Origin: Olsenella sp. oral taxon 807
Lineage (GTDB): Bacteria > Actinomycetota > Coriobacteriia > Coriobacteriales > Atopobiaceae
DNA length: 64,000 nt
NCBI RefSeq assembly: GCF_001189515.2
Contig: NZ_CP012069.2
Span: forward strand, 558,001-622,000
Direction: 5' to 3'
Shown: positions 1 through 64,000 of the stretch, piece after piece
Numbering within the stretch: position 1 is the stretch's first letter
Layout of the letters: every line of letters starts with the position of its first letter
Made by a program: the position numbers and the translations under genes
Notes under the pieces: generated by a model
What the model was told of the DNA's origin: nothing
The model's input: only the letters and a program-made list of their open reading frames with translations
Database searches by the model: none

Positions 1-117
1 ACGGTCACCTGCTAAGGGAGCGCTGATTCGGCGCTCGGTCGCTTGGCGGGGAGTCTTGTGTGCTACGATAGGCGCGTTTTTGCCTCATCGGCGTCTATGG
101 TTCTGGAGGTTATTCTG

Positions 118-2421
118 ATGGCTGGACATGAGGGTAGAAGAGGTTTGCGTATTTCTTCTGCCGCACGGGTTGTGGGACTGGGACTTTCGGTGGCACTGAG
201 TCTTGGGGGCATTGTCGCCCTTCCATGTGTGGCTCGTGCCGAAACCGTCCCTCCTGCAGAAGAGAGAGTCGTCTCGGCCCATGACGGTGTCGCTACGGCG
301 ACGGGCGAGAAGACTGCGCAGGCGACTGAACGGGCATCGTCTATGGGCCACGCCGATGCAACGGGTCAGGCTGACGACGCTGGTCTTGACCCTGTCCGCA
401 GGAAGGGTCCCGGCGGTTCTGGTGGTGCTGCCTCTGCTGGGGCAAGTGCCAAGGGCGAGGGCAGCGACGGCTCAGCGGCGACGTCCGCTACGAGTACGGA
501 CGAGCCTGCGGCACATGGCGCGCGCGCAACGGACGCAGCCAGGGACAAGCCGGTGACATCCGCCACGAGAACAGGCGAGCCCGCGGCGGCCTGTGCCACG
601 TCCGCCACCGACGAGCCTGAGCACACCGACACGAAGCCATCCGCCGGAATGGTGGGTGAGGGGGTCGCCACCCATGCAGCGAGCCCGGCTTCGGGCGTTG
701 AGCCTGCCTCTGGCGCCACGACCACGACCCCATCAACGCAGGCGCCCTCATCTGCCACAAAGCCCCTGCCCTCGACAAAACCCAAACCTGCAACGGATGA
801 CACGTCTACTGCTCCGACTACCTATGCCAATGTGTATCGACTCTTCAACCAGTGGACCACCGAGCATCTCTACACAAGGGACCTCCACGAGGCACAGGGC
901 CTCATGAGGCTTGGCTGGAGCTGGGAGGGCGTCTCTTGGGTTACGCCGTCCGCAGGTACCTCAGTGTATCGCCTTTACAACAAGTGGTCTGGCGACCACC
1001 TCTACACCACCAAGAGGTCAGAGTATGACGGACTGGTCAAGAGGGGCTGGACCGGTGAGGACGTTCAGTTCTACGGCGAGGCCCCTAAAAACGGCGTCTC
1101 CATCTACCGGCTGTTCAACAAGTACGTGACAACGGGCACCCACTTGCTCACGAGTTCGACGTCTGAGGTCAAGGCCTGCGTGGGGAACGGTTGGCGCGAC
1201 GAGGGCACCGCATGGTACGCCGCCAAGCACGACCCCTTCTCCATTGCCGGTTTCTGGGTAGAGTGCGTTGACGGCAGGCGTCTTTGGGTTGACGCTACGT
1301 GTGCGCTCGCGAGTGGTAGGATCGTCGATCCTACGACATCGAGGGATAGGGGGGCTGGCAGGTACGCTTATGCCCGGCGTGACGGAGCCGTGGTGACGGA
1401 GCTTGCTGATGCCGGAAACGGCTGGTCGTACCTTGCGGACTCGCTGGGGGGACTCGTGCACCGAGCGGGCTCTGGCTGGGTCGTCACCAAGGACTGGCCT
1501 CGCTCCGACGCGCGTCTCCAGCGCTACTACACCAAGGACATGGGGGGATACAGTCTCGTGCGCCGTGGCGTCTTCTCTGCCAAGGATGACCTCGGCGAGC
1601 TGGCGTCCTACCTTGGTCGCACTGATACGGGCTACGTGCTGCGTGGGATCCTCTCCGCAGGTGGCGATTGGTCCTACCTTGCCGATGATGACGGTAGGCT
1701 CGTGCACCGAGCGGGCTCTGGCTGGGTCGTCACCAAGGACTGGCCCTACTCAGACGGACAGCTCCAGCGTTACTGGACCGAAGATAAGGGTGCCTATAGC
1801 CTGGTGAGAAACGGTCTCTTCTCGACGGGAGGCAAACGCTACTACGGACGTTACGACACGGGATACGTGGTCCGTGGTACCTATGTCATCAGTCGCTACT
1901 ATGGTCTTGACACCAGCGGCGCTGGCAATGACTGGAAGGATGACACCGTTGCGATCGCTGATAATGACGGCGTCCTCCTTACGCGCGAGCAAGTTGGCCA
2001 AAGACTTCTGGCCTCCGCGAGAAGCCAGGTTGGTTGTGACTACACCACTGATGACAGTGCGTACTATCCTGGACGGGCCTTCAACTGCTCAGGCCTCAGC
2101 TGGTGGGTCTTCAACGATGCGCTTGGGGTCAACCTCTCACACAACCAAGGGTACTACTCCTACTATGCGCGCCAGACCAACAAAGAGGACAGTCAGGTCT
2201 ATGGTGTCTTGAAACGTAATGGCTGGAAGACGGCCATACGTTCCCTACAGATAGGTGACCTCGTGTTCTTCTCGCCGATCGGCAAGAGGCTGCATACCGG
2301 CCACGTGGGGATCTACGTTGGTGATGGTACGATGATCGATGCCAACACCACCGGCGTCAAATATCGTCGGGTCCTCAAGAAGAGTTATGTCGGTGGTGGC
2401 TTCCCGATCACGCTCGTCTAG
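118..2421 (+). CDS. Secreted NlpC/P60 peptidoglycan hydrolase with DUF5648 repeats
   Basis: Predicted 767-residue cell-surface protein. An N-terminal signal peptide (about residues 10-42, ending near ALPCVARA) is followed by a long Ala/Thr/Ser-rich, probably disordered linker (about 45-235). Next come three DUF5648-type repeats (VYRLFNQWTTEHLY, VYRLYNKWSGDHLY, IYRLFNKYVTTGTHLL; about 238-385) and a region with two near-identical aromatic repeats (GLVHRAGSGWVVTKDWP). The C-terminal NlpC/P60 domain has catalytic Cys657 (FNCSGLSW) and His729 (TGHVGIYVG). The family cleaves peptide bonds in peptidoglycan stems; the repeats probably bind wall or host glycans. I chose the ATG at 118 because GGAGG lies about 8 bases upstream and the signal peptide starts there; an in-frame start at 43 would add 25 residues with no signal character. 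It stands alone. Confidence 0.9.
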   Translation: MAGHEGRRGLRISSAARVVGLGLSVALSLGGIVALPCVARAETVPPAEERVVSAHDGVATATGEKTAQATERASSMGHADATGQADDAGLDPVRRKGPGGSGGAASAGASAKGEGSDGSAATSATSTDEPAAHGARATDAARDKPVTSATRTGEPAAACATSATDEPEHTDTKPSAGMVGEGVATHAASPASGVEPASGATTTTPSTQAPSSATKPLPSTKPKPATDDTSTAPTTYANVYRLFNQWTTEHLYTRDLHEAQGLMRLGWSWEGVSWVTPSAGTSVYRLYNKWSGDHLYTTKRSEYDGLVKRGWTGEDVQFYGEAPKNGVSIYRLFNKYVTTGTHLLTSSTSEVKACVGNGWRDEGTAWYAAKHDPFSIAGFWVECVDGRRLWVDATCALASGRIVDPTTSRDRGAGRYAYARRDGAVVTELADAGNGWSYLADSLGGLVHRAGSGWVVTKDWPRSDARLQRYYTKDMGGYSLVRRGVFSAKDDLGELASYLGRTDTGYVLRGILSAGGDWSYLADDDGRLVHRAGSGWVVTKDWPYSDGQLQRYWTEDKGAYSLVRNGLFSTGGKRYYGRYDTGYVVRGTYVISRYYGLDTSGAGNDWKDDTVAIADNDGVLLTREQVGQRLLASARSQVGCDYTTDDSAYYPGRAFNCSGLSWWVFNDALGVNLSHNQGYYSYYARQTNKEDSQVYGVLKRNGWKTAIRSLQIGDLVFFSPIGKRLHTGHVGIYVGDGTMIDANTTGVKYRRVLKKSYVGGGFPITLV
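1453..1745 (+). repeat. Exact 47-bp direct repeat inside the NlpC/P60 gene
   Basis: Bases 1453-1499 and 1699-1745 are identical over 47 bp, 246 bp (82 codons) apart, and encode the same LVHRAGSGWVVTKDW segment. The surrounding repeat units differ at many codons, so exact identity here suggests recent duplication or gene conversion within the surface-repeat region. Confidence 0.85.
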
Positions 2422-2484
2422 CTCGGGATCTTTCCATTGGGGTTGTACCCTTTCGCAGATGACTGGTGGCTGTGTGCCACACGT

Positions 2485-2516
2485 GGCACCCGCGCTTCTG
2501 GAGATGCGCGGGTGCC
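2485..2516 (+). terminator. Hairpin after the NlpC/P60 gene
   Basis: GGCACCCGCGC (2485-2495) pairs perfectly with GCGCGGGTGCC (2506-2516) across a 10-nt loop. The following bases (cttgtgcc) are not a good U-tract, so termination strength is uncertain. It lies between the surface hydrolase and yebC. Confidence 0.5.
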
Positions 2517-2582
2517 CTTGTGCCAAGAGCCCCGCTTTGTGTATCATCTCTACGCTACACCGTTGTCAGAAGGAGAATCTGT

Positions 2583-3383
2583 ATGTCCGGACACTCTAAG
2601 TGGGCTACCACTAAGCATAAGAAGGCTGCGATTGACGCTAAGCGCTCCGCGCTCTTCTCCAAGCATTCGCGTAACATCACTGTTGCCGCCCGCAACGGAG
2701 GGGACCCCAACCCGGACAACAACGCCTCGCTTGCCGCAGCTGTCGCCCGCGCACGTATGGTCTCGATGCCTAACGCCAAGATCCAAGCGGCCATCGACAA
2801 GGCCTTTGGCACCGGCGCTGATGCCGTCGTCTACAAGGAGGTCACCTATGAGGGCTATGGCCCGGCCGGCGTGGCCCTCTACGTCGAGTGTCTGACCGAC
2901 AACCTCAACCGTACGGCTGCCGACGTTCGCTCTGCCTTCACCCATGCAGGTGGTAACCTCGGCACCTCTGGTTCTGTCTCCTTCCAGTTCATGCGCAAAG
3001 GTGCCCTCGCCGTCGACAAGGTTATCCGTAGCGATGACAAGAAGGTCCCCGACAGGGACAACGCGGTCGATGAGGATGAGTTCATGATGGCCGTCGCCGA
3101 GGCGGAGGGGGATGACTACGAGGACAATGGCGAGCAGTGGATCGTCTACACTGCCTACGACAGGATGCAGGACGTCCAGAAGGCCCTCGAGGCGCAGGGC
3201 ATAGAGGTCAAGGGCTCCGAGCTCACGATGGTCCCGACGACGCCGACCGAGCTCGAGCTTCCCGATGCCAGGAAGGTCCAACGTCTGGTTGACCGCCTCG
3301 AGGAGCTCGATGACGTCCAAAGCGTCTACAGCACCATGAGTGTCTCTGACGAGGTTGCCGAACAGCTCGCAGACGAGGAGTAG
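2583..3383 (+). CDS. yebC: YebC/PmpR family translation/transcription factor
   Basis: 266 residues opening with the family hallmark MSGHSKWATTKHKKAAIDAK and containing the internal YEGYGPAGVALYVE and GGNLGTSGSVSFQF motifs, so all three YebC domains are present and length is normal (about 240-270). Members are cytoplasmic; some were described as DNA-binding regulators and recent work links the family to ribosomes stalled on proline-rich sequences. The start at 2583 is fixed by AGAAGGAG eight bases upstream and by the conserved MSGHSKW start; the open frame extends upstream without support. In many bacteria yebC sits next to ruvC, which is not the case here. Confidence 0.95.
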   Translation: MSGHSKWATTKHKKAAIDAKRSALFSKHSRNITVAARNGGDPNPDNNASLAAAVARARMVSMPNAKIQAAIDKAFGTGADAVVYKEVTYEGYGPAGVALYVECLTDNLNRTAADVRSAFTHAGGNLGTSGSVSFQFMRKGALAVDKVIRSDDKKVPDRDNAVDEDEFMMAVAEAEGDDYEDNGEQWIVYTAYDRMQDVQKALEAQGIEVKGSELTMVPTTPTELELPDARKVQRLVDRLEELDDVQSVYSTMSVSDEVAEQLADEE

Positions 3384-3502
3384 CCCGGTCTCGGCGACCT
3401 GGCCCACTATCGCGTGCGATCGTATAGCTTGTTTGCGCAGGTGTGCCTTCGACGCGGCGGTGGCCGTCTTGGTCGCCGTCCTCATGGGGAGAGGCCTCAG
3501 GT

Positions 3503-4513
3503 ATGAGACAGGACATGACGCGTTCAGAGGCGGAGAGGGCACTTGGCCTTCCCGAGCGCTATGGCATGGCCGACGTCAGGCGTGCTTTCAAAGGACGTGC
3601 CCAGAGATACCATCCTGATAACGCTCGCAGGAACGGCTTCTCCGAGACGTTCGCTCAGCAGAAGATGACTGAGGTTAACAAGGCCTATGCGCTCCTGAAA
3701 CATCTCTTCGATGACGGAAGTGTCAAGACGCTTCGTCGCGACTCCAGCGGAGGGACCTATGGCAAGCACAGCGCGGGCGTCCATCATGCTCCGGCGGCTC
3801 GATCTAGGTCCGCCGTACGCACGCAAGTGGATGACTCGCTCTTCTGGGACGAGGACGGCAATCCCAGGAGTACCACTGCCGAGAACGAGGCTAACGCCGC
3901 CGCCGACGCATCCGGTCACACGTTGCGTCGCTTTCTTCTGGGTCCTGTGTTTTTGAGGCTCGTCTTCATTGCTGTTCTCGCCCTCATGTGGTGGCGGACC
4001 TTTCCTTTCGTCGGGGAAAACGCCGTTCATTTCGACATGGGTGCCCAGGTCCCTTTGAGGAACCTCGTCCCCGTGCTCATCGCCGTCGTATATCCGAGTT
4101 ACTTCTTGCTCTATGAGGTCATTACCGGAAACATCTCGGGAGTGTTTCGCGAGCTCATCAACGGCGTCGTTTCGATCATCACACGGACGCACATTGAGGT
4201 GCGCAAAAAGGGCAGCTACCGATCGAGTCTCTCGAGCCTGCTGAGAGACCAAATCTACAGTGTGCTTGAGCTCCCGCTTGCCGTTTGGCTATTTACGAGG
4301 GGAAGTGACCTGCCTAGCTCCATCGAACAGACCGTCTCGTTCGCGCTCGGGGCGATTGTCACCCTTGACGCGCTCATAGGTTTTTTTGGCTCGGGCGCCG
4401 CGCAGGGTCTCTCGCGCTGGTTGTCCGGTATCGTGGAGCGGCGCTATGTGACCATGCGCATGAACTTGCTCAAGCGCTGCGGGCAGTGGGCGAGCGACAG
4501 ATACGCTTCCTAG
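3503..4513 (+). CDS. Membrane-anchored J-domain protein
   Basis: 336 residues. An N-terminal J domain (about 5-75) carries the HPD motif at 37-39 (RYHPDNARRNG), needed to stimulate DnaK ATPase. A polar linker follows, then a C-terminal half with four hydrophobic segments (starting LRLVFIAVLALMWW, LVPVLIAVVYPSYFLL, YSVLELPLAVWLF and SFALGAIVTLDALIGFF). There is no Gly/Phe region, zinc finger or DnaJ C-terminal domain, so it is a type C co-chaperone that would recruit DnaK to the membrane. GGGGAGAGG precedes the ATG at 3503; an ATG at 3515 is also possible. It follows yebC with a gap of about 119 bases. Client unknown. Confidence 0.8.
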   Translation: MRQDMTRSEAERALGLPERYGMADVRRAFKGRAQRYHPDNARRNGFSETFAQQKMTEVNKAYALLKHLFDDGSVKTLRRDSSGGTYGKHSAGVHHAPAARSRSAVRTQVDDSLFWDEDGNPRSTTAENEANAAADASGHTLRRFLLGPVFLRLVFIAVLALMWWRTFPFVGENAVHFDMGAQVPLRNLVPVLIAVVYPSYFLLYEVITGNISGVFRELINGVVSIITRTHIEVRKKGSYRSSLSSLLRDQIYSVLELPLAVWLFTRGSDLPSSIEQTVSFALGAIVTLDALIGFFGSGAAQGLSRWLSGIVERRYVTMRMNLLKRCGQWASDRYAS

Positions 4514-4670
4514 CAGCCGTGTTAACGGTACTGTTCGCGCTGGCAGCGAGGTCTACCAAAGACTTTGCCAAAGATCAAGAGTGCACGTTCCCCAGTCTGC
4601 GAGTCTGCGCTATGCTGTAGGGTGTTTTGGCAGTCCGTAGCATCACCATCGCCGTTGGGAGGTGTGACAC

Positions 4671-5531
4671 ATGGGTGTTTTCAAGCGCATCTGCTTGCTG
4701 GTGTTTGGCTTGGCAGGCCTCCTGTCCCTGGTGGCGTTGGCGCTTCCCTGGTGGGGTCCGTGGACCGAGGAGGCTCGGGCGCTTCTCGGTGTGTACTGGT
4801 ACTACGCGACACTCGAGTGCTTGATCTGCGTTACGGCGTTCGGGCTTTTGATCTGTCTCGCCAGAGCCCTGTTCACGCGTAATCGCAAGGTCATCGTCGT
4901 TGCCAAGGTCAGAGGTGGCACCATCACGATCACACGCGATGCGATTGCCGCGCAGGTGGTGCACATGATAGAGGAGGGGCGGGATTTTCGTGCGCGTCGC
5001 GTGCGTGTCAGGGCTAAGAGGCATGGGCACGTGCGTGTCGCGTGCAGGGTCCAGCCACTGCACGCCATACGTGTCGTGAGCGAAGGTAAGACCCTGCATG
5101 ACAGGATTGTCGTAGGTCTCAAGGATGTCTGTGGTGATCACGTCGACAGGGTGCAGGTCGAGTTCATCGATGCGGGGACGGATGGTTCGCCCTTAGAGGA
5201 TGATGGTATTGAAGCCGGCGGGGCGAGTGTGGTCGAGGGTGCCGCAGAGGAGAGTGTCGAGGATAGGGTGGCAGACATCGCCCCGCCATCGACTCTTTGG
5301 GATGGGGCCGTCATCGAGACGACCCGAACGGGCGATGGCGCTGAGGTCGATGTTCCCAGCAATGCCGCTCGAGAAGAGGGGGTAGATCCACGTGCGATCG
5401 ACGACTCCTCAGAGATCAGGCTGCCCATGCCCAGACAGCCACGAGATGGCGACGGCAGAACGGTTGACCCAGATGACAGAGACGCTGCAGCTGGGACGGG
5501 CGGCGGTTCTCGTGTACGGGAAGAGGAGTAG
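4671..5531 (+). CDS. amaP: AmaP-like membrane anchor for Asp23
   Basis: 286 residues. Two transmembrane segments (about 4-27 and 43-66) are followed by a cytoplasmic region (about 70-165) resembling the AmaP/Asp23-like fold (KVIVVAKVRGGTITITRDAI), then an acidic, low-complexity tail (165-286). In Staphylococcus, AmaP anchors Asp23 to the membrane. Here the next two genes are a DUF2273 protein and Asp23 itself, which is the usual neighbourhood. GGGAGGTG precedes the ATG. A -10-like TATGCT (4611-4616) upstream may be the promoter of this cluster. The C-terminal tail is longer than in the staphylococcal protein, and its role is unknown. Confidence 0.78.
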   Translation: MGVFKRICLLVFGLAGLLSLVALALPWWGPWTEEARALLGVYWYYATLECLICVTAFGLLICLARALFTRNRKVIVVAKVRGGTITITRDAIAAQVVHMIEEGRDFRARRVRVRAKRHGHVRVACRVQPLHAIRVVSEGKTLHDRIVVGLKDVCGDHVDRVQVEFIDAGTDGSPLEDDGIEAGGASVVEGAAEESVEDRVADIAPPSTLWDGAVIETTRTGDGAEVDVPSNAAREEGVDPRAIDDSSEIRLPMPRQPRDGDGRTVDPDDRDAAAGTGGGSRVREEE

Positions 5532-5533
5532 CC

Positions 5534-5902
5534 ATGGCGGACGGCAGCAGGCCAAAGATGAACGTCGAGGAACCCATCCGTGACGAGCTGGCGCCAGGGC
5601 TTACCCATACGGGGGAGGAAACCAAGGAAGAGTCCATGAGCTCTCCTGAACCTCCAAAGCCACACGATAGCCGGCATCGCGTCTTCGTGGCCTGGCTGCG
5701 CGAACGCGTGACCGGACACGAGAACGCCACTATCGGAGGTATCTGCGGGCTTGTCATAGCCCTCCTCGTCTTCTCCATAGGCGTCTTGCGCGCGCTCTTT
5801 GTCGTCCTATGCGTAGGCATCGGTGTCGTAATCGGGCAGGCCTTCGACGGCAATCCCAAAGTCATCAGGGCCGTGCGCCGTATCTTCTCGGATAACCGCT
5901 AA
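5534..5902 (+). CDS. DUF2273 small membrane protein
   Basis: 122 residues. The N-terminal 55 residues are polar. Two hydrophobic segments follow (IGGICGLVIALLVFSIGVL and LFVVLCVGIGVVIGQAF), then a short basic tail (VIRAVRRIFSDNR). This layout matches DUF2273 proteins encoded beside asp23 in Firmicutes and Actinobacteria. Its ATG lies two bases after the amaP stop, with GAGGAG overlapping the amaP end, so translation is probably coupled. It is presumed to be part of the membrane platform for Asp23; molecular role unknown. Confidence 0.8.
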   Translation: MADGSRPKMNVEEPIRDELAPGLTHTGEETKEESMSSPEPPKPHDSRHRVFVAWLRERVTGHENATIGGICGLVIALLVFSIGVLRALFVVLCVGIGVVIGQAFDGNPKVIRAVRRIFSDNR

Positions 5903-5961
5903 CGAACTGTCCTGCCATCTCAAAAACGAGAATCTCCACCTTCAGAAAGGGGACGAGGTAT

Positions 5962-6576
5962 ATGACTGACACAAGCAGTGCGCACGGGGTGAAGCCGGCA
6001 GAGGGTGAGGATGCCGCAGGCGATGTCAAGCTCACCGAAGGTGGCCTCCCGGGTGAGGGGGGGCTTGTGGCGCCCACAGCTGAGGATGACCCTGCTGCAG
6101 AACTCGCGATGTCCAAGGACAATGGCGCTGGAGACGATGAGGACCTCGACTCGGAGGACTCCCTCACCTTCTCTAACGGCGTCATCGAGAAGATCGTTGC
6201 CATCGCGATGCGTGACGTTCCCGGTGTCATCGGCATGAAGGGCAGTTGGCTCAATCGCGTGCAGGACGTGCTCGGTGCGAGCGACGCGCGCAAGGGTGTC
6301 ACGGTGGAGGTGACGCCAGAGGCTGCGGTGCGGGTCAACATCAGCGTCCTCATCAAGTACGGCTCCTATGCCCCGCAGGTCTTCGAGGACGTCAAGAAGG
6401 CCGTTATCAGGGAGGTCACGGGCATGACGGGACTCTCCATCGCGGGTGTCAACCTGAGGATCGAGGACGTGCTCACGCCCGAGGAGTATGCGCCGGACAA
6501 ACAGCGTGACGCCTTGCCCGAGGCGCAGGGCAACAAGGGCACGCGGAAGACGGGCGCATCCGAGGCGGGGGACTAG
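5962..6576 (+). CDS. asp23: Asp23/Gls24 family envelope stress protein
   Basis: 204 residues. An acidic N-terminal extension (1-65) precedes a classic Asp23 domain (about 66-180) with FSNGVIEKIVAIAMRDVPGV, the VTVEVTPEAAVRVNISVLIKYG strand region and GLSIAGVNLRIEDV. Asp23 proteins are abundant, cytoplasmic, membrane-associated through AmaP, and linked to cell-envelope stress. AAAGGGGACGAGG precedes the ATG. The gene follows amaP and DUF2273 and is only five bases upstream of murT, so the cluster probably links envelope stress sensing to lipid II modification. The long acidic N-terminus is unusual for the family. Confidence 0.93.
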   Translation: MTDTSSAHGVKPAEGEDAAGDVKLTEGGLPGEGGLVAPTAEDDPAAELAMSKDNGAGDDEDLDSEDSLTFSNGVIEKIVAIAMRDVPGVIGMKGSWLNRVQDVLGASDARKGVTVEVTPEAAVRVNISVLIKYGSYAPQVFEDVKKAVIREVTGMTGLSIAGVNLRIEDVLTPEEYAPDKQRDALPEAQGNKGTRKTGASEAGD

Positions 6577-6581
6577 GGCCT

Positions 6582-7958
6582 ATGGGTCTTAGGTCGAGCG
6601 TAGCCATCGCCTCGGGGCGCCTGGCGCACTGGGGGCTCTCGGGCGTGCTTCGCCGCAACGCCTCGCAGCTGCCGGGCAGGATTGCCTTGGCCATCGACCC
6701 CGGTCTTCTGGAGGAGCTCGCACGCAAGCTACGTTGGGGCTCCATCGTCATCTGCGGCACCAACGGCAAGACGACCACCACCAACATCACCGCCGACGCC
6801 CTCGAGGCGAGCGGCAGATCTGTTCTGTGCAACCGGGTGGGTGCCAACATGGCGCCGGGCGTCGTGTCGGCGCTTTTACCCGGACACTCTGCGGACGTGG
6901 CGGTCATCGAGGCCGACGAGCTCTCGACCATTCGCATCCTACCCGGCCTGAGGCCGCGCTACCTCGTGCTTTTGAACCTCTTTCGCGACCAGCTTGATCG
7001 TGCGGGCGAGATCGACCATGTCCAAGATGTCATCGTCGAGGCGCTTGCCGCGTCGCCGCAGACGACGCTTCTGGTCAATGGCGACGATCCGCTCTCGGTC
7101 GCGATAGCGCGCCGTGCCGAGAGGGACAGCAAGACCAAGGTACTCTCCTTTGGCGTCGCCGAGGCACTCGATGCGCCTGCGGGCCGAGTTCCTGAAGCCC
7201 GCTTCTGTCCGGAGTGTGGGGCCGAGCTCTCCTACGACTACCGAAGCTATGCCCAGCTCGGTGCCTTTCGCTGTTCCAGCTGTGACTTCGCGCGTCCTGC
7301 ACTCGACGTTTCGGCTTGTGAGGTTGAGGTGGGGCTTAAGGGTGTCTCCTTCTGCCTGCGCATCGCGTCCCCGTACGCGGGCGGGCCGGTGCCTGGGATC
7401 TCCGCCTGCAGGCTGCGTGCCTCCTTCGGGGGCACGTACATGGTCTACAACCTCCTTGCAGCCGCTGCAGCCTCCCTGCTTGCGGGTGCGACGATGGATG
7501 ACTTTCAGGGTGCGCTCGATGACTATCACCCACAAAACGGTCGACTGCAGCACTTCGTGGTCTCGGGCCGTGAGGTGATCCTCAACCTTGCCAAGAACCC
7601 CACGGGACTCAACCAGAACCTGAGCTTGCTTGCCAAGGACACGCGCAGGAAGGTGGTCTATGTCCTTGTGAACGACAACGCCAACGACGGGACGGACGTC
7701 TCGTGGATCTGGGACGTGGACTTCGAGCGGCTGCGTACTAACGAGGTCGTCCGTATCTTCGCGGGTGGCACTCGTGCCAATGATGTACAGGTTCGTTTCA
7801 AGTATGCTGGCCTGTCCTGCGCCTGTGCGGACAGCGTCTCTGAGGTCGTCGGCAGGCTGGGTGACATCCCGGTCGAATGCCCCCTCTATGTGCTCGCCAA
7901 CTACTCGGCACTCTTTCCCGCGAAGGCTGAGCTCGAGAGGCTGGGGGAAACCCGATGA
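6582..7958 (+). CDS. murT: Lipid II isoglutaminyl synthase, Mur ligase-like subunit
   Basis: 458 residues. It has a Mur ligase ATP-binding loop GTNGKTTTTN (about 59-68), a four-cysteine insertion (CPECGAELSYDYRSY then CSSC, about 209-233) typical of MurT, and the C-terminal DUF1727 region (NPTGLNQNLSLL, VLVNDNANDGTDVSWIWDVD). MurT activates the D-Glu carboxylate of lipid II with ATP; GatD supplies ammonia to make D-isoglutamine, which lowers net charge and supports crosslinking. It overlaps gatD by four bases (ATGA), consistent with the obligate heterodimer. Confidence 0.94.
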   Translation: MGLRSSVAIASGRLAHWGLSGVLRRNASQLPGRIALAIDPGLLEELARKLRWGSIVICGTNGKTTTTNITADALEASGRSVLCNRVGANMAPGVVSALLPGHSADVAVIEADELSTIRILPGLRPRYLVLLNLFRDQLDRAGEIDHVQDVIVEALAASPQTTLLVNGDDPLSVAIARRAERDSKTKVLSFGVAEALDAPAGRVPEARFCPECGAELSYDYRSYAQLGAFRCSSCDFARPALDVSACEVEVGLKGVSFCLRIASPYAGGPVPGISACRLRASFGGTYMVYNLLAAAAASLLAGATMDDFQGALDDYHPQNGRLQHFVVSGREVILNLAKNPTGLNQNLSLLAKDTRRKVVYVLVNDNANDGTDVSWIWDVDFERLRTNEVVRIFAGGTRANDVQVRFKYAGLSCACADSVSEVVGRLGDIPVECPLYVLANYSALFPAKAELERLGETR

Positions 7959-8716
7959 GCGGTATGGCCGCAGGCGCCCGTAGCCTCACAATCGCCCACT
8001 TCTATCCCGAGCTCCTGAATCTCTACGGTGACTCGGGAAACATGCTTGTGCTCAAAAGTCGCCTTGCCTGGCGGGGCCTTGGTTGTACGATCAGGGAGCT
8101 GGGCGTGAGCGAGCGAGTGAGCCTAGCAGACGTCGATATTGCCTTCATAGGGGGTGGAACCGATCGCGAGCAGCGGATAGCCTGTGAAAGGCTCCTAGCC
8201 GAGCGCAGGGAACTTGCCTCCTTCGTCAAGGATGGCGGCGTGCTCATGGCGGTCTGCGGTGGCTACCAGCTCCTAGGCGACCATTACCGTCTTGGGGACG
8301 AGAAGGTCCAAGGGCTCTCGCTCGTCGAGCTCCATAGTGACCGGGCCGAGCCGCGTCTCATCGGTAACGTCGCCGTGCGAAGTCGCATCAGCGCATCGCC
8401 CATCGTCGGCTATGAGAACCATGGTGGCCGCACTCACCTGGGTCCTGGCGTCGAGCCTTTGGGCGAGCTGCTCTTCGGCTTTGGCAACGACGGGAAGACG
8501 GGTAAGGAGGGCTGTCTCTACAAGAATGTGGTCGGTACCTATGTGCACGGACCGCTCCTGCCCAAGAATCCGAATGTCGCCGATTATCTCTTGGGTAGAG
8601 CACTTGAGCGCAGGTATGGTAAAGGAGAGCTCGAGCCGCTCGATGATGACGAGGAGCTTGCGGCAAACAAGGTCATGTACGACAGGATGATGGCGGGTAC
8701 GGTGCCGGAGCGCTAG
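7955..8716 (+). CDS. gatD: Lipid II isoglutaminyl synthase, glutamine amidotransferase subunit
   Basis: 253-residue class I (CobB/CobQ-like) glutaminase. Catalytic Cys101 lies in MAVCGGYQLLG; NHGGRTHLG and the C-terminal GTYVHGPLLPKNP region carry the remaining family signatures (His in the latter). It hydrolyses glutamine and passes ammonia to MurT for amidation of lipid II at the inner face of the membrane. The ATG overlaps the murT stop. Length and motifs are normal. Confidence 0.93.
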   Translation: MSGMAAGARSLTIAHFYPELLNLYGDSGNMLVLKSRLAWRGLGCTIRELGVSERVSLADVDIAFIGGGTDREQRIACERLLAERRELASFVKDGGVLMAVCGGYQLLGDHYRLGDEKVQGLSLVELHSDRAEPRLIGNVAVRSRISASPIVGYENHGGRTHLGPGVEPLGELLFGFGNDGKTGKEGCLYKNVVGTYVHGPLLPKNPNVADYLLGRALERRYGKGELEPLDDDEELAANKVMYDRMMAGTVPER

Positions 8717-8755
8717 GCCTCCGGCGACGTCCATAAGAGAAGGGGAGTGCACCTC

Positions 8756-9685
8756 ATGAAGAAGATCATCGTCTTTGGCGGACTCAACATGGATATGTCC
8801 ATCGAGAGCAGCAGGATCCCCAGTGCGGGCGAATCGGTCGTGGGAAGGGGCTTCCTAGCGACCCCAGGAGGTAAGGGGGGCAACCAGGCGGTGGCCGCCG
8901 CCCGCATGGGTGCCGATACCTTCATGGTGGGCAAGGTGGGAAACGATCACAACGGTCGCAAGATCACCTCCGAGCTCACCAACCATGGCGTCTCGGTCAT
9001 GAGCGTGAGCCTTACGGCGCGTGCCGCGACAGGCGTTGCCCTCATCGTACGCTCGCAAAGCGAGTATTTCTCCATCGTTGACCCTGGCGCGAACCAGAAG
9101 ATGTCGTACGAGGAGGTGCGCTCAGCCATCCATGGACTCGGGCAGCACAAGAACATCTTCCTGATGTCGCTTGGCGTGGACTTTGATGTCGCGATGCAGG
9201 CGCTTGCCTGTGCCAAGAGGAACCGCCTCTTCACCATGCTTAACGCATCGGGACGCCATGAGCTTCCTGACGAGGCATATCAGGGACTTGACCTGCTCAT
9301 TATCAACAGGACGGACTGTGCGTACCTGAGTGGCATCCAGCCTGTGGACGACGAGGCCTGCGAGAGGGCGCTCAGGCTCTTTGCCGACAAGGGTGTGAAA
9401 GACACGGTCATCCTGCTCAAGGAGAGGGGATCTGCGACGCTGGTGGACGGCAGCTACCTGAGGGTACCTGGCTATGAGGTTGACGTCGTCGATGCCTCCT
9501 GTGGTGGCGACACCTACGTGGGCGAGCTTGCCGCCCGCCTCTCCGAGGGTGGCAGCCTTGCCGAGAGCATGGTCTATGCGTCGGCCGCTGCAGCCCTCTC
9601 GCTCACGAAGGTGGGCGCCCAGGAGTCCATTCCCAGTTGGAGCGAGGTCCAGAGCTTTGTGGAGGACCACAGAACGCGTGCGTAG
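8756..9685 (+). CDS. PfkB-family carbohydrate kinase, ribokinase-like
   Basis: 309 residues. The N-terminal ribokinase signature GGLNMDMS and GGKGGNQAVAAARMG are clear, as is the PfkB C-terminal ATP-site motif near 246-256 (DASCGGDTYVGEL). That motif departs from the usual GAGD: it reads CGGD, keeping the catalytic Asp. The fold phosphorylates sugars such as ribose or adenosine; substrate cannot be fixed from sequence. The ATG at 8756 follows AGGGGAG by eight bases; a GTG at 8747 is less likely. No ribose transporter or RbsD is adjacent; the next gene overlaps its end by a few bases. Confidence 0.85.
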   Translation: MKKIIVFGGLNMDMSIESSRIPSAGESVVGRGFLATPGGKGGNQAVAAARMGADTFMVGKVGNDHNGRKITSELTNHGVSVMSVSLTARAATGVALIVRSQSEYFSIVDPGANQKMSYEEVRSAIHGLGQHKNIFLMSLGVDFDVAMQALACAKRNRLFTMLNASGRHELPDEAYQGLDLLIINRTDCAYLSGIQPVDDEACERALRLFADKGVKDTVILLKERGSATLVDGSYLRVPGYEVDVVDASCGGDTYVGELAARLSEGGSLAESMVYASAAAALSLTKVGAQESIPSWSEVQSFVEDHRTRA

Positions 9686-10796
9686 GAGCACCACGGGGTC
9701 CGATACGCTGGTGGCTGCGGAGGCCGAGGCGTCCGCAGCCGATGCAGCCACTGCGGGTATCGTCTGGTATCTACAGTGGCTGCGGGCGCTGGGCGCCGTA
9801 GCCATCGTCCTTTTACATGCGGTGCGCTCGGTCGAGCTGGCAGACGAGCTCGAGGCTACGGTGCCCGCACTCGTGCGTGCGGAGACGCTCGGGGTGGCCA
9901 TTCTATCGCGCTGGGCGGTGCCGGTCTTCCTGATGATGAGCGGCGCCCTCATGCTCGACCCTGCCAGGGAGATGCCCCCGCGTAAGCTCGCACGTCACAT
10001 CTGGCGCATCGTCTTCGTGCTGGCCACCTTCGGCTTTGCGTTTTGCGTCATGGAGGTCGCCTACGATGCCAAGATGGTCGATGCTAGGGTGCTTGTCGTA
10101 GCTTTCGCCAATCTTTTGAGGGGACACTCCTGGGATCACCTCTGGTACCTCTACGCCACCCTTGGCCTCTATGTGCTGACGCCCTTCCTGCGCTGGGCGG
10201 TGCGCCGCCTTTCCTGGCGCTCTCTCTGCGTTGCGTGTGTCGCACTGTGGCTCCTCTGCTGCGGCACCCCCACGCTTGTGGTACTGGGGTGTGAAGAGGG
10301 TCCGGTGCAGGTCGTTGCCACCGGTTGCGGCTGGGCGTTTCCGCTGCCGTATTACCTGGCGGGTTATCTGCTGCACCATAGCGGGGGGCGCATCCTAAGA
10401 CGTTGGCCCGCATGGGTGGCGGTGGGTGCGCTGGCCGCCAGCTTGGGTGTGTTGGCCATGTGGGTGGACATTGGTGAGCTCGTCCTTCCCGAGTATGCCC
10501 TCGTGCTGCCCTTTGGCGCTGGCGTCTTTGTGCTTGCTCGAAGGTTCTTGGACTCGCGGCAGGTCGGTGCCCCGTGGATATGCGTGCTTGCCGACTATAG
10601 CCTGGGTATCTATGTGATCCATCCGCTCTTCGCCCATCTGCTCATCGATTTGGGCCCCGTCGCGGGCGTGGCAGCATGCTTTGGGAGCATGGGGATCCTC
10701 TTGCTGCAGCTCGCCATCGTCACCCTCGGCATCTTCGGCTCCATGGGCGTCGTCCGCTGCGTGCGCAGGGTTCCGGGCTTTGCGAAAAAGATCTGA
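9678..10796 (+). CDS. Acyltransferase 3 family membrane protein
   Basis: About 372 residues with roughly ten transmembrane segments. The N-terminal WYLQWLRALGAVAIVLLHAV (Arg and His of the family active site) and HLWYLYATLGLYVLTPFL match the acyltransferase_3 (OafA/WecH-like) family. These enzymes O-acetylate surface sugars, peptidoglycan or lipids. The start is uncertain: GTG 9678 overlaps the kinase stop and is preceded by GGAGG, while GTG 9711 is an alternative; the open frame extends far upstream inside the kinase and is not credible there. It ends opposite the AraC gene across a repeat-containing gap. Confidence 0.8.
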   Translation: MRRSTTGSDTLVAAEAEASAADAATAGIVWYLQWLRALGAVAIVLLHAVRSVELADELEATVPALVRAETLGVAILSRWAVPVFLMMSGALMLDPAREMPPRKLARHIWRIVFVLATFGFAFCVMEVAYDAKMVDARVLVVAFANLLRGHSWDHLWYLYATLGLYVLTPFLRWAVRRLSWRSLCVACVALWLLCCGTPTLVVLGCEEGPVQVVATGCGWAFPLPYYLAGYLLHHSGGRILRRWPAWVAVGALAASLGVLAMWVDIGELVLPEYALVLPFGAGVFVLARRFLDSRQVGAPWICVLADYSLGIYVIHPLFAHLLIDLGPVAGVAACFGSMGILLLQLAIVTLGIFGSMGVVRCVRRVPGFAKKI

Positions 10797-10816
10797 GCGT
10801 CACGCTCTTCGCGCAA

Positions 10817-10878
10817 GGCGGCACCCCGCACTGCTCGGCGGCGCCACGACATGCACGGCGGCACCCCGCACTGCTCGG
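10817..10878. repeat. Two 22-bp direct repeats, 40-bp period
   Basis: The sequence beginning GGCGGCACCCCGCACTGCTC is present at 10817-10838 and again at 10857-10878, exactly 40 bp apart, just after the acyltransferase stop. No hairpin-plus-U-tract was seen with it. Confidence 0.8.
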
Positions 10879-10882
10879 TCGC

Positions 10883-11056
10883 GTTGTGAGTGAATCACTC
10901 ACAACGTCGCCACGAAGTGAGTGGTTTTTCTCGTCAAACGAGCCGTGCAGCGATACCAGCGAATAGAATATGTGCAGGTCAGAGGCTTATTGAAGGAATT
11001 CTCGAAGTGAGTGATCCACTCACTTCAGCTCTACAAAGTGAGTGGATCACTCACTT
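10883..11056. repeat. Cluster of GTGAGTG palindromes between convergent genes
   Basis: Three inverted repeats share one core. 10883-10905 is a perfect palindrome with 11-bp arms (GTTGTGAGTGA / TCACTCACAAC). 11004-11026 has 10-bp arms (GAAGTGAGTG / CACTCACTTC). 11036-11056 has 9-bp arms (AAGTGAGTG / CACTCACTT). A single half-site (GAAGTGAGTGG, 10914-10924) is followed by TTTTT. The region lies between the 3' ends of the acyltransferase and araC genes, so it could be a terminator set, a protein-binding array or a dispersed palindromic repeat. Confidence 0.85.
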
Positions 11057-11086
11057 CGCAAAGAGGGTCGGCCGTCTGACCTCTGG

Positions 11087-11971
11087 CTACTGGAACATGA
11101 TCGGGATCTCCCGCTCAGGAAGTGTTCCCGCAAGACCACGCCTGCGCCACTCCCGGGGTGACATGCCGTGGTAGCTCTTAAAGGCGCGTGAGAAGTGCAG
11201 CTGGTTGGCATAGCCTACGGCCCTACCTACCTGTGCGATCGGTAGGGACGTGAGCTTGAGTAACTCCGCCGCCTGGCTCATGCGGCATTCCATCAAAAGC
11301 TGCTGGGGCGAGCGACCTACCACCTTCTTGAAGAGCGAACCCAGATAGCTTCGACTGAGGCCGACGCCTGCGGCAACCTCCTCTATCGTGATGCCGTCCT
11401 GATAGCCCTCCTCGATGAGGCGGATCGCTTCCCGGACATAGCGATCCTCGAGCCTCTCCTCTCCACTGGCAGTCGGTCTTTCCATCGATCTCATGAATGA
11501 GTCAAAGAAGAGGCAGACATGACCCATGACGCTCAGAGGACTCTCATCTCTGTGGTCCACAATGTAGAGCATCTCCTGCATCATGCGGTCTCGCTGCTCT
11601 TGGGAGGTGGGCCGGTAGCGGGGGTTGTCCTCGCTAAGTCCCAGCGCCTCAAGCCGCTCGCGCATTCGGGGGCCATCAAACTCGATCCAGATGTACTGCC
11701 ACGGGAACGACCAGTCCGCCTGGTAGGTGTTCACCTGCTCGGGAAAGATCATGAAGCCCTCTCCCGCCCCCAGCTCGATGCAACTGACCTTTGTGTCTCG
11801 CCTCGTGTAGTCGAGTCGCCCCTTACCCAGGATAACGTAGTGAAAGAGGTAGTGACTGCGCCTGGCAGGACCAAACGCATATCCTGGCCCACAGACCTCA
11901 CGCCCGTACTGGTAGGGTGTGATGTCAATGAACCCACCACCCTTGAATACCGAAGAGACGAGATCGGCCAT
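11087..11971 (-). CDS. msmR: AraC-family regulator of the alpha-galactoside operon
   Basis: 294 residues. An N-terminal cupin-like sugar-sensing domain (about 20-160) precedes a C-terminal AraC/XylS double helix-turn-helix (about 185-285) with ITIEEVAAGVGLSRSYLG, FKKVVGRSPQQLL and VGYANQLHFSRAFKSYHGMS. The layout matches MsmR/RafR. It is divergent from the msmKEFG-aga-galTK operon with about 126 bases between starts, so it most likely activates that operon in response to raffinose or melibiose. GGGAG precedes its ATG. The AT-rich stretch near 12004-12022 probably holds its own promoter. Confidence 0.88.
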   Translation of the reverse strand: MADLVSSVFKGGGFIDITPYQYGREVCGPGYAFGPARRSHYLFHYVILGKGRLDYTRRDTKVSCIELGAGEGFMIFPEQVNTYQADWSFPWQYIWIEFDGPRMRERLEALGLSEDNPRYRPTSQEQRDRMMQEMLYIVDHRDESPLSVMGHVCLFFDSFMRSMERPTASGEERLEDRYVREAIRLIEEGYQDGITIEEVAAGVGLSRSYLGSLFKKVVGRSPQQLLMECRMSQAAELLKLTSLPIAQVGRAVGYANQLHFSRAFKSYHGMSPREWRRRGLAGTLPEREIPIMFQ

Positions 11972-12026
11972 CTAGCTCCCATGCGTTGGATCGAGCATTT
12001 ATCCATATTTATATAGCAATATGCCA

Positions 12027-12055
12027 TTCAAGTCGTCCTCCACACTATGTACATT
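12027..12055 (+). promoter_or_regulatory. Candidate promoter of the alpha-galactoside operon
   Basis: TTCAAG (12027-12032) and TACATT (12050-12055) are separated by 17 bp, 42 bases before the msmK ATG and in the gap shared with the divergent AraC gene. The -35 match is weak, which would fit an activator-dependent promoter. Confidence 0.45.
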
Positions 12056-12097
12056 TTACTCAACAGGCCACTGCGTGGGGATGAAAGGGGAGAGACG

Positions 12098-13207
<1,110 letters not shown>

Positions 13208-13226
13208 TGCAGAAGGGAGTGAGGGC

Positions 13227-14576
13227 ATGAGTATGACACGAACCAAGCGGAGTATGGCGCACACGTTGCCAGGCCTCCCGTGTTCCCGCCGATCATTTCT
13301 TGGCTTGTCCGCGAGCGTCGTTGCGGCGATGGGGTGTGGTCTTTCTGGCTGCGGCAGGCCAACTGACGCGCACGGAGTCTCTCAGATAGAGGTCGTCACG
13401 TACAAGCCCGAGGCGGTCAAGATATTTGACGCCTTGGAGGAGCGCTTCAATTCCTCTCACGATGATATCAAGGTGAGCATCAGCTGTCCCAATGATGCGA
13501 CAACGGTCCTCAAGACCCGCTTCATTCGAGGGAACTATCCCGACATCATCGCGATCGGTGGGGACATCACTTACTCGGACTTCGTGGAGGCAGGTGTGCT
13601 TCGGGACCTCTCTGACTACCCGAGGTTTAAGGAGGTGAAGCAGTCGTACACTGACATCTTGGAGACCTTGGAGTACGTGCCCACAAGGGGTAGCTTCGGC
13701 GTTCCCTACATGTCGAACGCGGCCGGCATTCTCTATAACCGCGCGATGTTCAAGGAGCGAGGGTGGGACGTCCCCGGGAGCTGGAGCGCGCTCATGGCGC
13801 TCTGCGAGCAGATCAGGGGCGAGGGGGTCCTGCCGTTCTACCTAGGCCTCAAGGACACCTGGACCTGCCTCGCACCGTGGAACGCCTTGGCGGTCGAGCT
13901 CGCGCCCACTGACCTCTACCAGCAGGTGAACGAGGGAAGGGCACGCTTCTCTGAGTACTACCGCGACCCTGCGGAGAAGCTCCTGAAGATCGTCAGCTAC
14001 GCGCAGGAGGGTCCGGTCGCCTATGGTTACAACAATGCCTGCACCGCATTCGCGAAGGGCGAGTCGGCGATGTACCCCATCGGATCCTACGCGATCCCAC
14101 AGATTCTCTCGGTGAATCCCGATCTTGACATAGACTCGTTCGTGATGCCGGGCTCTGACGACCCCAGCCAGCTCGTCCTCAACTCTGGCGTTGACCTGCA
14201 GCTCTGCGTTACGACCGCCTGCGAGGACGTCGAGGGCGCCTACAAGGTCCTCGACTTTCTCACCGATGCCCCAAACATCCAGACGTACATAGACGACCAG
14301 ATCGCCGTACCCTGCCTCAATGGAGACTTCAGACTCTCGGGTATGCTCGACGGTATGAGGGGCTACATCGATGGGGCACGGGTCGCAGATTACCAAGACC
14401 ATCACTATCCCAGCGAAATGTCGGTCGACGCGATGATCCAGGCCTTCGTCATCGACGGCGACGTGGACGCCTTCCTCTCGAAGTTTGATACCGACTGGAA
14501 GCGCTATAACCGAGACGTCATCCGCAAGGTTCAAGAATACGAGCAGACCCACGGAAAGGGAGGTGCTGACCAATGA
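13227..14576 (+). CDS. msmE: Sugar-binding lipoprotein of the ABC importer
   Basis: 449 residues, extracytoplasmic solute-binding protein family 1. The N-terminus has a twin-arginine-like motif SRRSFLGLS followed by a hydrophobic stretch and lipobox LSGC (Cys near 42), so the mature protein is a membrane-anchored lipoprotein. The body has family features including YNRAMFKERGWDVPGSW. It should bind an alpha-galactoside such as raffinose or melibiose, inferred from the linked alpha-galactosidase. It is 19 bases after msmK and overlaps the next permease gene by four bases. Confidence 0.9.
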   Translation: MSMTRTKRSMAHTLPGLPCSRRSFLGLSASVVAAMGCGLSGCGRPTDAHGVSQIEVVTYKPEAVKIFDALEERFNSSHDDIKVSISCPNDATTVLKTRFIRGNYPDIIAIGGDITYSDFVEAGVLRDLSDYPRFKEVKQSYTDILETLEYVPTRGSFGVPYMSNAAGILYNRAMFKERGWDVPGSWSALMALCEQIRGEGVLPFYLGLKDTWTCLAPWNALAVELAPTDLYQQVNEGRARFSEYYRDPAEKLLKIVSYAQEGPVAYGYNNACTAFAKGESAMYPIGSYAIPQILSVNPDLDIDSFVMPGSDDPSQLVLNSGVDLQLCVTTACEDVEGAYKVLDFLTDAPNIQTYIDDQIAVPCLNGDFRLSGMLDGMRGYIDGARVADYQDHHYPSEMSVDAMIQAFVIDGDVDAFLSKFDTDWKRYNRDVIRKVQEYEQTHGKGGADQ

Positions 14577-15445
14577 GCGACACGACAGGAAAGCTCAAGG
14601 GGGCCAGTGACAGGAGAAGGATGTTTCTGCTGGTCTTGATCCCCGTGCTCATCCTCTTCTTCACCTTCAACACGCTGCCCCTCATCAAGGGCCTCATCTA
14701 CAGCTTCACGAATTACAAGGGCTATGGGTCCTTTGACTGGGTGGGACTCAGGAACTACGCCGACCTCTTCTCAGATTTGCGCGTGGGCAACTCCTACCTC
14801 TTCACCTTCAAGTTGGCGATCGTCGCAACCATCGTCACGAACGTGATCAGTCTCATGATGGCTCTCGCGCTCAGCAGCAGGATCCGCTTCAAGAGTGCGC
14901 TGCGCGGACTCTACTTCATCCCCAACATCCTAGGCGCCCTCGTTGTCGGCTACATCTTCAACTACTTCTTCACCTACATCGTCCCCGTGCTTACCAACAC
15001 GACGAGCCTGCTCGCAAGCAAGGAGTGGGCCTGGACGGCAATCGTGGTGGTGTGCGCCTGGCAGTCCATCGCGATGACGACGCTCATCTACATCTCGGGT
15101 CTACAGACGGTGCCCGAGGACGTCTACGAGGCCGGCTCGCTCGATGGGGCCACGGGATGGAGGAGATTTCGCCACCTCACCTTCCCGCTCATCCTTCCCT
15201 TCTTCACGATCAATCTCGTGCTCTCTATGAAGAACTTCCTGATGGTGTTCGACCAGATCGTCTCCCTGACGAGCGGAGGTCCCGCGCAGAGTACCGAGTC
15301 CATCTCGTACCTCATCTACAAGAACGGCATGAGCGGTGGGCAGTTTGGCTTCCAGAGCGCAAATGCGGTCATCTTCTTCATCGTGATCGTCACGATATCG
15401 GTCCTGCAGATGCGCTTCCTTACTAACAGAGAGGAGCAACTGTGA
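14573..15445 (+). CDS. msmF: Sugar ABC transporter permease, MsmF type
   Basis: 290 residues with about six transmembrane helices and the EAA loop (EAGSLDGATGWRRF, about 182-195) that docks onto the ATPase. CUT1 permease paired with the next gene. Start overlaps the msmE stop (ATGA), indicating translational coupling. Family features such as FFTFNTLPLIKGLIYSF near the N-terminus fit MalF/MsmF-like proteins without the long MalF periplasmic insert. Confidence 0.92.
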   Translation: MSDTTGKLKGASDRRRMFLLVLIPVLILFFTFNTLPLIKGLIYSFTNYKGYGSFDWVGLRNYADLFSDLRVGNSYLFTFKLAIVATIVTNVISLMMALALSSRIRFKSALRGLYFIPNILGALVVGYIFNYFFTYIVPVLTNTTSLLASKEWAWTAIVVVCAWQSIAMTTLIYISGLQTVPEDVYEAGSLDGATGWRRFRHLTFPLILPFFTINLVLSMKNFLMVFDQIVSLTSGGPAQSTESISYLIYKNGMSGGQFGFQSANAVIFFIVIVTISVLQMRFLTNREEQL

Positions 15446-16296
15446 TGTCTGTCAAGACAACGAAGACTCACGAGCGCTACAACTGGCCTGTCACCATCTT
15501 GCTCATCATCGGCCTTATTACGGTGCTCTTTCCGCTCTACCTGACAATCGTCATAGCCTTCAAGCAGCCGAGCGAGATGTCCAACACCCTTGAGAGCATA
15601 CTCTGCCTGCCTAGGACCTGGGACTTCTCGAACTTCGCCGAGGCCATCGAGGTCACCGACTTCTGGAATTCCCTTGGGGCGAGTGTCCTTGTCACCGCTG
15701 CCACGATGGGGCTCGCCATCATCGTCCACTCGCTTGCAGGGTACGTGATCGGGCGTGCCATGCAGTCGCACAAGGGCTTCAAGCTTTCCTACTACTACAT
15801 CGTGAGCGGTATGTTCGTGCCCTTCGCCATCCTGATGATGCCTCTCATCAAGCAGACGGCCGAGATGCACCTCGACAACATTGTGGGTGTCATCCTGCTC
15901 TACACCGTGTTCTACATGCCTATGAATGTGCTCTTGTACACGGGGTACCTCAAGAACATTCCGGTTGCCCTCGAGGAGGCCGCGCGCGTGGACGGGGCCT
16001 CCACCTGGACCACGTACTGGAGGATCATCTTTCCGCTTATGATGCCCATGCACGCGACGGTGGCGGTCCTCACGGCACTGGGTACCTGGAACGACGTCAT
16101 GACCCCGCTCGTCATCATGTCCGGCTCGGGCATCAATACCCTGCCCTTGGCCCAGCTTACCTTCCAGACGCAGTTTGGCACCAACTACAACCTCGCCTTC
16201 GCGTCCTACCTGCTGGCACTTCTCCCGATGCTGGTCTTCTATCTGTTCGCACAGAAGCAGATCATCAACGGCGTGGTGAGCGGTGCGGTCAAGTGA
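15445..16296 (+). CDS. msmG: Sugar ABC transporter permease, MsmG type
   Basis: 283 residues, six transmembrane helices, EAA loop EEAARVDGASTWTTYW near 180. It is the MalG-like partner of the preceding permease. GAGGAG sits eight bases before ATG 15445, which overlaps the previous TGA by one base; a GTG three bases earlier is possible. A pair of hairpins follows its stop. Confidence 0.92.
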   Translation: MSVKTTKTHERYNWPVTILLIIGLITVLFPLYLTIVIAFKQPSEMSNTLESILCLPRTWDFSNFAEAIEVTDFWNSLGASVLVTAATMGLAIIVHSLAGYVIGRAMQSHKGFKLSYYYIVSGMFVPFAILMMPLIKQTAEMHLDNIVGVILLYTVFYMPMNVLLYTGYLKNIPVALEEAARVDGASTWTTYWRIIFPLMMPMHATVAVLTALGTWNDVMTPLVIMSGSGINTLPLAQLTFQTQFGTNYNLAFASYLLALLPMLVFYLFAQKQIINGVVSGAVK

Positions 16297-16300
16297 TGGG

Positions 16301-16372
16301 CGTCAAGGTGGCGCCTGGTCCTCTTGGCGCCGCCTTGACGTGTGGTTTGAGGCGGTTGTCCCAGGCACCGCC
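16301..16372 (+). promoter_or_regulatory. Paired hairpins between transporter and enzyme genes
   Basis: Left arm 16301-16315 (CGTCAAGGTGGCGCC) pairs with 16326-16340 (GGCGCCGCCTTGACG) with one G-U, loop 10 nt. A second hairpin pairs GGCGG (16351) with CCGCC (ending 16372). No U-tract follows, so full termination is unlikely. Such intercistronic stems commonly stabilise the upstream mRNA or act as partial terminators, which would make importer and enzyme levels differ. Confidence 0.7.
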
Positions 16373-16395
16373 CAGTAAGAGATGGAGCAAGGCGA

Positions 16396-18615
16396 ATGCC
16401 TATCCTGTATGACGAGAAGAGCAACACCCTTACGATCGTGACCGATCACACGAGCTACCAGATGCAGGTGGATGCCAAGGGCTACCTCCTACACCTGTAC
16501 TATGGCACGAGGAGCGCGGGGTGCATGGATTACCTGCTCACCTATGCCGATCGCGGTGGCTCGGCAAACCCTCCCGCCGCCCTGGGCGACAGGACCTACT
16601 CGCTCGATGCGTTGCCGCAGGAGTTTCCCTTCCAAGGTGCCGGTGACTGCAGGAGTCCGCTTCTGCGCGTGAGGGACGCGAGCGGTGCCTTTGGCTGTGA
16701 CTTGCGCTTCTCGTCGTTTCGGATACGAGACGGGAAGTACTCGCTCCCAGGGTTGCCTGCAGCCTACGACGAGGAGGGTGACGGCGCCCAGACCCTCTCC
16801 GTGATCCTTCAGGATCCGCGCCTCGGCCTTGAGGTCGAGCTGCTCTATGGCGTGCTTCCCAGGCTTGACGTCATCTGTCGATCGGCCATCGTGAGAAACG
16901 AGGGGAAAGGGGCGCTTCTCGTGGACAAGCTCGAGAGCGCCTGCCTCGACTTCGTGCACGGCGAGCTCGACCTCATCTGCTTCTATGGTCGTCATGCCAT
17001 GGAGCGCATCCCCTCGCGGCAGCGCGTGGAGCCGGGCTCTCGACTCATCGGGAGTCGGCGCGGCATCTCGTCACACCAGTATAACCCCCTGCTCGTGCTC
17101 GCCGATCGGATGACGGACGAGAGGGCGGGACGCTGCTGGTCCTTGCAGCTCGTCTACAGTGGCGCCTTCAAGGCTGAGGTCGAGCGGGACCAGTATGACC
17201 AGATCCGTGCGCAGATGGGCCTTGGTGAGGAGGCCTTCAGTTACCCCTTGGACCCAGGTGAGTCCATCGTTGCCCCTGAGGTCATCATGAGCTTCTCGGC
17301 CGAGGGGCTCGCTCGCCTGTCACAGCAGCTCCATGAGGTCATCCGCACCCGCGTGTGCAGGGGATATTGGCGTGACCGCGAGCGACCCGTGCTCCTCAAC
17401 AGCTGGGAGGCCTTCTACATGGACTTCACGGGTGAGGACATCGTGGGCATGGCACGCCAGGCTGCCGATCTGGGGATAGACCTGCTCGTCCTCGATGACG
17501 GGTGGTTCTCTGATAGAAACGACGACACCAAGGCGCTCGGTGACTGGTGGGTGAACGAGGAGAAGCTCGGTTGTGACCTCGGTGAGCTCATCAGGCGTGT
17601 GAACGATCTCGGTGTGAGCTTTGGCATCTGGATGGAACCCGAGATGGTGAGCGAGAAGAGCGAGCTCTTTCGTGCGCACCCCGATTGGGCGCTTGCCATC
17701 CCGGGCAAGCACCCGGTCCTCGGTCGAGACCAGCTCGTGCTTGACCTCTCTCGTACCGAGGTCGTTGATGCCCTGTTCGAGCAGATATGCAGCCTTCTTG
17801 ACCAGGGTAACATCGAATACCTGAAATGGGATTACAACCGCAGCATCATCGACGTGTACTCTCACGGAGCCCGTGACCAGGGAGCCGTGCCCTATCGGTA
17901 CATGTTGGGCCTCTATGGGCTGCTGGAGCGCGTCATCGCCCGCTACCCCACGCTGCTCATAGAAGGCTGCGCGGGCGGTGGCGGTCGCTTTGACGCGGGC
18001 ATGCTGTACTACACCCCCCAGATCTGGTGCAGCGACAACACCGACGCGGTCGATCGCCTCACTATCCAGTACGGCAGCTCGTTTGGCTACCCCAGCTCCG
18101 CCGTCGGGGCGCACGTATCCGCCTGTCCCAACCACATGAATGGGCGTGTCACTCCACTGGCCACGAGAGCCTGCGTCGCCATGGCCGGTACCTTCGGCTA
18201 TGAATTGGATCCGAAGCGGCTCTCAAAGAAGGAGTTGGATACGATTCGTGGGCAGGTGCAAGACTTCAGAAAGCTGTCTCATCTGGTGCGCGAGGGCCGC
18301 TACTGGCGCCTAGGGGATCCGCAGCGTGACGCTGTCGTGGGCTGGGAGTACGTCTCGGCCGATGGAGACGAGGCGCTTGTATGCGCGGTTGTGCTGAGGG
18401 TCGAGGCCAACGAGGGCATGCGCTACCTGGTGCCCTGTGGCCTTACCCCAGGTGCGACGTATGTCGAGCGAGCAAGCGGGCGGTATTACCCGGCAGACGC
18501 CCTCATGGACATGGGGATGCCACTGTCAGGGGCCAGAAGCCTGTATGATAGTGTACAGGTCCATTTGTTGCGTTGTGATGGCGTCGCTGACATAAAAGAG
18601 GGAACGAGGAGGTAA
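16396..18615 (+). CDS. aga: Alpha-galactosidase, GH36
   Basis: 739 residues, normal for GH36 (about 720-750). N-terminal beta-supersandwich domain, central TIM barrel (about 330-640) and C-terminal beta domain. The nucleophile is Asp479 in YLKWDYNRS and the acid/base is Asp547 in WCSDNTDAVDR; the LLIEGCAGGGGRFD motif lies between them. It releases galactose from melibiose, raffinose and stachyose. There is no signal peptide, so it acts on imported sugar. The ATG follows GGAGCAAGG; galT begins six bases after its stop. Confidence 0.96.
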   Translation: MPILYDEKSNTLTIVTDHTSYQMQVDAKGYLLHLYYGTRSAGCMDYLLTYADRGGSANPPAALGDRTYSLDALPQEFPFQGAGDCRSPLLRVRDASGAFGCDLRFSSFRIRDGKYSLPGLPAAYDEEGDGAQTLSVILQDPRLGLEVELLYGVLPRLDVICRSAIVRNEGKGALLVDKLESACLDFVHGELDLICFYGRHAMERIPSRQRVEPGSRLIGSRRGISSHQYNPLLVLADRMTDERAGRCWSLQLVYSGAFKAEVERDQYDQIRAQMGLGEEAFSYPLDPGESIVAPEVIMSFSAEGLARLSQQLHEVIRTRVCRGYWRDRERPVLLNSWEAFYMDFTGEDIVGMARQAADLGIDLLVLDDGWFSDRNDDTKALGDWWVNEEKLGCDLGELIRRVNDLGVSFGIWMEPEMVSEKSELFRAHPDWALAIPGKHPVLGRDQLVLDLSRTEVVDALFEQICSLLDQGNIEYLKWDYNRSIIDVYSHGARDQGAVPYRYMLGLYGLLERVIARYPTLLIEGCAGGGGRFDAGMLYYTPQIWCSDNTDAVDRLTIQYGSSFGYPSSAVGAHVSACPNHMNGRVTPLATRACVAMAGTFGYELDPKRLSKKELDTIRGQVQDFRKLSHLVREGRYWRLGDPQRDAVVGWEYVSADGDEALVCAVVLRVEANEGMRYLVPCGLTPGATYVERASGRYYPADALMDMGMPLSGARSLYDSVQVHLLRCDGVADIKEGTRR

Positions 18616-18620
18616 GGCCC

Positions 18621-20198
18621 ATGAGTACCTACAAACCGACGTCAAGCTTCTCACGCAGCTGGTTCTCGAGCCCCGAGGAGGCGGTGGGCGCCTTGGTGAG
18701 CTATGGGGTCGACAAGGAGCTTGTCGTCGAAGATGACAGGATCTTCGTGACGAACGCCCTGCTGGACGTCCTGCAGCTTGAGCCTGGGCCTGACTTCGAC
18801 CCCCTGCGGCCCGTCTGGTACGGCGCCCTGGAGGACATCCTTGCCTATCTGCTCGATGACGCGGTCTCACGTGGGGTCTGCGAGGATGGTACTGCAAGTC
18901 GTGACCTCTTTGACACGCGGATCATGGGTTGCATCACGCCGCCACCAAGCATGGTGAGGTACCTGTTCGAGAAGTACCGTCTATTTTTTGGCACAAAAGC
19001 CACAGACTTCCTCTACAAGCTCGCGCAGGACTCAGACTACATCAGAACCTACCGCGTGCGCAAGAATCGCACGTGGGCGAGCGACACGCGCTATGGCAAG
19101 CTCGACATCACGATAAACCTCTCCAAGCCCGAGAAGGACCCGCGTGCCATTGCCGCAGCTCGCACGAAGAGCGGGGACTCATATCCCCCCTGCATGCTCT
19201 GTCGCGAGAACGAGGGCTATGCGGGTCGTCTGGACTATCCTGCCCGTCAGACCCTTCGCCTCGTGCCCGTTAGGCTTGCGTGGGAGCAGTGGTTCCTTCA
19301 GTACTCGCCCTACGCGTACTACCCGGAGCACTGCATCGTGCTCTCGAAGCGTCACGTGCCGATGAGCATCACGTCAAAGACCTTCATCCGGCTGCTCGAC
19401 TTCGTCAGGACCTTTCCACACTACATCATCGGCTCCAATGCCGATCTGCCCATCGTGGGTGGGTCCATCCTTGCACACGATCACTTTCAGGGAGGGCGCT
19501 ACCAGTTCGCGATGGCGCGGGCAAAGGTTAAAAGGCACATCGAGTTCCCCGACTTCACGGACGTGCGTGCGGCCATCATTGACTGGCCGCTCTCGGTTAT
19601 TCGCCTGAGCAGCAAGCGGCAGTCTAGCCTGGAGGTCCTTGGCAACCGGATATTCGAGGCCTGGCGTGCCTACAGCGACGAGTCCGTGGGCGTGCTCGCC
19701 GCGTCTGGAGGCGAGCCGCACAACACCGTCACGCCCATAGCCCGCAGGCGCAGTAACCGCGAGTTCGAGCTTGACATCGTGCTGCGCAACAACCGCACGA
19801 GCCAGGAGCATCCGCTCGGCATCTTTCACCCGCACGCGGAGCTGCACCACATCAAGCGTGAGAACATAGGCCTCATAGAGGTGATGGGGTTGGCGGTGCT
19901 GCCTGCGCGCCTGCTCGACGAGATGGAGCGACTGCAGGAGGCCATCCGTGCGGGCGAGGACATGGAGGGCATTCCCGAGCTTGCGAGCCATGTGCCTTGG
20001 GCACACGAGATACTGGATCGCCACCCGGAGCTTGTGCCCGGTGTGGACACTGAGGTCGTGAGGCAGGTGATCCAAGACGAGATCGGTCAGGTCTTCGCTC
20101 GTGTCTTGGAGGACTGTGGCGTCTTCAAGGACGATGCGGCGGGAAATGCCGCCTTCGTACGCTTCGTGAGGAGTATGGGTGGAAGGGAGCTGACATGA
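18621..20198 (+). CDS. galT: UDP-glucose-hexose-1-phosphate uridylyltransferase, class II
   Basis: 525 residues, matching the long Firmicutes-type (class II) GalT rather than the short histidine-triad class I enzyme of E. coli. HDHFQGGRYQFAMARAK near 290 and ILRNN-like VLRNNRTSQEHPLGIFHPH are conserved. It exchanges UMP between UDP-glucose and galactose-1-phosphate in the Leloir pathway. A strong GAGGAGG precedes the ATG. It overlaps galK by four bases. Confidence 0.95.
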   Translation: MSTYKPTSSFSRSWFSSPEEAVGALVSYGVDKELVVEDDRIFVTNALLDVLQLEPGPDFDPLRPVWYGALEDILAYLLDDAVSRGVCEDGTASRDLFDTRIMGCITPPPSMVRYLFEKYRLFFGTKATDFLYKLAQDSDYIRTYRVRKNRTWASDTRYGKLDITINLSKPEKDPRAIAAARTKSGDSYPPCMLCRENEGYAGRLDYPARQTLRLVPVRLAWEQWFLQYSPYAYYPEHCIVLSKRHVPMSITSKTFIRLLDFVRTFPHYIIGSNADLPIVGGSILAHDHFQGGRYQFAMARAKVKRHIEFPDFTDVRAAIIDWPLSVIRLSSKRQSSLEVLGNRIFEAWRAYSDESVGVLAASGGEPHNTVTPIARRRSNREFELDIVLRNNRTSQEHPLGIFHPHAELHHIKRENIGLIEVMGLAVLPARLLDEMERLQEAIRAGEDMEGIPELASHVPWAHEILDRHPELVPGVDTEVVRQVIQDEIGQVFARVLEDCGVFKDDAAGNAAFVRFVRSMGGRELT

Positions 20199-21442
20199 GG
20201 GGCGTGAGTCTTGGGGGCTTGGAGCGCGTCTACGGCGATGACGCTGTGCGGGCGCAGGCGCGCTATGAGGCGCTTGCCAGGGGCTTTGTGGAACACTTCG
20301 GGGAGGCTGGCGCGGTCTCGTACTTCTCGGCCCCCGGTCGCAGCGAGATCATCGGCAACCACACCGACCACAACGGTGGGAAGATTCTGGCTGCGAGCAT
20401 CACGATGGACAGCATCTGCGTCGCAGCGCCGACTAAGGGCTCGCTCGTGCGCATCGTGAGCGAGGGCTACGGAGAGCCGATTGTCGTGGACCTCGCGAGG
20501 CTGGACGCAATAGGTCCAGGCGCGGGTTCGACCCCGCTTGTCGCCGGTCTCATGGTCGCGCTGCGCGAGCGGGGCTGCCGACTTGGCGGCTTTGACGCGT
20601 ACGTCTCGTCAGAGGTCATTCCCTCTGCGGGGGTGAGTTCCTCGGCATCGTTCGAGATGCTCGTTGGCGCGCTCGTGAGCGGGCTCTTCAACGGCGGCTC
20701 CCTTGATATTGCCACCATCGCGCGGGCGGGCCAGTTTGCCGAGAACCGCTACTGGAACAAGGCCTCCGGCCTCATGGACCAGATGGCCTGTGGGATGGGG
20801 GGCACGATACTGCTTGACTTCTCCTCGGGCGTGAGCTGCCGGAAGCTGGACTTCTCCTTTGATGACGTGGGCTGTGGCCTGGTGATCGTGAACACGGGTA
20901 GGGGCCACGCCGACCTCTCGGCGGAGTACTCGGCGATACCTGGCGAGATGCGTCTTGTGGCAGCGGCCCTTGGTGTAGACCTGCTCTGCCAGACCAGCGA
21001 GGAGCGTCTGCTCGCAGAGCTGCCCCGCATCCGGGACGAGCTGGGCTGCGATCGCGCCCTTTTGCGGGCCCTGCACTTCTTCGAAGAATGCGACCGTGTG
21101 GACGAGGCGGCCCGGGCGCTCGACGCAAAGGATGGACGCCGGGTGCTGGACCTCATTCGCGCCTCGGGCAACTCGTCATGGAAGTGGCTGCAGAACACCG
21201 TGGTGCCCGGCTCCTCAAAGGAACAGCCCATACCGCTAGCCCTTGCCCTCACGGAGACCTACCTCTCTCGCATTGGGGCAGGCGTCTGTCGCATCCATGG
21301 TGGCGGCTTCGCGGGCGTGCTCATGTGCGTCCTTCCCACGGAGGAGGTCACAGGCTACGTGGAGTTCATCTCTCGCTATGTCGGGCGGGGCAACGCGTAC
21401 CCCTTGGGCATCCGTCAGGCAGGTGCGACGCAGGTCAGCTAG
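20195..21442 (+). CDS. galK: Galactokinase
   Basis: 415 residues of the GHMP kinase family. The galactose-binding signature appears as GRSEIIGNHTDHNGG (usual GRVNLIGEHTDYNGG), the ATP loop as PSAGVSSSASFE and the MDQMACGMGG motif near 197. It phosphorylates galactose to galactose-1-phosphate for GalT. The N-terminal signature's GNHTDHN is the variant seen with class II GalT partners. It closes the operon; no galE is present in the window, so epimerase must be encoded elsewhere. Confidence 0.93.
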   Translation: MRGVSLGGLERVYGDDAVRAQARYEALARGFVEHFGEAGAVSYFSAPGRSEIIGNHTDHNGGKILAASITMDSICVAAPTKGSLVRIVSEGYGEPIVVDLARLDAIGPGAGSTPLVAGLMVALRERGCRLGGFDAYVSSEVIPSAGVSSSASFEMLVGALVSGLFNGGSLDIATIARAGQFAENRYWNKASGLMDQMACGMGGTILLDFSSGVSCRKLDFSFDDVGCGLVIVNTGRGHADLSAEYSAIPGEMRLVAAALGVDLLCQTSEERLLAELPRIRDELGCDRALLRALHFFEECDRVDEAARALDAKDGRRVLDLIRASGNSSWKWLQNTVVPGSSKEQPIPLALALTETYLSRIGAGVCRIHGGGFAGVLMCVLPTEEVTGYVEFISRYVGRGNAYPLGIRQAGATQVS

Positions 21443-21534
21443 CCTTCGTTAACGCAGGGCTCCGACTTGCTGCGCAGGGCTCAAGGCGGGTGCGTGCGCC
21501 AAAGACAGTGCCAAGGACGCCGCCGGAGCGAGCC

Positions 21535-22140
21535 TCAACGTGTGGGTTTCGTAACGTCGATGAGCTGGGAGCCGTAGACGTTGAGGATCCTCGTGCCGCT
21601 GGGGTGGATGAGCTTACGCTCTATGCGCCCATAACTCATGTGTACGTGCCCGTGCAGTAGGTAGGAGGGCCTGTACTTGTCCATGAGCTCGTTGAAGGCC
21701 TCGAAGCCTCGGTGGGGAAGGTCATCGAGGTCCCCGTAGCCGCGTGCCGGCGCGTGCGTCACGAGGATGTCGAGGCCTCGGGCAAGCTGTCGGCGTAGGA
21801 CGAACCTTCGCACACGCCTTCTCATCTGTGACTCGGTGTACATGTAGGTGCCGGTGCGGTAGCGCATGGAGCCGCCTGCCCCAAAGATGCGCAGTCCCTT
21901 GCCCTCCCAGAGCCTGCCATCGATGTTGATGCAGCCCTCGGGAGGTGCGCTCACGTAGGCCTCATCGTGGTTGCCGGGCACGTACAGAAGCGGCACACGC
22001 GCCATCGTGGCGACAAACTCAAGGTAGCGTGCGGATAAATCGCCGCAGGAGATGATCAGGTCGGCCTCGTCCAGGCGGTGGCGGTCCAGATGATCATAGA
22101 GCCAGGGCTCCTCGACGTCGGCTATTGCAAGTATTCTCAT
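21535..22140 (-). CDS. Calcineurin-like metallophosphoesterase
   Basis: 201 residues. It carries the DxH-like start ILAIADVEEPWLYDH, GDLS, the PGNHDEAY motif and C-terminal LLHGHVH, which supply ligands for a two-metal centre. The first motif has Asp-Val-Glu in place of Asp-x-His, a departure from the consensus that may alter one metal site. The start at 22140 matches the first beta strand (MRILAIAD); the frame extends 27 codons upstream into the neighbour without support. It lies 28 bases after the BMP-domain gene on the same strand, suggesting one transcript. Substrate unknown. Confidence 0.8.
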   Translation of the reverse strand: MRILAIADVEEPWLYDHLDRHRLDEADLIISCGDLSARYLEFVATMARVPLLYVPGNHDEAYVSAPPEGCINIDGRLWEGKGLRIFGAGGSMRYRTGTYMYTESQMRRRVRRFVLRRQLARGLDILVTHAPARGYGDLDDLPHRGFEAFNELMDKYRPSYLLHGHVHMSYGRIERKLIHPSGTRILNVYGSQLIDVTKPTR

Positions 22141-22168
22141 GCGGCCGTCCCATCCACGCCTGTTTTGC

Positions 22169-24136
22169 TCATGTTGCCCCCGTAGGCTTTCGGCGCGGCA
22201 CGGCTTCAAGGGGTGCGTCAATGATGCCGCTCACGCGGACGATGGCCTTGCCGTCGTCTGTGAGCTCGTCGTAGGTAGGCAGACGTCCCTCGACGTTTGC
22301 GCAGAGCCAGCGCATACCCGCGATCTCTGTGTTGGCGAGGCAGGCGCCGTCTTTTCCCACGAGGCCTTCCTGGGTGCGTATGGGCCCCTCGAAGGGGCTG
22401 GTCACGTGCTCCACGATGGCCCTGCGAAGGAGTAGGGCCAGGCGGCGCGAGCCCGCCGGTAGCTTGTCTGCGAGCCGTATGTCCACCGCGCCCGAGTCCA
22501 TGCCCCACCAGTAGTTGAGTGCCTGGTGGCGAACGGAGCCCCCCCGTTCCCAGAGGTCATCGATGAGGTAGCGGCTGACGAGCTCAAAGCAGCGGCCCCA
22601 GCCCCAGAGCGGATAGGCAAGCTGGCAGGTACCCTCGGCATCCTCGACCCACACGCCAAATGAGCGCAGAGCGCCACGTGGGTCGTAGTAGTCCTGACCC
22701 GAGATCACCCGAGCGCCCTCGGCGAGCATCTCCTTATGCCAGTCATGGCCCTTCAGGGACGACCACCGCAGGTGCACGCGGGCCTTTGGGTCAACCATCT
22801 GGGCTCCCAGCGCGAAGGCATTCACCTCCGAGAGGGTGCCGTAGAGGGGGTGGTTCGCCAGGTAGCCTATGTGATGGTTCTCTGCTACGCTTGCAGCGAT
22901 GGCACCAAGGATGAACTTGGGTTCGTACATCTTCGAGTAGAGCGTTCGCACGCGTGCGCTCGTGAGGTTGATGGAGCAGTTTAGGAACTCCATCTGCGGG
23001 TGCGCCACGGCGGCGGCGAGCGTCATGCCCATCTGGCGTGGGGATGTGGTGATCACGAGGTCATCCTCGTCCAGCTCGGCGGCGGCTATGGCGGCGTCAA
23101 AACGCTCTTGGTTGCCCCGATCGTAGAAGGGCAGGGTCTCGACGTCGTCCCCCATCTGCTCTTCCAGATACCTGCGGCCATCGTCGTGGGAGCGCGTCCA
23201 GCCTGATGTCTCGGGATTTCCCTCAAAGAGGAAGGCGATGCGCAGGGGCCGCGCCTGCCTCGTGCGCTCCTGGTAGTTGCGCACGAGGCCCGTGATCACG
23301 CGCGTCGCCGCAGAGGTCTCCCTTTGCGGCTCCTCGACGAAGGTGACCTCAGATTCGCCCAGGCTCACGTCAAGCTCGCTCCAGATGGACGAGAGCCGTT
23401 CCTCCACCCGCTTGGGAGAGAGCTCACGCACCGCAGAGGCACCGAAGAGCTTGAGGTAGACAAGAAGCGCGTCACCCACGGCGAAGGATTGACCATCGTC
23501 CGTCATGGACTGTGCCACCTCGGTGAAGATGCCGAGAAACGTGCGGAGTGCGCGCACCTCGTCCTCGGGCCACGGGTGCGCGAGGTCACGTCCCAGAAGC
23601 TGTGCAAGAAGGCCGTACGATCCCGGACGCGAGAAGAAGAGGCCATAGAGCGGGCAGACCCTCCAGAAGTCCAGAAACTCGAAGTAAAGGCGGCTTTCCA
23701 GGTCGTCGCTGCGGTGTGGCAAGATGCGAGTGACCTCGGCCTGGATGGTCGGCATGTGAAGGAACTTCAGGACTGAGCAGCGCTTGTTTCCCTCAAGCAC
23801 GTAGAATCGCTGGAGGTACTCATATACCTTGATGGGGTCCCGTATCCCCTCGTCGAGCTGCGACTGGAAGAGCGCCGACCATTTCTCGGCAAACTCGGAG
23901 TTACTATCTGCGAGCGGCATGAAGCTGCGGGAGAAGATGCTCTGGCGGCCGCGCGTGCGCGTGCCCATGATGAGCTCGCAGCGTATCTCCATGAGGCCGA
24001 TCGGCAGCTCGTGCAAGGTGGCGATGTCATCGACCATGGCGTCGAGCGCCGGCAGATAGGGGTAGATCCCCCTGGCTATGTCATCCCTGACCTGCCTGCG
24101 CCCGAGGGCACGGGCCTTACGGTAGTGTTCTGACAC
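22169..24136 (-). CDS. Cytoplasmic BMP-domain protein with ParB-like N-terminus
   Basis: 655 residues from a GTG at 24136 preceded by AGGGAGG. The N-terminal part contains a ParB/sulfiredoxin-like stretch (KVYEYLQRFYVLEGNKRCSV, about 103-122), typical of domains that bind nucleotides or DNA. From about residue 310 it resembles the BMP/Med family of nucleoside-binding lipoproteins (IAFLFEGNPETSGW, GAIAASVAENHHIGYLANHP). Unlike normal BMP proteins there is no signal peptide or lipobox, so it should be cytoplasmic. The combination suggests a sensor of nucleosides or a related ligand rather than a transporter component. No ABC transporter is adjacent; a metallophosphoesterase follows. Confidence 0.7.
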   Translation of the reverse strand: MSEHYRKARALGRRQVRDDIARGIYPYLPALDAMVDDIATLHELPIGLMEIRCELIMGTRTRGRQSIFSRSFMPLADSNSEFAEKWSALFQSQLDEGIRDPIKVYEYLQRFYVLEGNKRCSVLKFLHMPTIQAEVTRILPHRSDDLESRLYFEFLDFWRVCPLYGLFFSRPGSYGLLAQLLGRDLAHPWPEDEVRALRTFLGIFTEVAQSMTDDGQSFAVGDALLVYLKLFGASAVRELSPKRVEERLSSIWSELDVSLGESEVTFVEEPQRETSAATRVITGLVRNYQERTRQARPLRIAFLFEGNPETSGWTRSHDDGRRYLEEQMGDDVETLPFYDRGNQERFDAAIAAAELDEDDLVITTSPRQMGMTLAAAVAHPQMEFLNCSINLTSARVRTLYSKMYEPKFILGAIAASVAENHHIGYLANHPLYGTLSEVNAFALGAQMVDPKARVHLRWSSLKGHDWHKEMLAEGARVISGQDYYDPRGALRSFGVWVEDAEGTCQLAYPLWGWGRCFELVSRYLIDDLWERGGSVRHQALNYWWGMDSGAVDIRLADKLPAGSRRLALLLRRAIVEHVTSPFEGPIRTQEGLVGKDGACLANTEIAGMRWLCANVEGRLPTYDELTDDGKAIVRVSGIIDAPLEAVPRRKPTGAT

Positions 24137-24442
24137 CCCTGATCGCCTCCCTTGGGGCTGTGGGTTACCTCCCATGGGACTGTGGGCCAGGTACCTGCGC
24201 ACGCCAGCGTCCCAGTTCTGTGGACGCCACAATCATGCGTGCCACCGGACCCAAGCATAGCACGCCTACGGGCGGCAAGGCCGGTGGAGCGCGCGAGGCC
24301 TCGCATTCCATCGAGACGCTGACATCTGAGTCTTCATAGGACACATGTGCCGACACCCCGCCCTGCAGACGCTGATATGATAGGCACAACGGGATCTGAC
24401 ATGTCACGCCCGCCTCAGCTGGGCCGAAGGGAGCGCACGTAT
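24137..24442. other. Divergent intergenic region, no gene seen
   Basis: 306 bases between the divergent BMP-domain and sucrose phosphorylase genes. I see an extended -10 promoter for the latter, a short imperfect direct repeat (GGGCTGTGGG near 24154, GGGACTGTGGG near 24177) and no convincing small ORF or RNA. Confidence 0.6.
24373..24381 (+). promoter_or_regulatory. Extended -10 promoter of sucrose phosphorylase
   Basis: TGA followed by TATGAT (24376-24381) forms an extended -10 element about 60 bases before the gene. No good -35 is visible at the right distance, as expected for this promoter class. Confidence 0.5.
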
Positions 24443-25873
24443 ATGAAGTTTGACAACAAGATCATGCTCATCACCTATGCCGATAGCTTGGGCAAGAACC
24501 TGCGCGAGCTCGACGAGGTTCTCGCGACGTACTTCGATCAAGCTGTGGGAGGGGTGCACATCCTGCCATTCTTCCCAAGCTCCGCAGATCGCGGTTTCGC
24601 ACCGATGCGTTATGACATTGTGGATCCCGCGTTCGGCAGCTGGGATGATGTCAGGCGCATCGGACAGAGACGCTACCTCATGTTCGACTTCATGATCAAC
24701 CACATCTCGCGCCACTCTCCCTACTTCGAGGACTTTTTGGCCAAGAAGGACGCCTCCGAGTTCTCGGATTTCTTCATCCGCTACAAGGACTTCTGGAGAA
24801 GGGAGGGCGGCTTTCCCACGCAGGAGGAGGTCGATGCCATCTACAAGCGCAAGCCACGGGCACCCTACGTGGAGGTGCCGTTCGCTGACGGCACGAGCGA
24901 GAAGCTCTGGTGTACCTTCGGTGAGGAGCAGATAGACATCAATGTGAAGAGCGAGCGCGCACAGCGCTTCTTCAAAGAGACGCTCGAGCATATGGCCAAC
25001 AACAACGCATCGATCATACGCTTGGACGCCTTTGCTTACGCGGTCAAGAAGGCGGGTACGAGCTGCTTCTTCGTTCAGCCCGAGACGGGGAAGCTGCTTC
25101 AGGAGATGCAGAAGGTGATCGACCCCTTTGGGACGATGGTCCTGCCGGAGATTCATGAGCACTATACCATCCAGATGAAGGTAGCGCAGATGGGCTACTG
25201 GATCTATGACTTCGCGCTGCCGGTTCTCACCTTGCATGCGCTCTACTCCGGTGACGGGCGCTACCTCAAGCGTTGGATTGACATGAGTCCCAAGCACCAA
25301 TTCACGACGCTTGACACCCACGACGGCCTGGGCATCGTGGATGTCAAGGACCTCCTGCCCGATGAGGCGGTGGACTTCACCAAGGAGAAGATGTTCTCCG
25401 AGGGAGCTAACGTCAAGAGGATCTATAACACCGAGGCCTACAACAACCTCGACATCTATCAGGTGAATACCACCTACTACTCAGCACTGGGCAATGATGA
25501 TGACGCCTACCTGCTGGCCCGTGCCATCCAGTTCTTTGCCAAGGGCATTCCCATGGTGTACTACGTGGGACTGCTTGCAGGCGCCAATGACCTCGAGCTA
25601 CTCGAGGCAACAAAGGAGGGGCGCAACATCAACCGCCACTACTACACGCTCGAGGAGATTGCACGCGAGGTCGAGCGGCCCGTGGTGCGCAGGCTCATCG
25701 AGCTCATGGAGCTCAGGAACGCCCACCCTGCCTTCGATGTCGAGGGTGAGTGCGAGGTTACCGTCGGCGAAGGCGGTGCGCTGACGATCCGCCGGACGAG
25801 TCCTGATGGCAGCGCCTGGGCGCAACTTGACGCTAGGCTCGCTGAGCACAGCTTCACGCTCACACACTCATAG
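24443..25873 (+). CDS. gtfA: Sucrose phosphorylase, GH13_18
   Basis: 476 residues. The nucleophile is Asp195 (IIRLDAFAYAVKKAG), the acid/base Glu236 (LPEIHEHY) and the third carboxylate Asp294 (LDTHDGLGIVD), matching the bifidobacterial enzymes closely. It converts sucrose and phosphate to alpha-glucose-1-phosphate and fructose in the cytoplasm, saving ATP. AAGGGAG precedes the ATG at 24443; an earlier in-frame ATG would place 32 extra residues upstream of the barrel. Functionally it complements the alpha-galactoside locus, since cleavage of raffinose yields sucrose; in streptococci gtfA is inside the msm operon, while here it is a separate unit 3 kb away. Confidence 0.94.
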   Translation: MKFDNKIMLITYADSLGKNLRELDEVLATYFDQAVGGVHILPFFPSSADRGFAPMRYDIVDPAFGSWDDVRRIGQRRYLMFDFMINHISRHSPYFEDFLAKKDASEFSDFFIRYKDFWRREGGFPTQEEVDAIYKRKPRAPYVEVPFADGTSEKLWCTFGEEQIDINVKSERAQRFFKETLEHMANNNASIIRLDAFAYAVKKAGTSCFFVQPETGKLLQEMQKVIDPFGTMVLPEIHEHYTIQMKVAQMGYWIYDFALPVLTLHALYSGDGRYLKRWIDMSPKHQFTTLDTHDGLGIVDVKDLLPDEAVDFTKEKMFSEGANVKRIYNTEAYNNLDIYQVNTTYYSALGNDDDAYLLARAIQFFAKGIPMVYYVGLLAGANDLELLEATKEGRNINRHYYTLEEIAREVERPVVRRLIELMELRNAHPAFDVEGECEVTVGEGGALTIRRTSPDGSAWAQLDARLAEHSFTLTHS

Positions 25874-25903
25874 GAGGAGTTGTGGGCGGGGTTTTGGTTG
25901 AGA

Positions 25904-26161
25904 CTCACGGTTAGCGCGCACGCAGACTGCGCCTTTTGGTGACGCCGCGACCGCAGACTGCGCTTTTTCGTTATGCCCCACATGCAGAATGCGCTTTTTC
26001 GTAGAGTGCGCCTTTCCTCACCTGGGCAAACGTGGCGCCACCTCACGGAAAAGCGCATTCTGGTCCAGACGCCTCACGGAAAAGCGCATTCTGTCCTGAT
26101 CGACTCACGGAAAGGCGCACTCTGCGATCCCCAGATCGCGCAAACTGCGCCTTTCCGTCAC
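25904..26161. repeat. Array of about eight 21-nt units in both orientations
   Basis: A unit close to CAGAATGCGCTTTTCCGTGA recurs in the gap between convergent gtfA and fruA. Forward copies start at 25923, 25954, 25985, 26003 and 26141. Reverse-complement copies lie at 26042-26062, 26073-26093 and 26104-26124. A degenerate reverse copy is at 25904-25921. Neighbouring units are 31, 31, 18, 31 and 31 bases apart where regular. Two reverse copies are identical over 21 nt. Confidence 0.85.
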
Positions 26162-26192
26162 GCTGCGGCGCCCGGGAGGTGTCGGACAACCC

Positions 26193-26285
26193 CCCGCCAG
26201 GCTGCGGGGCACTATGGAAAGAGGCTCAACTGGGCAAATGCGCTCGAGCAACCCCCCCGCCAGCCTGCGGGGCGGGTTGTGCCAA
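26193..26285. repeat. Degenerate copies of the CCCGCCAG repeat family
   Basis: Two blocks of CCCGCCAG(G/C)CTGCGGGGC (starting about 26194 and 26257) flank CAACTGGGCAAATGCGC, the reverse complement of the TTTGCCCAGTTG module of the 79-bp element found at 46.9-48.9 kb. The modules are the same but their order and orientation differ, so this is a rearranged or relic member. Confidence 0.7.
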
Positions 26286-26381
26286 GTAGCAGAAACGGGG
26301 ACGACCACGTCTGTGACCGCCCCCGTCCGTCGTGCACCTCTACACGCCCGCTCAAATCGTGCGGGCTCGTTCAAACTACCG

Positions 26382-28361
26382 CTACGCGAGTCCAGACTCC
26401 GACGCGGGAAGTGCCTTTTTCCATAGCGAGATGATGAGGGTACCCACTACAGAACCGATAAGTACGGATGCAGCGTACATCAGGGGATTACCGATGACAG
26501 CAATGACCCAGATGCCGCCATGCGGGGCAGGCAGTGTGCAGCCAAAGAGCGCGGAAAGTCCGCCCGCGATAGCCGAGCCGATGATGCAGGACGGCAGCAC
26601 GTGTCCGGGGTCGGCGGCGGCGTAGGGAATGGCGCCCTCAGAGATGAACGAGAGGCCCATGATGTAGTTTACGAGGCCAGCATCACGATTCGCCTTCGTC
26701 CACCTGTTCTTGAAGAAGGTTGTGGAGAGGGCGATGACCAGAGGAGGTACCATGCCGCCCGCCATGACGGAGGCCATGATGATCTGGCCAGTAGTCCCGC
26801 CGGGGGTGACGAGCGCCGCTGTGCCGAAGACGTAGGCAGCCTTGTTGAACGGACCACCCATGTCGATGGACATCATGCCACCGACGACGGCTCCCAGAAG
26901 CACGATATTGCCCGTACCCATGCCGTTCAGGAAGTCGGAAAGGCCGGTGTTGATGGCGCCAAAGAGCGGGTTCAGGACCAGCATCACGATGCCGATGGCC
27001 AAGATGCCCAGCAGCGGGTAGAGCAGGATGGGCTTGATGCCCTCAAGCGAGGCAGGGAGGTTGTCGCACATCCGCTCGATGCCCAGCATGAGGTAGCCTG
27101 CTGCGAAGCCTGCGAAGAGCGCGGCGATAAAGCCGCCCGAGATGGTGGTGGGCGGGGTGGCGGCGTTAATGTTGGCAAGATAGGCCAGGTCATAGCCCGT
27201 CTTCGCAAAGAGACCGCCGACGAAGCCAGGCGCAAGTCCCGGCCTGTCTGCAATGGACTCCGCGATGTAGGCCGCGAGGATGGGAAGCATCAGGCCAAAG
27301 GCCTCGCCGCCGATGGTCTTGAAGAGCGCGGCGGCCGGGATCGTCGAGCCATAGGTAGCGGTGCCTGCCGCCTTGATATCGACCAGGAAGGCGATGGCGG
27401 TGAGGATGCCGCCGCCGATAACGAAGGGCAGCATGTGGCTGACGCCGTTCATTAGGTGCTTGTAGAGAATATGTCCGACGGAGTCCTTCTCGCCCGATAT
27501 CGCTGAGCTTGCTGTGGCGACAGAGCCTTCCTGTACGGGCGCCTCGCCGTTCAGGATGATGTTGATGAGCTTCTCGGGCTCTTGGATGCCTGCGGAGACG
27601 TTCGTGGAGTAGACCGGCTTACCCGCGAAGCGCTCGCGCTCGACGTTTTTGTCTGCCGCTATGATGATGCCCTTGGCGTGGGCGATCTCCTCGGCGGTGA
27701 GAACGTTCTTCGCGCCTGCGGAGCCCTGGGTCTCGGCCTTGAGCTTGATGCCCATCTCTGTGGCCTTCTTCTCTAAGGCCTCTGCTGCCATGTAGGTGTG
27801 CGCGATGCCGGTGGGGCAGGCCGTGATGGCAAGGACTTCGGGTAGGTCACTCTCCGCCTTGGGTGCCGCGTCCTTTTTGGCCTCCTGAGCCTTCTCGGCG
27901 TCACGCTCGGCCTCGCCCCGGTCAATGGTCGCGAGGAACTCCTCAGGCGTCTTCGCCGAGCGCAGGGCGTTAGCGAACTCCTCGTGCATCAGGAGCTGAG
28001 AGAGCTTTGCCAGCATCTCCAGATGCACGTTGTTCTGTCCCTCAGGTGCGGCGATCATGAAGGCGAGCGTCGCGGGTGCATCATCAGGTGCTTTCCAGTC
28101 AACGCCCTTGGCAAGCGTCATCGCGGCTAGGCCGGGCTTCTTGACGGCCTTCGTCTTGGCATGGGGTATCGCGATGCCATCTCCCACCGCTGTGGAGAAC
28201 TCCCCCTCACGTGCAAGAATCGCCTTCTTGTACTCCACAGTGTCGGCGATGTTGCCCGAGGCATCCTGCAGGGCGACGAGCTGATCTATGGCGTCCATCT
28301 GATCGGACGGAACGGCATTGATCTTGATACCCTCGGGTCTCAACAGGTCGGTGATCTTCAT
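26382..28361 (-). CDS. fruA: Fructose-family PTS EIIABC
   Basis: 659 residues with domains in the order IIA (1-150), IIB (about 173-270) and IIC (about 295-650). Phosphorylation sites are His67 in IAIPHAKT (IIA) and Cys182 in ITACPTGIAHTY (IIB). The IIC part has about nine membrane segments and the GGFIAALFAGFAAGY region. It imports and phosphorylates fructose or a related hexose at the expense of PEP. AAAGGTGGG precedes the ATG. The usual partners fruK (1-phosphofructokinase) and a DeoR regulator are not beside it, so the gene stands alone and substrate specificity is not secure. Confidence 0.92.
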   Translation of the reverse strand: MKITDLLRPEGIKINAVPSDQMDAIDQLVALQDASGNIADTVEYKKAILAREGEFSTAVGDGIAIPHAKTKAVKKPGLAAMTLAKGVDWKAPDDAPATLAFMIAAPEGQNNVHLEMLAKLSQLLMHEEFANALRSAKTPEEFLATIDRGEAERDAEKAQEAKKDAAPKAESDLPEVLAITACPTGIAHTYMAAEALEKKATEMGIKLKAETQGSAGAKNVLTAEEIAHAKGIIIAADKNVERERFAGKPVYSTNVSAGIQEPEKLINIILNGEAPVQEGSVATASSAISGEKDSVGHILYKHLMNGVSHMLPFVIGGGILTAIAFLVDIKAAGTATYGSTIPAAALFKTIGGEAFGLMLPILAAYIAESIADRPGLAPGFVGGLFAKTGYDLAYLANINAATPPTTISGGFIAALFAGFAAGYLMLGIERMCDNLPASLEGIKPILLYPLLGILAIGIVMLVLNPLFGAINTGLSDFLNGMGTGNIVLLGAVVGGMMSIDMGGPFNKAAYVFGTAALVTPGGTTGQIIMASVMAGGMVPPLVIALSTTFFKNRWTKANRDAGLVNYIMGLSFISEGAIPYAAADPGHVLPSCIIGSAIAGGLSALFGCTLPAPHGGIWVIAVIGNPLMYAASVLIGSVVGTLIISLWKKALPASESGLA

Positions 28362-28750
28362 GTACCCACCTTTCTCTTGTCCGCCTGCGTGACCGGCGGA
28401 TGCCAGTTACCTTGTTGGGTCAAGTATGGCTCATTGTCTGTGCGTCCGAGCGGTCTTTTACGCGCACGGTCGGCCTGGTGGGTGTGCGGTGATCAGCGGC
28501 TGTTCTGTGGCATCTTGCGCAAGGTTCGAGTGGCAGATACCTGGATGAGAGGCAGATTCCTGGGTCCTGATTCAGGGGCTGGTGGTCAGCGCAGCACGCT
28601 TTCGGTTTTTCTGATCACTGGGTCTTAGGGCTCTTGGTCACGGAGGTGTCCGTAACTTTGGTGAGAGGGTCCGTTCCGCCCCGGACATATCGTTATGCTA
28701 TCGTACTATGCAACTGTGGCCTTAATGCAGAGAGCAAGGAGTGTTCCAAC
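28362..28750. other. Divergent intergenic region, no gene seen
   Basis: 389 bases between fruA and the zinc-ribbon gene. GGCAGATACCTGG (28532-28544) and GGCAGATTCCTGG (28551-28563) form an imperfect direct repeat with a 19-base period. CCGCC/GGCGG near 28381-28399 could pair close to the fruA leader. A TATGCT (28694-28699) may be the -10 of the downstream gene. No RNA gene was recognised. Confidence 0.5.
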
Positions 28751-30901
28751 ATGTCCGAATACAAGTTCTGTCGCAGGTGCGGGACGCAACTCGGCCCTGA
28801 CGACAACTTTTGCACGGCGTGTGGGGCACCCACAGATGAGGACTTCTTGGTAGCGGGGGATGGTCTGCCGGTTATGCCGGTGGGTCAGGTTGCGCCCGAG
28901 GCCCCCTTGCCCGAGGCCGCTGCTCCCGTACCAGGTGCGCTCGACGTGGCGGCCGCGAGCGGAGAGACCGTGTCATCCGACAATCCGACGGCTATCTGGG
29001 GTGGGGCAGACACGGCCGCGATCCCCGAGCCTATGGCCCCCTCTGTGTCGCCAGCCATGGGTTGGGGTCCGTCCCCAGAGCAATCCGGTGTTGCGCCCGA
29101 TGCTGGCACCGTAGATACTCCCAGTGGTCCCCTTCCTGCCAGTGATGTCTTGGGTCCGTCAGACGTCTCAGGTGGCGCTGAAGCGTTCAACACAGATGGT
29201 ATTGCTAGCGCGAGCGCCCAGCCATTCGCTTTCGTTCCCCCATACGGTGGGGGTGTTACCGGGGCATCCGATGCCGTTGCCCAGGCACCTGTGACAGCCA
29301 CCTCGCCTTCGGATGCCGATATCTCTAGCGTGTCTGCTGATACTGATGATCGGTGGTTCGCTAAGGTACTTGACGTCGACGACGCGCCTGCAGCTTTCGC
29401 CTCAGCCTCCGGTGGCGACGCGCCCGCTGATGTGCCCGTCGACGCGCCCGCCCCGCCCGCTGATGCGCCCGTCGACGCGACTGTCCCGCCTGCAGCTTTC
29501 ACCTCAGCTTCCGGTGATGACGCGACTGTTCCGCCCGCTGACGCGCCCGCCATCCCGCCCGCAGCTTTCGCCGCAGCCTCCGGTGGCGACGCGCCCGCCT
29601 CGCCCGTAGACGCGCCCGCCCCGCCTGCGGCTTTCGCCTCAGCCTCCGGTGGCGACGCGCCCGCCTCGCCCGTAGACGCGCCCGTAGACGCGCCCGCCCC
29701 GCCTGCGGCTTTCGCCTCAGCCTCCGGTGGCGAGGCGCCCGCAGTCTCCGGTGGTGCCCCTATTCCATACCTCGGCGTCTCTGAGCCAGATACGAATGCT
29801 CCTGCCTCGTCTGCCAATGCACCCATCATGCCGGTAGACTTGCGGCCGACGGGAGACTCCCCGATGCCGGGAGCTTCGACCGCAGCTACTGTCGATTCAG
29901 CTGCCACGAGGAGATCTCCCAAAAGAAAGGTGGCGGCGGGCATTGGAGTGGTCCTCCTTGTCGTCTTAGCGGTACTTGGATTTTTTGTGTACAAGCATTC
30001 GCGTGAGGAGGCCGCACGCGACGCAATCGTTGCCACGACGCAATCCATGGTTGCATGTGACGAGGGTCTCCAGCGTCTCGATAGCGTTGCCGAGCTCAAC
30101 CACTCATACCTGCTCCCTGATAAGACCGACACGGCGAAAGCTGATAAGACCGACACGGCGAAACGCGGACTCGACGAGGCATCCTCCAGCTTGACTGACG
30201 CTCGCAGGAGCCTTGAGTCGGCGAAGTCTGATGGGTGGGCTCTTGATGATGACGCGAGGCATACCCTCGACGTGCTCCAGGATGGACTTGATGCCCGTAG
30301 AGGTATGATCGACGCCGGTAGCCAACTCGTTAACTCGCTGGCCGACGTCCAGTCGGCTGCAGAGGAGCTGGCTCACCTCATGGCAGATAGCTCGCTCTTC
30401 CTGGACTCATCCGATAATGCGGTGAACACCCTGAACAGCTCGTCGCGCTATATCGACCAGATCGACACTACGACTATGATAAACGACCTCGAGAGTGCCA
30501 AGAAGTACCAGGCCAGTATGTCGGATGACCTCAGGGCGGCGCGAGAGAAGCTCCCCTCGGCGAATCTCTCTAGCTATCAGACGACCGTCGAGAGGGCGAG
30601 CACCATGGTCACTGCGCTTCAAGATATCCTTGATGCCATACAGGCCCAGGATGCGGCGAAGGCCAATGATGCTGCCACGGCGCTCAATGCTGCGATCGAT
30701 TCGTTCAACGACGCACGCAGGGGGTTGCCTTCGTTGGCTGAGGGTATTGAGTCTCTCGTCCCAGACAACGCGAAAGGCTATGCTAAGGACTATCGCGCTC
30801 AGCGCGAGCGGGTGGTTGAGACGCTCGCGGAGCTGGGAGGCAATCCACTGACGAGGGACGTTGTGAACGGCTCGAAGCTTCTCCAGGGAAGTCATGCCTG
30901 A
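28751..30901 (+). CDS. Zinc-ribbon membrane protein with Ala/Pro minisatellite linker
   Basis: 716 residues. A zinc ribbon opens the protein (FCRRCGTQLGPDDNFCTACG, four cysteines). A long disordered Ala/Pro/Asp linker follows (about 35-390) with five copies of an AAFASASGGDAP-type unit, then one transmembrane helix (about 398-418, AAGIGVVLLVVLAVLGFFVY), and an outer domain of about 290 residues rich in helices and probably coiled coil. AAGGAG precedes the ATG at 28751. Similar zinc-ribbon-TM proteins are common in Coriobacteria and Firmicutes, with no fixed function. The orientation (ribbon inside, helical domain outside) is inferred. It stands alone. Confidence 0.75.
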   Translation: MSEYKFCRRCGTQLGPDDNFCTACGAPTDEDFLVAGDGLPVMPVGQVAPEAPLPEAAAPVPGALDVAAASGETVSSDNPTAIWGGADTAAIPEPMAPSVSPAMGWGPSPEQSGVAPDAGTVDTPSGPLPASDVLGPSDVSGGAEAFNTDGIASASAQPFAFVPPYGGGVTGASDAVAQAPVTATSPSDADISSVSADTDDRWFAKVLDVDDAPAAFASASGGDAPADVPVDAPAPPADAPVDATVPPAAFTSASGDDATVPPADAPAIPPAAFAAASGGDAPASPVDAPAPPAAFASASGGDAPASPVDAPVDAPAPPAAFASASGGEAPAVSGGAPIPYLGVSEPDTNAPASSANAPIMPVDLRPTGDSPMPGASTAATVDSAATRRSPKRKVAAGIGVVLLVVLAVLGFFVYKHSREEAARDAIVATTQSMVACDEGLQRLDSVAELNHSYLLPDKTDTAKADKTDTAKRGLDEASSSLTDARRSLESAKSDGWALDDDARHTLDVLQDGLDARRGMIDAGSQLVNSLADVQSAAEELAHLMADSSLFLDSSDNAVNTLNSSSRYIDQIDTTTMINDLESAKKYQASMSDDLRAAREKLPSANLSSYQTTVERASTMVTALQDILDAIQAQDAAKANDAATALNAAIDSFNDARRGLPSLAEGIESLVPDNAKGYAKDYRAQRERVVETLAELGGNPLTRDVVNGSKLLQGSHA
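29390..29745 (+). repeat. Coding minisatellite, GCAGCTTTCGCCTCAGCC units
   Basis: Five units encode AAF(A/T)(S/A)ASGG(D/E)AP followed by variable (A/V)DAP(A/V) spacers; unit lengths differ by multiples of three, so frame is kept. Long identical stretches between the third, fourth and fifth units point to recent slippage or recombination. Confidence 0.85.
30119..30163 (+). repeat. 24-bp tandem duplication in the outer domain
   Basis: A 21-bp block (GATAAGACCGACACGGCGAA plus A) at 30119-30139 recurs at 30143-30163, encoding DKTDTAK twice. In-frame and exact, so probably recent. Confidence 0.85.
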
Positions 30902-31036
30902 GGGACTTACGCCTTTCCCGTGCTGTTGGGGCCTATCGGTGTGACACGGGATAGATCAAGCCCAACCGACTGAGGGCTACCGATCGTAGGGTCATAGCGG
31001 TGCGAGAGGAGCTTCCAGGAGTCGTTCGGTCTGGCT

Positions 31037-31759
31037 CTATGTTGCGCCTCCGCTTCCTTGGCGACAGGCCTCCACAAAGTGTCGAATGATCCTCTGCTGC
31101 CTGTCATCATGTCGCCACATGAGCTCGGGATGCCACTGGACGGCGCGGACAAAGCGCCTCTCGGGCATCTCGATGGCCTCGATGATCCCGTCATCAGAAA
31201 CCGCTGCCCGCGCCAAACCATCAGCAAGCTTGCGAATGGCCTGGTGGTGCCTACTGTTGACGCCGATTGTCTCTTCGCCCAGCAGATGCTTGAGGTAACC
31301 GCCCTCAAGCAGGGTCACACGGTGTGACATGCGCTCGAGGGGCGGCTCCATGAAGTGAGGGCACCCTGTGTGGTACTGGCTGGGAAGGTCCTGGTAGAGC
31401 GTACCTCCCAAGGCGACGTTGATCGCCTGCATGCCACGGCAGATGCCAAAGACGGGCAGATCCCTGTCGATCGCACGTCTGATGAGGGAGATCTCGAACT
31501 GGTCAAGGTCATCGAAGGGTGGATTGACCTGGGGGAGAGGCTCTTCTCCGTAGGTCGCGGGATTTATGTCGACCCCTCCGGTGACAAGGATGCCGTTCAC
31601 GAGGCCAAGCAGCTGGTCAATGTCGCGTGCGTCATCGGTCAAGGGCAGCATGAGGGGCAGGCCGCCGCAGGCTCTGAGGACGGAAAAGTATCCCGGTCTC
31701 ACCCCGAGCACCCTTTCGTTGCCCTCATAGTGTGGCGTAACCCCGATGATTGGCTTCAT
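31037..31759 (-). CDS. Peptidase C26 gamma-glutamyl hydrolase (PuuD-like)
   Basis: 240-residue class I glutamine amidotransferase-like protein. The nucleophile is Cys107 in FGICRGMQ, with VTGGVDINPATYGE typical of gamma-glutamyl-GABA hydrolases and His in AVQWHPELMW; Glu of the triad follows. Family members hydrolyse gamma-glutamyl amides in the cytoplasm. No other putrescine-degradation genes are nearby, so the natural substrate is open. AGGAG lies upstream of the ATG. It converges with the zinc-ribbon gene. Confidence 0.88.
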   Translation of the reverse strand: MKPIIGVTPHYEGNERVLGVRPGYFSVLRACGGLPLMLPLTDDARDIDQLLGLVNGILVTGGVDINPATYGEEPLPQVNPPFDDLDQFEISLIRRAIDRDLPVFGICRGMQAINVALGGTLYQDLPSQYHTGCPHFMEPPLERMSHRVTLLEGGYLKHLLGEETIGVNSRHHQAIRKLADGLARAAVSDDGIIEAIEMPERRFVRAVQWHPELMWRHDDRQQRIIRHFVEACRQGSGGAT

Positions 31760-32137
31760 GCGCGTCTGCTCCTGACTGTGTGCTGTCGTGAGATGACTGC
31801 CTGCGCGTCTAGCCTAGCGCGATCATTGGAGACTGGCGTGGAGGCTTATGAAATCGCTCAGAATCTATCACCTTGACGCCAGACGCTTGGGAATGCCATT
31901 GGCTTGGCCGTGCGTCGGTAATGACCCTGTAACAGCTTCCTTCCAAGACATGCGACTCTCTGGCCAGCCCATTCATGTCAAGAACCTGTCGACACAGATC
32001 TAAGTGTGTATAGCTAAGATTTTGGACTTTCCAGCGTTTGCGTGGTGAGCGGGTGGGTAGAACCTTCCTTGGTATACGTGCGGTGGGTGTGACGCCAGGC
32101 CACGTCGCTGCCTTTGAGGGAAAGGACCACATGACCT
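31760..32137. other. Intergenic region upstream of htpG
   Basis: 378 bases between a divergent hydrolase and htpG. A TATAGCT stretch near 32004-32012 could be a -10. No CIRCE or HAIR heat-shock operator was recognised, and no convincing ORF: a minus-strand open frame at 31809-32132 has no ribosome binding site and no recognisable domain. Confidence 0.5.
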
Positions 32138-34114
32138 ATGAAGCAATTCAAGACAGAGAGCAAGAAGCTGCTCGACCTCATGATCAACTCGATCTACACC
32201 AACAAGGAGATCTTCCTGCGTGAGCTCATCTCCAACGCCTCGGATGCCCTCGATAAGTTGAGCTTCGAAGCGATCAAGAACCCTGACCTTGGTGTCGACC
32301 AGTCCACGCTTGCTATCAGGCTGTCCTTTGACAAGGAGGCCCGCAGCGTTACGGTAAGCGACAACGGCATTGGCATGACCAAGGCGGAGCTCGACGAGAA
32401 CCTCGGTACCATCGCCCACTCCGGCTCCGAGCAGTTTAGGGAGGCCAACGCGGACCGCCAGGGCGAGGACATCGACATCATCGGCCAGTTTGGCGTCGGC
32501 TTCTACTCGAGCTTCATGGTTGCGACCAAGGTGCGTGTCGTGAGTCGTGCGCTCGGGGCTGACGAGGCCTTCGTATGGGAGTCCGATGGCGTGAGAGGCT
32601 ACAGCATCGAGCCTGCGGGGGAGGGGGAGCGGAGCGGCGCCGAGGAGCATGGCACCGACGTGATTCTCTTTCTCCGTGAGTCCAGCGAGAGCGACGACAC
32701 TGACCAGTACCTCTCTGAGGGAGGGCTCAGAGACCTTGTGACGCGCTATTCAAACTACGTGCGCCATCCCATCCAGATGATGGTCACCAAGAGCCGCCAG
32801 AAGCCCAAACCAGAAGACGCGCCTGACGACTACAAGCCCGAGTATGAGGACTACCAAGAGCTCGATACCCTAAATTCCATGACTCCCATCTGGAAGAAGC
32901 GCCAGAGCGAGGTCAAGCAGGAGGACTACAACGAGTTCTATCAGTCGACCTTCCACGACTGGTCGGATCCAGCTCGCACCGTCAGCTTTCATGCCGAGGG
33001 CGCACTCTCGTATGACGCCCTGCTCTTCATTCCCAGTCGGCGCCCCTTCGACCTCTACAGTAAGGACTACGAGAAGGGCCTTGCGCTCTATAGTTCGAAC
33101 GTCCTCATCCAAGAGAAGTGTGCGGACCTCGTGCCTGATTACTACAACTTCGTGCACGGCGTCGTGGACAGCCCGGACGTCTCGCTCAACATCTCCCGCG
33201 AGACCCTGCAACAGAACTCTCAGCTTCGCGCCATAGCCCGCCGCGTCGAGAAGAAGATTCACTCCGAGCTCGAGGATATGCGTGACAACGATCGAGAGTC
33301 CTACGAGACCTTCTTCGAGAACTTCGGGCGTGGGATCAAGTTCGGCATCTACAACTCCTATGGCATGAAGGCGGCTGATCTCGCAGACCTCCTGCTCTTC
33401 TGGTCGGCCCAAGAGGGCAAGCAGGTGACCTTCGCCGAATACGCAGACGCGATGCCTGAGGGGCAGGACAAGATCTACTTTGCCGCAGGGGACTCGCGCG
33501 AGCGCCTAGAGCAGGTGCCTGCCGTGCGCTCCGCGCTTGACCATGGCTTTGACGTGCTCCTGTGCACACAGGACGTGGACGAGTTCATGTTTCAGGTCAT
33601 GCGAAGCTGGCACCAGGATGGCACTGAGGGCGACTCTGAGCACGAGGGTGCAAAGGAGCGCGACCTCGAGCTCGCGAACGTCGCAAACGCCGACCTCGAC
33701 TTTGCGACCGATGACGAGAAGGCCGAAGCCGAGAAGGCCACGAGCGAGCACCAGGAACTCTTTGACGACTTGAAGGAGAGTCTCGGCGACAAGGTCACAA
33801 GTGTGAGGGTCGCGGCGGGACTCGGCGACGCCCCAGCGACGATAGCGTCCGAGGGACCCGTCTCCCTCGAGATGGAGCGTGTCATCAGCCAGGGTCCCGA
33901 CGCCGACGCGGCAAGCGCACCCAAGGCCCAGCGCGTCCTGCAGCTCAACGCCACCCATCCAGTCTTTGCCAAGCTCGTTGCGGCTAAGGAGGCAGGTGAC
34001 AAGGACCGCCTTGCGCTTCTGGGATCGATCCTCTACGATCAGGCGCTGCTTGTCGAGGGACTTCCCGTTGATGACCCCGTTGAGTTTGCGAGAAACGTCG
34101 CCAAGCTCATGTAG
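32138..34114 (+). CDS. htpG: Chaperone HtpG (Hsp90)
   Basis: 658 residues. The N-terminal GHKL ATPase domain opens as KKLLDLMINSIYTNKEIFLR, with ELISNASDALDK, DNGIGMTKAEL, GTIAHSGS and GQFGVGFYSSFM motifs; the middle domain includes LLFIPSRRPFDLY and LNISRETLQQN. The C-terminal dimerisation domain is present, with an acidic insert near 510-545. It helps fold client proteins under stress. AAAGGA lies about 12 bases before the ATG, a little far. Length slightly above the usual 620-630. Confidence 0.96.
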   Translation: MKQFKTESKKLLDLMINSIYTNKEIFLRELISNASDALDKLSFEAIKNPDLGVDQSTLAIRLSFDKEARSVTVSDNGIGMTKAELDENLGTIAHSGSEQFREANADRQGEDIDIIGQFGVGFYSSFMVATKVRVVSRALGADEAFVWESDGVRGYSIEPAGEGERSGAEEHGTDVILFLRESSESDDTDQYLSEGGLRDLVTRYSNYVRHPIQMMVTKSRQKPKPEDAPDDYKPEYEDYQELDTLNSMTPIWKKRQSEVKQEDYNEFYQSTFHDWSDPARTVSFHAEGALSYDALLFIPSRRPFDLYSKDYEKGLALYSSNVLIQEKCADLVPDYYNFVHGVVDSPDVSLNISRETLQQNSQLRAIARRVEKKIHSELEDMRDNDRESYETFFENFGRGIKFGIYNSYGMKAADLADLLLFWSAQEGKQVTFAEYADAMPEGQDKIYFAAGDSRERLEQVPAVRSALDHGFDVLLCTQDVDEFMFQVMRSWHQDGTEGDSEHEGAKERDLELANVANADLDFATDDEKAEAEKATSEHQELFDDLKESLGDKVTSVRVAAGLGDAPATIASEGPVSLEMERVISQGPDADAASAPKAQRVLQLNATHPVFAKLVAAKEAGDKDRLALLGSILYDQALLVEGLPVDDPVEFARNVAKLM

Positions 34115-34339
34115 GGTGAGGGTGCCTGCTGTGGAATCCTGCCTTTTCCCGGTCGGTCTCGTTGCTACCGACGCAGCGATGGTGACGCTCACTGCTTGAT
34201 CGCTCGCTGCTGATGTGAAAAGTAGGTTTCGAGAACTGGTGTGTATAGATATGTATATGTAGTTACGCTACATTTCTACCAGCGGTAGTAAAATATCCGT
34301 GAGAGTTGATGAGTGTCAAACAGAGTGATTGGATACAGC

Positions 34340-34576
34340 ATGCGTAAGGTCAAGACTTTCGAGGGCAAGCGGCGCACTTACGATACCGAGAAATCGACTG
34401 AGGTTGCGAAGCGCACCATCGGTGAGTTCGGCGATTCTGCGGGCTACGAGGAGATTCTCTACCAGACTAAGCAGGGCCTGTACTTCGTGGTGGGTCTCGG
34501 TGGAGCGGACTCGCCATATCCCAGCGAGGACATCAAGCCCCTCACGAAGAGTGAGGCCGCAGACTTCGAGGCGTAG
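34340..34576 (+). CDS. Small conserved-looking protein of unknown function
   Basis: About 78 residues from ATG 34340 (MRKVKTFEGKRRTYD), or 87 if a GTG at 34313 is used. No domain recognised. It is charged, soluble and probably alpha/beta, with central YEEILYQTKQGLYFVVGLGG and a final acidic SEAADFEA. Support for a real gene: codon use like its neighbours, AT-rich promoter-like DNA upstream (34240-34300) and a strong terminator 43 bases after the stop. It forms its own transcription unit. Confidence 0.7.
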   Translation: MRKVKTFEGKRRTYDTEKSTEVAKRTIGEFGDSAGYEEILYQTKQGLYFVVGLGGADSPYPSEDIKPLTKSEAADFEA

Positions 34577-34618
34577 GTCTCGTGTCAATCGTTAGATTCG
34601 AGTTGCAGCAAAGGCCTT

Positions 34619-34660
34619 GAGGGGGGACCGGCAGCGCTGTTGTTGGTCCCTCTCTTTTTT
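34619..34660 (+). terminator. Rho-independent terminator of the 78-residue gene
   Basis: GAGGGGGGACC (34619-34629) pairs with GGTCCCTCTC (34645-34654), followed by six T's (34655-34660). Confidence 0.88.
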
Positions 34661-34731
34661 GGCCCTTAGCTCGTTGACGTTTCGTTTGAGAGATACCCTC
34701 TGAGGTTGATGCGCTATTGCGCCAGACGTTC

Positions 34732-35700
34732 CTATGAGGAGAACATGTTCCTTTCGGCAAACTCTGCTTGAACCGTGCGGAACATGAGGTCGACGTCCTC
34801 GAGGCCGAGATGCGTCTCCTTTTGGTTGGCCTTGAGCGTACCGCGTCGCCGTGCCCAGTTCTCGAGCGTGGCGGGCTTCGAGTCGTGGGGGAGGGTCTTG
34901 TATTCGGGATCGATGCGTCGACAGATGTCGCGCGTGTCGATGGGAGTGATTCGACCTGCCTTGCGGGCCTCCGCGTAGCCATCGATCTGCATCATGAACC
35001 AGGAATCCTCGAAGGACGCGTTGTGTGCCATAAAGGGGTACATCTCGAGTGTCGCAAGGATGGCCCGCTGCATCTTGTTGTGCTGGCGCAGTGGCTTCTT
35101 ACCTGCGAGATCGTCCCAGCTGATGTGATGCACGAAGGCAAGGGGAACACCCTTTTCCCGGTAGAGCTCAGGGATACCGCAATAGGAACTAAAGGGATGC
35201 TCGGGCTTTGCCGCCGGCGTAAGCCTCATGAATTCGATGCCTATGTTGATGATGTAGCCACGCGAGGGATCGCGATCGGTTGTCTCTATGTCAATGCCGC
35301 AAACGATGCCCGAGACGGGTGCCTCCACGTAGGCCACGCCAAGATCTTGGCCACTGGGACCTGCGACCTTTATGACCTCCTCCACACTGCGGTGCTGGAG
35401 GGCCGCCACACCACGGATCAGGTCATCACCGGAGAGTTTGCGCGAAAGGGTGGTTGGGGCGACGTCGCGCAGGCGCTCGACTCCATAGCTGTCACAGCTC
35501 GTACGATTGCGATCGGCAAGGTTGCGAACGAGGTCAAACGAAAAGGGCTCCTTGCCCGCAGGCGCGTTCGCCCACGCGTCCATCAGAAGGCCGATGGCCT
35601 CCTCGTTCTTCTCGCGCTCTGCGGTGAGCGTCTCGTCATCCGAGAGAAAGCCGGGAAAGACGAGGGCGTTCGCGTGTTCAAGTGCCTGGGAGAGGTTCAT
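34732..35700 (-). CDS. DEDD-family 3'-5' exonuclease
   Basis: 322 residues. The C-terminal half is an RNase T/DnaQ-like exonuclease: motif I GIDIETTD (DxE), motif II FMAHNASFEDSWF and motif III HLGLEDVDLM (His then Asp). An N-terminal region of about 135 residues has no recognised domain. DnaQ-like proteins of this kind trim DNA or RNA; this is not an obvious PolIII epsilon because of the extra domain and lack of a polymerase partner. Substrate unknown. Start at 35700 is acceptable but no strong ribosome binding site was evaluated. Confidence 0.8.
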   Translation of the reverse strand: MNLSQALEHANALVFPGFLSDDETLTAEREKNEEAIGLLMDAWANAPAGKEPFSFDLVRNLADRNRTSCDSYGVERLRDVAPTTLSRKLSGDDLIRGVAALQHRSVEEVIKVAGPSGQDLGVAYVEAPVSGIVCGIDIETTDRDPSRGYIINIGIEFMRLTPAAKPEHPFSSYCGIPELYREKGVPLAFVHHISWDDLAGKKPLRQHNKMQRAILATLEMYPFMAHNASFEDSWFMMQIDGYAEARKAGRITPIDTRDICRRIDPEYKTLPHDSKPATLENWARRRGTLKANQKETHLGLEDVDLMFRTVQAEFAERNMFSS

Positions 35701-35806
35701 GTGGATACCCTTGTGGTCGTGTTTGCTTGTGACGCATCACAGAGCCGAGGCTCTTGATGTCAAGTGTAGCTGCATGGGGACTTCTTCGTCCGAGATACCC
35801 ATCCGC

Positions 35807-35851
35807 CACGCCCTCACCACTCACGCCCTCACCACTCACGCCCTCACCACT
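35807..35851. repeat. 15-bp unit repeated three times
   Basis: CACGCCCTCACCACT occurs three times in perfect tandem (45 bp) in the gap upstream of the exonuclease gene. Confidence 0.9.
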
Positions 35852-35913
35852 TTGTGCCAGTCGGTCTGTGCAAAGCAGCGGATAATATCCCAGAATCCGC
35901 AGGCACTCACATA

Positions 35914-35976
35914 AAGGCGTTTGCCCAGTTGGGGCCAAAGCTATTGTGCCTCAGAACCTGCGGGGCATGGGTTAGG
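35914..35976. repeat. Relic of the CCCGCCAG repeat family
   Basis: AGGCGTTTGCCCAGTTGG (35914-35931) and CCTGCGGGGCATGGGTTAGG (from about 35957) match two modules of the 79-bp element at 46.9 kb, but in reversed order and separated by unrelated bases. Terminal CCCGCCAG arms are absent. Confidence 0.65.
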
Positions 35977-36889
35977 CTGCGGTGGTCGCGGTTACGGGAG
36001 CAGCAGTAGCTGCTGTGGGGTCCCAAACATCACCCAAGGCACGGTGGGCGTCGAGGATGGCCTCGCAAAACACGTTGCCGTGGGGTGTCGACGTCCGCCG
36101 TAGCCTACCGTCCTTGTAGGCGATGAGGCGGTGGCGTGGCACAGGGCGCCATGCGTTCCTCTCGTTCTCGCCCCCAAGCGGGAGGGTGGAGAAGATGATG
36201 CCCGATGCGCTCGCAGTGTCCCTCGTATCGCTGCCTACCTTTCCGGTGTTGCCTATACCTGCCTCCTCAGCTGTGACCTCGCGAGCATACAGCGTGACCT
36301 CAGAGGTGTTGGTATGCACGTAGGTGTACGCACCGTCATCCAAGATGAGGTTGAGCTTGTTGTGGTTACCGAGCTGGACTATCGCCCCGGCGAGCACGTC
36401 GAAAGTATCAATGAAGTCAAGCCTCCCACCCTGGCGCGCCGCCGCCTCGTCAATGACATCGATCAGGAAGAGTAGGATGCGCTCCGAGTCGGTCTGGCCC
36501 ACCTCACGCTGCTCGTATCCCCAGAGCAGTCCCTCGTTAAAGAGAATGCCATTGTGGATAAGTGTCCAGCTGCGCCCCGTGACATCAGTCGCCAGGAAGG
36601 GATGGCAGTTGGCGACATCGAGCGTTCCGCAGGTAGCCTTGCGAATGTGTGCCTGTAGGTGACGGGCCTCCATAGGCCTCGACAAGAGCCGTGCTGCGAG
36701 TGCAGACTCGTATGCGGGAAGGGGCTCGCGCCAGAGGGTGACGCCATCGTCGCCCACCATGCCTTCGGCTGGCGTACGAAGAGAAACGCCCCAGCCGTGC
36801 GGATTCGCATGACTGTGTCCAAAAAATTCTGTAAGGTAGCGATTGACACGTACAGGAGTAGCCGAATTGACGGCAAAGAGCTCGCACAT
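35972..36889 (-). CDS. Class II glutamine amidotransferase (YafJ-like)
   Basis: 305 residues. The Ntn-type nucleophile is Cys2 (MCELFAVNS), exposed after removal of Met1, with NPHGWGVSL, ATCGTLDVANCHPF and LIHNGILFNE motifs of the GATase_4/YafJ group, which also includes EgtC. The start at 36889 is fixed by the required Cys2; upstream residues in the same frame would block the active site. The ribosome binding site is weak (only GGA), and a 22-codon cysteine-rich ORF ends 22 bases upstream. That leader suggests expression responds to cysteine and hence a role around gamma-glutamyl or cysteine metabolism, which is inference. Confidence 0.88.
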   Translation of the reverse strand: MCELFAVNSATPVRVNRYLTEFFGHSHANPHGWGVSLRTPAEGMVGDDGVTLWREPLPAYESALAARLLSRPMEARHLQAHIRKATCGTLDVANCHPFLATDVTGRSWTLIHNGILFNEGLLWGYEQREVGQTDSERILLFLIDVIDEAAARQGGRLDFIDTFDVLAGAIVQLGNHNKLNLILDDGAYTYVHTNTSEVTLYAREVTAEEAGIGNTGKVGSDTRDTASASGIIFSTLPLGGENERNAWRPVPRHRLIAYKDGRLRRTSTPHGNVFCEAILDAHRALGDVWDPTAATAAPVTATTAA

Positions 36890-36911
36890 GGGAAGTCCGA
36901 TCGACGACGGA

Positions 36912-36980
36912 TTACAGGACGTAGGCACGTTCGCACATCCGACAACAGCATGTGTCACTGCTTATCATTGCGAATTGCAT
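36912..36980 (-). CDS. Cysteine-rich leader peptide upstream of class II amidotransferase
   Basis: 22-residue ORF beginning MQFAMISSDT, then three consecutive Cys (residues 11-13), Arg14, Met15 and Cys16, ending AYVL. Four of 22 residues are cysteine, three of them adjacent. GAAGGGAAGTGG lies about four bases upstream of the ATG, a better ribosome binding site than that of the following gene, whose ATG lies 22 bases past the TAA. The arrangement suggests that ribosome stalling at Cys codons when Cys-tRNA is scarce changes initiation at the amidotransferase. It is too short for ordinary gene callers. Confidence 0.7.
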   Translation of the reverse strand: MQFAMISSDTCCCRMCERAYVL

Positions 36981-37317
36981 ACGTCCACTTCCCTTCTACA
37001 AACGCCGCGCACCATTGAGCTTACTTCATCTGACGCGCTACGATTCTATCCATATGTATCTATCAATAAGCCGTAAAGCACATTACGTCTTCGTTACATT
37101 TTGTCGAGTAGACGCGTAGACGCCCCTACGTTGCCCGAAGGCTACAGGAGCCTCAAGGAACTCTCCCACGCTGGCATGCAGCCAATCCAGCGCTGGCATG
37201 CAGTAAAAAGGGGTAGCCCATCAAGGCCACCATGCGTCTTGGAGCGCCTTAGTGGACTGACGGGCTACCCGGTTCCCATGACCTGACGTGGGGTCGAAGG
37301 ACGTTTGTCCTTTGTCT
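36981..37317. other. Gap between pfkA and the amidotransferase leader
   Basis: It holds the pfkA terminator, a 12-bp direct repeat (GCTGGCATGCAG at 37170-37181 and 37192-37203) and, on the minus strand, TAGAAT (37043-37048) as a possible -10 for the leader-amidotransferase unit, about 60 bases before the leader ATG. No -35 of good quality was seen. Confidence 0.5.
37206..37270 (-). terminator. Rho-independent terminator of pfkA
   Basis: Read on the minus strand, GGGTAGCCCGTCA pairs with TGATGGGCTACCC (one G-U) across a loop of 34 bases, followed by CTTTTT. Both arms and the T-run are clear; the long loop is unusual. Confidence 0.8.
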
Positions 37318-38394
37318 CTATTCGTCACCGAAGCTGATGCCCATGAACTTGGCCTCCCTGACGAGGTCGCTCTTGGGGTCTACATACTTGAGCTTGCCCG
37401 CTACCTCCTTGAGTGGGACGCGACACATCTTGTTGTTGACCTTGGCGACCATGAAGCCGTACGTGCCCTCGAGACAACCGCGGGCTGCCTCGACGCCGCA
37501 CTGTACCGCAAAGATACGATCCTGGGCGTCAGGCGCGCCACCACGCTGGGTATGTCCGGGAACACCCACGCGAACCTCGCGCCCTGTGCGCTCGGCTATT
37601 TCGTTGGCAATGTCATAGGCAACGGAGTACTTGCGCTCCGCAACGATTTTCTTGTACTCCTTTTTGGGGAGTGCGGCTTCCTTCTTCGAGATAGCTCCCT
37701 CGGCTACGGCGACGATTGCGAAGCGGCCGCCCGCCGCCTCGCGCCGCTCGATGGCCTCGATAACGTTCTTCATCTCGTAGGGGATCTCGGGAAGCAAGAT
37801 GACATCCGCGCCGCCCGCGACTCCCGCGTGAAGGGGGATCCATCCCACCCTGTGTCCCATGATCTCGATCACAAAGACACGACCGTGCGAGCTTGCCGTA
37901 GTTTTGATCTCATCAATGAAGGTGGTTGCGACGTCGATCGCGCTTGTGAAGCCAAAGGTGATGTCTGTGCCCCAGGTGTCGTTGTCGATGGTCTTAGGTA
38001 GGGCGATGACGTTGAGCCCCTCCTCGCGCAGGCGGTTTGCCGTCTTGGTTGAACCGTTGCCGCCGAGCATGAATAGGCAGTCGATTTGCAGCTTGTAGTA
38101 GGTCTGCTTCATGGCTGCGACCTTGTTGACACCGTCCGCCTCGGGTGTGTCGAGCAGCTTGAAGGGGGTGCGGCTCGTGCCGAGGATGGTACCGCCTTGG
38201 GTGTGGATGTTTGAGAAGTCCGCCCAGGTCATCTGCAGGAATTTGCTATGGATGAGGCCGTGGTAGCCGTCAAGAAAGCCGTAGATCTCAACGGGACCCT
38301 TGGATTGCCGGATGATGGTCTTCACGATGCCGCGCATGGTGGCGTTCAGGGCCTGGCAGTCTCCTCCGCTGGTCAGCAGTCCGATCCTGAGCAT
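37318..38394 (-). CDS. pfkA: 6-phosphofructokinase, mixed-signature type
   Basis: 358 residues. N-terminal LTSGGDCQALNA, GGTILGTSR, the phosphoryl-donor loop GGNGSTKTAN (111-120), PKTIDND (133-139, catalytic Asp) and MGHRVGWIPLHAG are present. In classical ATP enzymes the loop is GGDGS and the next motif PGTIDND; PPi enzymes use GGDD and PKTIDND. Here Gly (GGNG) is combined with Lys134, a mixture seen in some ATP-dependent long-branch PFKs, so the phosphoryl donor should not be assumed. AGAGGAAG lies upstream of the ATG; a terminator follows. Glycolytic role is otherwise secure. Confidence 0.92.
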   Translation of the reverse strand: MLRIGLLTSGGDCQALNATMRGIVKTIIRQSKGPVEIYGFLDGYHGLIHSKFLQMTWADFSNIHTQGGTILGTSRTPFKLLDTPEADGVNKVAAMKQTYYKLQIDCLFMLGGNGSTKTANRLREEGLNVIALPKTIDNDTWGTDITFGFTSAIDVATTFIDEIKTTASSHGRVFVIEIMGHRVGWIPLHAGVAGGADVILLPEIPYEMKNVIEAIERREAAGGRFAIVAVAEGAISKKEAALPKKEYKKIVAERKYSVAYDIANEIAERTGREVRVGVPGHTQRGGAPDAQDRIFAVQCGVEAARGCLEGTYGFMVAKVNNKMCRVPLKEVAGKLKYVDPKSDLVREAKFMGISFGDE

Positions 38395-38654
38395 GGTGCT
38401 TCCTCTCCCCTAGGCGCCGGAGTGTGGCGGCGCGTTGCAGTCCATTTGATTCTGGCACAACTGAGCGACCATGCTGCCGTGGACTCTCCGTGTATCTGCA
38501 AGTGGTTGCTCGAGGTACGTTGACAGAGGCCTTGTGGGGTAGGGCAGTGAGGTGTCCAGCGATTGGCGCATGCGTAGCCCGCACGCAAGCTCTATGTTCG
38601 AGCATGAGGTTTGAGGACGTTGGCGTGCGCGACGCATCTGTCGCCTATGCTCCG
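38395..38654. other. Gap upstream of pfkA, no gene seen
   Basis: 260 bases between the divergent pfkA and the cysteine leader region. No RNA gene, hairpin-terminator or supported ORF was seen; the pfkA promoter must lie here but no good -35/-10 pair was identified. Confidence 0.45.
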
Positions 38655-38671
38655 TTGACATACATTGTCAA
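38655..38671. promoter_or_regulatory. Perfect palindrome upstream of the cysK promoter
   Basis: TTGACA-TACAT-TGTCAA is a 6-5-6 perfect inverted repeat, centred about 35 bases upstream of the -35 element of the cys leader promoter. It is a plausible activator or repressor site; its left half also resembles a -35 hexamer. Confidence 0.6.
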
Positions 38672-38694
38672 GCTGTTAATTCCCACCATGACAC

Positions 38695-38723
38695 TTGACA
38701 TTACTCGTTCCAGACCGTAGGGT
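38695..38723 (+). promoter_or_regulatory. Promoter of the cys leader-cysK-cysE unit
   Basis: Consensus -35 TTGACA (38695-38700), a 17-bp spacer and TAGGGT (38718-38723) as -10. Transcription would start near 38730, about 54 bases before the leader ATG. Confidence 0.75.
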
Positions 38724-38783
38724 AGCAATGTGCGTAAGGGGGTAGGACCCCTTGGCGATAGACAAGATGAGGAGGGGCGGCAT

Positions 38784-38876
38784 ATGCGTGAACCAATGAT
38801 GGCATTGCAGGGTTGCACATGTTGTCGCGAGAAGTTCTTGCCCCTCTTGTCCTGTGTGGAGGGTGCCTGTCGCTGA
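38784..38876 (+). CDS. Cysteine-rich leader peptide of cysK
   Basis: 30-residue ORF starting MREPMMALQ with Cys at residues 11, 13, 14, 24 and 29, then Arg and TGA. ATGAGGAGGGG precedes the ATG, one of the strongest Shine-Dalgarno matches in the window. It lies between a consensus promoter and a compact terminator, with cysK beginning 118 bases after the terminator's T-run. This is the layout of a transcription attenuator that reads Cys-tRNA supply: ribosomes stalled on the Cys codons would permit read-through into cysteine synthesis genes. Cysteine-rich short ORFs acting as cysteine-responsive attenuators are known in mycobacteria. Confidence 0.78.
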   Translation: MREPMMALQGCTCCREKFLPLLSCVEGACR

Positions 38877-38932
38877 CGCGCGAAGTCGCTGTCCGTGTTC
38901 GGGACACCCATCAAAAACAGACAGTCGAGAGG

Positions 38933-38954
38933 GGACGCGTGAGCGTCCTTTTTT
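38933..38954 (+). terminator. Attenuator terminator between the leader and cysK
   Basis: GGACGC (38933-38938), GTGA loop, GCGTCC (38943-38948), then six T's (38949-38954). Upstream ACGCG (38876-38880), just past the leader stop, could pair with CGCGT (38936-38940) to form a competing antiterminator; the wider alternative fold was not computed. Confidence 0.85.
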
Positions 38955-39072
38955 ATTGTGCACGGGTTCGACCATCCGGCGTGGCTGTTGCCGGTATGGC
39001 GCCCGTCGCAGGGATCGCGGCGCCCGACTGGGCGGGCCTCACGGGCTTTCGCACAATCCTTTGGAGGATATC

Positions 39073-39984
39073 ATGAGATACGCACATACAATTGAGGCAA
39101 TCATCGGATCAACCCCACTTATCGATCTCTCTGCCATTGCGGGTGGCAAGGCTACCATCCTTGGAAAATACGAGGCAAGCAATCCTGGGGGTTCGGTGAA
39201 GGACCGCATCGTGCTCACCATGCTGGACGCTGCAGAGGCCGACGGCAGCCTCATGCCTGGTGGCACCGTGATCGAGCCTACATCTGGAAACACCGGTGTC
39301 GGTCTGGCGATGCTCGCAGCGAGGCGAGGGTACAAGGCAGTTCTCGTTATGCCCGAGACCATGTCCGTCGAGCGTCGCAAGCTTGCGGCGAGCTACGGGG
39401 CACAGATTGTCCTTACGCCAGGCGGCGAGGGCATGAGCGGTGCCGTCAGGCGCGCTGACGAGCTGAGGGACGAGACACCCGGCGCCATCGTTGTGGGTCA
39501 GTTCGTGAATCCGGCAAACCCACAGGCGCACTACGAGATGACCGGTCCCGAGATCTGGGCCGACACCGAGGGTGACGTGGACGTCCTCGTTGCTGGCGTG
39601 GGCACGGGCGGTACCATCTCCGGTGCAGGGAGATTCCTCAAGGAGAAGAGGCCCTCCGTTCGCGCCATCGCCGTCGAGCCCTCCGAGAGTCAGGTGCTGG
39701 CCGGCAAGCCCGCTGGGGCTCATCGCATCCAGGGCATCGGTGCGGGATTTGTTCCTGTGACCTATGATGCCAGTGTGGTAGACGAGGTCGTGCCCGTGAC
39801 CTCCGAGCGTGCCATAGCCATGAGGCGACGCCTTGCAGAGGAGGTGGGTCTGCTCGTGGGCATCAGCTCGGGCGCTGCAGTCGAGGTTGCGAGGGTGTTG
39901 GCCGAGCGCCTCGACTACGCTGACACGACGATAGTGGCTGTGCTCCCCGACACCGGAGAGCGCTACCTCTCGATGGGGCTGTAG
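39073..39984 (+). CDS. cysK: Cysteine synthase (O-acetylserine sulfhydrylase)
   Basis: 303 residues. The PLP lysine is Lys43 in NPGGSVKDR; TSGNTGVGLAMLA and GTGGTISGAGRFLKE bind the cofactor phosphate and substrate. It makes cysteine from O-acetylserine and sulfide. The ATG at 39073 follows GGAGG; the open frame reaches upstream through the leader and terminator, which would be a wrong start. The cysE start follows within 10 bases of its stop, so the two enzymes of cysteine synthesis form one unit. Confidence 0.95.
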   Translation: MRYAHTIEAIIGSTPLIDLSAIAGGKATILGKYEASNPGGSVKDRIVLTMLDAAEADGSLMPGGTVIEPTSGNTGVGLAMLAARRGYKAVLVMPETMSVERRKLAASYGAQIVLTPGGEGMSGAVRRADELRDETPGAIVVGQFVNPANPQAHYEMTGPEIWADTEGDVDVLVAGVGTGGTISGAGRFLKEKRPSVRAIAVEPSESQVLAGKPAGAHRIQGIGAGFVPVTYDASVVDEVVPVTSERAIAMRRRLAEEVGLLVGISSGAAVEVARVLAERLDYADTTIVAVLPDTGERYLSMGL

Positions 39985-39993
39985 GTGAGTTTG

Positions 39994-40638
39994 ATGCCTG
40001 CGATGATGGGCGTGGTGTCACCGCCCGAGAGGCACCCTCCTTTGTGGTCACGAGCGTGGGAAGACGTGCGGGCGGTGCTCAGGCGCGATCCGAGTGCGAG
40101 CTCTGCGCTTGACGTCGTACTCTTTGCGACGGGTCTCCACGTCGTTTGGGCCTACCGGTGGCAGCACTGGCTCTGGGAAAGGGGCCTGCGCCGTCTCGCG
40201 ATCCTCTTTGCGCAGCGCACGCGTAGGCGCTATGGGATTGACATTCATCCGGCGGCCACCATCGGAAGGCGCTTTGTTATTGACCACGGCTTTGGTCTCG
40301 TGATAGGACAGACGTCTGTCATCGGTGACGATTGCATGGTCTATCAGGGAGTCACCCTCGGCATGACCGGCCATCACGGCGGCAGGCGCCACCCGACGCT
40401 CGGTGACGACGTGATGGTGGGCGCAGGGGCCATCGTCCTGGGCGATATTCATGTCGGCAGCCACAGCAAGGTTGGCGCAGGCGCGGTCGTGATCCACGAC
40501 GTGCCCGAGGGCGTGACGGTAGCGGGCGTTCCCGCGCGCGTCATAGGCGATCGCTGTCGTGGGGGGTGCTGCGAACTGTCGCTCGTGCCGCCCGTCAATA
40601 CGGATAGCGAGGATGTGCGCTGGTCCTGCGCGCTATAG
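39994..40638 (+). CDS. cysE: Serine O-acetyltransferase
   Basis: About 214 residues. A helical N-terminal part precedes a left-handed beta helix (hexapeptide repeats) with IDIHPAATIGRRFVIDHG, QGVTLGMTGHHGG and GAGAIVLGDIHVGSHSKVGAG. It resembles the short EpsC type that acetylates serine to supply CysK. The C-terminal tail after the helix is short and ends without the Ile that docks into CysK in many species. ATG 39994 has AGGTGAG just upstream; GTG 39985 is an alternative start. Confidence 0.92.
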   Translation: MPAMMGVVSPPERHPPLWSRAWEDVRAVLRRDPSASSALDVVLFATGLHVVWAYRWQHWLWERGLRRLAILFAQRTRRRYGIDIHPAATIGRRFVIDHGFGLVIGQTSVIGDDCMVYQGVTLGMTGHHGGRRHPTLGDDVMVGAGAIVLGDIHVGSHSKVGAGAVVIHDVPEGVTVAGVPARVIGDRCRGGCCELSLVPPVNTDSEDVRWSCAL

Positions 40639-40682
40639 CGCCGTCGCGGTCATCGGATGGTTATGGAGAGTTGTACGTATGT

Positions 40683-40711
40683 TTGATAGGGTGAGTCGCT
40701 TACGGTATGGT
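40683..40711 (+). promoter_or_regulatory. Promoter of the first CPBP protease gene
   Basis: TTGATA (40683-40688), a 17-bp spacer and TATGGT (40706-40711), 40 bases before the start codon. It separates this gene from the cysKE unit. Confidence 0.7.
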
Positions 40712-40750
40712 ATTCGCTCGGGTGAGGCGGGGACGTACGCAGGAGTGTGA

Positions 40751-41734
40751 GTGCAGATGGATGGACAGAGTCGCAGCATTGTGCAGAGGCGCAGTTTTAC
40801 GGATACCTTCTTCATCACGGCAATCCTGACGGTCGCGCTGTTGAGTGTGGGGCAAATCGTCGGTTCTGTGCTCATATCCCTTCTGCCACTGCCAGACTAC
40901 GATCCGGTGGTGGAGACCGGACGCATGTATTACGTGTTTGTGGGGATTTGGCTGGTCTTTGCTGCCTACATGATGTTCACGCAGAAGAACCGACCGATAC
41001 TGAGCTGGCTCGGTTCGAGGGCAGAGGGAAACCGGCCCTTGATGTTTGCGTTGGGGCTCCTCATCGGCTTTGTCCTGAACGGATTTTGTGCCCTGGTCGC
41101 TCTGCTTCATGGCGACATCCGTCTTTGCTTTGATGGCGTTGACCTTCTACCCACGGTGATCCTCTTTGTTGGCGTGCTTATACAGTCCTCTGCCGAGGAG
41201 CTGGCGTGCAGGGTGTTCATGTACCAGAGGCTTCGGGATGCCTATGCGCGCCCAGCCGTGGCCCTCGTGGGAAACCCCGCGCTGTTTGCGGTGCTTCACC
41301 TCATGAACAATGGCGTGACCGCCCTCTCGGTACTCAATATCTTTCTTGTGGGCCTCTTGTTCTCGATGTGTGTCTACTACTTCAACAGCTTTTGGATGGT
41401 GGCGGCGATACACACGTCGTGGAACTTTACACAGAACATACTGCTGGGGCTGCCAAACAGCGGTAGCGTCGCTCCCTTTTCCATCTTCAAGCTCGACGAG
41501 GGGGCAGCCGATAGCCTTGCATATAACGTGGGCTTTGGCATTGAGGGCACGGCGCTTGCGTGCGTGGTCTTGGTCGCTGCATGCGTCTGTGCCTATGTGG
41601 TCGGACAGAGGGTGGGCCGCCCTGCCGCAGGTGGTGTCGTGGGGGTCAGCGCGTGCGAGTCGACGGATGGGCAGGTCGCAGGCGAGCTGGCCGATGAGTG
41701 TGGGCAGAGTTCTTCTGGCGATGAGATTGGCTGA
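40751..41734 (+). CDS. CPBP (CAAX/Abi) family intramembrane metalloprotease
   Basis: 327 residues with about eight membrane segments. The catalytic motif 1 is EELACR (Glu149, Glu150, Arg154); motif 2 His is in FAVLHLMNNG and motif 3 in IHTSWNFTQN. Such proteins are glutamyl intramembrane proteases related to eukaryotic Rce1; bacterial members act in stress response or bacteriocin self-immunity. The last 60 residues are polar and cytoplasmic. GTG 40751 with AGGAG five bases upstream is chosen; ATG 40757 is possible. A second CPBP gene follows 180 bases downstream. Confidence 0.87.
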   Translation: MQMDGQSRSIVQRRSFTDTFFITAILTVALLSVGQIVGSVLISLLPLPDYDPVVETGRMYYVFVGIWLVFAAYMMFTQKNRPILSWLGSRAEGNRPLMFALGLLIGFVLNGFCALVALLHGDIRLCFDGVDLLPTVILFVGVLIQSSAEELACRVFMYQRLRDAYARPAVALVGNPALFAVLHLMNNGVTALSVLNIFLVGLLFSMCVYYFNSFWMVAAIHTSWNFTQNILLGLPNSGSVAPFSIFKLDEGAADSLAYNVGFGIEGTALACVVLVAACVCAYVVGQRVGRPAAGGVVGVSACESTDGQVAGELADECGQSSSGDEIG

Positions 41735-41913
41735 GCTCAGAGCGGGCTGTTGTCGTGTCATACGAGGCCCGTGTCGCCTATCAGCGGCTGCTTTACGATG
41801 ACGCATGTTGTCGTGAAGAGCGTGGTGACCCTGCATGAAGCGGCGTATCTCATCGGCAGTAGACACCGTGTTCGGGTATCCTCTTTGGAGGAACGCATAC
41901 ACCAAGGAGTATC

Positions 41914-43536
41914 ATGACGCAGCTGACACAACCCGAGCCGTCTCCTAACCGTCGTAGGAGGTCGAGGGGCCAAGCGTGGTCCATGTCGTCACCTCAGGCG
42001 GCGCAATCGAGCGGTCCATCGCAACCGATGGGTTCAGATTGGCAGGCGCAGGTCACACAGCAGTCGGGACCGTCTGGGCAGCCAGATTCGTTCCAGCAGT
42101 CTCCGCAGCCAGACCCGATTGATCTTCTTGCTGCTCAGTTCTCCGAGGGGCAATCGACTGGGTCCTTTAGAGGAGCGCCCGTCGGTTACGGAGCGCCCGC
42201 CAGCGGCGGTTACGGAGCGCCCGCTGGCTACGGCATGTCCGCCAACGCCGGCTATGGCGCACCAACCGGCCGCTACGGAGCACCCGCCAACAACGGCAGC
42301 TACGGCGCGCCCGCCAGCAACGGCGCACCAACCGGCGGCTACGGCACGCCCGCCAACGGTGGTTACGGGGCGCCCGCCAACAACGGCCGCTACAGCGCGC
42401 CCGCTGGCTACGGCATGTCCGCCAACGGCGGTAGTTACGGAACGCCCGCCGGCTACGGCGCGCCCTACGGCGCTGGTGCTCCCAGTGGATATGGCTTTAC
42501 CGCACCCAATGGTTACGCTGGCGCGCCTGCGTCTACCAACAGATATGGCGCGACACGCGCCACGATGGGCTATGGCAGCTCCATGTCCTATGGGACCACG
42601 TACAGAGCGCCGCGTTACGGTGGACGTACCTGTGTCGCCGCCCTCATCTTGGGCTTCGTGGCAAGCTTTCACGGGGTTCTTCTCGGCGGTGGTCTCCTAT
42701 ATGGTTTGGGGCAGATATGGGGTCTATGGAAGACAACTGACGGATATCTTGTGACGATGCTTCCTCTCGAGTTGGGTGGAGTGATCGCTGCAGTCATCGC
42801 CTGCCATGCCTTGGGTGGGGCGAGCCTCATGAGACCACAACTTGCTTCCATTGTCGATACCTTTCACAGATTGCGCTGGCTTGTCGTGGTGTCTGGACTT
42901 GAGGTCGCGCTTCAGCTGCTTGCCTTTACGACGGGAGACTATTTTCTTAGCCCTAACTGGCCTCTCTACCTACTTCACATCTTGTTACTCTGTATGATGA
43001 TCGGCATGTTCGAGGAGATAGTGTTTCGTGGGATCATCCTAAACGGACTTCTTGCCCCCTTGGGGGAGCGACGCGATGGAGTTCTGAAGGCGCTCCTCAT
43101 CAGCTCGCTCCTTTTTGGTGCGGCGCATCTGATTGGGCAAGATACTGATTGGTCTGATAGGTTGCAAGCTACTCAAGCTATTCTCAAGGTCGCTCAGACC
43201 GGAGTCCTCGGTTTCGTGTTTGGTGTATGCGCCATACATCAGCGCAACCTTACGGGTGTGGCAGTCTTCCACGGGTTCACAGACTTTGTCCTCATGGTGC
43301 TTCCATACATGCTGAATGGGTCTGAGCAAGGTGAGGTGCAGTACGTTACAGCGGACAGTCAGGCCGCCATGACCACCATCGTAATGTACTCTGTGTTGAT
43401 CGCCCTGTATATTCCGGCCCTCGTCACCGCAATGCGAACGCTTCGCCAAGAGCAGCTGCCTCAGTGCGGCGAGTTCATGGATCCCTGTTGGACGAGTGCG
43501 GCGTTTGGAGCAAGGACAGCCTTCGCATACAGCTAG
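41914..43536 (+). CDS. CPBP family protease with GYGAPA-repeat N-terminus
   Basis: 540 residues. Residues 1-80 are Gln/Pro/Ser-rich. About 86-215 is a low-complexity region of more than a dozen GYGAPA(N/S)-type units, followed by about eight membrane segments with the CPBP motifs EEIVFRG (near 367-373), GAAHLIG and VFHGFTDF. The membrane half resembles the preceding gene, so the two are probably an ancient duplication. The disordered cytoplasmic extension is unusual for the family and may serve in localisation or clustering. Ribosome binding site CAAGGAG about five bases before the ATG. Confidence 0.85.
   Translation: MTQLTQPEPSPNRRRRSRGQAWSMSSPQAAQSSGPSQPMGSDWQAQVTQQSGPSGQPDSFQQSPQPDPIDLLAAQFSEGQSTGSFRGAPVGYGAPASGGYGAPAGYGMSANAGYGAPTGRYGAPANNGSYGAPASNGAPTGGYGTPANGGYGAPANNGRYSAPAGYGMSANGGSYGTPAGYGAPYGAGAPSGYGFTAPNGYAGAPASTNRYGATRATMGYGSSMSYGTTYRAPRYGGRTCVAALILGFVASFHGVLLGGGLLYGLGQIWGLWKTTDGYLVTMLPLELGGVIAAVIACHALGGASLMRPQLASIVDTFHRLRWLVVVSGLEVALQLLAFTTGDYFLSPNWPLYLLHILLLCMMIGMFEEIVFRGIILNGLLAPLGERRDGVLKALLISSLLFGAAHLIGQDTDWSDRLQATQAILKVAQTGVLGFVFGVCAIHQRNLTGVAVFHGFTDFVLMVLPYMLNGSEQGEVQYVTADSQAAMTTIVMYSVLIALYIPALVTAMRTLRQEQLPQCGEFMDPCWTSAAFGARTAFAYS
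42169..42559 (+). repeat. GYGAPA coding repeat
   Basis: In-frame repeats built from GGCTACGGCGCGCCCGCC-like units with alternating NNG or SGG spacers. Two blocks encode the same AGYGMSAN(A/G)G segment about 180 bp apart, indicating duplication of higher-order units as well as single ones. Confidence 0.85.
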
Positions 43537-43620
43537 TCACGTTCCCTCAGGTAGACATGACGTGCTGCCGCCCTCTATCGGTGCAGCTACCTCGTCGTGT
43601 CAACGGACCACAGGCCTCAC

Positions 43621-43645
43621 GCCGCAGCGGACCTCACGCTGCGGC
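43621..43645. terminator. Hairpin between convergent CPBP and L,D-transpeptidase genes
   Basis: GCCGCAGCG (43621-43629) pairs perfectly with CGCTGCGGC (43637-43645), loop 7 nt. On the plus strand GGCATGATTTT follows, a weak U-tract. Position between convergent ends supports a terminator. Confidence 0.6.
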
Positions 43646-43695
43646 GGCATGATTTTGGGTTCGCGCTTGCCTGTCCATGATGACCTACCCGTCTA

Positions 43696-45300
43696 CTACC
43701 AGTGAATATTAACCTTGTCACCCACATTCACAAGGTCAAAGAGTTCTGCCGCCTTCTCACGTGGGAGGTTGATGCAGCCATGGCTTCCGGCGTAGCTGTA
43801 TATGCTGCCCCCAAAACGGCTGCGCCAGCTCGCGTCATGTAGGCCGTAGGCGTTGCCCAAAAACGGCATCCAGTAGTTCACATGGCTCTTATAGTCCGGT
43901 TTGTTGTCGTGGTTCTCGTCGGCACCGATGAGGGTCTGGTTGGTTGCCTTGTTGAGGATGGAATACTCGCCGGTGGGCGTACCATGCCTCTTGCTGGTGT
44001 TGCCCGAGACAAGGTAGCTGCGCCAGATGACCGTGCCATCACCGCCATAGAAGCGCGCGTACTGTGTCGAGAGGTTGATGTCGATATGGCGCCCACGCTC
44101 GCGCGCCCCCTCTGATTCGGCAGGCCTCTCGCCTGTGATGGCCAAGGGGATCTCAATGGTGTCTGCGGCACAACGATGCAGGTTGTCAGCAATGCTCGAC
44201 GCTACGGACGTGCTGTCGACATCGTAATCGTGGACCTCATCGGAGCTAGCAACCTTATCGCTCAGGCTTTCGCTCGCCCAGTCGTCAATGGCGTCCACAT
44301 CGACGTCAAGTTGCATGTCCTCGCCAACGCTGACCCATCGTGCGATCTGGTCTTTGGAGACGCGCGTTAGCTCCTGCCCTCCTTTGGTCAGGGGAATCTC
44401 AAGCGAGAGAACTCTGTTTGCGGCATCCCGCGCCGCGATGAGATCGGGACTATCGGATGTGAGTTGGGGCTTGACCAGTTGTGCCTCTCCCAGCTCGAGG
44501 CTCTGTCTGAGGCAGAGCGCACTTGTTTTGACGGTATCGATCGCGGATGTCGCATCTATCACACCACCGATGGTGGCGTCCCTGATCACAAAAGTCCCCA
44601 TACCCTCGTCGTACGTGACGTAGGCGTCAGTCGGTTGGGCGGCAGTGGCGTTGACCGTGTCGATGGCTGCCTGCATGGTCGCTTGCAGCCGCGTGTCATC
44701 GAGTGAAACACCCGTACCCGTCTCAATCTGCTTGGGGGAGAGGAGTTCTAGGGGCCAGCGCTTAGGGTCGACCTCGGCTCTGGCGGCTGTGGCTCTTAGG
44801 GTTCCATCTGCCGTGAGCCCCACGTCACCTTCGGCGAGCGTGAGGTCGAGTCCGTTTCCCGTGATGTGGGAGCTCCAAGTCTCCGCGATTCGGTCGATCT
44901 TGGCTGCGAGCTCGTCTTGGCTTAGGTTGGAGGCATCCATGCCGTCGACGGTGGTTCCCGGCACGAAGTGGCTCGAGAAGTAGGCGCATCCCGCTCCATA
45001 GCAGGCAATGAGGAGTGCGAGGATGGTGGCAGCACCGATCGCGACGCGTTTGGCGATGTGACGGTTGGGCTCCTCATCGGGCTTGGCGTGTGTGGCCTTG
45101 GTATCGGATGGGGCATGGGTGGCCGTCTCGTGCGGTTTTGCGGCGTGTGCAGGGGTGGTGGTGCCTTTGGCATGTGACTCAGCCTTAGGCGTGGTCATTC
45201 GCGCGCTGTGCTGCCCTGCGTTACGTAACCGCTCGGTTGTCTGACGCGGCTTTGCGACGAGCGGATGGGGTCGATTAGTGTTGTTCGCATGGGCTGCCAT
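43696..45300 (-). CDS. L,D-transpeptidase with peptidoglycan-binding domain
   Basis: 534 residues. A polar cytoplasmic N-terminus (1-88) precedes one membrane anchor (AIGAATILALLIACYGAGCAYF, given here as positions 90-110). An outer region with PGB_4-like repeats (about 110-400) leads to a YkuD domain (about 405-534) with RHGTPTGEYSI and catalytic SHGCINL (Cys509). It forms 3-3 peptide crosslinks or attaches proteins in peptidoglycan. AGGAG precedes the ATG at 45300. It is divergent from a marR gene with 115 bases between them. Confidence 0.92.
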   Translation of the reverse strand: MAAHANNTNRPHPLVAKPRQTTERLRNAGQHSARMTTPKAESHAKGTTTPAHAAKPHETATHAPSDTKATHAKPDEEPNRHIAKRVAIGAATILALLIACYGAGCAYFSSHFVPGTTVDGMDASNLSQDELAAKIDRIAETWSSHITGNGLDLTLAEGDVGLTADGTLRATAARAEVDPKRWPLELLSPKQIETGTGVSLDDTRLQATMQAAIDTVNATAAQPTDAYVTYDEGMGTFVIRDATIGGVIDATSAIDTVKTSALCLRQSLELGEAQLVKPQLTSDSPDLIAARDAANRVLSLEIPLTKGGQELTRVSKDQIARWVSVGEDMQLDVDVDAIDDWASESLSDKVASSDEVHDYDVDSTSVASSIADNLHRCAADTIEIPLAITGERPAESEGARERGRHIDINLSTQYARFYGGDGTVIWRSYLVSGNTSKRHGTPTGEYSILNKATNQTLIGADENHDNKPDYKSHVNYWMPFLGNAYGLHDASWRSRFGGSIYSYAGSHGCINLPREKAAELFDLVNVGDKVNIHW

Positions 45301-45415
45301 TACGCTTTTTACTCCTGTCTCGCATTAGTATTTGTGGTATAAGGGCTGATGTGCCAACGCAGCGGCGCTTCGTTCAATTAGGTCGGACTGGATCATCGCA
45401 TGGGAGAAGAGACAT

Positions 45416-45853
45416 ATGAGCACTCAATTCGAGAGCTTCGTCGGAATCATATCGCTGGCAAACAAGGAGATCAGTCGCATCAAGGGACAAGAGATGGGAC
45501 GTATGGGCCTCAAAGGCAGCGACACCATGTGTTTATACTACCTCAAAAAGCACCCCGAGGGCATTACTTCCGCTGAACTTGCACGACTGATCGGGGTGGA
45601 CAGAGCAGCTGTTTCGCGCATACTCGCGCACTTGGGGGAGCGCGGCCTCGTGAGGAGCGGGGGGACGAAGGGGTGCAGAGGCTATCGCGTGCCAATCCTT
45701 CTCACTGAGAGGGGCATGCTTGCGATGCGCGAGTCCGATGGCGTCATTGACAGTGTCGTAAATCATGCGATTGAAGGTGTGTCACCCGAAGATCGTGAGG
45801 CTATGTATCGTGCGCTTGATGCCATTGTCGACAACCTAGAGGGCATTGAGTAG
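45416..45853 (+). CDS. MarR-family transcriptional regulator
   Basis: 145 residues with a winged helix: ITSAELARLIGVDRAAVSRI (recognition helix) and RGYRVPILLTERG (wing), flanked by dimerisation helices. MarR proteins respond to small phenolic or oxidant ligands. It is divergent from the L,D-transpeptidase gene, and a near-palindromic TTAGTA-N7-TATAA stretch plus an extended -10 (TGGTATAAG) lie in the shared gap, so it may regulate itself and the transpeptidase. GAGAAGAG precedes the ATG. Confidence 0.87.
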   Translation: MSTQFESFVGIISLANKEISRIKGQEMGRMGLKGSDTMCLYYLKKHPEGITSAELARLIGVDRAAVSRILAHLGERGLVRSGGTKGCRGYRVPILLTERGMLAMRESDGVIDSVVNHAIEGVSPEDREAMYRALDAIVDNLEGIE

Positions 45854-45961
45854 GGAGGGTGGGGATGTGTGCGGGACCGCCGGGGGACTTGCGCCTCATT
45901 GCGCCTAAGGTCGCGCTACACTGGTCCTAGCTGACAACGGCTCTCTCGAAGGAGGATCAGC

Positions 45962-46810
45962 ATGGCACTTAAGATCATCTGCGACTCGGCGGCTGATATC
46001 GGTCAGAGCGAAATGAACGGGGTGTTCGTTGCCCCTATGTCTGTGAGCTTTGGCAACGTCACCTATCAGGATGGTGTTGACCTCACACATGACCGCTTCT
46101 ACGAGATGCTGGTTGAGTCGGACAGCCTGCCCACGACGGGTCAGGTTACGCCGTACGGTTTTACGCAGGTGCTTGAGTCTGCGTTGGGCGAGGGCGATGA
46201 GGCCGTTGTGATGACGGTATCCTCTAAGCTGTCGGGCACCTATCAGAGTGCGTGTGTGGCGGCAGGCGAGTATGGAGATCGTGTCCGTGTCATCGATACG
46301 CTTAATGTGAGTCTTGGCGAGCGCATTCTGGTTGAGCTGGCTAACCACCTGGTGGCTGCGGGTTCTGGCTTGGACGAGGTCGTCACGACAATCGAGGGCA
46401 GCCGGGGTGACGTGCAGATGGTCGCGCTGCTCGACACTCTTGAGTACCTGCGTAAGGGTGGACGTGTATCCGGGCTTGCCGGTGCGCTTGGAGCTATGCT
46501 CTCCATCAAGCCGGTATTAGCCTGCCAAAATGGCGAGATGATCCTCTTGGGAAAGGCGCGCGGATCCAAGAACGGACGTAACCTCCTAAGTGAGCAGATC
46601 GAAGCCGCAGGTGGGGTTGACTTCTCGCTGCCGCTTGCCGTCGGCTATTCCGGCATGAGTTCGGCCCTGCTCGACAAGTACATCCGCGATAGTCGCAGTC
46701 TTTGGGAGGATCATGTGGATGAGTTGCCGACGGTCTCCATTGGGGCGACTATCGGTACGCACGCCGGTCCCAACGGCATAGCGGTGGCGTTCTTCGCGAA
46801 GGGCAAGTAG
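45962..46810 (+). CDS. DegV family fatty acid-binding protein
   Basis: 282 residues. CDSAADI at the N-terminus, LPTTGQVTPYGF, SSKLSGTYQSA and LEYLRKGGRVSG are DegV signatures. DegV (FakB-like) proteins hold a fatty acid for FakA kinase so that exogenous fatty acids enter phospholipid synthesis. No fakA is adjacent. AAGGAGG lies six bases before the ATG. It ends at a repeat-rich gap. Confidence 0.92.
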   Translation: MALKIICDSAADIGQSEMNGVFVAPMSVSFGNVTYQDGVDLTHDRFYEMLVESDSLPTTGQVTPYGFTQVLESALGEGDEAVVMTVSSKLSGTYQSACVAAGEYGDRVRVIDTLNVSLGERILVELANHLVAAGSGLDEVVTTIEGSRGDVQMVALLDTLEYLRKGGRVSGLAGALGAMLSIKPVLACQNGEMILLGKARGSKNGRNLLSEQIEAAGGVDFSLPLAVGYSGMSSALLDKYIRDSRSLWEDHVDELPTVSIGATIGTHAGPNGIAVAFFAKGK

Positions 46811-46867
46811 GCGCTGGCGTGCGGTGGGCTGGTGCGGCCCGCCCGTCGGAACCTTCCGCCAGTCAGG

Positions 46868-46951
46868 CCCGCCAGGTCCCCGTTCGTCAGATCCCCCCGC
46901 CAGCCTGCGCCCGCCAGGTCCCCGTTCGCCAGATCCCCCCGCCAGCCTGCG
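46868..46951. repeat. 42-bp direct repeat ahead of the 125-bp array
   Basis: CCCGCCAGGTCCCCGTTCG begins at 46868 and 46910, each followed by (T/C)CAGATCCCCCCGCCAGCC. The second copy merges into the first 79-bp element. It suggests the element has been extended by local duplication. Confidence 0.8.
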
Positions 46952-47266
46952 GGGCACTAACCCAACGACGTTTGCCCAGTTGGCGAGAAAAAGAAGGTAC
47001 CCGGGAATCTGGCGGGCGGTTCCGGTGGCGTCGGACGGCCGTGGAAGCGGAACCGGTTAGTGCCCGCCAGCCTGCGGGGCACTAACCCAACGGCGTTTGC
47101 CCAGTTGGCGAGAAAAAGAAGGTACCCGGGAATCTGGCGGGCGGTTCCGGTGGCGTCGGACGGCCGTGGAAGCGGAACCGGTTAGTGCCCGCCAGCCTGC
47201 GGGGCACTAACCCAACGGCGTTTGCCCAGTTGGCGAGAAAAAGAAGGTACCCGGGAATCTGGCGGG
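46938..47266 (+). repeat. Three copies of a 79-bp element, 125-bp period
   Basis: Copies at 46938-47016, 47063-47141 and 47188-47266. Each begins CCCGCCAG and ends CTGGCGGG (perfect 8-bp terminal inverted repeats), and contains CCAAC...GTTGG as an inner hairpin, TTTGCCCAGTTGGCGAG and AAAAAGAAGGTACCCGGGAA. Copies two and three look identical; copy one differs at one base in ACGACG. The 46-bp spacer between them is also conserved. The whole fills the gap between convergent DegV and the orphan gene. Confidence 0.92.
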
Positions 47267-47353
47267 CGGTTCGGTCCGCCGTGGCGGGCGGTTCGGGTGG
47301 CGTCGGGCGGCCAAGAGAGAGGGGGGCGGTTGCAGACCGGTGGCTCATCTGCC

Positions 47354-48472
47354 TCACCTGCTTTTGTGCCGCGCTAACAGTTCCTGCAGCGTTCGTGCTC
47401 TGAGCGCCGTGAGCCGTGGATCCTCAAGAGCCGCTCTCTGCGTGTTGAACCGTCTGCCCACCAGTCGCTCAAGGCGGGCGATGAGTTGTGCCATGAGCAG
47501 ATCGAGGGCATCAATTCCAGAAATGTCCTCGTTGGTCACTACAGGTACCTCAAGTCCAGCAACCAACAGGTCGCGGTCCCGTCGCCGATCGTCCACGTAC
47601 TTCTTACGAACCTGTTGACGCAGCTGCTCGACGACCGCTGCCATGCGTGAACTTCCAGGATCTGCGCCAAGGCCAAGGGTCGCGCGCTCGAGTCCGACGA
47701 GGTTTAGATGGTCACTTCCATCGTAATTAAGAGCGAGAGGCGTGTCGTCAAACACGATGTCGGGTACACGGGACGAGCGAGTCATTGGAAGCCCGCCGCT
47801 CGACTGTATACGTGGATTCAAGGTTACGGGACCGAGTCCATAGCCGCCCTCCCCTGGCGAGAGCATGATCATCGTAGCAAGCACCGCCTCCTGAGGAGAC
47901 CATGCATTGGGGCGAGAGAGGATAGTCGCGCGGGTCGCAAGGCGGGTTGCCCTGCTCTGTGGCAGCTGGAGGAGCTGGAGCAGTAGCACGTCCTTGTTTA
48001 CAAAAGGCTTGATGCTGAAGTTAGCCTGTTCGCCTGCGATGCCAAAAGGTCCCAACGCATAGCTTCCCTCAAGCTCGGTTGCAAGGCTGATGAGTTGTGG
48101 CAGGGAGAGCCTTTCGGTAAGTTGCGTGAGCGTGAGGGCGGCATTACATACATATGTTGCTGGGGCTAGCTCAAGAAAGTACTGACCCTTTGGCCTCGGG
48201 CGAGAAACCCGTCCGCGCAGGATCTGTGTCTTGGGTCTTCCCGCCTTATCGCTGCAAAGCACCGTAAGACCACGCTTCATCCATGCGCCGGGTATCTCTT
48301 GAATGCCGATCGCCTGCATCCGCTTCTTGAGCTCAGCGGATGTCCACGGACGAGAGCGGCCAGTACACGTTGGATGGAACGTCTGGTCCTGTGGCGGCCC
48401 CTGCTTTGGGTGGCTGCGCCTCCAGGCACGAATGAGCGCAAGGGACGTGGTATGTGAGAATGTGATGTCCAT
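47354..48472 (-). CDS. Orphan protein with possible nuclease-like motif
   Basis: 372 residues, not assigned to a family. The N-terminal half is basic and contains ILRGRVSRPRPKGQYFLE. Residues 237-255 read PDIVFDDTPLALNYDGSDH, a pattern like the Asp...Glu/Asn-x-Asp-Gly-x-x-His core of DUF559/Vsr-type endonuclease folds, with Asn in the usual Glu position. The C-terminus is Arg-rich and helical (RRRDRDLL, LIARLERLVGRRF). The ribosome binding site is poor (GAGGT almost touching the ATG). Inverted copies of the 79-bp element lie on both sides. Function unknown; nuclease is only a suggestion. Confidence 0.65.
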   Translation of the reverse strand: MDITFSHTTSLALIRAWRRSHPKQGPPQDQTFHPTCTGRSRPWTSAELKKRMQAIGIQEIPGAWMKRGLTVLCSDKAGRPKTQILRGRVSRPRPKGQYFLELAPATYVCNAALTLTQLTERLSLPQLISLATELEGSYALGPFGIAGEQANFSIKPFVNKDVLLLQLLQLPQSRATRLATRATILSRPNAWSPQEAVLATMIMLSPGEGGYGLGPVTLNPRIQSSGGLPMTRSSRVPDIVFDDTPLALNYDGSDHLNLVGLERATLGLGADPGSSRMAAVVEQLRQQVRKKYVDDRRRDRDLLVAGLEVPVVTNEDISGIDALDLLMAQLIARLERLVGRRFNTQRAALEDPRLTALRARTLQELLARHKSR

Positions 48473-49033
48473 ACCTCATGCTACTTTTTCTGGCATGAAG
48501 AGAGAACCCGCAGCTAGACGCTTGTTTTGTGCAACATTCACGTGGGATGCAAACGGGGTATGTGAAACACCAGGATAGCTGTCGGGCGGGACTATCGTGG
48601 CGCACTACAAGGAGGCGATGTACCAGCGCACCTACAAAACATGATGCTTTGTGATGATATATGAGCACTTGCTGAGTGACAATCGGTAGACGGTATGAGA
48701 TGAGGGGTGAACGGCAGCCTCCCGCCACGGCGACTCGCCCGAACCGCCACGGCGGTCCGAACCGCCGCCCGATGTGGCCCGAACCACCCGCCAGATTCCC
48801 GGGTACCTTCTTTTTCTCGCCAACTGGGCAAACGCCGCTGGGTTAGTGCCCCGCAGGCTGGCGGGCACTAACGCCCCCCACGCCCCCACCCCCCTCTGGG
48901 TGGCCCAATCTCTGCCGTCCGTCCGATTCGAGGAAATTTGCCTCTTGAGGACACCTGCGTTTCATGCGATGCTTGGAAAGGGAAGCTGGCCTCGTTCGGT
49001 TTCCATAGACCAGCTAAGTGAAAGGGTTATGCT
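48473..49033. other. Gap holding an inverted 79-bp element
   Basis: 561 bases between the divergent orphan gene and the iron/phosphonate binding-protein gene. It holds GAACCGCC/CCACGGCGG blocks (48720-48786) matching, in reverse, the sequence at about 47267-47320, then the element at 48787-48865. A nine-codon ORF with a strong AAGGAGG at 48618-48644 may be a gene-start remnant. No RNA gene was recognised. Confidence 0.5.
48787..48865 (-). repeat. Inverted copy of the 79-bp element
   Basis: Read on the minus strand it is the same 79-bp element with both CCCGCCAG/CTGGCGGG ends, differing from the 47-kb copies by one or two bases (AGCGGCG for AACGGCG). It lies in opposite orientation, on the other side of the orphan gene. 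Confidence 0.92.
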
Positions 49034-50191
49034 ATGAGACATATCACGCGTAGGGACTTCCTGGTAGCGACCGCAACCGCTGCCACGGCGATTGGGATGG
49101 CTGGCTGCTCCGGCTCGGGTGGGAAAGGTGGCTCTTCGGGCTCCGGTAGTGGTGAGGATCTATCCCGCGTCGCTTCCCAGGACCTCATCGACGCCGCCAA
49201 GAAGGATGGGGCTTTGGTGGTCTATGGGTCCTGTGAGGAGCAGCACCTTGCCAGATGCTGCGAGCACTTCCAGGAACTCTTTGGTATTAAGACCGACTTC
49301 CAGCGTCTCTCTACTGGCGAGGTCGAGTCCAAGGTCGAGGAGGAGAAAGGGAACCCCTCGGCGGATGTGTGGTTTGGCGGGACGACCGATCCCTACAACG
49401 TGGCCGTCACGAAGGGCATCTTGGAACCTTACCAGGCAAAGAACGCCTCGCACCTCATCTCTGACACGTTTCGCGATCCCGATGGCAACTGGTATGGTAT
49501 CTACAAGGGAATCTTGGGCTTCTTCTACAACAAGGAGGATCTTGAGCGCAAGGGCCTCGAGGCACCCAAGGACTGGCCCGACCTCGTCGACGGGAAGTAC
49601 AAGGGCCTCGTCTGGATGTCAAACTATAACACTGCAGGAACCGCCAAGCTCGTGCTGAACACCGTCATCCAGAAGTACGGTCTGGACAATGGCATCAAGT
49701 ACCTCGTCGATCTCGACAAGAACGTCTCGGTGTACACAAAGTCGGGCTCTGGTCCCTCCAAGAACGTGGGCACCGGCGAGTGCGTCATCGGCATCGGCTT
49801 TCTGCATGACGCCGTCTATCAGATAGTGGACAACGGTTACGGCAACATCGGCCTGGCGATTCCATCCTCGGGAGCGTCCTATGAGGTCGGTGCCACGGCC
49901 ATCTTCAAAGGGGCAAAGCACCAAGACGCAGCTAAGCTGTGGGTTGAGTACGCACTCTCCCCGCAGTGCGTGGATGAGGCTCAGAAGGTCGGTGCCTACC
50001 AGTTCCTCGTCATCGACGACGCTAAGCAGCCCGAGGTCGTGAATGAGTACGGTCTTGACCCCAACAACGTCATGGACTATAACTTCGCAGATGCCAAGGA
50101 GCACACCGAGGAATACGTGAAGGACATCATGGAGGCGCTCGCGAAGTCCGGCTCGAACACGGGCGATACGAGTCGCTTCCAGACCGAGTAG
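49034..50191 (+). CDS. Iron(III)/phosphonate-type ABC substrate-binding lipoprotein
   Basis: 385 residues. The N-terminus has TRRDFLVATA (twin-arginine-like), a hydrophobic segment and lipobox AGC (Cys near 25), then a Ser/Gly linker. The body matches the FutA/FbpA/AfuA and 2-aminoethylphosphonate group (ALVVYGSCEEQH, SADVWFGGTTDPYN, YKGILGFFYNKEDL, GKYKGLVWM). Tyr residues typical for ferric iron binding cannot be confirmed, so iron versus phosphonate is open. It starts an apparent five-gene transport locus; a 169-base gap separates it from the permease. Confidence 0.87.
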   Translation: MRHITRRDFLVATATAATAIGMAGCSGSGGKGGSSGSGSGEDLSRVASQDLIDAAKKDGALVVYGSCEEQHLARCCEHFQELFGIKTDFQRLSTGEVESKVEEEKGNPSADVWFGGTTDPYNVAVTKGILEPYQAKNASHLISDTFRDPDGNWYGIYKGILGFFYNKEDLERKGLEAPKDWPDLVDGKYKGLVWMSNYNTAGTAKLVLNTVIQKYGLDNGIKYLVDLDKNVSVYTKSGSGPSKNVGTGECVIGIGFLHDAVYQIVDNGYGNIGLAIPSSGASYEVGATAIFKGAKHQDAAKLWVEYALSPQCVDEAQKVGAYQFLVIDDAKQPEVVNEYGLDPNNVMDYNFADAKEHTEEYVKDIMEALAKSGSNTGDTSRFQTE

Positions 50192-50360
50192 CCTCACAAC
50201 AGCACGTCGGCTGGGGTTGCGCGTCCGCCTGCCACACGTGCCATGATCGTATATGGCCCAGGCCAGGCGGACGAGCTTCTTCTTGGCCTGGGCGCTTGGG
50301 GTGTGGCGCAAGATCAACACTGAGTGCAACTGAGTCTGAGGGCTCAAGAAGGAGGGGCTC

Positions 50361-52082
50361 GTGGCAAAGAGCCAAGGGGCGCGGCTTGATCGCAGCAAGC
50401 TGCTGGCCGACCCCATACTGGTGGCGACGATCGTGGTTTTGATCGCCTTCCTCACGCTGTTCATCCTCTATCCGCTCGCCATACTCATGGTGGACAGCGT
50501 CGTGGGCGAGCATGGTCCCACGCTCGACGTATTCGCTCGTGTGCTGGCCATGCCGACCTTTGACACGGCTATCACAAACACGCTGTCCTTAGGGCTGTTC
50601 GTGGGCGTGGCCGCCGCCCTCATCGGTCTGCTCTTCGCCTATGTTGAGGAGTACGTGCAGCTCAAGAGTCGCCTCATGAGTGGGCTTTTCAAGCTGGTCT
50701 CCCTGCTTCCGGTGGTCTCGCCGCCCTTCGTGCTGTCACTTTCGGTCATCATGCTCTTTGGCAAGGCAGGCATCATCACCCGTCATATGTTGGGTATCTA
50801 CGACAACAACGTATACGGCTTCTGGGGCATAGCGCTTGTGCAGACGATGACCTTCTTCCCGGTGTGCTACATGATGTTCAAGGGCCTCCTGAAGAACATC
50901 GACCCCTCGCTCGAGGAGGCCGCGCGCGACATGGGTGCGTCGCGCTGGAAGGTGTTCACCTCCGTCACGCTGCCGCTCGTCCTGCCGGGCATTGGCAACG
51001 CCTTCCTCGTGACCTTTATCGAGTCCATCGCCGACTTTGCCAATCCCATGCTCATAGGTGGCTCCTTCGACACGCTGGCGACCTCCATTTACCTGCAGAT
51101 CACCGGCGCCTATGACAAGCAGGGAGCTGCCGCGATGGCCGTGGTGCTCCTTCTCATCACGCTGGCGATGTTTGTCGTCCAAAAGTACGTGCTCGAGGCC
51201 CGCGCGACGGCGACGCTCACGGGCAAGGCGAGTCGTGCGCGCATGCTCATCACCGACAACTCCGTACGCATCCCGCTCTCGGTCCTCTGTGCCGCAGTTG
51301 CGCTGTTCGTCGTGCTCATGTACATATGCGTGCCCTTCGGCGCGCTGTTCAAGACCTGGGGCTACGACTTCACGCTCACGACCAAGTGGTTCCAGCAGAT
51401 GTTCACCATGCACCACGGCTTCCAGGCGTTTCGTGATTCCTTCCTGCTCTCTCTCATTGCCGCACCCATTACGGCGCTGCTCTCCATGGTTATCTCATAC
51501 CTCGTGGTCAAGCGCAGATTCCGTTCCCGCGGCTTCATCGAGGCCGTGTCGATGCTGGCCATGGCGGTTCCCGGAACCGTCTTGGGCGTGGGCTACATCA
51601 GGGGCTTCTCGGGAGGTATCTTCCATACGGGCGTTCTTCAGGGGCTCTACGGTACCGCTGCCATCCTGATCATCGTGTTCATCGTGAGGTCGCTGCCCAC
51701 GGGCACGCGCTCGGGCATATCTGCCCTGCGCCAGATAGACAAGTCCATCGAGGAGTCCGCCTATGACATGGGCGCCAATTCCTTGCAGGTCTTCATGACC
51801 GTCACGCTGCCGCTCATCAAGGACTCGTTCCTCTCTGGCCTCGTGACCTCGTTCGTGCGCTCGATCACCGCTATCTCGGCGATCATCCTGCTTGTGACCC
51901 CACAGTTTTTGCTCATCACGGTACAGATCAACGAGTTCGCCGAGAAGGGCGCCTACGGCGTCGCGTGCGCCTTCGCGACGGTCCTCATCTGCATCACCTA
52001 TGGTGCCGTGGCCCTTATGAACCTTGCCATCAGGCGCTTTGGCACAAGTGCGAGGCTTGAGTCCGCCAACGAGGAGGCATAG
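50361..52082 (+). CDS. ABC permease with two fused membrane modules (FbpB-like)
   Basis: 573 residues with about 12 membrane helices and two EAA loops (EEAARDMGASRWKVF near 187 and EESAYDMGANSLQVF near 465), so one protein forms the whole pore, as in FbpB and some phosphonate permeases. A GTG start with AGGAGGGG just upstream. The downstream ATPase gene starts two bases after its stop. Confidence 0.92.
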   Translation: MAKSQGARLDRSKLLADPILVATIVVLIAFLTLFILYPLAILMVDSVVGEHGPTLDVFARVLAMPTFDTAITNTLSLGLFVGVAAALIGLLFAYVEEYVQLKSRLMSGLFKLVSLLPVVSPPFVLSLSVIMLFGKAGIITRHMLGIYDNNVYGFWGIALVQTMTFFPVCYMMFKGLLKNIDPSLEEAARDMGASRWKVFTSVTLPLVLPGIGNAFLVTFIESIADFANPMLIGGSFDTLATSIYLQITGAYDKQGAAAMAVVLLLITLAMFVVQKYVLEARATATLTGKASRARMLITDNSVRIPLSVLCAAVALFVVLMYICVPFGALFKTWGYDFTLTTKWFQQMFTMHHGFQAFRDSFLLSLIAAPITALLSMVISYLVVKRRFRSRGFIEAVSMLAMAVPGTVLGVGYIRGFSGGIFHTGVLQGLYGTAAILIIVFIVRSLPTGTRSGISALRQIDKSIEESAYDMGANSLQVFMTVTLPLIKDSFLSGLVTSFVRSITAISAIILLVTPQFLLITVQINEFAEKGAYGVACAFATVLICITYGAVALMNLAIRRFGTSARLESANEEA

Positions 52083-52083
52083 C

Positions 52084-53160
52084 ATGTCCAAAGAGAAGAA
52101 GGGCGTTCGCCTGGAGCATATCTCGAAGATCTATCAGGACCCCAAGACCGGCAAGGACTTCTACGCTGTTCGTGACGCTACCATCGACATTGGACCGGGC
52201 GAGTTCGTGACGCTTCTGGGACCCTCCGGTTGCGGGAAGACCACCATCTTGCGTATGGTGGCGGGCTTCGAGAGCCCGGACGAGGGTGAGGTCTACTTGG
52301 GAGGGGAGGCCATCAACACACTCACGCCCAACAAGCGCGACACGGCCATGGTCTTTCAGAGCTACGCCCTGCTGCCACACTACAACATCTTTGACAATGT
52401 CGCCTACGGCCTCAGGCTGCGCAAGATGGACAAGGCGACCATCGAGCAGAAGGTGAGCCACATCTTGGAGCTCGTCGGCCTTGAGGGCATGGAGAGGCGC
52501 ATGACCAACCAGCTTTCGGGGGGACAGCAGCAACGCGTCGCCCTCGCGCGTGCCTTGGTCATCGAGCCTGGCGTCCTGCTCTTCGACGAGCCCCTCTCGA
52601 ACCTGGACGCCAAGTTGCGTGTGGACATGCGCAGTGAGATTCGCCGCATCCAACAGGAGGCTGGCATTACCGCCATCTACGTGACGCACGACCAGTCGGA
52701 GGCCATGGCCCTCTCGGATCGCATCATCGTAATGAAGAGGGGGCTCGTGGACCAGATTGGCAGTCCGAAGGAGGTCTACTACCACCCCCAAGACGAGTTC
52801 GTGGCTGACTTCATCGGTGAGTCCAACTTCCTGCACGGGACCCTTCAGAGCGTGTCTGGTAACTCTGGCGTCGCGCTCATCGAGGGGCAGAGCGTGCCTG
52901 TCGAGGGCGTCAACGGCAGGGCGACCGGTGATGAGGTGACGCTCGTGCTGCGTCCCGAGTCCGCGCATGTCGGTGAGGTGGGCGTGATGCCCTGCGAGGT
53001 CACGCTCTCGCGCTTCATGGGCCACTACCAGGACTACCAGCTGCGCTGCGGAAAGCATCTGGTGAAGGTCACCGAGTTCAATCCTAAGAATAGGCGCAGC
53101 TACGAGGTGGGAGAGCAGGCCTTCCTCTCCTTCGCGCCAGACGACGTCCATGTGCTGTAG
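52084..53160 (+). CDS. ABC transporter ATPase, FbpC/PotA type
   Basis: 358 residues. Walker A GPSGCGKTT, Q-loop VFQSYALLPHYNIFDN, signature LSGGQQQRVALARAL, Walker B VLLFDEPLSNLDAK and switch VTHDQSEAM. A C-terminal TOBE domain (LRPESAHVGEVG) is present. It powers the preceding permease. The ATG at 52084 overlaps the Shine-Dalgarno-bearing end of the permease gene (GAGGAGG); an upstream in-frame ATG lies within that gene and is rejected. Confidence 0.92.
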   Translation: MSKEKKGVRLEHISKIYQDPKTGKDFYAVRDATIDIGPGEFVTLLGPSGCGKTTILRMVAGFESPDEGEVYLGGEAINTLTPNKRDTAMVFQSYALLPHYNIFDNVAYGLRLRKMDKATIEQKVSHILELVGLEGMERRMTNQLSGGQQQRVALARALVIEPGVLLFDEPLSNLDAKLRVDMRSEIRRIQQEAGITAIYVTHDQSEAMALSDRIIVMKRGLVDQIGSPKEVYYHPQDEFVADFIGESNFLHGTLQSVSGNSGVALIEGQSVPVEGVNGRATGDEVTLVLRPESAHVGEVGVMPCEVTLSRFMGHYQDYQLRCGKHLVKVTEFNPKNRRSYEVGEQAFLSFAPDDVHVL

Positions 53161-53200
53161 AGCCATAGTCAAGACCAGCATGAGGAAGGGTGGAGAGTAG

Positions 53201-54253
53201 ATGACAGCGAGAAACGCACGTTTTCTGACCAGGCGCGAGGCAGTGGGAGCGTCGCTCGGCCTTGCCCTATCGCTCGGGCTTGCGGCATGCTCGGGCCAGC
53301 AGGGTACACCCCAATCATCGGGGGGTTCGGCCGACCAGTCGGGTTCTGATGGGAAGGATAAGGCCACCACCATCAAGGTCGCCTCGCTCAAGGGTCCGAC
53401 GTCTATCGGCATCGCCTCGCTCATGGACAAGGCCAACAAGGGCGAGACGCAGAACCACTACGACTTCAAGGTCGCAAGCTCGCCCGACGAGGTTATCCCC
53501 GAGGTTGCCAAGGGTGGCTTTGACATCGCGCTCGTCCCGTCCAACTCGGCGGCCGTCCTCTACAACAAGACCGACGCCGGCGTCTCGGTCATCGACATCA
53601 ACACCCTCGGCGTCCTCTTTGTCGTCACGGCTAATGCCGACATCAGGGAGTTTGCCGACCTATCGGGCCATACCGTCTACCTCTCCGGCAAAGGTGCGAG
53701 TCCCGAGTACACCATGAGGAAGCTGCTCGACAAGGCAGGCATCGCCTCGTCCGTGACGTTGGAGTACAAGAGCGAGCATGCCGAGGTAGTGAGCATGCTC
53801 ATGGGCGACGAGAGCGCGATCGGCATTCTTCCCCAACCCTTCGTGACCGTGGCCACGACCAAGAATGCCAAGCTCAAGGCATCCATCGATCTCACTGAGC
53901 TGTGGGGCAGGCTCAACGATGATGGGTCAAAGCTCGTCCAAGGCGTGACCATCGTGCAGAGGTCCTTCCTCAACGAGCATCCCGACGCCGTCCAAAGCTT
54001 TATCCGGGAGCATGCCGACTCCGTCCAAGCGGCGAACACCGACCCCAAGGCCGTGGCCCCGCTCGTGGTCTCGGCAGGTATCCTCGACAGCGAGGAGGTG
54101 GTCGAGAGAGCCATCCCAGGCTGTCACCTGGTCTGCATCACGGGAGACGAGATGAAGGCCGCCCTGCACGGCTACCTACAGGTGCTCTTTGACGCGGATG
54201 CGGCTTCCGTGGGCGGGGTGTTGCCCGCAGATGACTTCTACCACATAGGCTAG
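53201..54253 (+). CDS. NMT1/SsuA-like ABC substrate-binding lipoprotein
   Basis: 350 residues. TRREAVGASLG and lipobox LAAC (Cys near 31) indicate a lipoprotein with a twin-arginine-like signal. The body belongs to the NMT1/SsuA periplasmic type II group (VASLKGPTSIGIASLMDKA, GGFDIALVPSNSAAVLYNK, HTVYLSGKGASPEYTMRKLL). Known members bind alkanesulfonates, nitrate, thiamine precursors or taurine; the ligand is not evident. GGTGGAGAG precedes the ATG. The permease-ATPase fusion follows at once. Confidence 0.87.
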   Translation: MTARNARFLTRREAVGASLGLALSLGLAACSGQQGTPQSSGGSADQSGSDGKDKATTIKVASLKGPTSIGIASLMDKANKGETQNHYDFKVASSPDEVIPEVAKGGFDIALVPSNSAAVLYNKTDAGVSVIDINTLGVLFVVTANADIREFADLSGHTVYLSGKGASPEYTMRKLLDKAGIASSVTLEYKSEHAEVVSMLMGDESAIGILPQPFVTVATTKNAKLKASIDLTELWGRLNDDGSKLVQGVTIVQRSFLNEHPDAVQSFIREHADSVQAANTDPKAVAPLVVSAGILDSEEVVERAIPGCHLVCITGDEMKAALHGYLQVLFDADAASVGGVLPADDFYHIG

Positions 54254-54255
54254 CC

Positions 54256-55692
54256 TTGGGGCAGAGGGCCAACCCTCCCACGCCTAGGCGTGCACGCGGC
54301 GTACGCAGGCTTGTCGCTGTTGCCATCTGGCTGGCACTGTGGCAACTTGCGAGCCTTGCCATGGGCAGCGAGCTTTTGCTGCCTGGGCCTGTGCGTACGC
54401 TGGTGGCGCTCGGCGGGGTCATCCGTTCCTCGCGCTTTGTGTCGACCGTCGGTATCACGGCGCTCAGGATCACCCTCGGATTTCTGCTCGGCTTTTCCTG
54501 CGCTGTTGTGCTGGGTATTGTCTCTCACGTATCGCGGACTATGCACGAGCTTGTCGCACCCGCCGTATCGACGCTCAAGAGCGTTCCCGTCGTCTGCATC
54601 ATCGTGCTTCTGCTCATCTGGGTGGGAGCTACTTCCGTCTCGTGGATCGTGGTGTTCTTGGCGATCTTTCCCGCCCTCTACTTCTCGGTGGTCGAGGGAC
54701 TCGAAAACGTTGATGCCAAGGTGGCAGGGATGCTCGAGCGCCTTCGCGTGAGCCGTCCAAGACGTCTTTTGGCGCTCGGGTGGCCCGAGGCGCTCCCGTA
54801 CGTACGCGCTGCCTCCAAGAACGCCTGCGGTATGGCGTGGAAGGCAGGTATTGCCGCCGAGGTTGTGGGAACGCCCGCAGGAAGCGTTGGGGAGAGGATC
54901 TACCAGGCCAAGCTCCTGCTTGAGACCAGCGACGTCTTTGCTTGGACTATCATCGTGGTGCTTGCGGCGTTTCTCTGCGAGCGAGCGTTTCTCGCTGTGC
55001 TGGAACTGACAGGACCCCTGTCGCTTCGCGCGAGTGTCATGGGATTGGGGCGACGTCGGACGCGCGACGCAGCTGGTATCCCACAGGACGGACGTATAGA
55101 GCTGGATGACGTGACACTCGGCTACGAGGGCACCGTCGTCGCCGAGCATGTGAGCCTGCAGCTTGGCATGAGGTCACGGGTGCTTCTGGACGATGCCTCG
55201 GGGGCAGGTAAGACGACCCTGCTTCGCACCGTCCTCGGCGAGCTCTCGCCTCTTGGGGGATGCGTGCGGGCCTGCGAGCGGATATCCGCCGTCTGGCAGG
55301 AGGTGCGCCTGATCGAGGGGCTCGACGCCATCGACAACGTGCTCCTTGTCGCGGGGGCTACGATCGATCGCGGCAAGGCTCGGGCCCTTCTGGTTGAGCT
55401 TCTGCCCAAGGGCCTGCTCCACCTGCCTGTCCGGCAGCTCTCGGGAGGCCAGCGACGCCGTGTTGAGCTCGCACGCGCCTTGGCATATCGCTCTGAGGCC
55501 GTGCTCTTGGATGAGCCCTTCGCCTCACTTGACGAGAGCTCCCACAGGCGAGCGGCGGGCTTCGTCCTGAGGCATCTTGGCGGGAGGCCGCTGCTCGTGG
55601 CGTCGCATCTGCCAGAGGACGTAAAGCTGCTCGGTGCCAAGGTGTTCTCGCTGGGTCAACCACACGCCGTGTCGGAGGGCGCCGGGGCTTGA
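54256..55692 (+). CDS. Fused ABC permease-ATPase with altered Walker A
   Basis: 478 residues. The N-terminal part (1-255) is a SsuC/TauC-like permease with about six helices and a degenerate EAA loop (ALGWPEALPYVRAAS). The C-terminal part (about 275-478) is a compact ATPase: signature LSGGQRRRVELARAL, Walker B VLLDEPFASLDE, switch SHLPED. The Walker A reads DASGAGKTT, with Asp313 where the first Gly is normal. A TTG start two bases after the upstream stop is the only start before the first helix, and its ribosome binding site is weak, so expression depends on coupling. Fusion of these two subunits is uncommon. Confidence 0.85.
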   Translation: MGQRANPPTPRRARGVRRLVAVAIWLALWQLASLAMGSELLLPGPVRTLVALGGVIRSSRFVSTVGITALRITLGFLLGFSCAVVLGIVSHVSRTMHELVAPAVSTLKSVPVVCIIVLLLIWVGATSVSWIVVFLAIFPALYFSVVEGLENVDAKVAGMLERLRVSRPRRLLALGWPEALPYVRAASKNACGMAWKAGIAAEVVGTPAGSVGERIYQAKLLLETSDVFAWTIIVVLAAFLCERAFLAVLELTGPLSLRASVMGLGRRRTRDAAGIPQDGRIELDDVTLGYEGTVVAEHVSLQLGMRSRVLLDDASGAGKTTLLRTVLGELSPLGGCVRACERISAVWQEVRLIEGLDAIDNVLLVAGATIDRGKARALLVELLPKGLLHLPVRQLSGGQRRRVELARALAYRSEAVLLDEPFASLDESSHRRAAGFVLRHLGGRPLLVASHLPEDVKLLGAKVFSLGQPHAVSEGAGA

Positions 55693-55788
55693 CGAGGTGC
55701 CCAACCTGAGGTTTTGCCGCCGACAGCAGCCCCCTGTCCATCACTCCTGCTAAAGTGGTTATCATATATTCCGAGCAGAGGAGGTCCC

Positions 55789-56613
55789 GTGTCAGACGCA
55801 GTCGCCCCACCCGCCATCGATACCACACGCCCGCGCGAGCTCAGAGACGCCGTTCTTGGTGAGGCGGTGGGAGATGCGCTTGGCGTGCCCTTTGAGTTTC
55901 GCGAGCGCGATAGCTTCGAGTGCACGGGCATGACTGGCGGAGGCTCCCATGCACAACCGGCGGGCACTTGGTCGGATGACAGCGCGATGATGCTCGCGAC
56001 CTGCGACTCCATCAAGACCTGCGGTCGCGTTGACGTGGATGACATGCGCCTGCGCTTCGAGGCGTGGCTTCGCATGGGATCTTACGCCATCGACGGCGTC
56101 TTCGATGTGGGGTGCACCACCTCGAGCGCACTTCAGGCCGGTCATGGCATGAAGGGGGAGTGGGACAACGGAAACGGCTCGCTCATGCGCATAGCTCCGC
56201 TCGCCTTCTGCGATGCCACCGACGACGAGGTGCGAGACGTCAGCGGCATCACGCATGCTCACCACGTGAGCTACGAGACCTGTGTCGAGTTCGTGCACGT
56301 GCTACGCGAGGCTATCGCCGATCCCGTCGCCCTGCACGCACGTCTTGTCGCCGAGCATGGCGAGACGCCCCGCAGGCGCATTCGCTCGGGCGGTTTCGTG
56401 CGCGACACCTATGAGGCAGCTCTTTGGTGCGTGGGTACGACGCAGAGCTATCGCGACTGCGTCCTTGCCGCCGTGAACCTCGGCGATGACACGGACACGA
56501 CGGCTGCGGTGGCTGGTGCCCTTGCCGGTACGATCTACGGGGCGACCTCTATCCCCGAAGAGTGGTTGGACGTCTTGCGCGGCACAGAGATCATCGAGTC
56601 TTGCCTGTTCTAG
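55789..56613 (+). CDS. ADP-ribosylglycohydrolase
   Basis: 274 residues. GEAVGDALGVPFEFR, GTWSDDSAMML, DNGNGSLMRIAP and LGDDTDTTAAVAGALAG carry the DraG/ARH metal-binding acidic residues. The family removes ADP-ribose from proteins, DNA or metabolites. The GTG at 55789 follows GGAGG by five bases; the frame continues upstream without support. No ADP-ribosyltransferase is nearby, so the substrate is unknown. A -10-like TATCATAT lies about 30 bases upstream. Confidence 0.9.
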   Translation: MSDAVAPPAIDTTRPRELRDAVLGEAVGDALGVPFEFRERDSFECTGMTGGGSHAQPAGTWSDDSAMMLATCDSIKTCGRVDVDDMRLRFEAWLRMGSYAIDGVFDVGCTTSSALQAGHGMKGEWDNGNGSLMRIAPLAFCDATDDEVRDVSGITHAHHVSYETCVEFVHVLREAIADPVALHARLVAEHGETPRRRIRSGGFVRDTYEAALWCVGTTQSYRDCVLAAVNLGDDTDTTAAVAGALAGTIYGATSIPEEWLDVLRGTEIIESCLF

Positions 56614-56776
56614 CGAGTCCAAGACCCCAGCCCCCGTTCCCTTCTTTGTCTATGCCATATATCGAGAAAAAATATCCATTCAAGGCTTTGATGGTTCCTT
56701 CCTGCGTGCATCGGATACCATAGCTGTGAGATGATTGTTATGTCCTTGTTACGCCGCGTCAGGAAGGATGGCTGTC

Positions 56777-57100
56777 ATGGCGATGCTGCACATGAGAAAG
56801 GTTTCGCTCACCGGGGGAGTTCATGTGTTGCCGCTGCGAAACGCCTACTTCCTCGATCTTGCGCGCCGTGTGCGCTTCTGTCCGGCCTGTGGTTCCATCA
56901 CTAAGTGGGAGGGTACGCACTGCGATGACTATGCAGTGGAATCCTGTCCTACCTGCGGGTGGTTCAAGACGCGCAAGGTACCAGAGGGCCTCAGGACGCA
57001 TGGCGTGAGGCTGCTTTCCAGCGAGGTTTCCCGGCATGGCGCGCGTCGGTCCCCTGCCTGTGATGGCATCCTTGAGTTCAGGCGACGCAACATCGCGTAG
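56777..57100 (+). CDS. Small zinc-ribbon protein of unknown function
   Basis: About 107 residues. The centre has two CPxCG knuckles (CPACGSITKW and CPTCGWFKT, about 42-68), forming one zinc ribbon, flanked by a hydrophobic beta segment (GGVHVLPLRNAYFLDL) and a basic C-terminus. ATG 56777 with AGGAAGG nine bases before is preferred over an ATG directly touching it. It is a lone gene between the ADP-ribosylglycohydrolase and a GNAT gene. Zinc-ribbon architecture suggests nucleic acid or protein contacts; nothing more can be said. Confidence 0.6.
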   Translation: MAMLHMRKVSLTGGVHVLPLRNAYFLDLARRVRFCPACGSITKWEGTHCDDYAVESCPTCGWFKTRKVPEGLRTHGVRLLSSEVSRHGARRSPACDGILEFRRRNIA

Positions 57101-57222
57101 TGGGTGTTTGTGGCGCGCGTTTCGAGCTGTTCTTTACATAGAATTCCCCTCTTCAAATATTGGATACCCGTCTTGTCCATCCCTCTGCTAGGCCAATAGC
57201 ACCTATGCCCAAAGGAAGTACC

Positions 57223-57867
57223 ATGCCCTCCGAGCCCTGCCAGATACGTCATCGTCCCTTCAGGGATGGCGATTTCGACGCGGTGACCGATCTTTGCGTC
57301 CGCGCCTGGTATGGGGGTGTCGAGGGCATATACGATCGCATCGTCTTTGGTCGCGTCATGACGGTCGGCGCCTTGCGACGCTCTGGGGTAGCCCGCGTCG
57401 CCGTCACGGACGAGAGGGTCGTGGGTGCCTGCTTCGGGGGCATTTATCCGAACGAGAGGCTCGTGGTAAACGAGGAGTGGGATCAACGCTTCAAGGACAC
57501 CATGGTGGTCGCTCGCAAGCGTGCCAAACTCGGAGGCATCAGGATTGAGGAACGACTGTTCAGCAAGCTGCGCATGTATACAGTTGCGGACGTGTTCATC
57601 TCGCGTGGGTACGCTACCGCGCAGTCCGAGTTCAATCTACTTGTCGTCCACCCGCAGTTCGCGGGGAGGGGCATCGGGAAGAGACTCTTTGACGACGCAC
57701 TCGGCATCTTTGCGAGAGCTGGTGCCCAGGGTTGCTTTGCTGTTGTTGATGATGACTTTGACCTTAACTTTCTTAAGGCTCAGGGCCTCGGCATCATCGA
57801 GATGCGCCATGGCGCATCAGGTGATTCGGGCAAGAGAACCGTCTCGCTCCTTGCACGGCGACTGTGA
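57223..57867 (+). CDS. GNAT-family N-acetyltransferase
   Basis: 214 residues. The GNAT fold spans most of the protein, with the acetyl-CoA loop in VHPQFAGRGIGKRLFDDAL (Q/R-x-x-G-x-G). An insertion of about 50 residues (NEEWDQRFKDTMVVARKRAKLG) separates beta strands. AAAGGA precedes ATG 57223; upstream ATGs at 57160 and 57205 are less well placed. Substrate unknown, with no informative neighbour. Confidence 0.85.
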   Translation: MPSEPCQIRHRPFRDGDFDAVTDLCVRAWYGGVEGIYDRIVFGRVMTVGALRRSGVARVAVTDERVVGACFGGIYPNERLVVNEEWDQRFKDTMVVARKRAKLGGIRIEERLFSKLRMYTVADVFISRGYATAQSEFNLLVVHPQFAGRGIGKRLFDDALGIFARAGAQGCFAVVDDDFDLNFLKAQGLGIIEMRHGASGDSGKRTVSLLARRL

Positions 57868-58032
57868 GGTCGGCGTGTTCGCTCCTGGTCCTGCCCACCG
57901 CAGCTGACCTAACGTCTTTGCCATAGCTTCGCTCGTCGCCTGTTCTCCTTTCCGCCGGGCGCCCTTACAGGCAGCTTGCATGGTCGTTGCGCTATGCTAG
58001 ATGCCCTGTCGGTGAACGAGAGCTACGGTGAT

Positions 58033-59139
58033 ATGCCCATGATGCACATAGATCATGCCATTCTGCACGCCTTCGACTTCGAGGGAGGGTCGGACTATCC
58101 GAGCGAGCGCGAGCTCGATCTGGGTAGTCGCAGCGTGAAGTCATACGTCCAGCGCAGCCTGCGCAAGCTCATCGCGTCTCCAGAGAGTCGCCATGGCGAG
58201 CTCTCGGACCAGAGTTCGTTTGGCGCTGCCCTCAAGGCCTACGTACGGGGGGATTCTGTCAGCTTCATAGAGCTCTCTCAGCAGCTGGCGCGCTTCATGT
58301 GGGAGGAACTCAGACGCTGCGATGACCTTGAGCAGTGTGACCTGCTCGTAGCGGACTTCACGGACACGGGCGACATGGGAAGGCGCGCTGATGGTGCGAG
58401 CAAAGAGCAGGGCGCGACGACTGTGGCCACCGCAACCCCGTCGAGGGACGCCGAGGATCTCTCGGAGCGCTTTCTTGCGGCGGCGCTGTTGCCTCGCAGG
58501 CAGGCCTTCGTGCATGAGCTGGGTCTCGACGATGCGGGTGTTGCCTCCAATGACATCCTGCGCCAAGACTCGACTCTACCCAGTCCCACGCAGAGGATTG
58601 ACTCGTATCTGCTGGTGAATCTTAAGACAGGCAGCGTAGACTTCCATGACAAGGAGCGCAGGCAGGCAGGAAGTGCGCTGCAGCTCATCTCTGATCGCCT
58701 TTTAACCTGCAGCGCACAGGCCTCTACCAGGGAGGTTGTACAGGCGATAGGGCGCATCGTGGAAGAGGTCGCCGATGGGCACGGCATGAGTTCGGCCCAA
58801 GCCGTGGCGCAGGCCAAGCGTGTGGTCACATCGAGCGCCGAGCGGGATGAGCCTCTCTTGCCCTCAGAGGTAGGAAGGCAGGTGTTTACAGAGAGGCCCG
58901 AGCTCGCCGAACGCTACGAACAGGCCGTCCGCGACGAGCAACTGCCCGAGGAGATCCCCGTACGTCGCTCTGCGGCGAACCGGCTTGCCAAGAGCCATAG
59001 GATCAGGACAGACACGGGTATCGAGATCAGCTTTCCGAGCGAGTATGCGGCCGATGACACCTACATCGAGTTCATGGCCGATGCGCAGGGCAGGGTGTCG
59101 ATCCTGATCAAGAATGTGGGCAGCATCGAGAACAGGTAG
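58033..59139 (+). CDS. NdpA/YejK-like 37-kDa nucleoid-associated protein
   Basis: About 368 residues. The N-terminal IDHAILHAFDF and the C-terminal RIRTDTGIEISFPSEYAADD block are signatures of the family. Members associate with the nucleoid in gamma-proteobacteria; Firmicutes and a few Actinobacteria have related proteins of unknown action. A region of about 30 residues near 120-145 is low complexity. The start is uncertain among ATGs at 58033, 58039 and 58042; the family starts near the last of these. Confidence 0.82.
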   Translation: MPMMHIDHAILHAFDFEGGSDYPSERELDLGSRSVKSYVQRSLRKLIASPESRHGELSDQSSFGAALKAYVRGDSVSFIELSQQLARFMWEELRRCDDLEQCDLLVADFTDTGDMGRRADGASKEQGATTVATATPSRDAEDLSERFLAAALLPRRQAFVHELGLDDAGVASNDILRQDSTLPSPTQRIDSYLLVNLKTGSVDFHDKERRQAGSALQLISDRLLTCSAQASTREVVQAIGRIVEEVADGHGMSSAQAVAQAKRVVTSSAERDEPLLPSEVGRQVFTERPELAERYEQAVRDEQLPEEIPVRRSAANRLAKSHRIRTDTGIEISFPSEYAADDTYIEFMADAQGRVSILIKNVGSIENR

Positions 59140-59231
59140 GCCAGAAAGGCCGCGATCGGGTGGGTATGCCCGTAGGGGCGCTCGTCGCGCGCCGGTTGCG
59201 CGCCTCAGGTCCTAAGCGCTCGCCCTCAGGC

Positions 59232-60746
59232 TTATGCCGCAGGTGAGGGATCGATGGCGCGTGCCTGCGCTCTGTGCAGTGCCCTGCTATCGCAGTTGAG
59301 CGTCTTGATGGCCGTCTCGGGCAGATAGACCGAGAGCTTGCCTGCACTCACCTTGAAGACCGCCGTACCGTCATCAGCAATGGACACGTCATCCTCCTCG
59401 CCGATGACGCAGCGCCAGGTCTCGCCGGCATGTTCGTTGCCAACTTCCATCGTGAGCTGTGACTCGCTACGATCGGTGAGGATGGCCGCCACGCCGCTTG
59501 CGTCGTGCTCGGCGTCACCTGCGCGTGTCCAGCCGATGACGTCGGGACTCGAGAGGAAGTCACGCTGCTCGCCGTATGCGAAGCGCCGGCGGATCTCCAT
59601 CAGGAGCGGCAGCTCCGCGACGGCGGGTATGTTGCCCCCGTTAGGCATGCCATAGAGATCGCCGTAGAAGACGCAGGGATAGCCTGCCTCGCGAAGCAGG
59701 ATGCAGGCATAGGCGCTCGGCTTGAACCAAGGCTCGACAAAGGACTGTAGGGCCTGGCCGGGTTGGGTGTCGTGGTTCTCGACGAAGGTCACGGTGTGGG
59801 TTGGGTCGGCGATGACGAGCGTGTTCTCGAAGAGCGTCGAGAGGTCCATGTCGCCGTTTGAGCAGGACGCTTGGTAGAGCTTGTAGTGGAGCGGTACGTC
59901 AAAGAGGCTCATGGGCTTGTCCTCACCAAGATAGGCCGTGAGCTCCTCCACATCGCTTGACCAGTACTCACCGACGGTAAAGAGCTCTTTGCCGCTATCC
60001 TCACGCATCCGGGCAAGCCAATCGCGGTAGAAGTTACGCTCTATGTGCTTCACGGCGTCCAGCCTGTAACCGTCGATGTTGCAGGCCGAGGTATACCACT
60101 GGCCCCAGCGTACGAGCTCGTCGAAGACAGGTTGATAGGTCACGTCCACGTCGTCGCCCATGAGGTAGTCGTAGTTTCCCCGCTCGCGCGTGACATTGGG
60201 GTCCCAGCGCTTGTCGGCGAAGCGAAAGATGGCGTTGCGACCTGTGGCGACGTCGTAGTCGCAGCCGTGAAAGCAGCTGTGGTCCCAGACGAAGTCGGAG
60301 TAGGTGCCGTTGCGCCCCGGGAAGGTGAAGCGCGTCCAGGCGGTGATGGTTTGCTCCTCGGAGCTGTCCTCATTGCGATTGGCGGGGTCGACCTCGACAG
60401 CCTGAACCTGTTCGGACTCGTCCGCGCCCATGCGATGGTTCAAGACGATGTCGGCAAGTACCTGGATACCTGCCTTCTTGAGCGCCCGTATGGCGGCCAG
60501 GTACTCCTTCTTGGTCCCATACTTAGTGGGAACGCTACCTTTTTGGTCAAACTCTCCGAGGTCGTAGGTGTCGTAGACGCCGTATCCCACATCATCCTTA
60601 CCGGCTTGGCCCTTGTAGGCGGGCGGGAGCCAGATACTAGTGATGCCGACGGCCGCAAAGGCCTTGGCGTTCTTACGTAGGCGCTCCCAATGCTTACCGT
60701 CAGCAGGTAGGTGCCAGGAAAATCCCTGAAGCATGGTTCCGTTCAT
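59232..60746 (-). CDS. Cytoplasmic alpha-amylase, GH13
   Basis: 504 residues. Barrel motifs: VLADIVLNHR, GYRLDAVKHI (nucleophile Asp), TVGEYWS (acid Glu) and FVENHDTQPG (third Asp). Close to the AmyS-type (GH13_5) bacterial liquefying amylases, but no signal peptide, so it acts on internal glycogen or imported maltodextrins. AGAGG lies about 12 bases before the ATG. It is 192 bases downstream of the SUF operon end and probably has its own promoter there, though none was clear. Confidence 0.93.
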   Translation of the reverse strand: MNGTMLQGFSWHLPADGKHWERLRKNAKAFAAVGITSIWLPPAYKGQAGKDDVGYGVYDTYDLGEFDQKGSVPTKYGTKKEYLAAIRALKKAGIQVLADIVLNHRMGADESEQVQAVEVDPANRNEDSSEEQTITAWTRFTFPGRNGTYSDFVWDHSCFHGCDYDVATGRNAIFRFADKRWDPNVTRERGNYDYLMGDDVDVTYQPVFDELVRWGQWYTSACNIDGYRLDAVKHIERNFYRDWLARMREDSGKELFTVGEYWSSDVEELTAYLGEDKPMSLFDVPLHYKLYQASCSNGDMDLSTLFENTLVIADPTHTVTFVENHDTQPGQALQSFVEPWFKPSAYACILLREAGYPCVFYGDLYGMPNGGNIPAVAELPLLMEIRRRFAYGEQRDFLSSPDVIGWTRAGDAEHDASGVAAILTDRSESQLTMEVGNEHAGETWRCVIGEEDDVSIADDGTAVFKVSAGKLSVYLPETAIKTLNCDSRALHRAQARAIDPSPAA

Positions 60747-60938
60747 ATGAGTTCACTGCCTCTCATGTGTCATGTTGTGCGAACGTGCTGCAGATGTCGT
60801 GCGATATGGAGGGTCAAGCCCAAAGAGGGTTCATGCCATACAGGCTCGACCCCCCGAACCGGCATGTCGTACACAGGAGTATAGGTCACGAAGATGTGGT
60901 TCTTCCGGAGGGAATGCAAGCGGTCGCAAAGAAGACCA

Positions 60939-61397
60939 CTAGCATAGCCTATGAGCTGAGTTGACTGTCTCTTCGTCTTGTGCCGATGGGTCCTTAGCTA
61001 TGATGTCCGCCAAGGTATGTCCATCAAGGAACTCGGCCGTCACGGCGCTGAGGTCTCGCCATATGTTGACGGTGGGGCAGTTCTCGATCTGGGGGCAGAG
61101 CTCGTCGCTGGTGCAGTCCAGGCAGGCGACTGGGGCGAGCGAGCCCTCAGCGGCCCGCAAGATCATGCCCAGCGTATACTCTTCTGGCTTTCGTGTGAGG
61201 CAATACCCACCGCTCTTGCCACGCCTGCTCTTGACATACCCCGCACGATGCATGAGAGACACAACATGGTCGAGGTACTTGCGCGAGATGCCCTGTCGCT
61301 TGGCGACGTCGCCGAGCGACACCCATCCATCATGGGACGCGAGGTCTCCCATGACACGCAGGGCATAGCGTCCCTTTGTAGAGAACATCCCGCCCAT
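60939..61397 (-). CDS. Rrf2-family regulator with iron-sulfur cysteines
   Basis: 152 residues. Winged helix (VSLGDVAKRQGISRKYLDHV, then YVKSRRGKSGGYCL) followed by Cys92, Cys95, Cys101 and Cys107 in CLDCTSDELCPQIENC, an arrangement that can hold an Fe-S cluster as in IscR (three Cys plus a fourth ligand). It is the last gene of the sufDSU transcript, four bases after sufU, so it probably feeds back on SUF expression. AAGGAGGG precedes the ATG by seven bases. Confidence 0.9.
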   Translation of the reverse strand: MGGMFSTKGRYALRVMGDLASHDGWVSLGDVAKRQGISRKYLDHVVSLMHRAGYVKSRRGKSGGYCLTRKPEEYTLGMILRAAEGSLAPVACLDCTSDELCPQIENCPTVNIWRDLSAVTAEFLDGHTLADIIAKDPSAQDEETVNSAHRLC

Positions 61398-61400
61398 GGT

Positions 61401-61883
61401 TCAGCCCTCCTTTACGCTGGCACCCTCCGTCACGGGATCTGCTGCCTCAAGCATCTCCTCGAGCGTGCGCCATGCGAGCTCGGCGCACTTGACCCGCGCG
61501 GGCATATGTGAGATGTCCTTGAGCATGGCTGCGTCCTCTAGCACGTCGAGCCTGTCATCCTTCGTCTCTTCGCCGCGAACCATCTGGCCAAAGAGCTTGC
61601 AAAGCCCAATCGCCTCCGATGGCGTCTTTCCCACCATGAGGTCGCTCATCATGTCTGCCGATGCTTGGCTGATGGCACACCCGTGTCCTTCGTAGGAGGT
61701 CTCACCTATGGTGCCATCGTCAGCCATGCGCAGGTAAAATGTGAGCTCGTCGCCACACGATGGGTTTACGCCCTCGTGCGTGTGGGTGGCGTTTTCCATT
61801 CGGTACTTGTAGTCCGGGTACTGGACGTGGTCCATGAACTCGGCGTTGTAGAGGCCGGTCACTCCGGCAGGACGCTTATCCAT
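61401..61883 (-). CDS. sufU: SufU iron-sulfur cluster assembly protein
   Basis: 160 residues. Cys43 (PSCGDELTFY, with Asp45), Cys69 (GHGCAISQAS) and Cys133 (VKCAELAW) are the zinc ligands of SufU. It receives persulfide sulfur from SufS and passes it to the SufBCD scaffold. The ATG at 61883 overlaps the end of sufS by eight bases. Length is normal with an 18-residue insert typical of Gram-positive SufU. Confidence 0.94.
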   Translation of the reverse strand: MDKRPAGVTGLYNAEFMDHVQYPDYKYRMENATHTHEGVNPSCGDELTFYLRMADDGTIGETSYEGHGCAISQASADMMSDLMVGKTPSEAIGLCKLFGQMVRGEETKDDRLDVLEDAAMLKDISHMPARVKCAELAWRTLEEMLEAADPVTEGASVKEG

Positions 61884-63141
61884 TGAAGACACCCCAAACC
61901 AACTTGAGGGATTCGACCAGGCGGTCGATGTCAGACGTGTCATTGTAGAGCGCGACGCTTGCGCGGCAGGTGCTGCCCATTTGTACGCCTAGCCAGGCAA
62001 GGAGAGGCTGCGCGCAGTGGTGTCCCGCACGGATGCAGACGTTCGAACCGTCCAAGAGAGACGCGACGTCGTGCGGATGAACACCTCGCACGTTGAAGGC
62101 GACGGCACCGACATGGCGGCTGCCGTCCTTAGTTCCGATGATGTCAACGAAGTCGAGGGAGGCGAGGCTCTCGGTAAGGTAGCGGGCAAGTTCGCGCTCG
62201 CGGCGCTCGACTGCCTCCATGCCAAGGCCCTCTAGATAGCTGAGGGCTGCATCAAAGGCGTAGATACCCGCCGCATCCTGCGTACCCGCCTCAAACTTCT
62301 GTGGGACGGGCGCCCAGACGGCATCGGTCTCCGTCACGGAGTCTATCATCTCTCCACCGGTTAGGAAGGGCGCCATCAGCTCAAGGACATCGGCCGTGCC
62401 CCAGAGGACGCCCACGCCCATAGGACCCATCATCTTGTGGGCCGAGAAGGCGTAGAGGTCGCAGCCCATCTCGCGTACGCTGGACCTGACATGAGGCGCG
62501 CCTTGGGCACCATCGACCACCAGGTAGGCACCCATCTCGTGGGCGCGCCGCGCGACAGCTGCGATGTCATTTTGCGTGCCGAGGACGTTCGAGACTTGGG
62601 TCAGCGAGACGATCTTGGTCCGTGGCCCTACCTTGGCCTCAAGCTCGTCTTGCGAGATGTTGAAGTCATCGTCCAAGCGCAGGTAGACAAGACGAGCGCC
62701 TGTGGCTGCACAGACTTGTTGCCAGGGGATGAGGTTTGAGTGATGTTCCATGATCGATATCACGACCTCATCTCCGGGAGAGAGGATCGTGCGGCCGAGT
62801 GAGCTTGCCACCAGGTTTAGTGACTCGCTCGTGTTGCGCGTGAAGACGATCTGCTCCTTCTGTGGGTTGCCACCCTCATCCATGGCAGCTATGAAGCGTG
62901 CCACATGGGCACGCGTCCTCTCGATGGCGTCGGTCGCGTCGATCGAGAGGCGATAGAGACCGCGTAGGGGATTGGCGTTCATGGTCTCGTAGAAGGCCCT
63001 CTGCGCGTCAAGTACGGATGCAGGTCGCTGTGAGGTGGCGGCGCTGTCAAGAAAGACCATTTCGGGGTGTGCCGCAAGAAGGGGGAAGTCATCCCTACAG
63101 GGATTCTGTTCGATATCGCTCAGCTGGGCTTTGGTAGACAT
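61876..63141 (-). CDS. sufS: SufS cysteine desulfurase
   Basis: 421 residues of the group II NifS-like family. The PLP lysine is in YAFSAHKMMGPMG, and the catalytic Cys in IRAGHHCAQP. It converts cysteine to alanine and a persulfide for SufU. The ATG at 63141 follows AAAGGGTAGG; the open frame extends 52 codons upstream into sufD. It lies seven bases after the sufD stop. Confidence 0.96.
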   Translation of the reverse strand: MSTKAQLSDIEQNPCRDDFPLLAAHPEMVFLDSAATSQRPASVLDAQRAFYETMNANPLRGLYRLSIDATDAIERTRAHVARFIAAMDEGGNPQKEQIVFTRNTSESLNLVASSLGRTILSPGDEVVISIMEHHSNLIPWQQVCAATGARLVYLRLDDDFNISQDELEAKVGPRTKIVSLTQVSNVLGTQNDIAAVARRAHEMGAYLVVDGAQGAPHVRSSVREMGCDLYAFSAHKMMGPMGVGVLWGTADVLELMAPFLTGGEMIDSVTETDAVWAPVPQKFEAGTQDAAGIYAFDAALSYLEGLGMEAVERRERELARYLTESLASLDFVDIIGTKDGSRHVGAVAFNVRGVHPHDVASLLDGSNVCIRAGHHCAQPLLAWLGVQMGSTCRASVALYNDTSDIDRLVESLKLVWGVFNG

Positions 63142-63148
63142 CGGATAC

Positions 63149-64000
63149 CTACCCTTTCTCAGTCTCAAGGCCGAGGCCCTCCGTGATGTCGTTGGCGACC
63201 TCGTCTCCCAGCACTTGGGCCGCACGATCGAGCACGGCTGTGCGGGCGGCGGGGGTGACGGCATTGATGGCGGCGTCATCGAAGAGAGCCCGCACAAGCA
63301 GCTCGTCTACCTGTTTTTCGCTCAGGCCGCGCACGGCAAGATAGCTCACCTGGTCTTGGCTGATACCCCCTATGGTGGCGCCATGGTTTCCCTGGACGTC
63401 GTCCTCGTCGCACAGGATGACGGGAAGTGTCCTGTTCACAACGTCAGGCCCAAAACCCATGACGGTCTCGGCCTCGTTGCCCTTCGAGCCACTCGATCCG
63501 TGGATCAAGTCGATGGTCATCCGTAGGGTCTTTCTGGCCTGGTCACCAAGGAAGCCGCTCGTGAGCATCTCCTCGTAGGTGTTGAGGCCGCGCGCGTGGG
63601 CGACTTGGTTGACGTCAAGCTCCTCTTGGCCACAGACGTAGTAGCGACCAGAGAGGTCGATGCGAGAGTTGTCCCCCCTTAGGTCCGTGGCGATGCCCGC
63701 GACGACCTTCTTCCCACCGAGGAAGTACTGCCTCACGCTGGCGTGGGCCCCCTCGTCCAGTTCGATACCGATTCCATCCAGGTGCTGGTGGGAGTCGGTA
63801 GCGGCGACGATCTCTATGAGCTCGAACTCGGCGCCTCTCTTCGCGATGATGCGGGTGAGCGAGGCGGACGTCATCTTAGCAGAGTCGTTCGTCCCGTGTG
63901 AGCAGATCACGACGGTCCCTCTCGATCCCTCTCGAAATATGATGCCCGTGTCGTGGGCCTCGCCCTTGTCGCACGACACGTCGATGACGATGGGTTCGTC
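63149..64000 (-). CDS. sufD: SufD/SufB-family scaffold protein, partial
   Basis: The 283 C-terminal residues of a SufB/SufD beta-helix protein; the 5' end lies beyond the window. GRYYVCGQEELDVNQVAHARG, QARKTLRMTIDLIHG, and NHGATIGGISQDQVSYLAVRGLSEKQ match the family, and the C-terminal helix with AALFDDAAINA-like residues (RALFDDAAINAV) supports SufD rather than SufB, though the distinction is not certain from a fragment. It serves with SufB and SufC as the Fe-S assembly scaffold; those genes probably lie just outside on this strand. Confidence 0.88.
   Translation of the reverse strand, partial: DEPIVIDVSCDKGEAHDTGIIFREGSRGTVVICSHGTNDSAKMTSASLTRIIAKRGAEFELIEIVAATDSHQHLDGIGIELDEGAHASVRQYFLGGKKVVAGIATDLRGDNSRIDLSGRYYVCGQEELDVNQVAHARGLNTYEEMLTSGFLGDQARKTLRMTIDLIHGSSGSKGNEAETVMGFGPDVVNRTLPVILCDEDDVQGNHGATIGGISQDQVSYLAVRGLSEKQVDELLVRALFDDAAINAVTPAARTAVLDRAAQVLGDEVANDITEGLGLETEKG

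Follow-up and report, generated by a model that had tools for sequence, protein, structure and literature searches.

A candidate cysteine-responsive leader peptide upstream of an EgtC/YafJ-like amidotransferase gene in Olsenella and other Atopobiaceae

A short Cys-rich open reading frame (ORF) that lies directly upstream of a class II glutamine amidotransferase gene in Olsenella sp. oral taxon 807 is likely, with a probability that we put at roughly 70%, to encode a cysteine-responsive leader peptide that controls the amidotransferase. Its translation, its response to cysteine and its mode of control are all deduced here from sequence, using a 64-kb stretch of DNA (the window) together with the corresponding regions of related genomes. 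The elements at this locus are as follows.

36912..36980, minus strand: Cys-rich leader ORF of 22 codons, MQFAMISSDTCCCRMCERAYVL (from translation and from counterparts upstream of orthologues)
36942..36950, minus strand: consecutive Cys codons 11-13 of the leader, TGC TGT TGT (from translation)
36935-36933, minus strand: Cys codon 16 of the leader, TGC (from translation)
36985..36995, minus strand: leader Shine-Dalgarno (SD) region, AAGGGAAGTGG (from sequence)
35972..36889, minus strand: class II glutamine amidotransferase gene, GATase_4, EgtC/YafJ-like Ntn hydrolase, protein start MCELFAVNSA
37212..37231, minus strand: intrinsic terminator after pfkA (from a terminator scan)

Translation of the minus-strand ORF gives MQFAMISSDTCCCRMCERAYVL followed by a stop, in agreement with the original prediction of a short frame with three consecutive Cys codons plus one more, and the predicted 22-nt gap is also found, with the leader stop ending at 36912 and the amidotransferase ATG located at 36889. 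The leader SD, AAGGGAAGTGG, had been called strong and is instead graded as moderate. The amidotransferase gene does have the poor ribosome binding site that was ascribed to it, its SD consisting only of GGA (GATCGGACTTCCCATG) six bases 5' of the ATG. The amidotransferase gene is probably a transcription unit of its own, apart from pfkA, because the intrinsic terminator at 37212..37231 on the minus strand follows pfkA. A search against the covariance models of Rfam 15 gave no match to the leader region and one sub-threshold match elsewhere. We also observed that positions 36938-36931 (minus strand) within the leader carry ATGTGCGA, the same octamer with which the amidotransferase gene begins (36889-36882, minus strand), and that it encodes MCE in both places. 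This repeat is possibly due to chance, or possibly an internal or decoy start.

Homologues of the amidotransferase were found in 41 genomes among 120 relatives and in 49 among 140 family genomes, and the DNA ahead of each homologue was read on the strand of that gene. By strict criteria, five further Atopobiaceae species, relatives from gut and mouth, exhibit an SD-led, Cys-clustered upstream ORF (uORF) before the orthologue, with starts that range from -81 to -111 as listed here.

Olsenella porci, start -81: leader MARLAMCCRCTHAFVY
O. profusa and its near relative G004, start -88: leader MGMHRRICCTCC..., with a frame that continues into the gene
Coriobacteriales SUG1433, start -88: leader MSIATNRMCCCRAFC
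Uncultured Olsenella RUG004, start -84: leader MAFVHTCCCPCSRASR
Parafannyhessea umbonata, start -111: leader MTCTCCSRASRRD...

These leaders keep the Cys cluster at a similar position, but the peptide is otherwise not conserved in sequence or in length, with leaders spanning 15 to ~49 codons, differing in Cys spacing and sharing no sequence outside the cluster. Most leader-bearing orthologues have a gap of 9-47 nt between leader and gene, and the O. profusa leader overlaps the gene. Weaker uORFs in which the Cys codons are more dispersed are present in Coriobacteriaceae COR2 and Olsenella RGIG8828. Conservation upstream of orthologues extends to five further species, so that the outcome named in the original prediction as refuting it, the absence of Cys-rich ORFs before orthologues, is not what was observed. 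The leader is not universal, as none is present in the upstream regions examined from O. massiliensis, RUG161, O. intestinalis, the Tractidigestivibacter-type clade and the more distant homologues. In the protein tree the leader-bearing genes form three branches of one clade, and for this reason the leader appears to have been retained over ~50% protein divergence, a pattern consistent with an old leader that has been lost several times. G054, which is closely related to P. umbonata, shows one such loss. Here an IS481-type transposase gene (6480-7454, minus strand) occupies the place of the leader, and the two sequences become alike again from about the leader stop onward. By this comparison, G054 is a natural leader deletion.

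The chance occurrence of such frames was also assessed. Under a rule that asks for an ATG-started ORF of 6-45 codons, an SD core, and a stretch of seven residues with three or more Cys, the whole window contains three qualifying ORFs on both strands, specifically this leader, a second one upstream of cysK (described below) and a third at 49865-49785 that is antisense within a substrate-binding-protein gene. Upstream regions of homologues contain strict-rule Cys-clustered SD-led uORFs in 6 of 51 cases, as compared with a mean of 0.027 and a maximum of 2 in 300 dinucleotide shuffles of these regions. When the discovery locus is excluded the count is 5 of 50, giving a Poisson P of ~1e-10 relative to the shuffles and a P of 1.5e-7 relative to the density in real neighbouring DNA, both values being indicative only as the sequences are related. 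There is also synonymous TGC/TGT variation inside the Cys clusters of the leaders. Specifically, TGT accounts for 19 of 30 Cys codons in the leaders, as against TGC for all 37 in the amidotransferase genes behind them (Fisher, 2e-9). The difference is slight (p = 0.048) when the leaders are compared with genes near the window (TGT in 13 of 35), and intergenic composition may explain part of the TGT excess.

The second Cys-rich leader lies on the opposite strand, ahead of genes for cysteine synthesis, in the following arrangement.

38676..38690, plus strand: left half of a palindromic operator-like motif, TTAATTCCCACCATG, before cysK
38784..38876, plus strand: Cys-rich leader ahead of cysK, MREPMMALQGCTCCREKFLPLLSCVEGACR (SD GAGGAGGGG)
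38927..38954, plus strand: intrinsic terminator that separates cysK from its leader, GAGAGGGGACGC-GTGA-GCGTCC-TTTTTT
39073..39984, plus strand: cysK, O-acetylserine sulfhydrylase, PALP family
39985..40638, plus strand: cysE-like serine acetyltransferase with hexapeptide repeats

The region spanning the cysK leader and terminator is predicted to fold better than its shuffles (z = -3.4), and the modelled probability of the terminator is ~0.4 with a ribosome at the Cys cluster and ~0.9 with a ribosome further on. A cysK leader followed by a hairpin and T6 is seen in four species (that of the window, G027, O. profusa with its near relative, and O. massiliensis), and three more genomes have cysK Cys leaders that lack a T run. 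In silico, a stall-dependent switch is clear for the window's cysK only, as a simple masking model gave no switch for the Cys cluster of the G027 and O. profusa cysK leaders. By its architecture, the cysK leader with its terminator is a putative cysteine attenuator of the classical kind. Elsewhere in this genome, the PF01053 genes and the cysK paralogue were examined and gave no Cys leader. Genome-wide pattern searches for more Cys leaders with in-frame checks returned, among the matches listed, almost exclusively positions inside genes. As a separate observation, one SD-led ORF of O. massiliensis, MGSLKTLVGSPSCCCRETTPSLYGSHATIPVLTCHAR, is located between genes (1512-1625 on the pattern strand) and precedes a gene whose product looks by eye like an MraY/WecA-like membrane glycosyl-phosphate transferase. 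This ORF is possibly another Cys leader, or chance.

There are several ties between cysK and the amidotransferase gene. In the window cysK is 2.2 kb from the amidotransferase gene with pfkA between them, and the pair is directly divergent in O. profusa and G004. Furthermore, a palindromic motif (TTAATTCCYACC-N-, with a GGTGGGAATTA-like second half) precedes cysK in most genomes of the family, and it also precedes several of the amidotransferase genes. Using an operator matrix trained on cysK promoters, with the shared divergent region left out, we obtained matches upstream of the amidotransferase gene in 5 of 8 leader-bearing homologues and in 2 of 42 other homologues (p = 5e-4). The window's own amidotransferase promoter has no shared operator by this cysK-trained matrix. 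The motif resembles a CymR/Rrf2-type operator, and its regulator is perhaps of that type. The original prediction saw no obvious pathway for the amidotransferase, a view that is improved upon by the nearby cysK-cysE pair with its own leader and terminator, by the divergent O. profusa arrangement and by the operator shared among several orthologues.

The amidotransferase is a 305-aa protein that matches Pfam GATase_4 (PF13230) and has PDB relatives 1TE5 and 3MDN. Its AlphaFold model (pLDDT 82) has EgtC (4ZFK) as best structural match, with a TM-score of 0.76 when normalised by the target and 18% identity. The catalytic Cys2 and the motifs HIR, HNG and TDSE are conserved among homologues. In the class II amidotransferase fold these motifs hold the gamma-glutamyl group. 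Family score, N-terminal Cys, motifs and fold all agree that this is a class II glutamine amidotransferase of the Ntn hydrolase type. We rejected the assignment as an EgtC orthologue, as the TIGR03442 score is 34 bits against a cut-off of 218.65 and the genome has no EgtD (PF10017). EgtC cleaves a gamma-glutamyl-cysteinyl sulfoxide. The window's genome likewise gave no match to gamma-glutamyltranspeptidase (GGT), ChaC or Glu-Cys ligase (PF04262, the E. coli-type GshA). The enzyme probably acts as a gamma-glutamyl hydrolase and contributes to freeing cysteine, or the sulfur of cysteine, from gamma-glutamyl-cysteinyl compounds, with glutamine hydrolysis being equally compatible with the conserved pocket. 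By analogy with Dug3, imported gamma-glutamyl compounds as a cysteine source would fit a genome that lacks EgtD, GGT, ChaC and GshA. In several genomes the amidotransferase is followed, in synteny, by a 322-aa protein (in the window at 34732-35700, minus strand) that has no Pfam match and contains, by eye, an exonuclease-like DIETT motif.

In regards to mechanism, a scarcity of charged tRNA-Cys would cause a ribosome to stall at Cys codons 11-13, and with the stalled ribosome on the leader, amidotransferase expression would rise. This control most likely acts on translation of the amidotransferase, because the gap that separates leader and gene is only 22 nt long and contains no minus-strand intrinsic terminator. 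In the model that we propose, the SD and start region of the leader would pair with the start region of the gene and so mask the amidotransferase start, which would be freed when one ribosome stalls on the leader and a second one queues at the leader start. The sequence ACTTCCC at 36896-36890, directly 5' of the amidotransferase ATG, is the complement of GGGAAGT at 36993-36987, and pairing between leader start and gene start is predicted for each of the nine leader-bearing sequences (GGGAAGU with ACUUCCC in the case of the window). As a group, this pairing is above that of shuffled leader starts, but it only just exceeds that of leader starts swapped between species (p = 0.04), with the duplex energy being not significant. 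The fold of the leader by itself is no better than that of shuffles. With one ribosome stalled at the Cys cluster and another queued, the modelled cost of opening the window's gene start falls from 16.6 to 10.0 kcal/mol, a change to be read with the fact that masking tends to lower the cost anyway. Start-site pairing is thus our leading model, offered as an unproven suggestion from modelling.

The main rival to translational control is that the leader acts through Rho-dependent or other transcription termination, in which case the RNA beyond the leader stop would be left untranslated when no ribosome stalls, and Rho would be able to terminate there. The cysK leader in the window has an intrinsic terminator, indicating that transcriptional attenuation is probably present in this genome, and Rho has been proposed for the terminator-less mycobacterial Cys leaders (PMC1262725). 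However, the minus strand has no terminator-like site between leader and gene, and gaps of 9-47 nt in most orthologues, along with the overlap in O. profusa, leave scant room for a Rho site. We consequently regard termination as unlikely at the amidotransferase. It is less probable still that the ORF is a functionless chance Cys-rich frame, with the uORFs at orthologues reflecting coincidence or residual homology. Peptide sequence and length do vary, many orthologues have no leader and spurious ORFs are abundant in high-GC DNA, yet the uORFs are enriched over both dinucleotide shuffles and real neighbouring DNA, they start at similar positions (-81 to -111), and they keep their Cys clusters as the flanking residues change. 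The same arrangement at cysK, and the association of leader presence with the cysK-type operator, also argue against chance.

The CCCxxC-like spacing in the ORF would suit a small Cys-rich peptide with a function of its own, such as binding metals or thiols, instead of an action in cis, as such spacing is able to bind metals. This explanation is highly improbable given frames of 15 to ~49 codons that differ in Cys spacing and have nothing in common outside the cluster, and given that the O. profusa frame continues into the gene. Finally, the frame is open from an in-frame upstream GTG (36958), which would make the region an N-terminal extension of a 328-aa amidotransferase. We rejected this reading as scarcely credible, since the MCEL start is invariant in 12 of 12 aligned homologues, the solved relative 1TE5 likewise begins with MCEL, and the catalytic Cys must come right after the initiator Met.

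The preferred reading, a cysteine-responsive leader, matters as leader peptides indicate what a gene is for. The Cys leader, the proximity of cysK-cysE and the operator in relatives would together assign the orphan EgtC/YafJ-like amidotransferase to cysteine supply, and the substrate of the enzyme thereby becomes directly testable. The leader would also extend control at the level of cysteine tRNA to the Coriobacteriia, and the cysK attenuator provides a ready positive control within the same 2.5 kb. A broader proposal, which as a whole we consider tentative and rather doubtful, is that the amidotransferase is a gamma-glutamyl-cysteine/glutathione amidohydrolase functioning as a cysteine-salvage enzyme, that it is governed at two levels, through a cysteine operator in common with cysK and through a translational Cys-codon leader, and that it belongs to a small cysteine regulon of Atopobiaceae that mixes transcriptional (cysK) with translational attenuation. 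This salvage role is to be seen against the background of anaerobes that, to the extent that the window's genome indicates, lack GGT, ChaC and an E. coli-type GshA.

Among known systems, the closest solved fold to the amidotransferase model is that of EgtC (PDB 4ZFJ/4ZFK/4ZFL), the Ntn hydrolase of the ergothioneine pathway. EgtC is a gamma-glutamyl hydrolase with a Cys2 nucleophile, a residue that the amidotransferase shares, and the two differ in that identity is only 18-19%, TIGR03442 is below its cut-off and the genome is without EgtD. A functional analogy can be proposed with yeast Dug3, a class II amidotransferase that obtains cysteine from glutathione. The yeast (Dug2p-Dug3p)2 complex is reportedly a GATase acting on glutathione (Kaur et al. 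2012).

On the regulatory side, short polycysteine ORFs of mycobacteria are described as cysteine-responsive attenuators (Canestrari et al. 2020, as cited in PMC9094748 and PMC13236596). As portrayed in those citing papers, they resemble the leaders analysed here in being short uORFs with a tract of Cys codons just 5' of the controlled gene, and in occurring at several loci per genome, each with its own leader and with targets in cysteine metabolism. The mycobacterial ORFs are leaderless, whereas the Atopobiaceae leaders have an SD, and they differ as well in lineage (here Atopobiaceae) and in target (here an EgtC/YafJ-like amidotransferase). Candidate Cys leaders have also been predicted for the cys operons of Mycobacterium and Propionibacterium acnes and for cbs of Bifidobacterium longum (PMC1262725). 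These are likewise short ORFs with runs of Cys codons before cysteine genes of Actinobacteria, and have no obvious terminator. They involve different genes and a different class, and in contrast to them the Olsenella cysK leaders do have intrinsic terminators. Furthermore, their Cys run is near the stop codon, whereas that of the window's leader is mid-peptide. In the literature that we searched there is no description of a Cys leader for an amidotransferase of the EgtC/YafJ-like family, as the original prediction had supposed, nor of one in the Coriobacteriia. Thus, Cys-codon leaders as such are already known in mycobacteria and other Actinobacteria, and what is new here is the target and the lineage.

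What the first reader, a model, noticed from the sequence alone, without database searches (positions are those of the whole stretch)
46868..48865. 79-bp terminal-inverted-repeat element in array and inverted copy around an orphan gene
Three near-identical copies with a 125-bp period lie on one side of a gene of unknown function, and an inverted copy on the other. The 8-bp ends (CCCGCCAG/CTGGCGGG) and an inner CCAAC/GTTGG stem suggest a MITE-like or structured RNA element. No transposase is present, so movement would need a partner elsewhere.
Basis: partly seen in the sequence, partly recalled or inferred. Interest (0 to 1): 0.8.

Follow-up and report, generated by a model that had tools for sequence, protein, structure and literature searches.

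The report
Repeat element with built-in nuclease partner
The 79-base repeat belongs to a mobile-looking DNA family scattered through one family of gut bacteria, and the "orphan" gene it surrounds encodes an unclassified DNA-cutting-enzyme-like protein that is probably its partner, which would be a new way for bacteria to carry parasitic repeats.

Summary
Three 79-bp copies with a 125-bp period and one inverted copy flank a 372-aa gene.

The unit is a dispersed element: a 14-bp core, CAACTGGGCAAACG, between two inverted arms. This genome holds 94 exact cores (CAACTGGGCAAAYG); 60 of 140 family genomes have a core and almost none outside do. The core is fixed across genera while the arms are unrelated between lineages. 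Arm symmetry relative to the core falls at about 10.25-bp steps, which suggests double-stranded DNA rather than RNA.

The "orphan" gene is not incidental. It belongs to a paralogous family with no Pfam, NCBIfam or PADLOC match. The predicted structure joins an AbiEi-antitoxin-like domain to a Vsr/EDxHD-homing-endonuclease-like domain. Members across genera lie between two copies of such elements, each lineage with its own arms, and dispersed copies in the same genome usually share those arms.

Related species differ in presence, type and gene content at the same sites (full unit, solo element, or neither).

Best reading: a REPIN/RAYT-like selfish system with an unrelated EDxHD-type nuclease as partner. 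The pairing is well supported. That the nuclease moves the element is inferred; no target duplication or activity was shown. The 8-bp ends, inner stem and RNA idea are not general.

The parts
46938..47016 (-). Element copy 1 (79 bp); core CAACTGGGCAAACG at 46969-46982 on the minus strand
47063..47141 (-). Element copy 2; core at 47094-47107 (minus)
47188..47266 (-). Element copy 3; core at 47219-47232 (minus)
48787..48865 (+). Element copy 4, inverted; core at 48821-48834 (plus)
47354..48472 (-). 372-aa 'orphan' gene: AbiEi-like domain (about 1-190) plus Vsr/EDxHD-nuclease-like domain (about 187-341); proposed partner of the element
46867..46950 (.). Two 42-bp direct repeats (98 percent alike) made of arm-like sequence (CCCGCCAG) next to copy 1
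26019..26032 (+). Variant core CACCTGGGCAAACG between inverted period-31 arm arrays (25921-26002 and 26041-26124): another member of the same element class
26227..26240 (+). Further core CAACTGGGCAAATG with GC-rich inverted arms
35918..35931 (-). Further exact core with degenerate arms

Best explanation
The unit is one copy of a short non-coding selfish element made of arm, spacer, fixed 14-bp core, spacer and inverted arm. The gene it surrounds is the cognate resident partner, an AbiEi-domain plus Vsr/EDxHD-type nuclease. Proposed mechanism (inferred): two copies of the nuclease bind the two inverted arms, whose sequence is specific to each nuclease lineage, and engage the invariant core on a fixed face of the helix. 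They nick or cut there, and copying or repair spreads the element to other intergenic sites. The gene itself stays low in copy number between two element copies. Shown: the anatomy, dispersal, core/arm rule, helical phasing, gene sandwiching, arm-partner matching in most genomes tested, and site polymorphism between species. Inferred: DNA binding and cleavage, and that the nuclease is what moves the element.
For: Dispersed, family-restricted invariant core. Inverted arms in 61/80 mutually dissimilar loci against 2.5 expected, with symmetry axis phased at about 10.25 bp. Genes of this family lie between two cores in G000, G016, G115/G122 and G019, and paired flanking repeats are found in 25/47 and 10/20 further members against 2/39 ordinary genes. 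Degenerate core near 13/50 members, reversed control 0/50. Flanking elements match dispersed elements of the same genome in G000, G122, G115, G014, G019 and G028. Full unit, solo element or neither at one site, and different elements at the same site in sister species. Structure: Vsr Z 8.9, I-Bth0305I Z 8.8; AbiEi Z 6.6; EDxHD residues conserved; dN/dS 0.26. I-Bth0305I dimerises on a target of nearly 60 bp (PMC3943268); AbiEi binds 23-bp inverted repeats (PMC7319586).
Against: No cleavage, binding or transposition shown. No clean insertion junction or target duplication found. Only 4-5 genera show exact cores on both sides of the gene, and about half of the family members show no significant flanking repeat. 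In G016 and G121 the few same-genome dispersed copies tested do not match the flanking ones, and in G028 only 1 of 11 does. G028 arm types other than one have no identified partner gene. The genomes first searched for paralogues were partly chosen because they had adjacency. The N-terminal region lacks the winged helix with which AbiEi binds DNA.
Confidence: 0.6

Rival explanations
1. Operator model: the element is the DNA-binding site of an AbiEi-like regulator (nuclease fold used for binding or inactive). Copies on both sides of the gene and elsewhere are operators or a nucleoid-type binding network, and they spread by selection or recombination rather than by the protein's nuclease.
For: AbiEi binds pairs of 23-bp inverted repeats, spaced 3 bp or, in Rv2827c, 13 bp apart (PMC7319586), which resembles the arms and the 10-bp steps. 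A real AbiEi/AbiEii operon is flanked by element copies in G087.
Against: Copies avoid divergent (promoter) regions, 12 versus 45 convergent. Copies lie on both sides of the gene, sites differ between sister species, and EDxHD residues are conserved. The AbiEi winged helix is absent from the model.
Confidence: 0.2
2. MITE model: the elements are moved by a conventional transposase encoded elsewhere, and the nuclease gene is a passenger or a neighbour in tolerant intergenic space.
For: Terminal inverted arms, small size, intergenic dispersal. Two IS200-type tnpA genes exist in the genome.
Against: The Y1 genes carry their own hairpin ends and no core nearby. Flanking of one gene family across genera, with lineage-specific arms, is not expected of passengers. 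No transposase carrying the core was seen, though not all transposase families were searched.
Confidence: 0.12
3. Structured RNA or bidirectional terminator: the arms form hairpins in transcripts and the core is a conserved loop.
For: Arms in some genomes are terminator-like hairpins with T-runs beside the core (L067). The copies favour gene 3' ends.
Against: Fold z-score -1.29, no Rfam hit, no strand preference, 10-bp quantised geometry, and the inner stem is not conserved.
Confidence: 0.05

Closest known systems
REPINs with REP-associated tyrosine transposases (RAYTs), PMC3116915
   Same: Short extragenic palindromic elements in inverted pairs, many copies per genome, genome-specific sequences, tandem clusters next to a low-copy partner gene flanked by the elements.
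   Different: The partner is an AbiEi/EDxHD-type nuclease fold, not a Y1 HUH transposase. A 14-bp core is conserved across genera while arms vary; REPINs conserve the palindrome.
EDxHD homing endonucleases (I-Bth0305I) and Vsr
   Same: Predicted catalytic fold and E-D-x-H-D residues; I-Bth0305I dimerises on an unusually long target (PMC3943268).
   Different: Here the nuclease domain is fused to an AbiEi-like domain, is not intron-borne, and is paired with dispersed non-coding elements.
AbiE type IV toxin-antitoxin system (AbiEi)
   Same: N-terminal half resembles the AbiEi C-terminal domain (Z 6.6); AbiEi binds long inverted repeats (PMC7319586).
   Different: No winged helix and no AbiEii toxin next to the window gene; a nuclease domain is added.
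MITEs
   Same: Short, non-coding, with terminal inverted repeats and dispersed copies.
   Different: A central core is conserved rather than the ends; no target duplication found; no DDE transposase identified.

Membership tests
REPIN/RAYT | Extragenic palindromic repeats in inverted pairs, many copies per genome | tested here: met
REPIN/RAYT | Partner gene in low copy, flanked by the repeats | tested here: met
REPIN/RAYT | Partner is a Y1 (HUH) tyrosine transposase | tested here: not met
   The enclosed gene has a Vsr/AbiEi-like model; the two PF01797 genes of the genome are not linked to cores
MITE | Short non-coding element with terminal inverted repeats | tested here: met
MITE | Target-site duplication | tested here: inconclusive
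   No clean filled/empty pair at base resolution
MITE | Ends shared with an autonomous DDE-type transposon | not tested
   Only PF01797 was searched as a transposase family
EDxHD homing endonuclease | Vsr-like fold with conserved E, D, H, D | tested here: met
   the fold is from a predicted model, Z 8.8-8.9
EDxHD homing endonuclease | Site-specific DNA cleavage that drives gene homing | not testable with these tools
   needs biochemistry
AbiE toxin-antitoxin | AbiEi C-terminal domain fold | tested here: inconclusive
   6y8q_A Z 6.6 over 118 residues, 1zel Z 4.7; no Pfam match to AbiEi_1
AbiE toxin-antitoxin | Adjacent AbiEii nucleotidyltransferase toxin gene | tested here: not met
   Genes next to the window gene are DegV and a solute-binding protein
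Structured RNA family | Match to a known family or fold better than shuffled sequence | tested here: not met

The most novel reading that the evidence does not exclude
A new class of bacterial mobile system: an AbiEi-domain/EDxHD nuclease family that spreads its own short palindromic elements. It uses an invariant 14-bp core plus lineage-specific inverted arms held in helical register, and diversifies by swapping arms while keeping the core. Paired elements can also carry cargo such as toxin-antitoxin operons.
Probability: 0.4. Interest if true: 0.9.

Novelty: new variant of a known kind. Interest (0 to 1): 0.8.

Why it matters
Short palindromic repeats are common in bacterial genomes, and the known partner enzymes are HUH transposases (RAYTs). 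Here an unrelated, unannotated gene family shows the same pairing with repeats, which suggests that more than one kind of nuclease has founded such systems. The rule 'fixed core, free arms, helical register' makes sharp, testable predictions. It would also give a role to a gene family of 4-15 copies per genome that the libraries searched do not name.

Tried and rejected
- Structured RNA: rejected on fold statistics, lack of strand bias and 10-bp quantised geometry.
- RAYT as partner: the two Y1 hits are IS200-like and unlinked.
- CRISPR-like or TIGR-like reading of the period-31 arrays: not pursued; the repeated units are arms inverted about the core.
- Literature search for the core sequence: only chance matches; Olsenella with REP: none.
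- Pfam, NCBIfam and PADLOC for the gene: nothing.
- Genome-wide scan with the window protein alone found no relative; a closer subfamily alignment found 56 loci.
- Target duplications: looked for at the hisF-hisI site, the solo site and one polymorphic site; no clean junction.
- The first neighbour clustering could have been a coincidence of an abundant gene family; the flank tests with ordinary-gene controls were made to check that.
- The strong flank match of L181 is a duplicated tRNA gene, not an element, and was discounted.

Full report
OBSERVATION. A 21-mer of the unit is found 4 times against 0 in 100 shuffles. They enclose a 372-aa gene on the minus strand, 47354-48472.

THE UNIT IS A DISPERSED FAMILY. 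A 125-bp query gives 51 matches in the 3.2-Mb genome. Reading those places shows a constant 14-bp core, CAACTGGGCAAACG, between two inverted arms. The pattern CAACTGGGCAAAYG occurs 94 times exactly in this genome and its reversed control 0 times. Related genomes hold 33 (G014), 28 (G028) or a few copies, and many hold none. In all, 60 of 140 genomes of the family have the exact CAACTGGGCAAACG core. Outside the family about 6 of some 285 sampled genomes have one, which is control level.

CONSTANT CORE, FREE ARMS. Across genera the core is identical while the arms are unrelated: CCCGCCAG type here, AAAGTGCACACGCAACG in G004, GTCCAACGCGT arrays in G028, AAGGATCCTTTGACGTTATTGG in G014 and others. 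In 80 mutually dissimilar loci, 61 have inverted arms at score 10 or more, against 2.5 expected from mismatched flanks. The position of the symmetry axis relative to the core is not free. The difference of the two arm-core distances is -3 or -4 in 34 of the 58 loci scoring 11 or more, with minor peaks at +7, -14/-15, +16 and +27. The best-fitting period is about 10.25 bp, also among the minor peaks alone. Some of the far peaks come from arrays with a ~30-bp period, so the independent support rests mainly on +7, -14/-15 and +16. This points to proteins on double-stranded DNA. RNA evidence is absent: fold z -1.29, no Rfam match, no strand preference. The elements favour convergent over divergent intergenic regions, 45 to 12. 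Gene calls here were made with a home-made coding model and are approximate.

THE ENCLOSED GENE. Clustering the neighbours of 147 core loci gave, as its largest group, relatives of the window gene. Twelve genomes hold 4 to 15 paralogues each. The relatives lie between two cores in G000 (window), G016, G115/G122 and G019, and other paralogues carry variant cores on one or both sides, such as CAACAGGCCAAACG twice in L191. A second core type, TACCTGCGGAAACG, differs at 4 of 14 positions and flanks others. Because the first alignment was built from core-adjacent members, less biased tests were added. For 20 further members, 10 share a repeat between their two flanks at score 39 or more, against 2 of 39 ordinary genes. 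For 47 members from a scan of named genomes it is 25 of 47, p about 1e-6; these come from one subclade and include some orthologues. A degenerate core is found near 13 of 50 members and its reversed form near none. Core-flanked members are scattered over the tree of the family, so the pairing looks old.

ARM-PARTNER MATCHING. Elements flanking the gene match dispersed elements of the same genome far better than those of other genera in G000, G122, G115, G014, G019 and G028. In G016 and G121 the few same-genome copies tested did not match, and in G028 only 1 of 11 did. The G121 flanking element instead matches the hisF elements of G131/G132.

MOBILITY. At the hisF-hisI site of one genus, elements are present in G131, G127, G134 and G132, reduced to one arm in G135, and absent in most others. 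Both arms changed together from GCGGCCGC to GAGGCCTC. Where G122 and G115 have element-gene-element, G137 has a single element of the same type with flanks 95 and 88 percent identical. The same 79-80 bp unit occurs at several other sites and homology ends at the arms. One site has this element in G122 and a different element in G115; another has three unrelated elements or none in different species. No clean junction or target duplication was obtained, and solo versus full cannot be polarised.

THE PROTEIN. It has no match in Pfam, NCBIfam or PADLOC. The predicted model is confident (pLDDT 91). Residues 152-339 align best with Vsr (1cw0, Z 8.9) and the I-Bth0305I catalytic domain (3r3p, Z 8.8), and TnsA appears at Z 5.3. 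Foldseek alone gave nothing below E 0.001. Residues 1-190 align with the AbiEi antitoxin, residues 67-195 (6y8q, Z 6.6), and Rv2827c (1zel, Z 4.7), the only entries listed. E195, D238 and D295 are invariant or nearly so, with a histidine at 255 or 256, which is the EDxHD pattern. dN/dS between the G115 and G122 genes is 0.26. I-Bth0305I is reported to dimerise on a target of nearly 60 bp (PMC3943268), and AbiEi to bind 23-bp inverted repeats spaced 3 or, in a relative, 13 bp apart (PMC7319586). A true AbiEi/AbiEii operon in G087 is flanked by direct copies of the element with 24-bp arms.

MECHANISM AND STATUS. I conclude that the element and the enclosed nuclease-like gene are a pair. The likeliest working is arm-specific binding by two nuclease copies with engagement of the core in helical register, cutting, and spread by repair or copying. 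Pairing and anatomy are shown by sequence comparison; cutting and movement are inference. It works like REPIN/RAYT (PMC3116915) but is not a member, since the partner is not a Y1 transposase.

Noticed in passing
L210 (G087 C31:29800-36000), 1991-4170: A genuine AbiEi/AbiEii toxin-antitoxin operon lies between direct copies of a core element with 24-bp arms: possible cargo, or a hint that AbiEi-type domains and these elements belong together.
   Followed up: partly
Window 25921-26124; also many G000 loci such as L059: Arrays of CCTCACGGAAAAGCGCATTCTG with a 31-bp period lie inverted on both sides of a variant core CACCTGGGCAAACG; no partner gene was found for this arm type.
   Followed up: partly
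G000 loci L031, L037, L040, L042, L054: Larger nested elements of about 400 bp contain the core, two sets of inverted arms and a shared right part that ends near AAGGAGGTGCCGGGAACTCAGG.
   Followed up: no
L061 (G000 C1:1897213) and L062 (G000 C1:2547829): Two near-identical IS200-type elements with subterminal hairpins; not linked to the cores.
   Followed up: partly
L195, L268, L265, L266, L305: A second core type (TACCTGCGGAAACG / CCGCAGGTA) in elements flanking other members of the gene family.
   Followed up: partly
hisF-hisI intergenic region, L225-L254: In G132 the left arm overlaps the hisF stop region (GACTTTTGAGG), which may hint at target choice by similarity to the arm.
   Followed up: no
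Window 29416-29742 and 42172-42465: GC-rich tandem repeats; the second lies in the N-terminal part of the 540-aa ORF 41914-43536.
   Followed up: no
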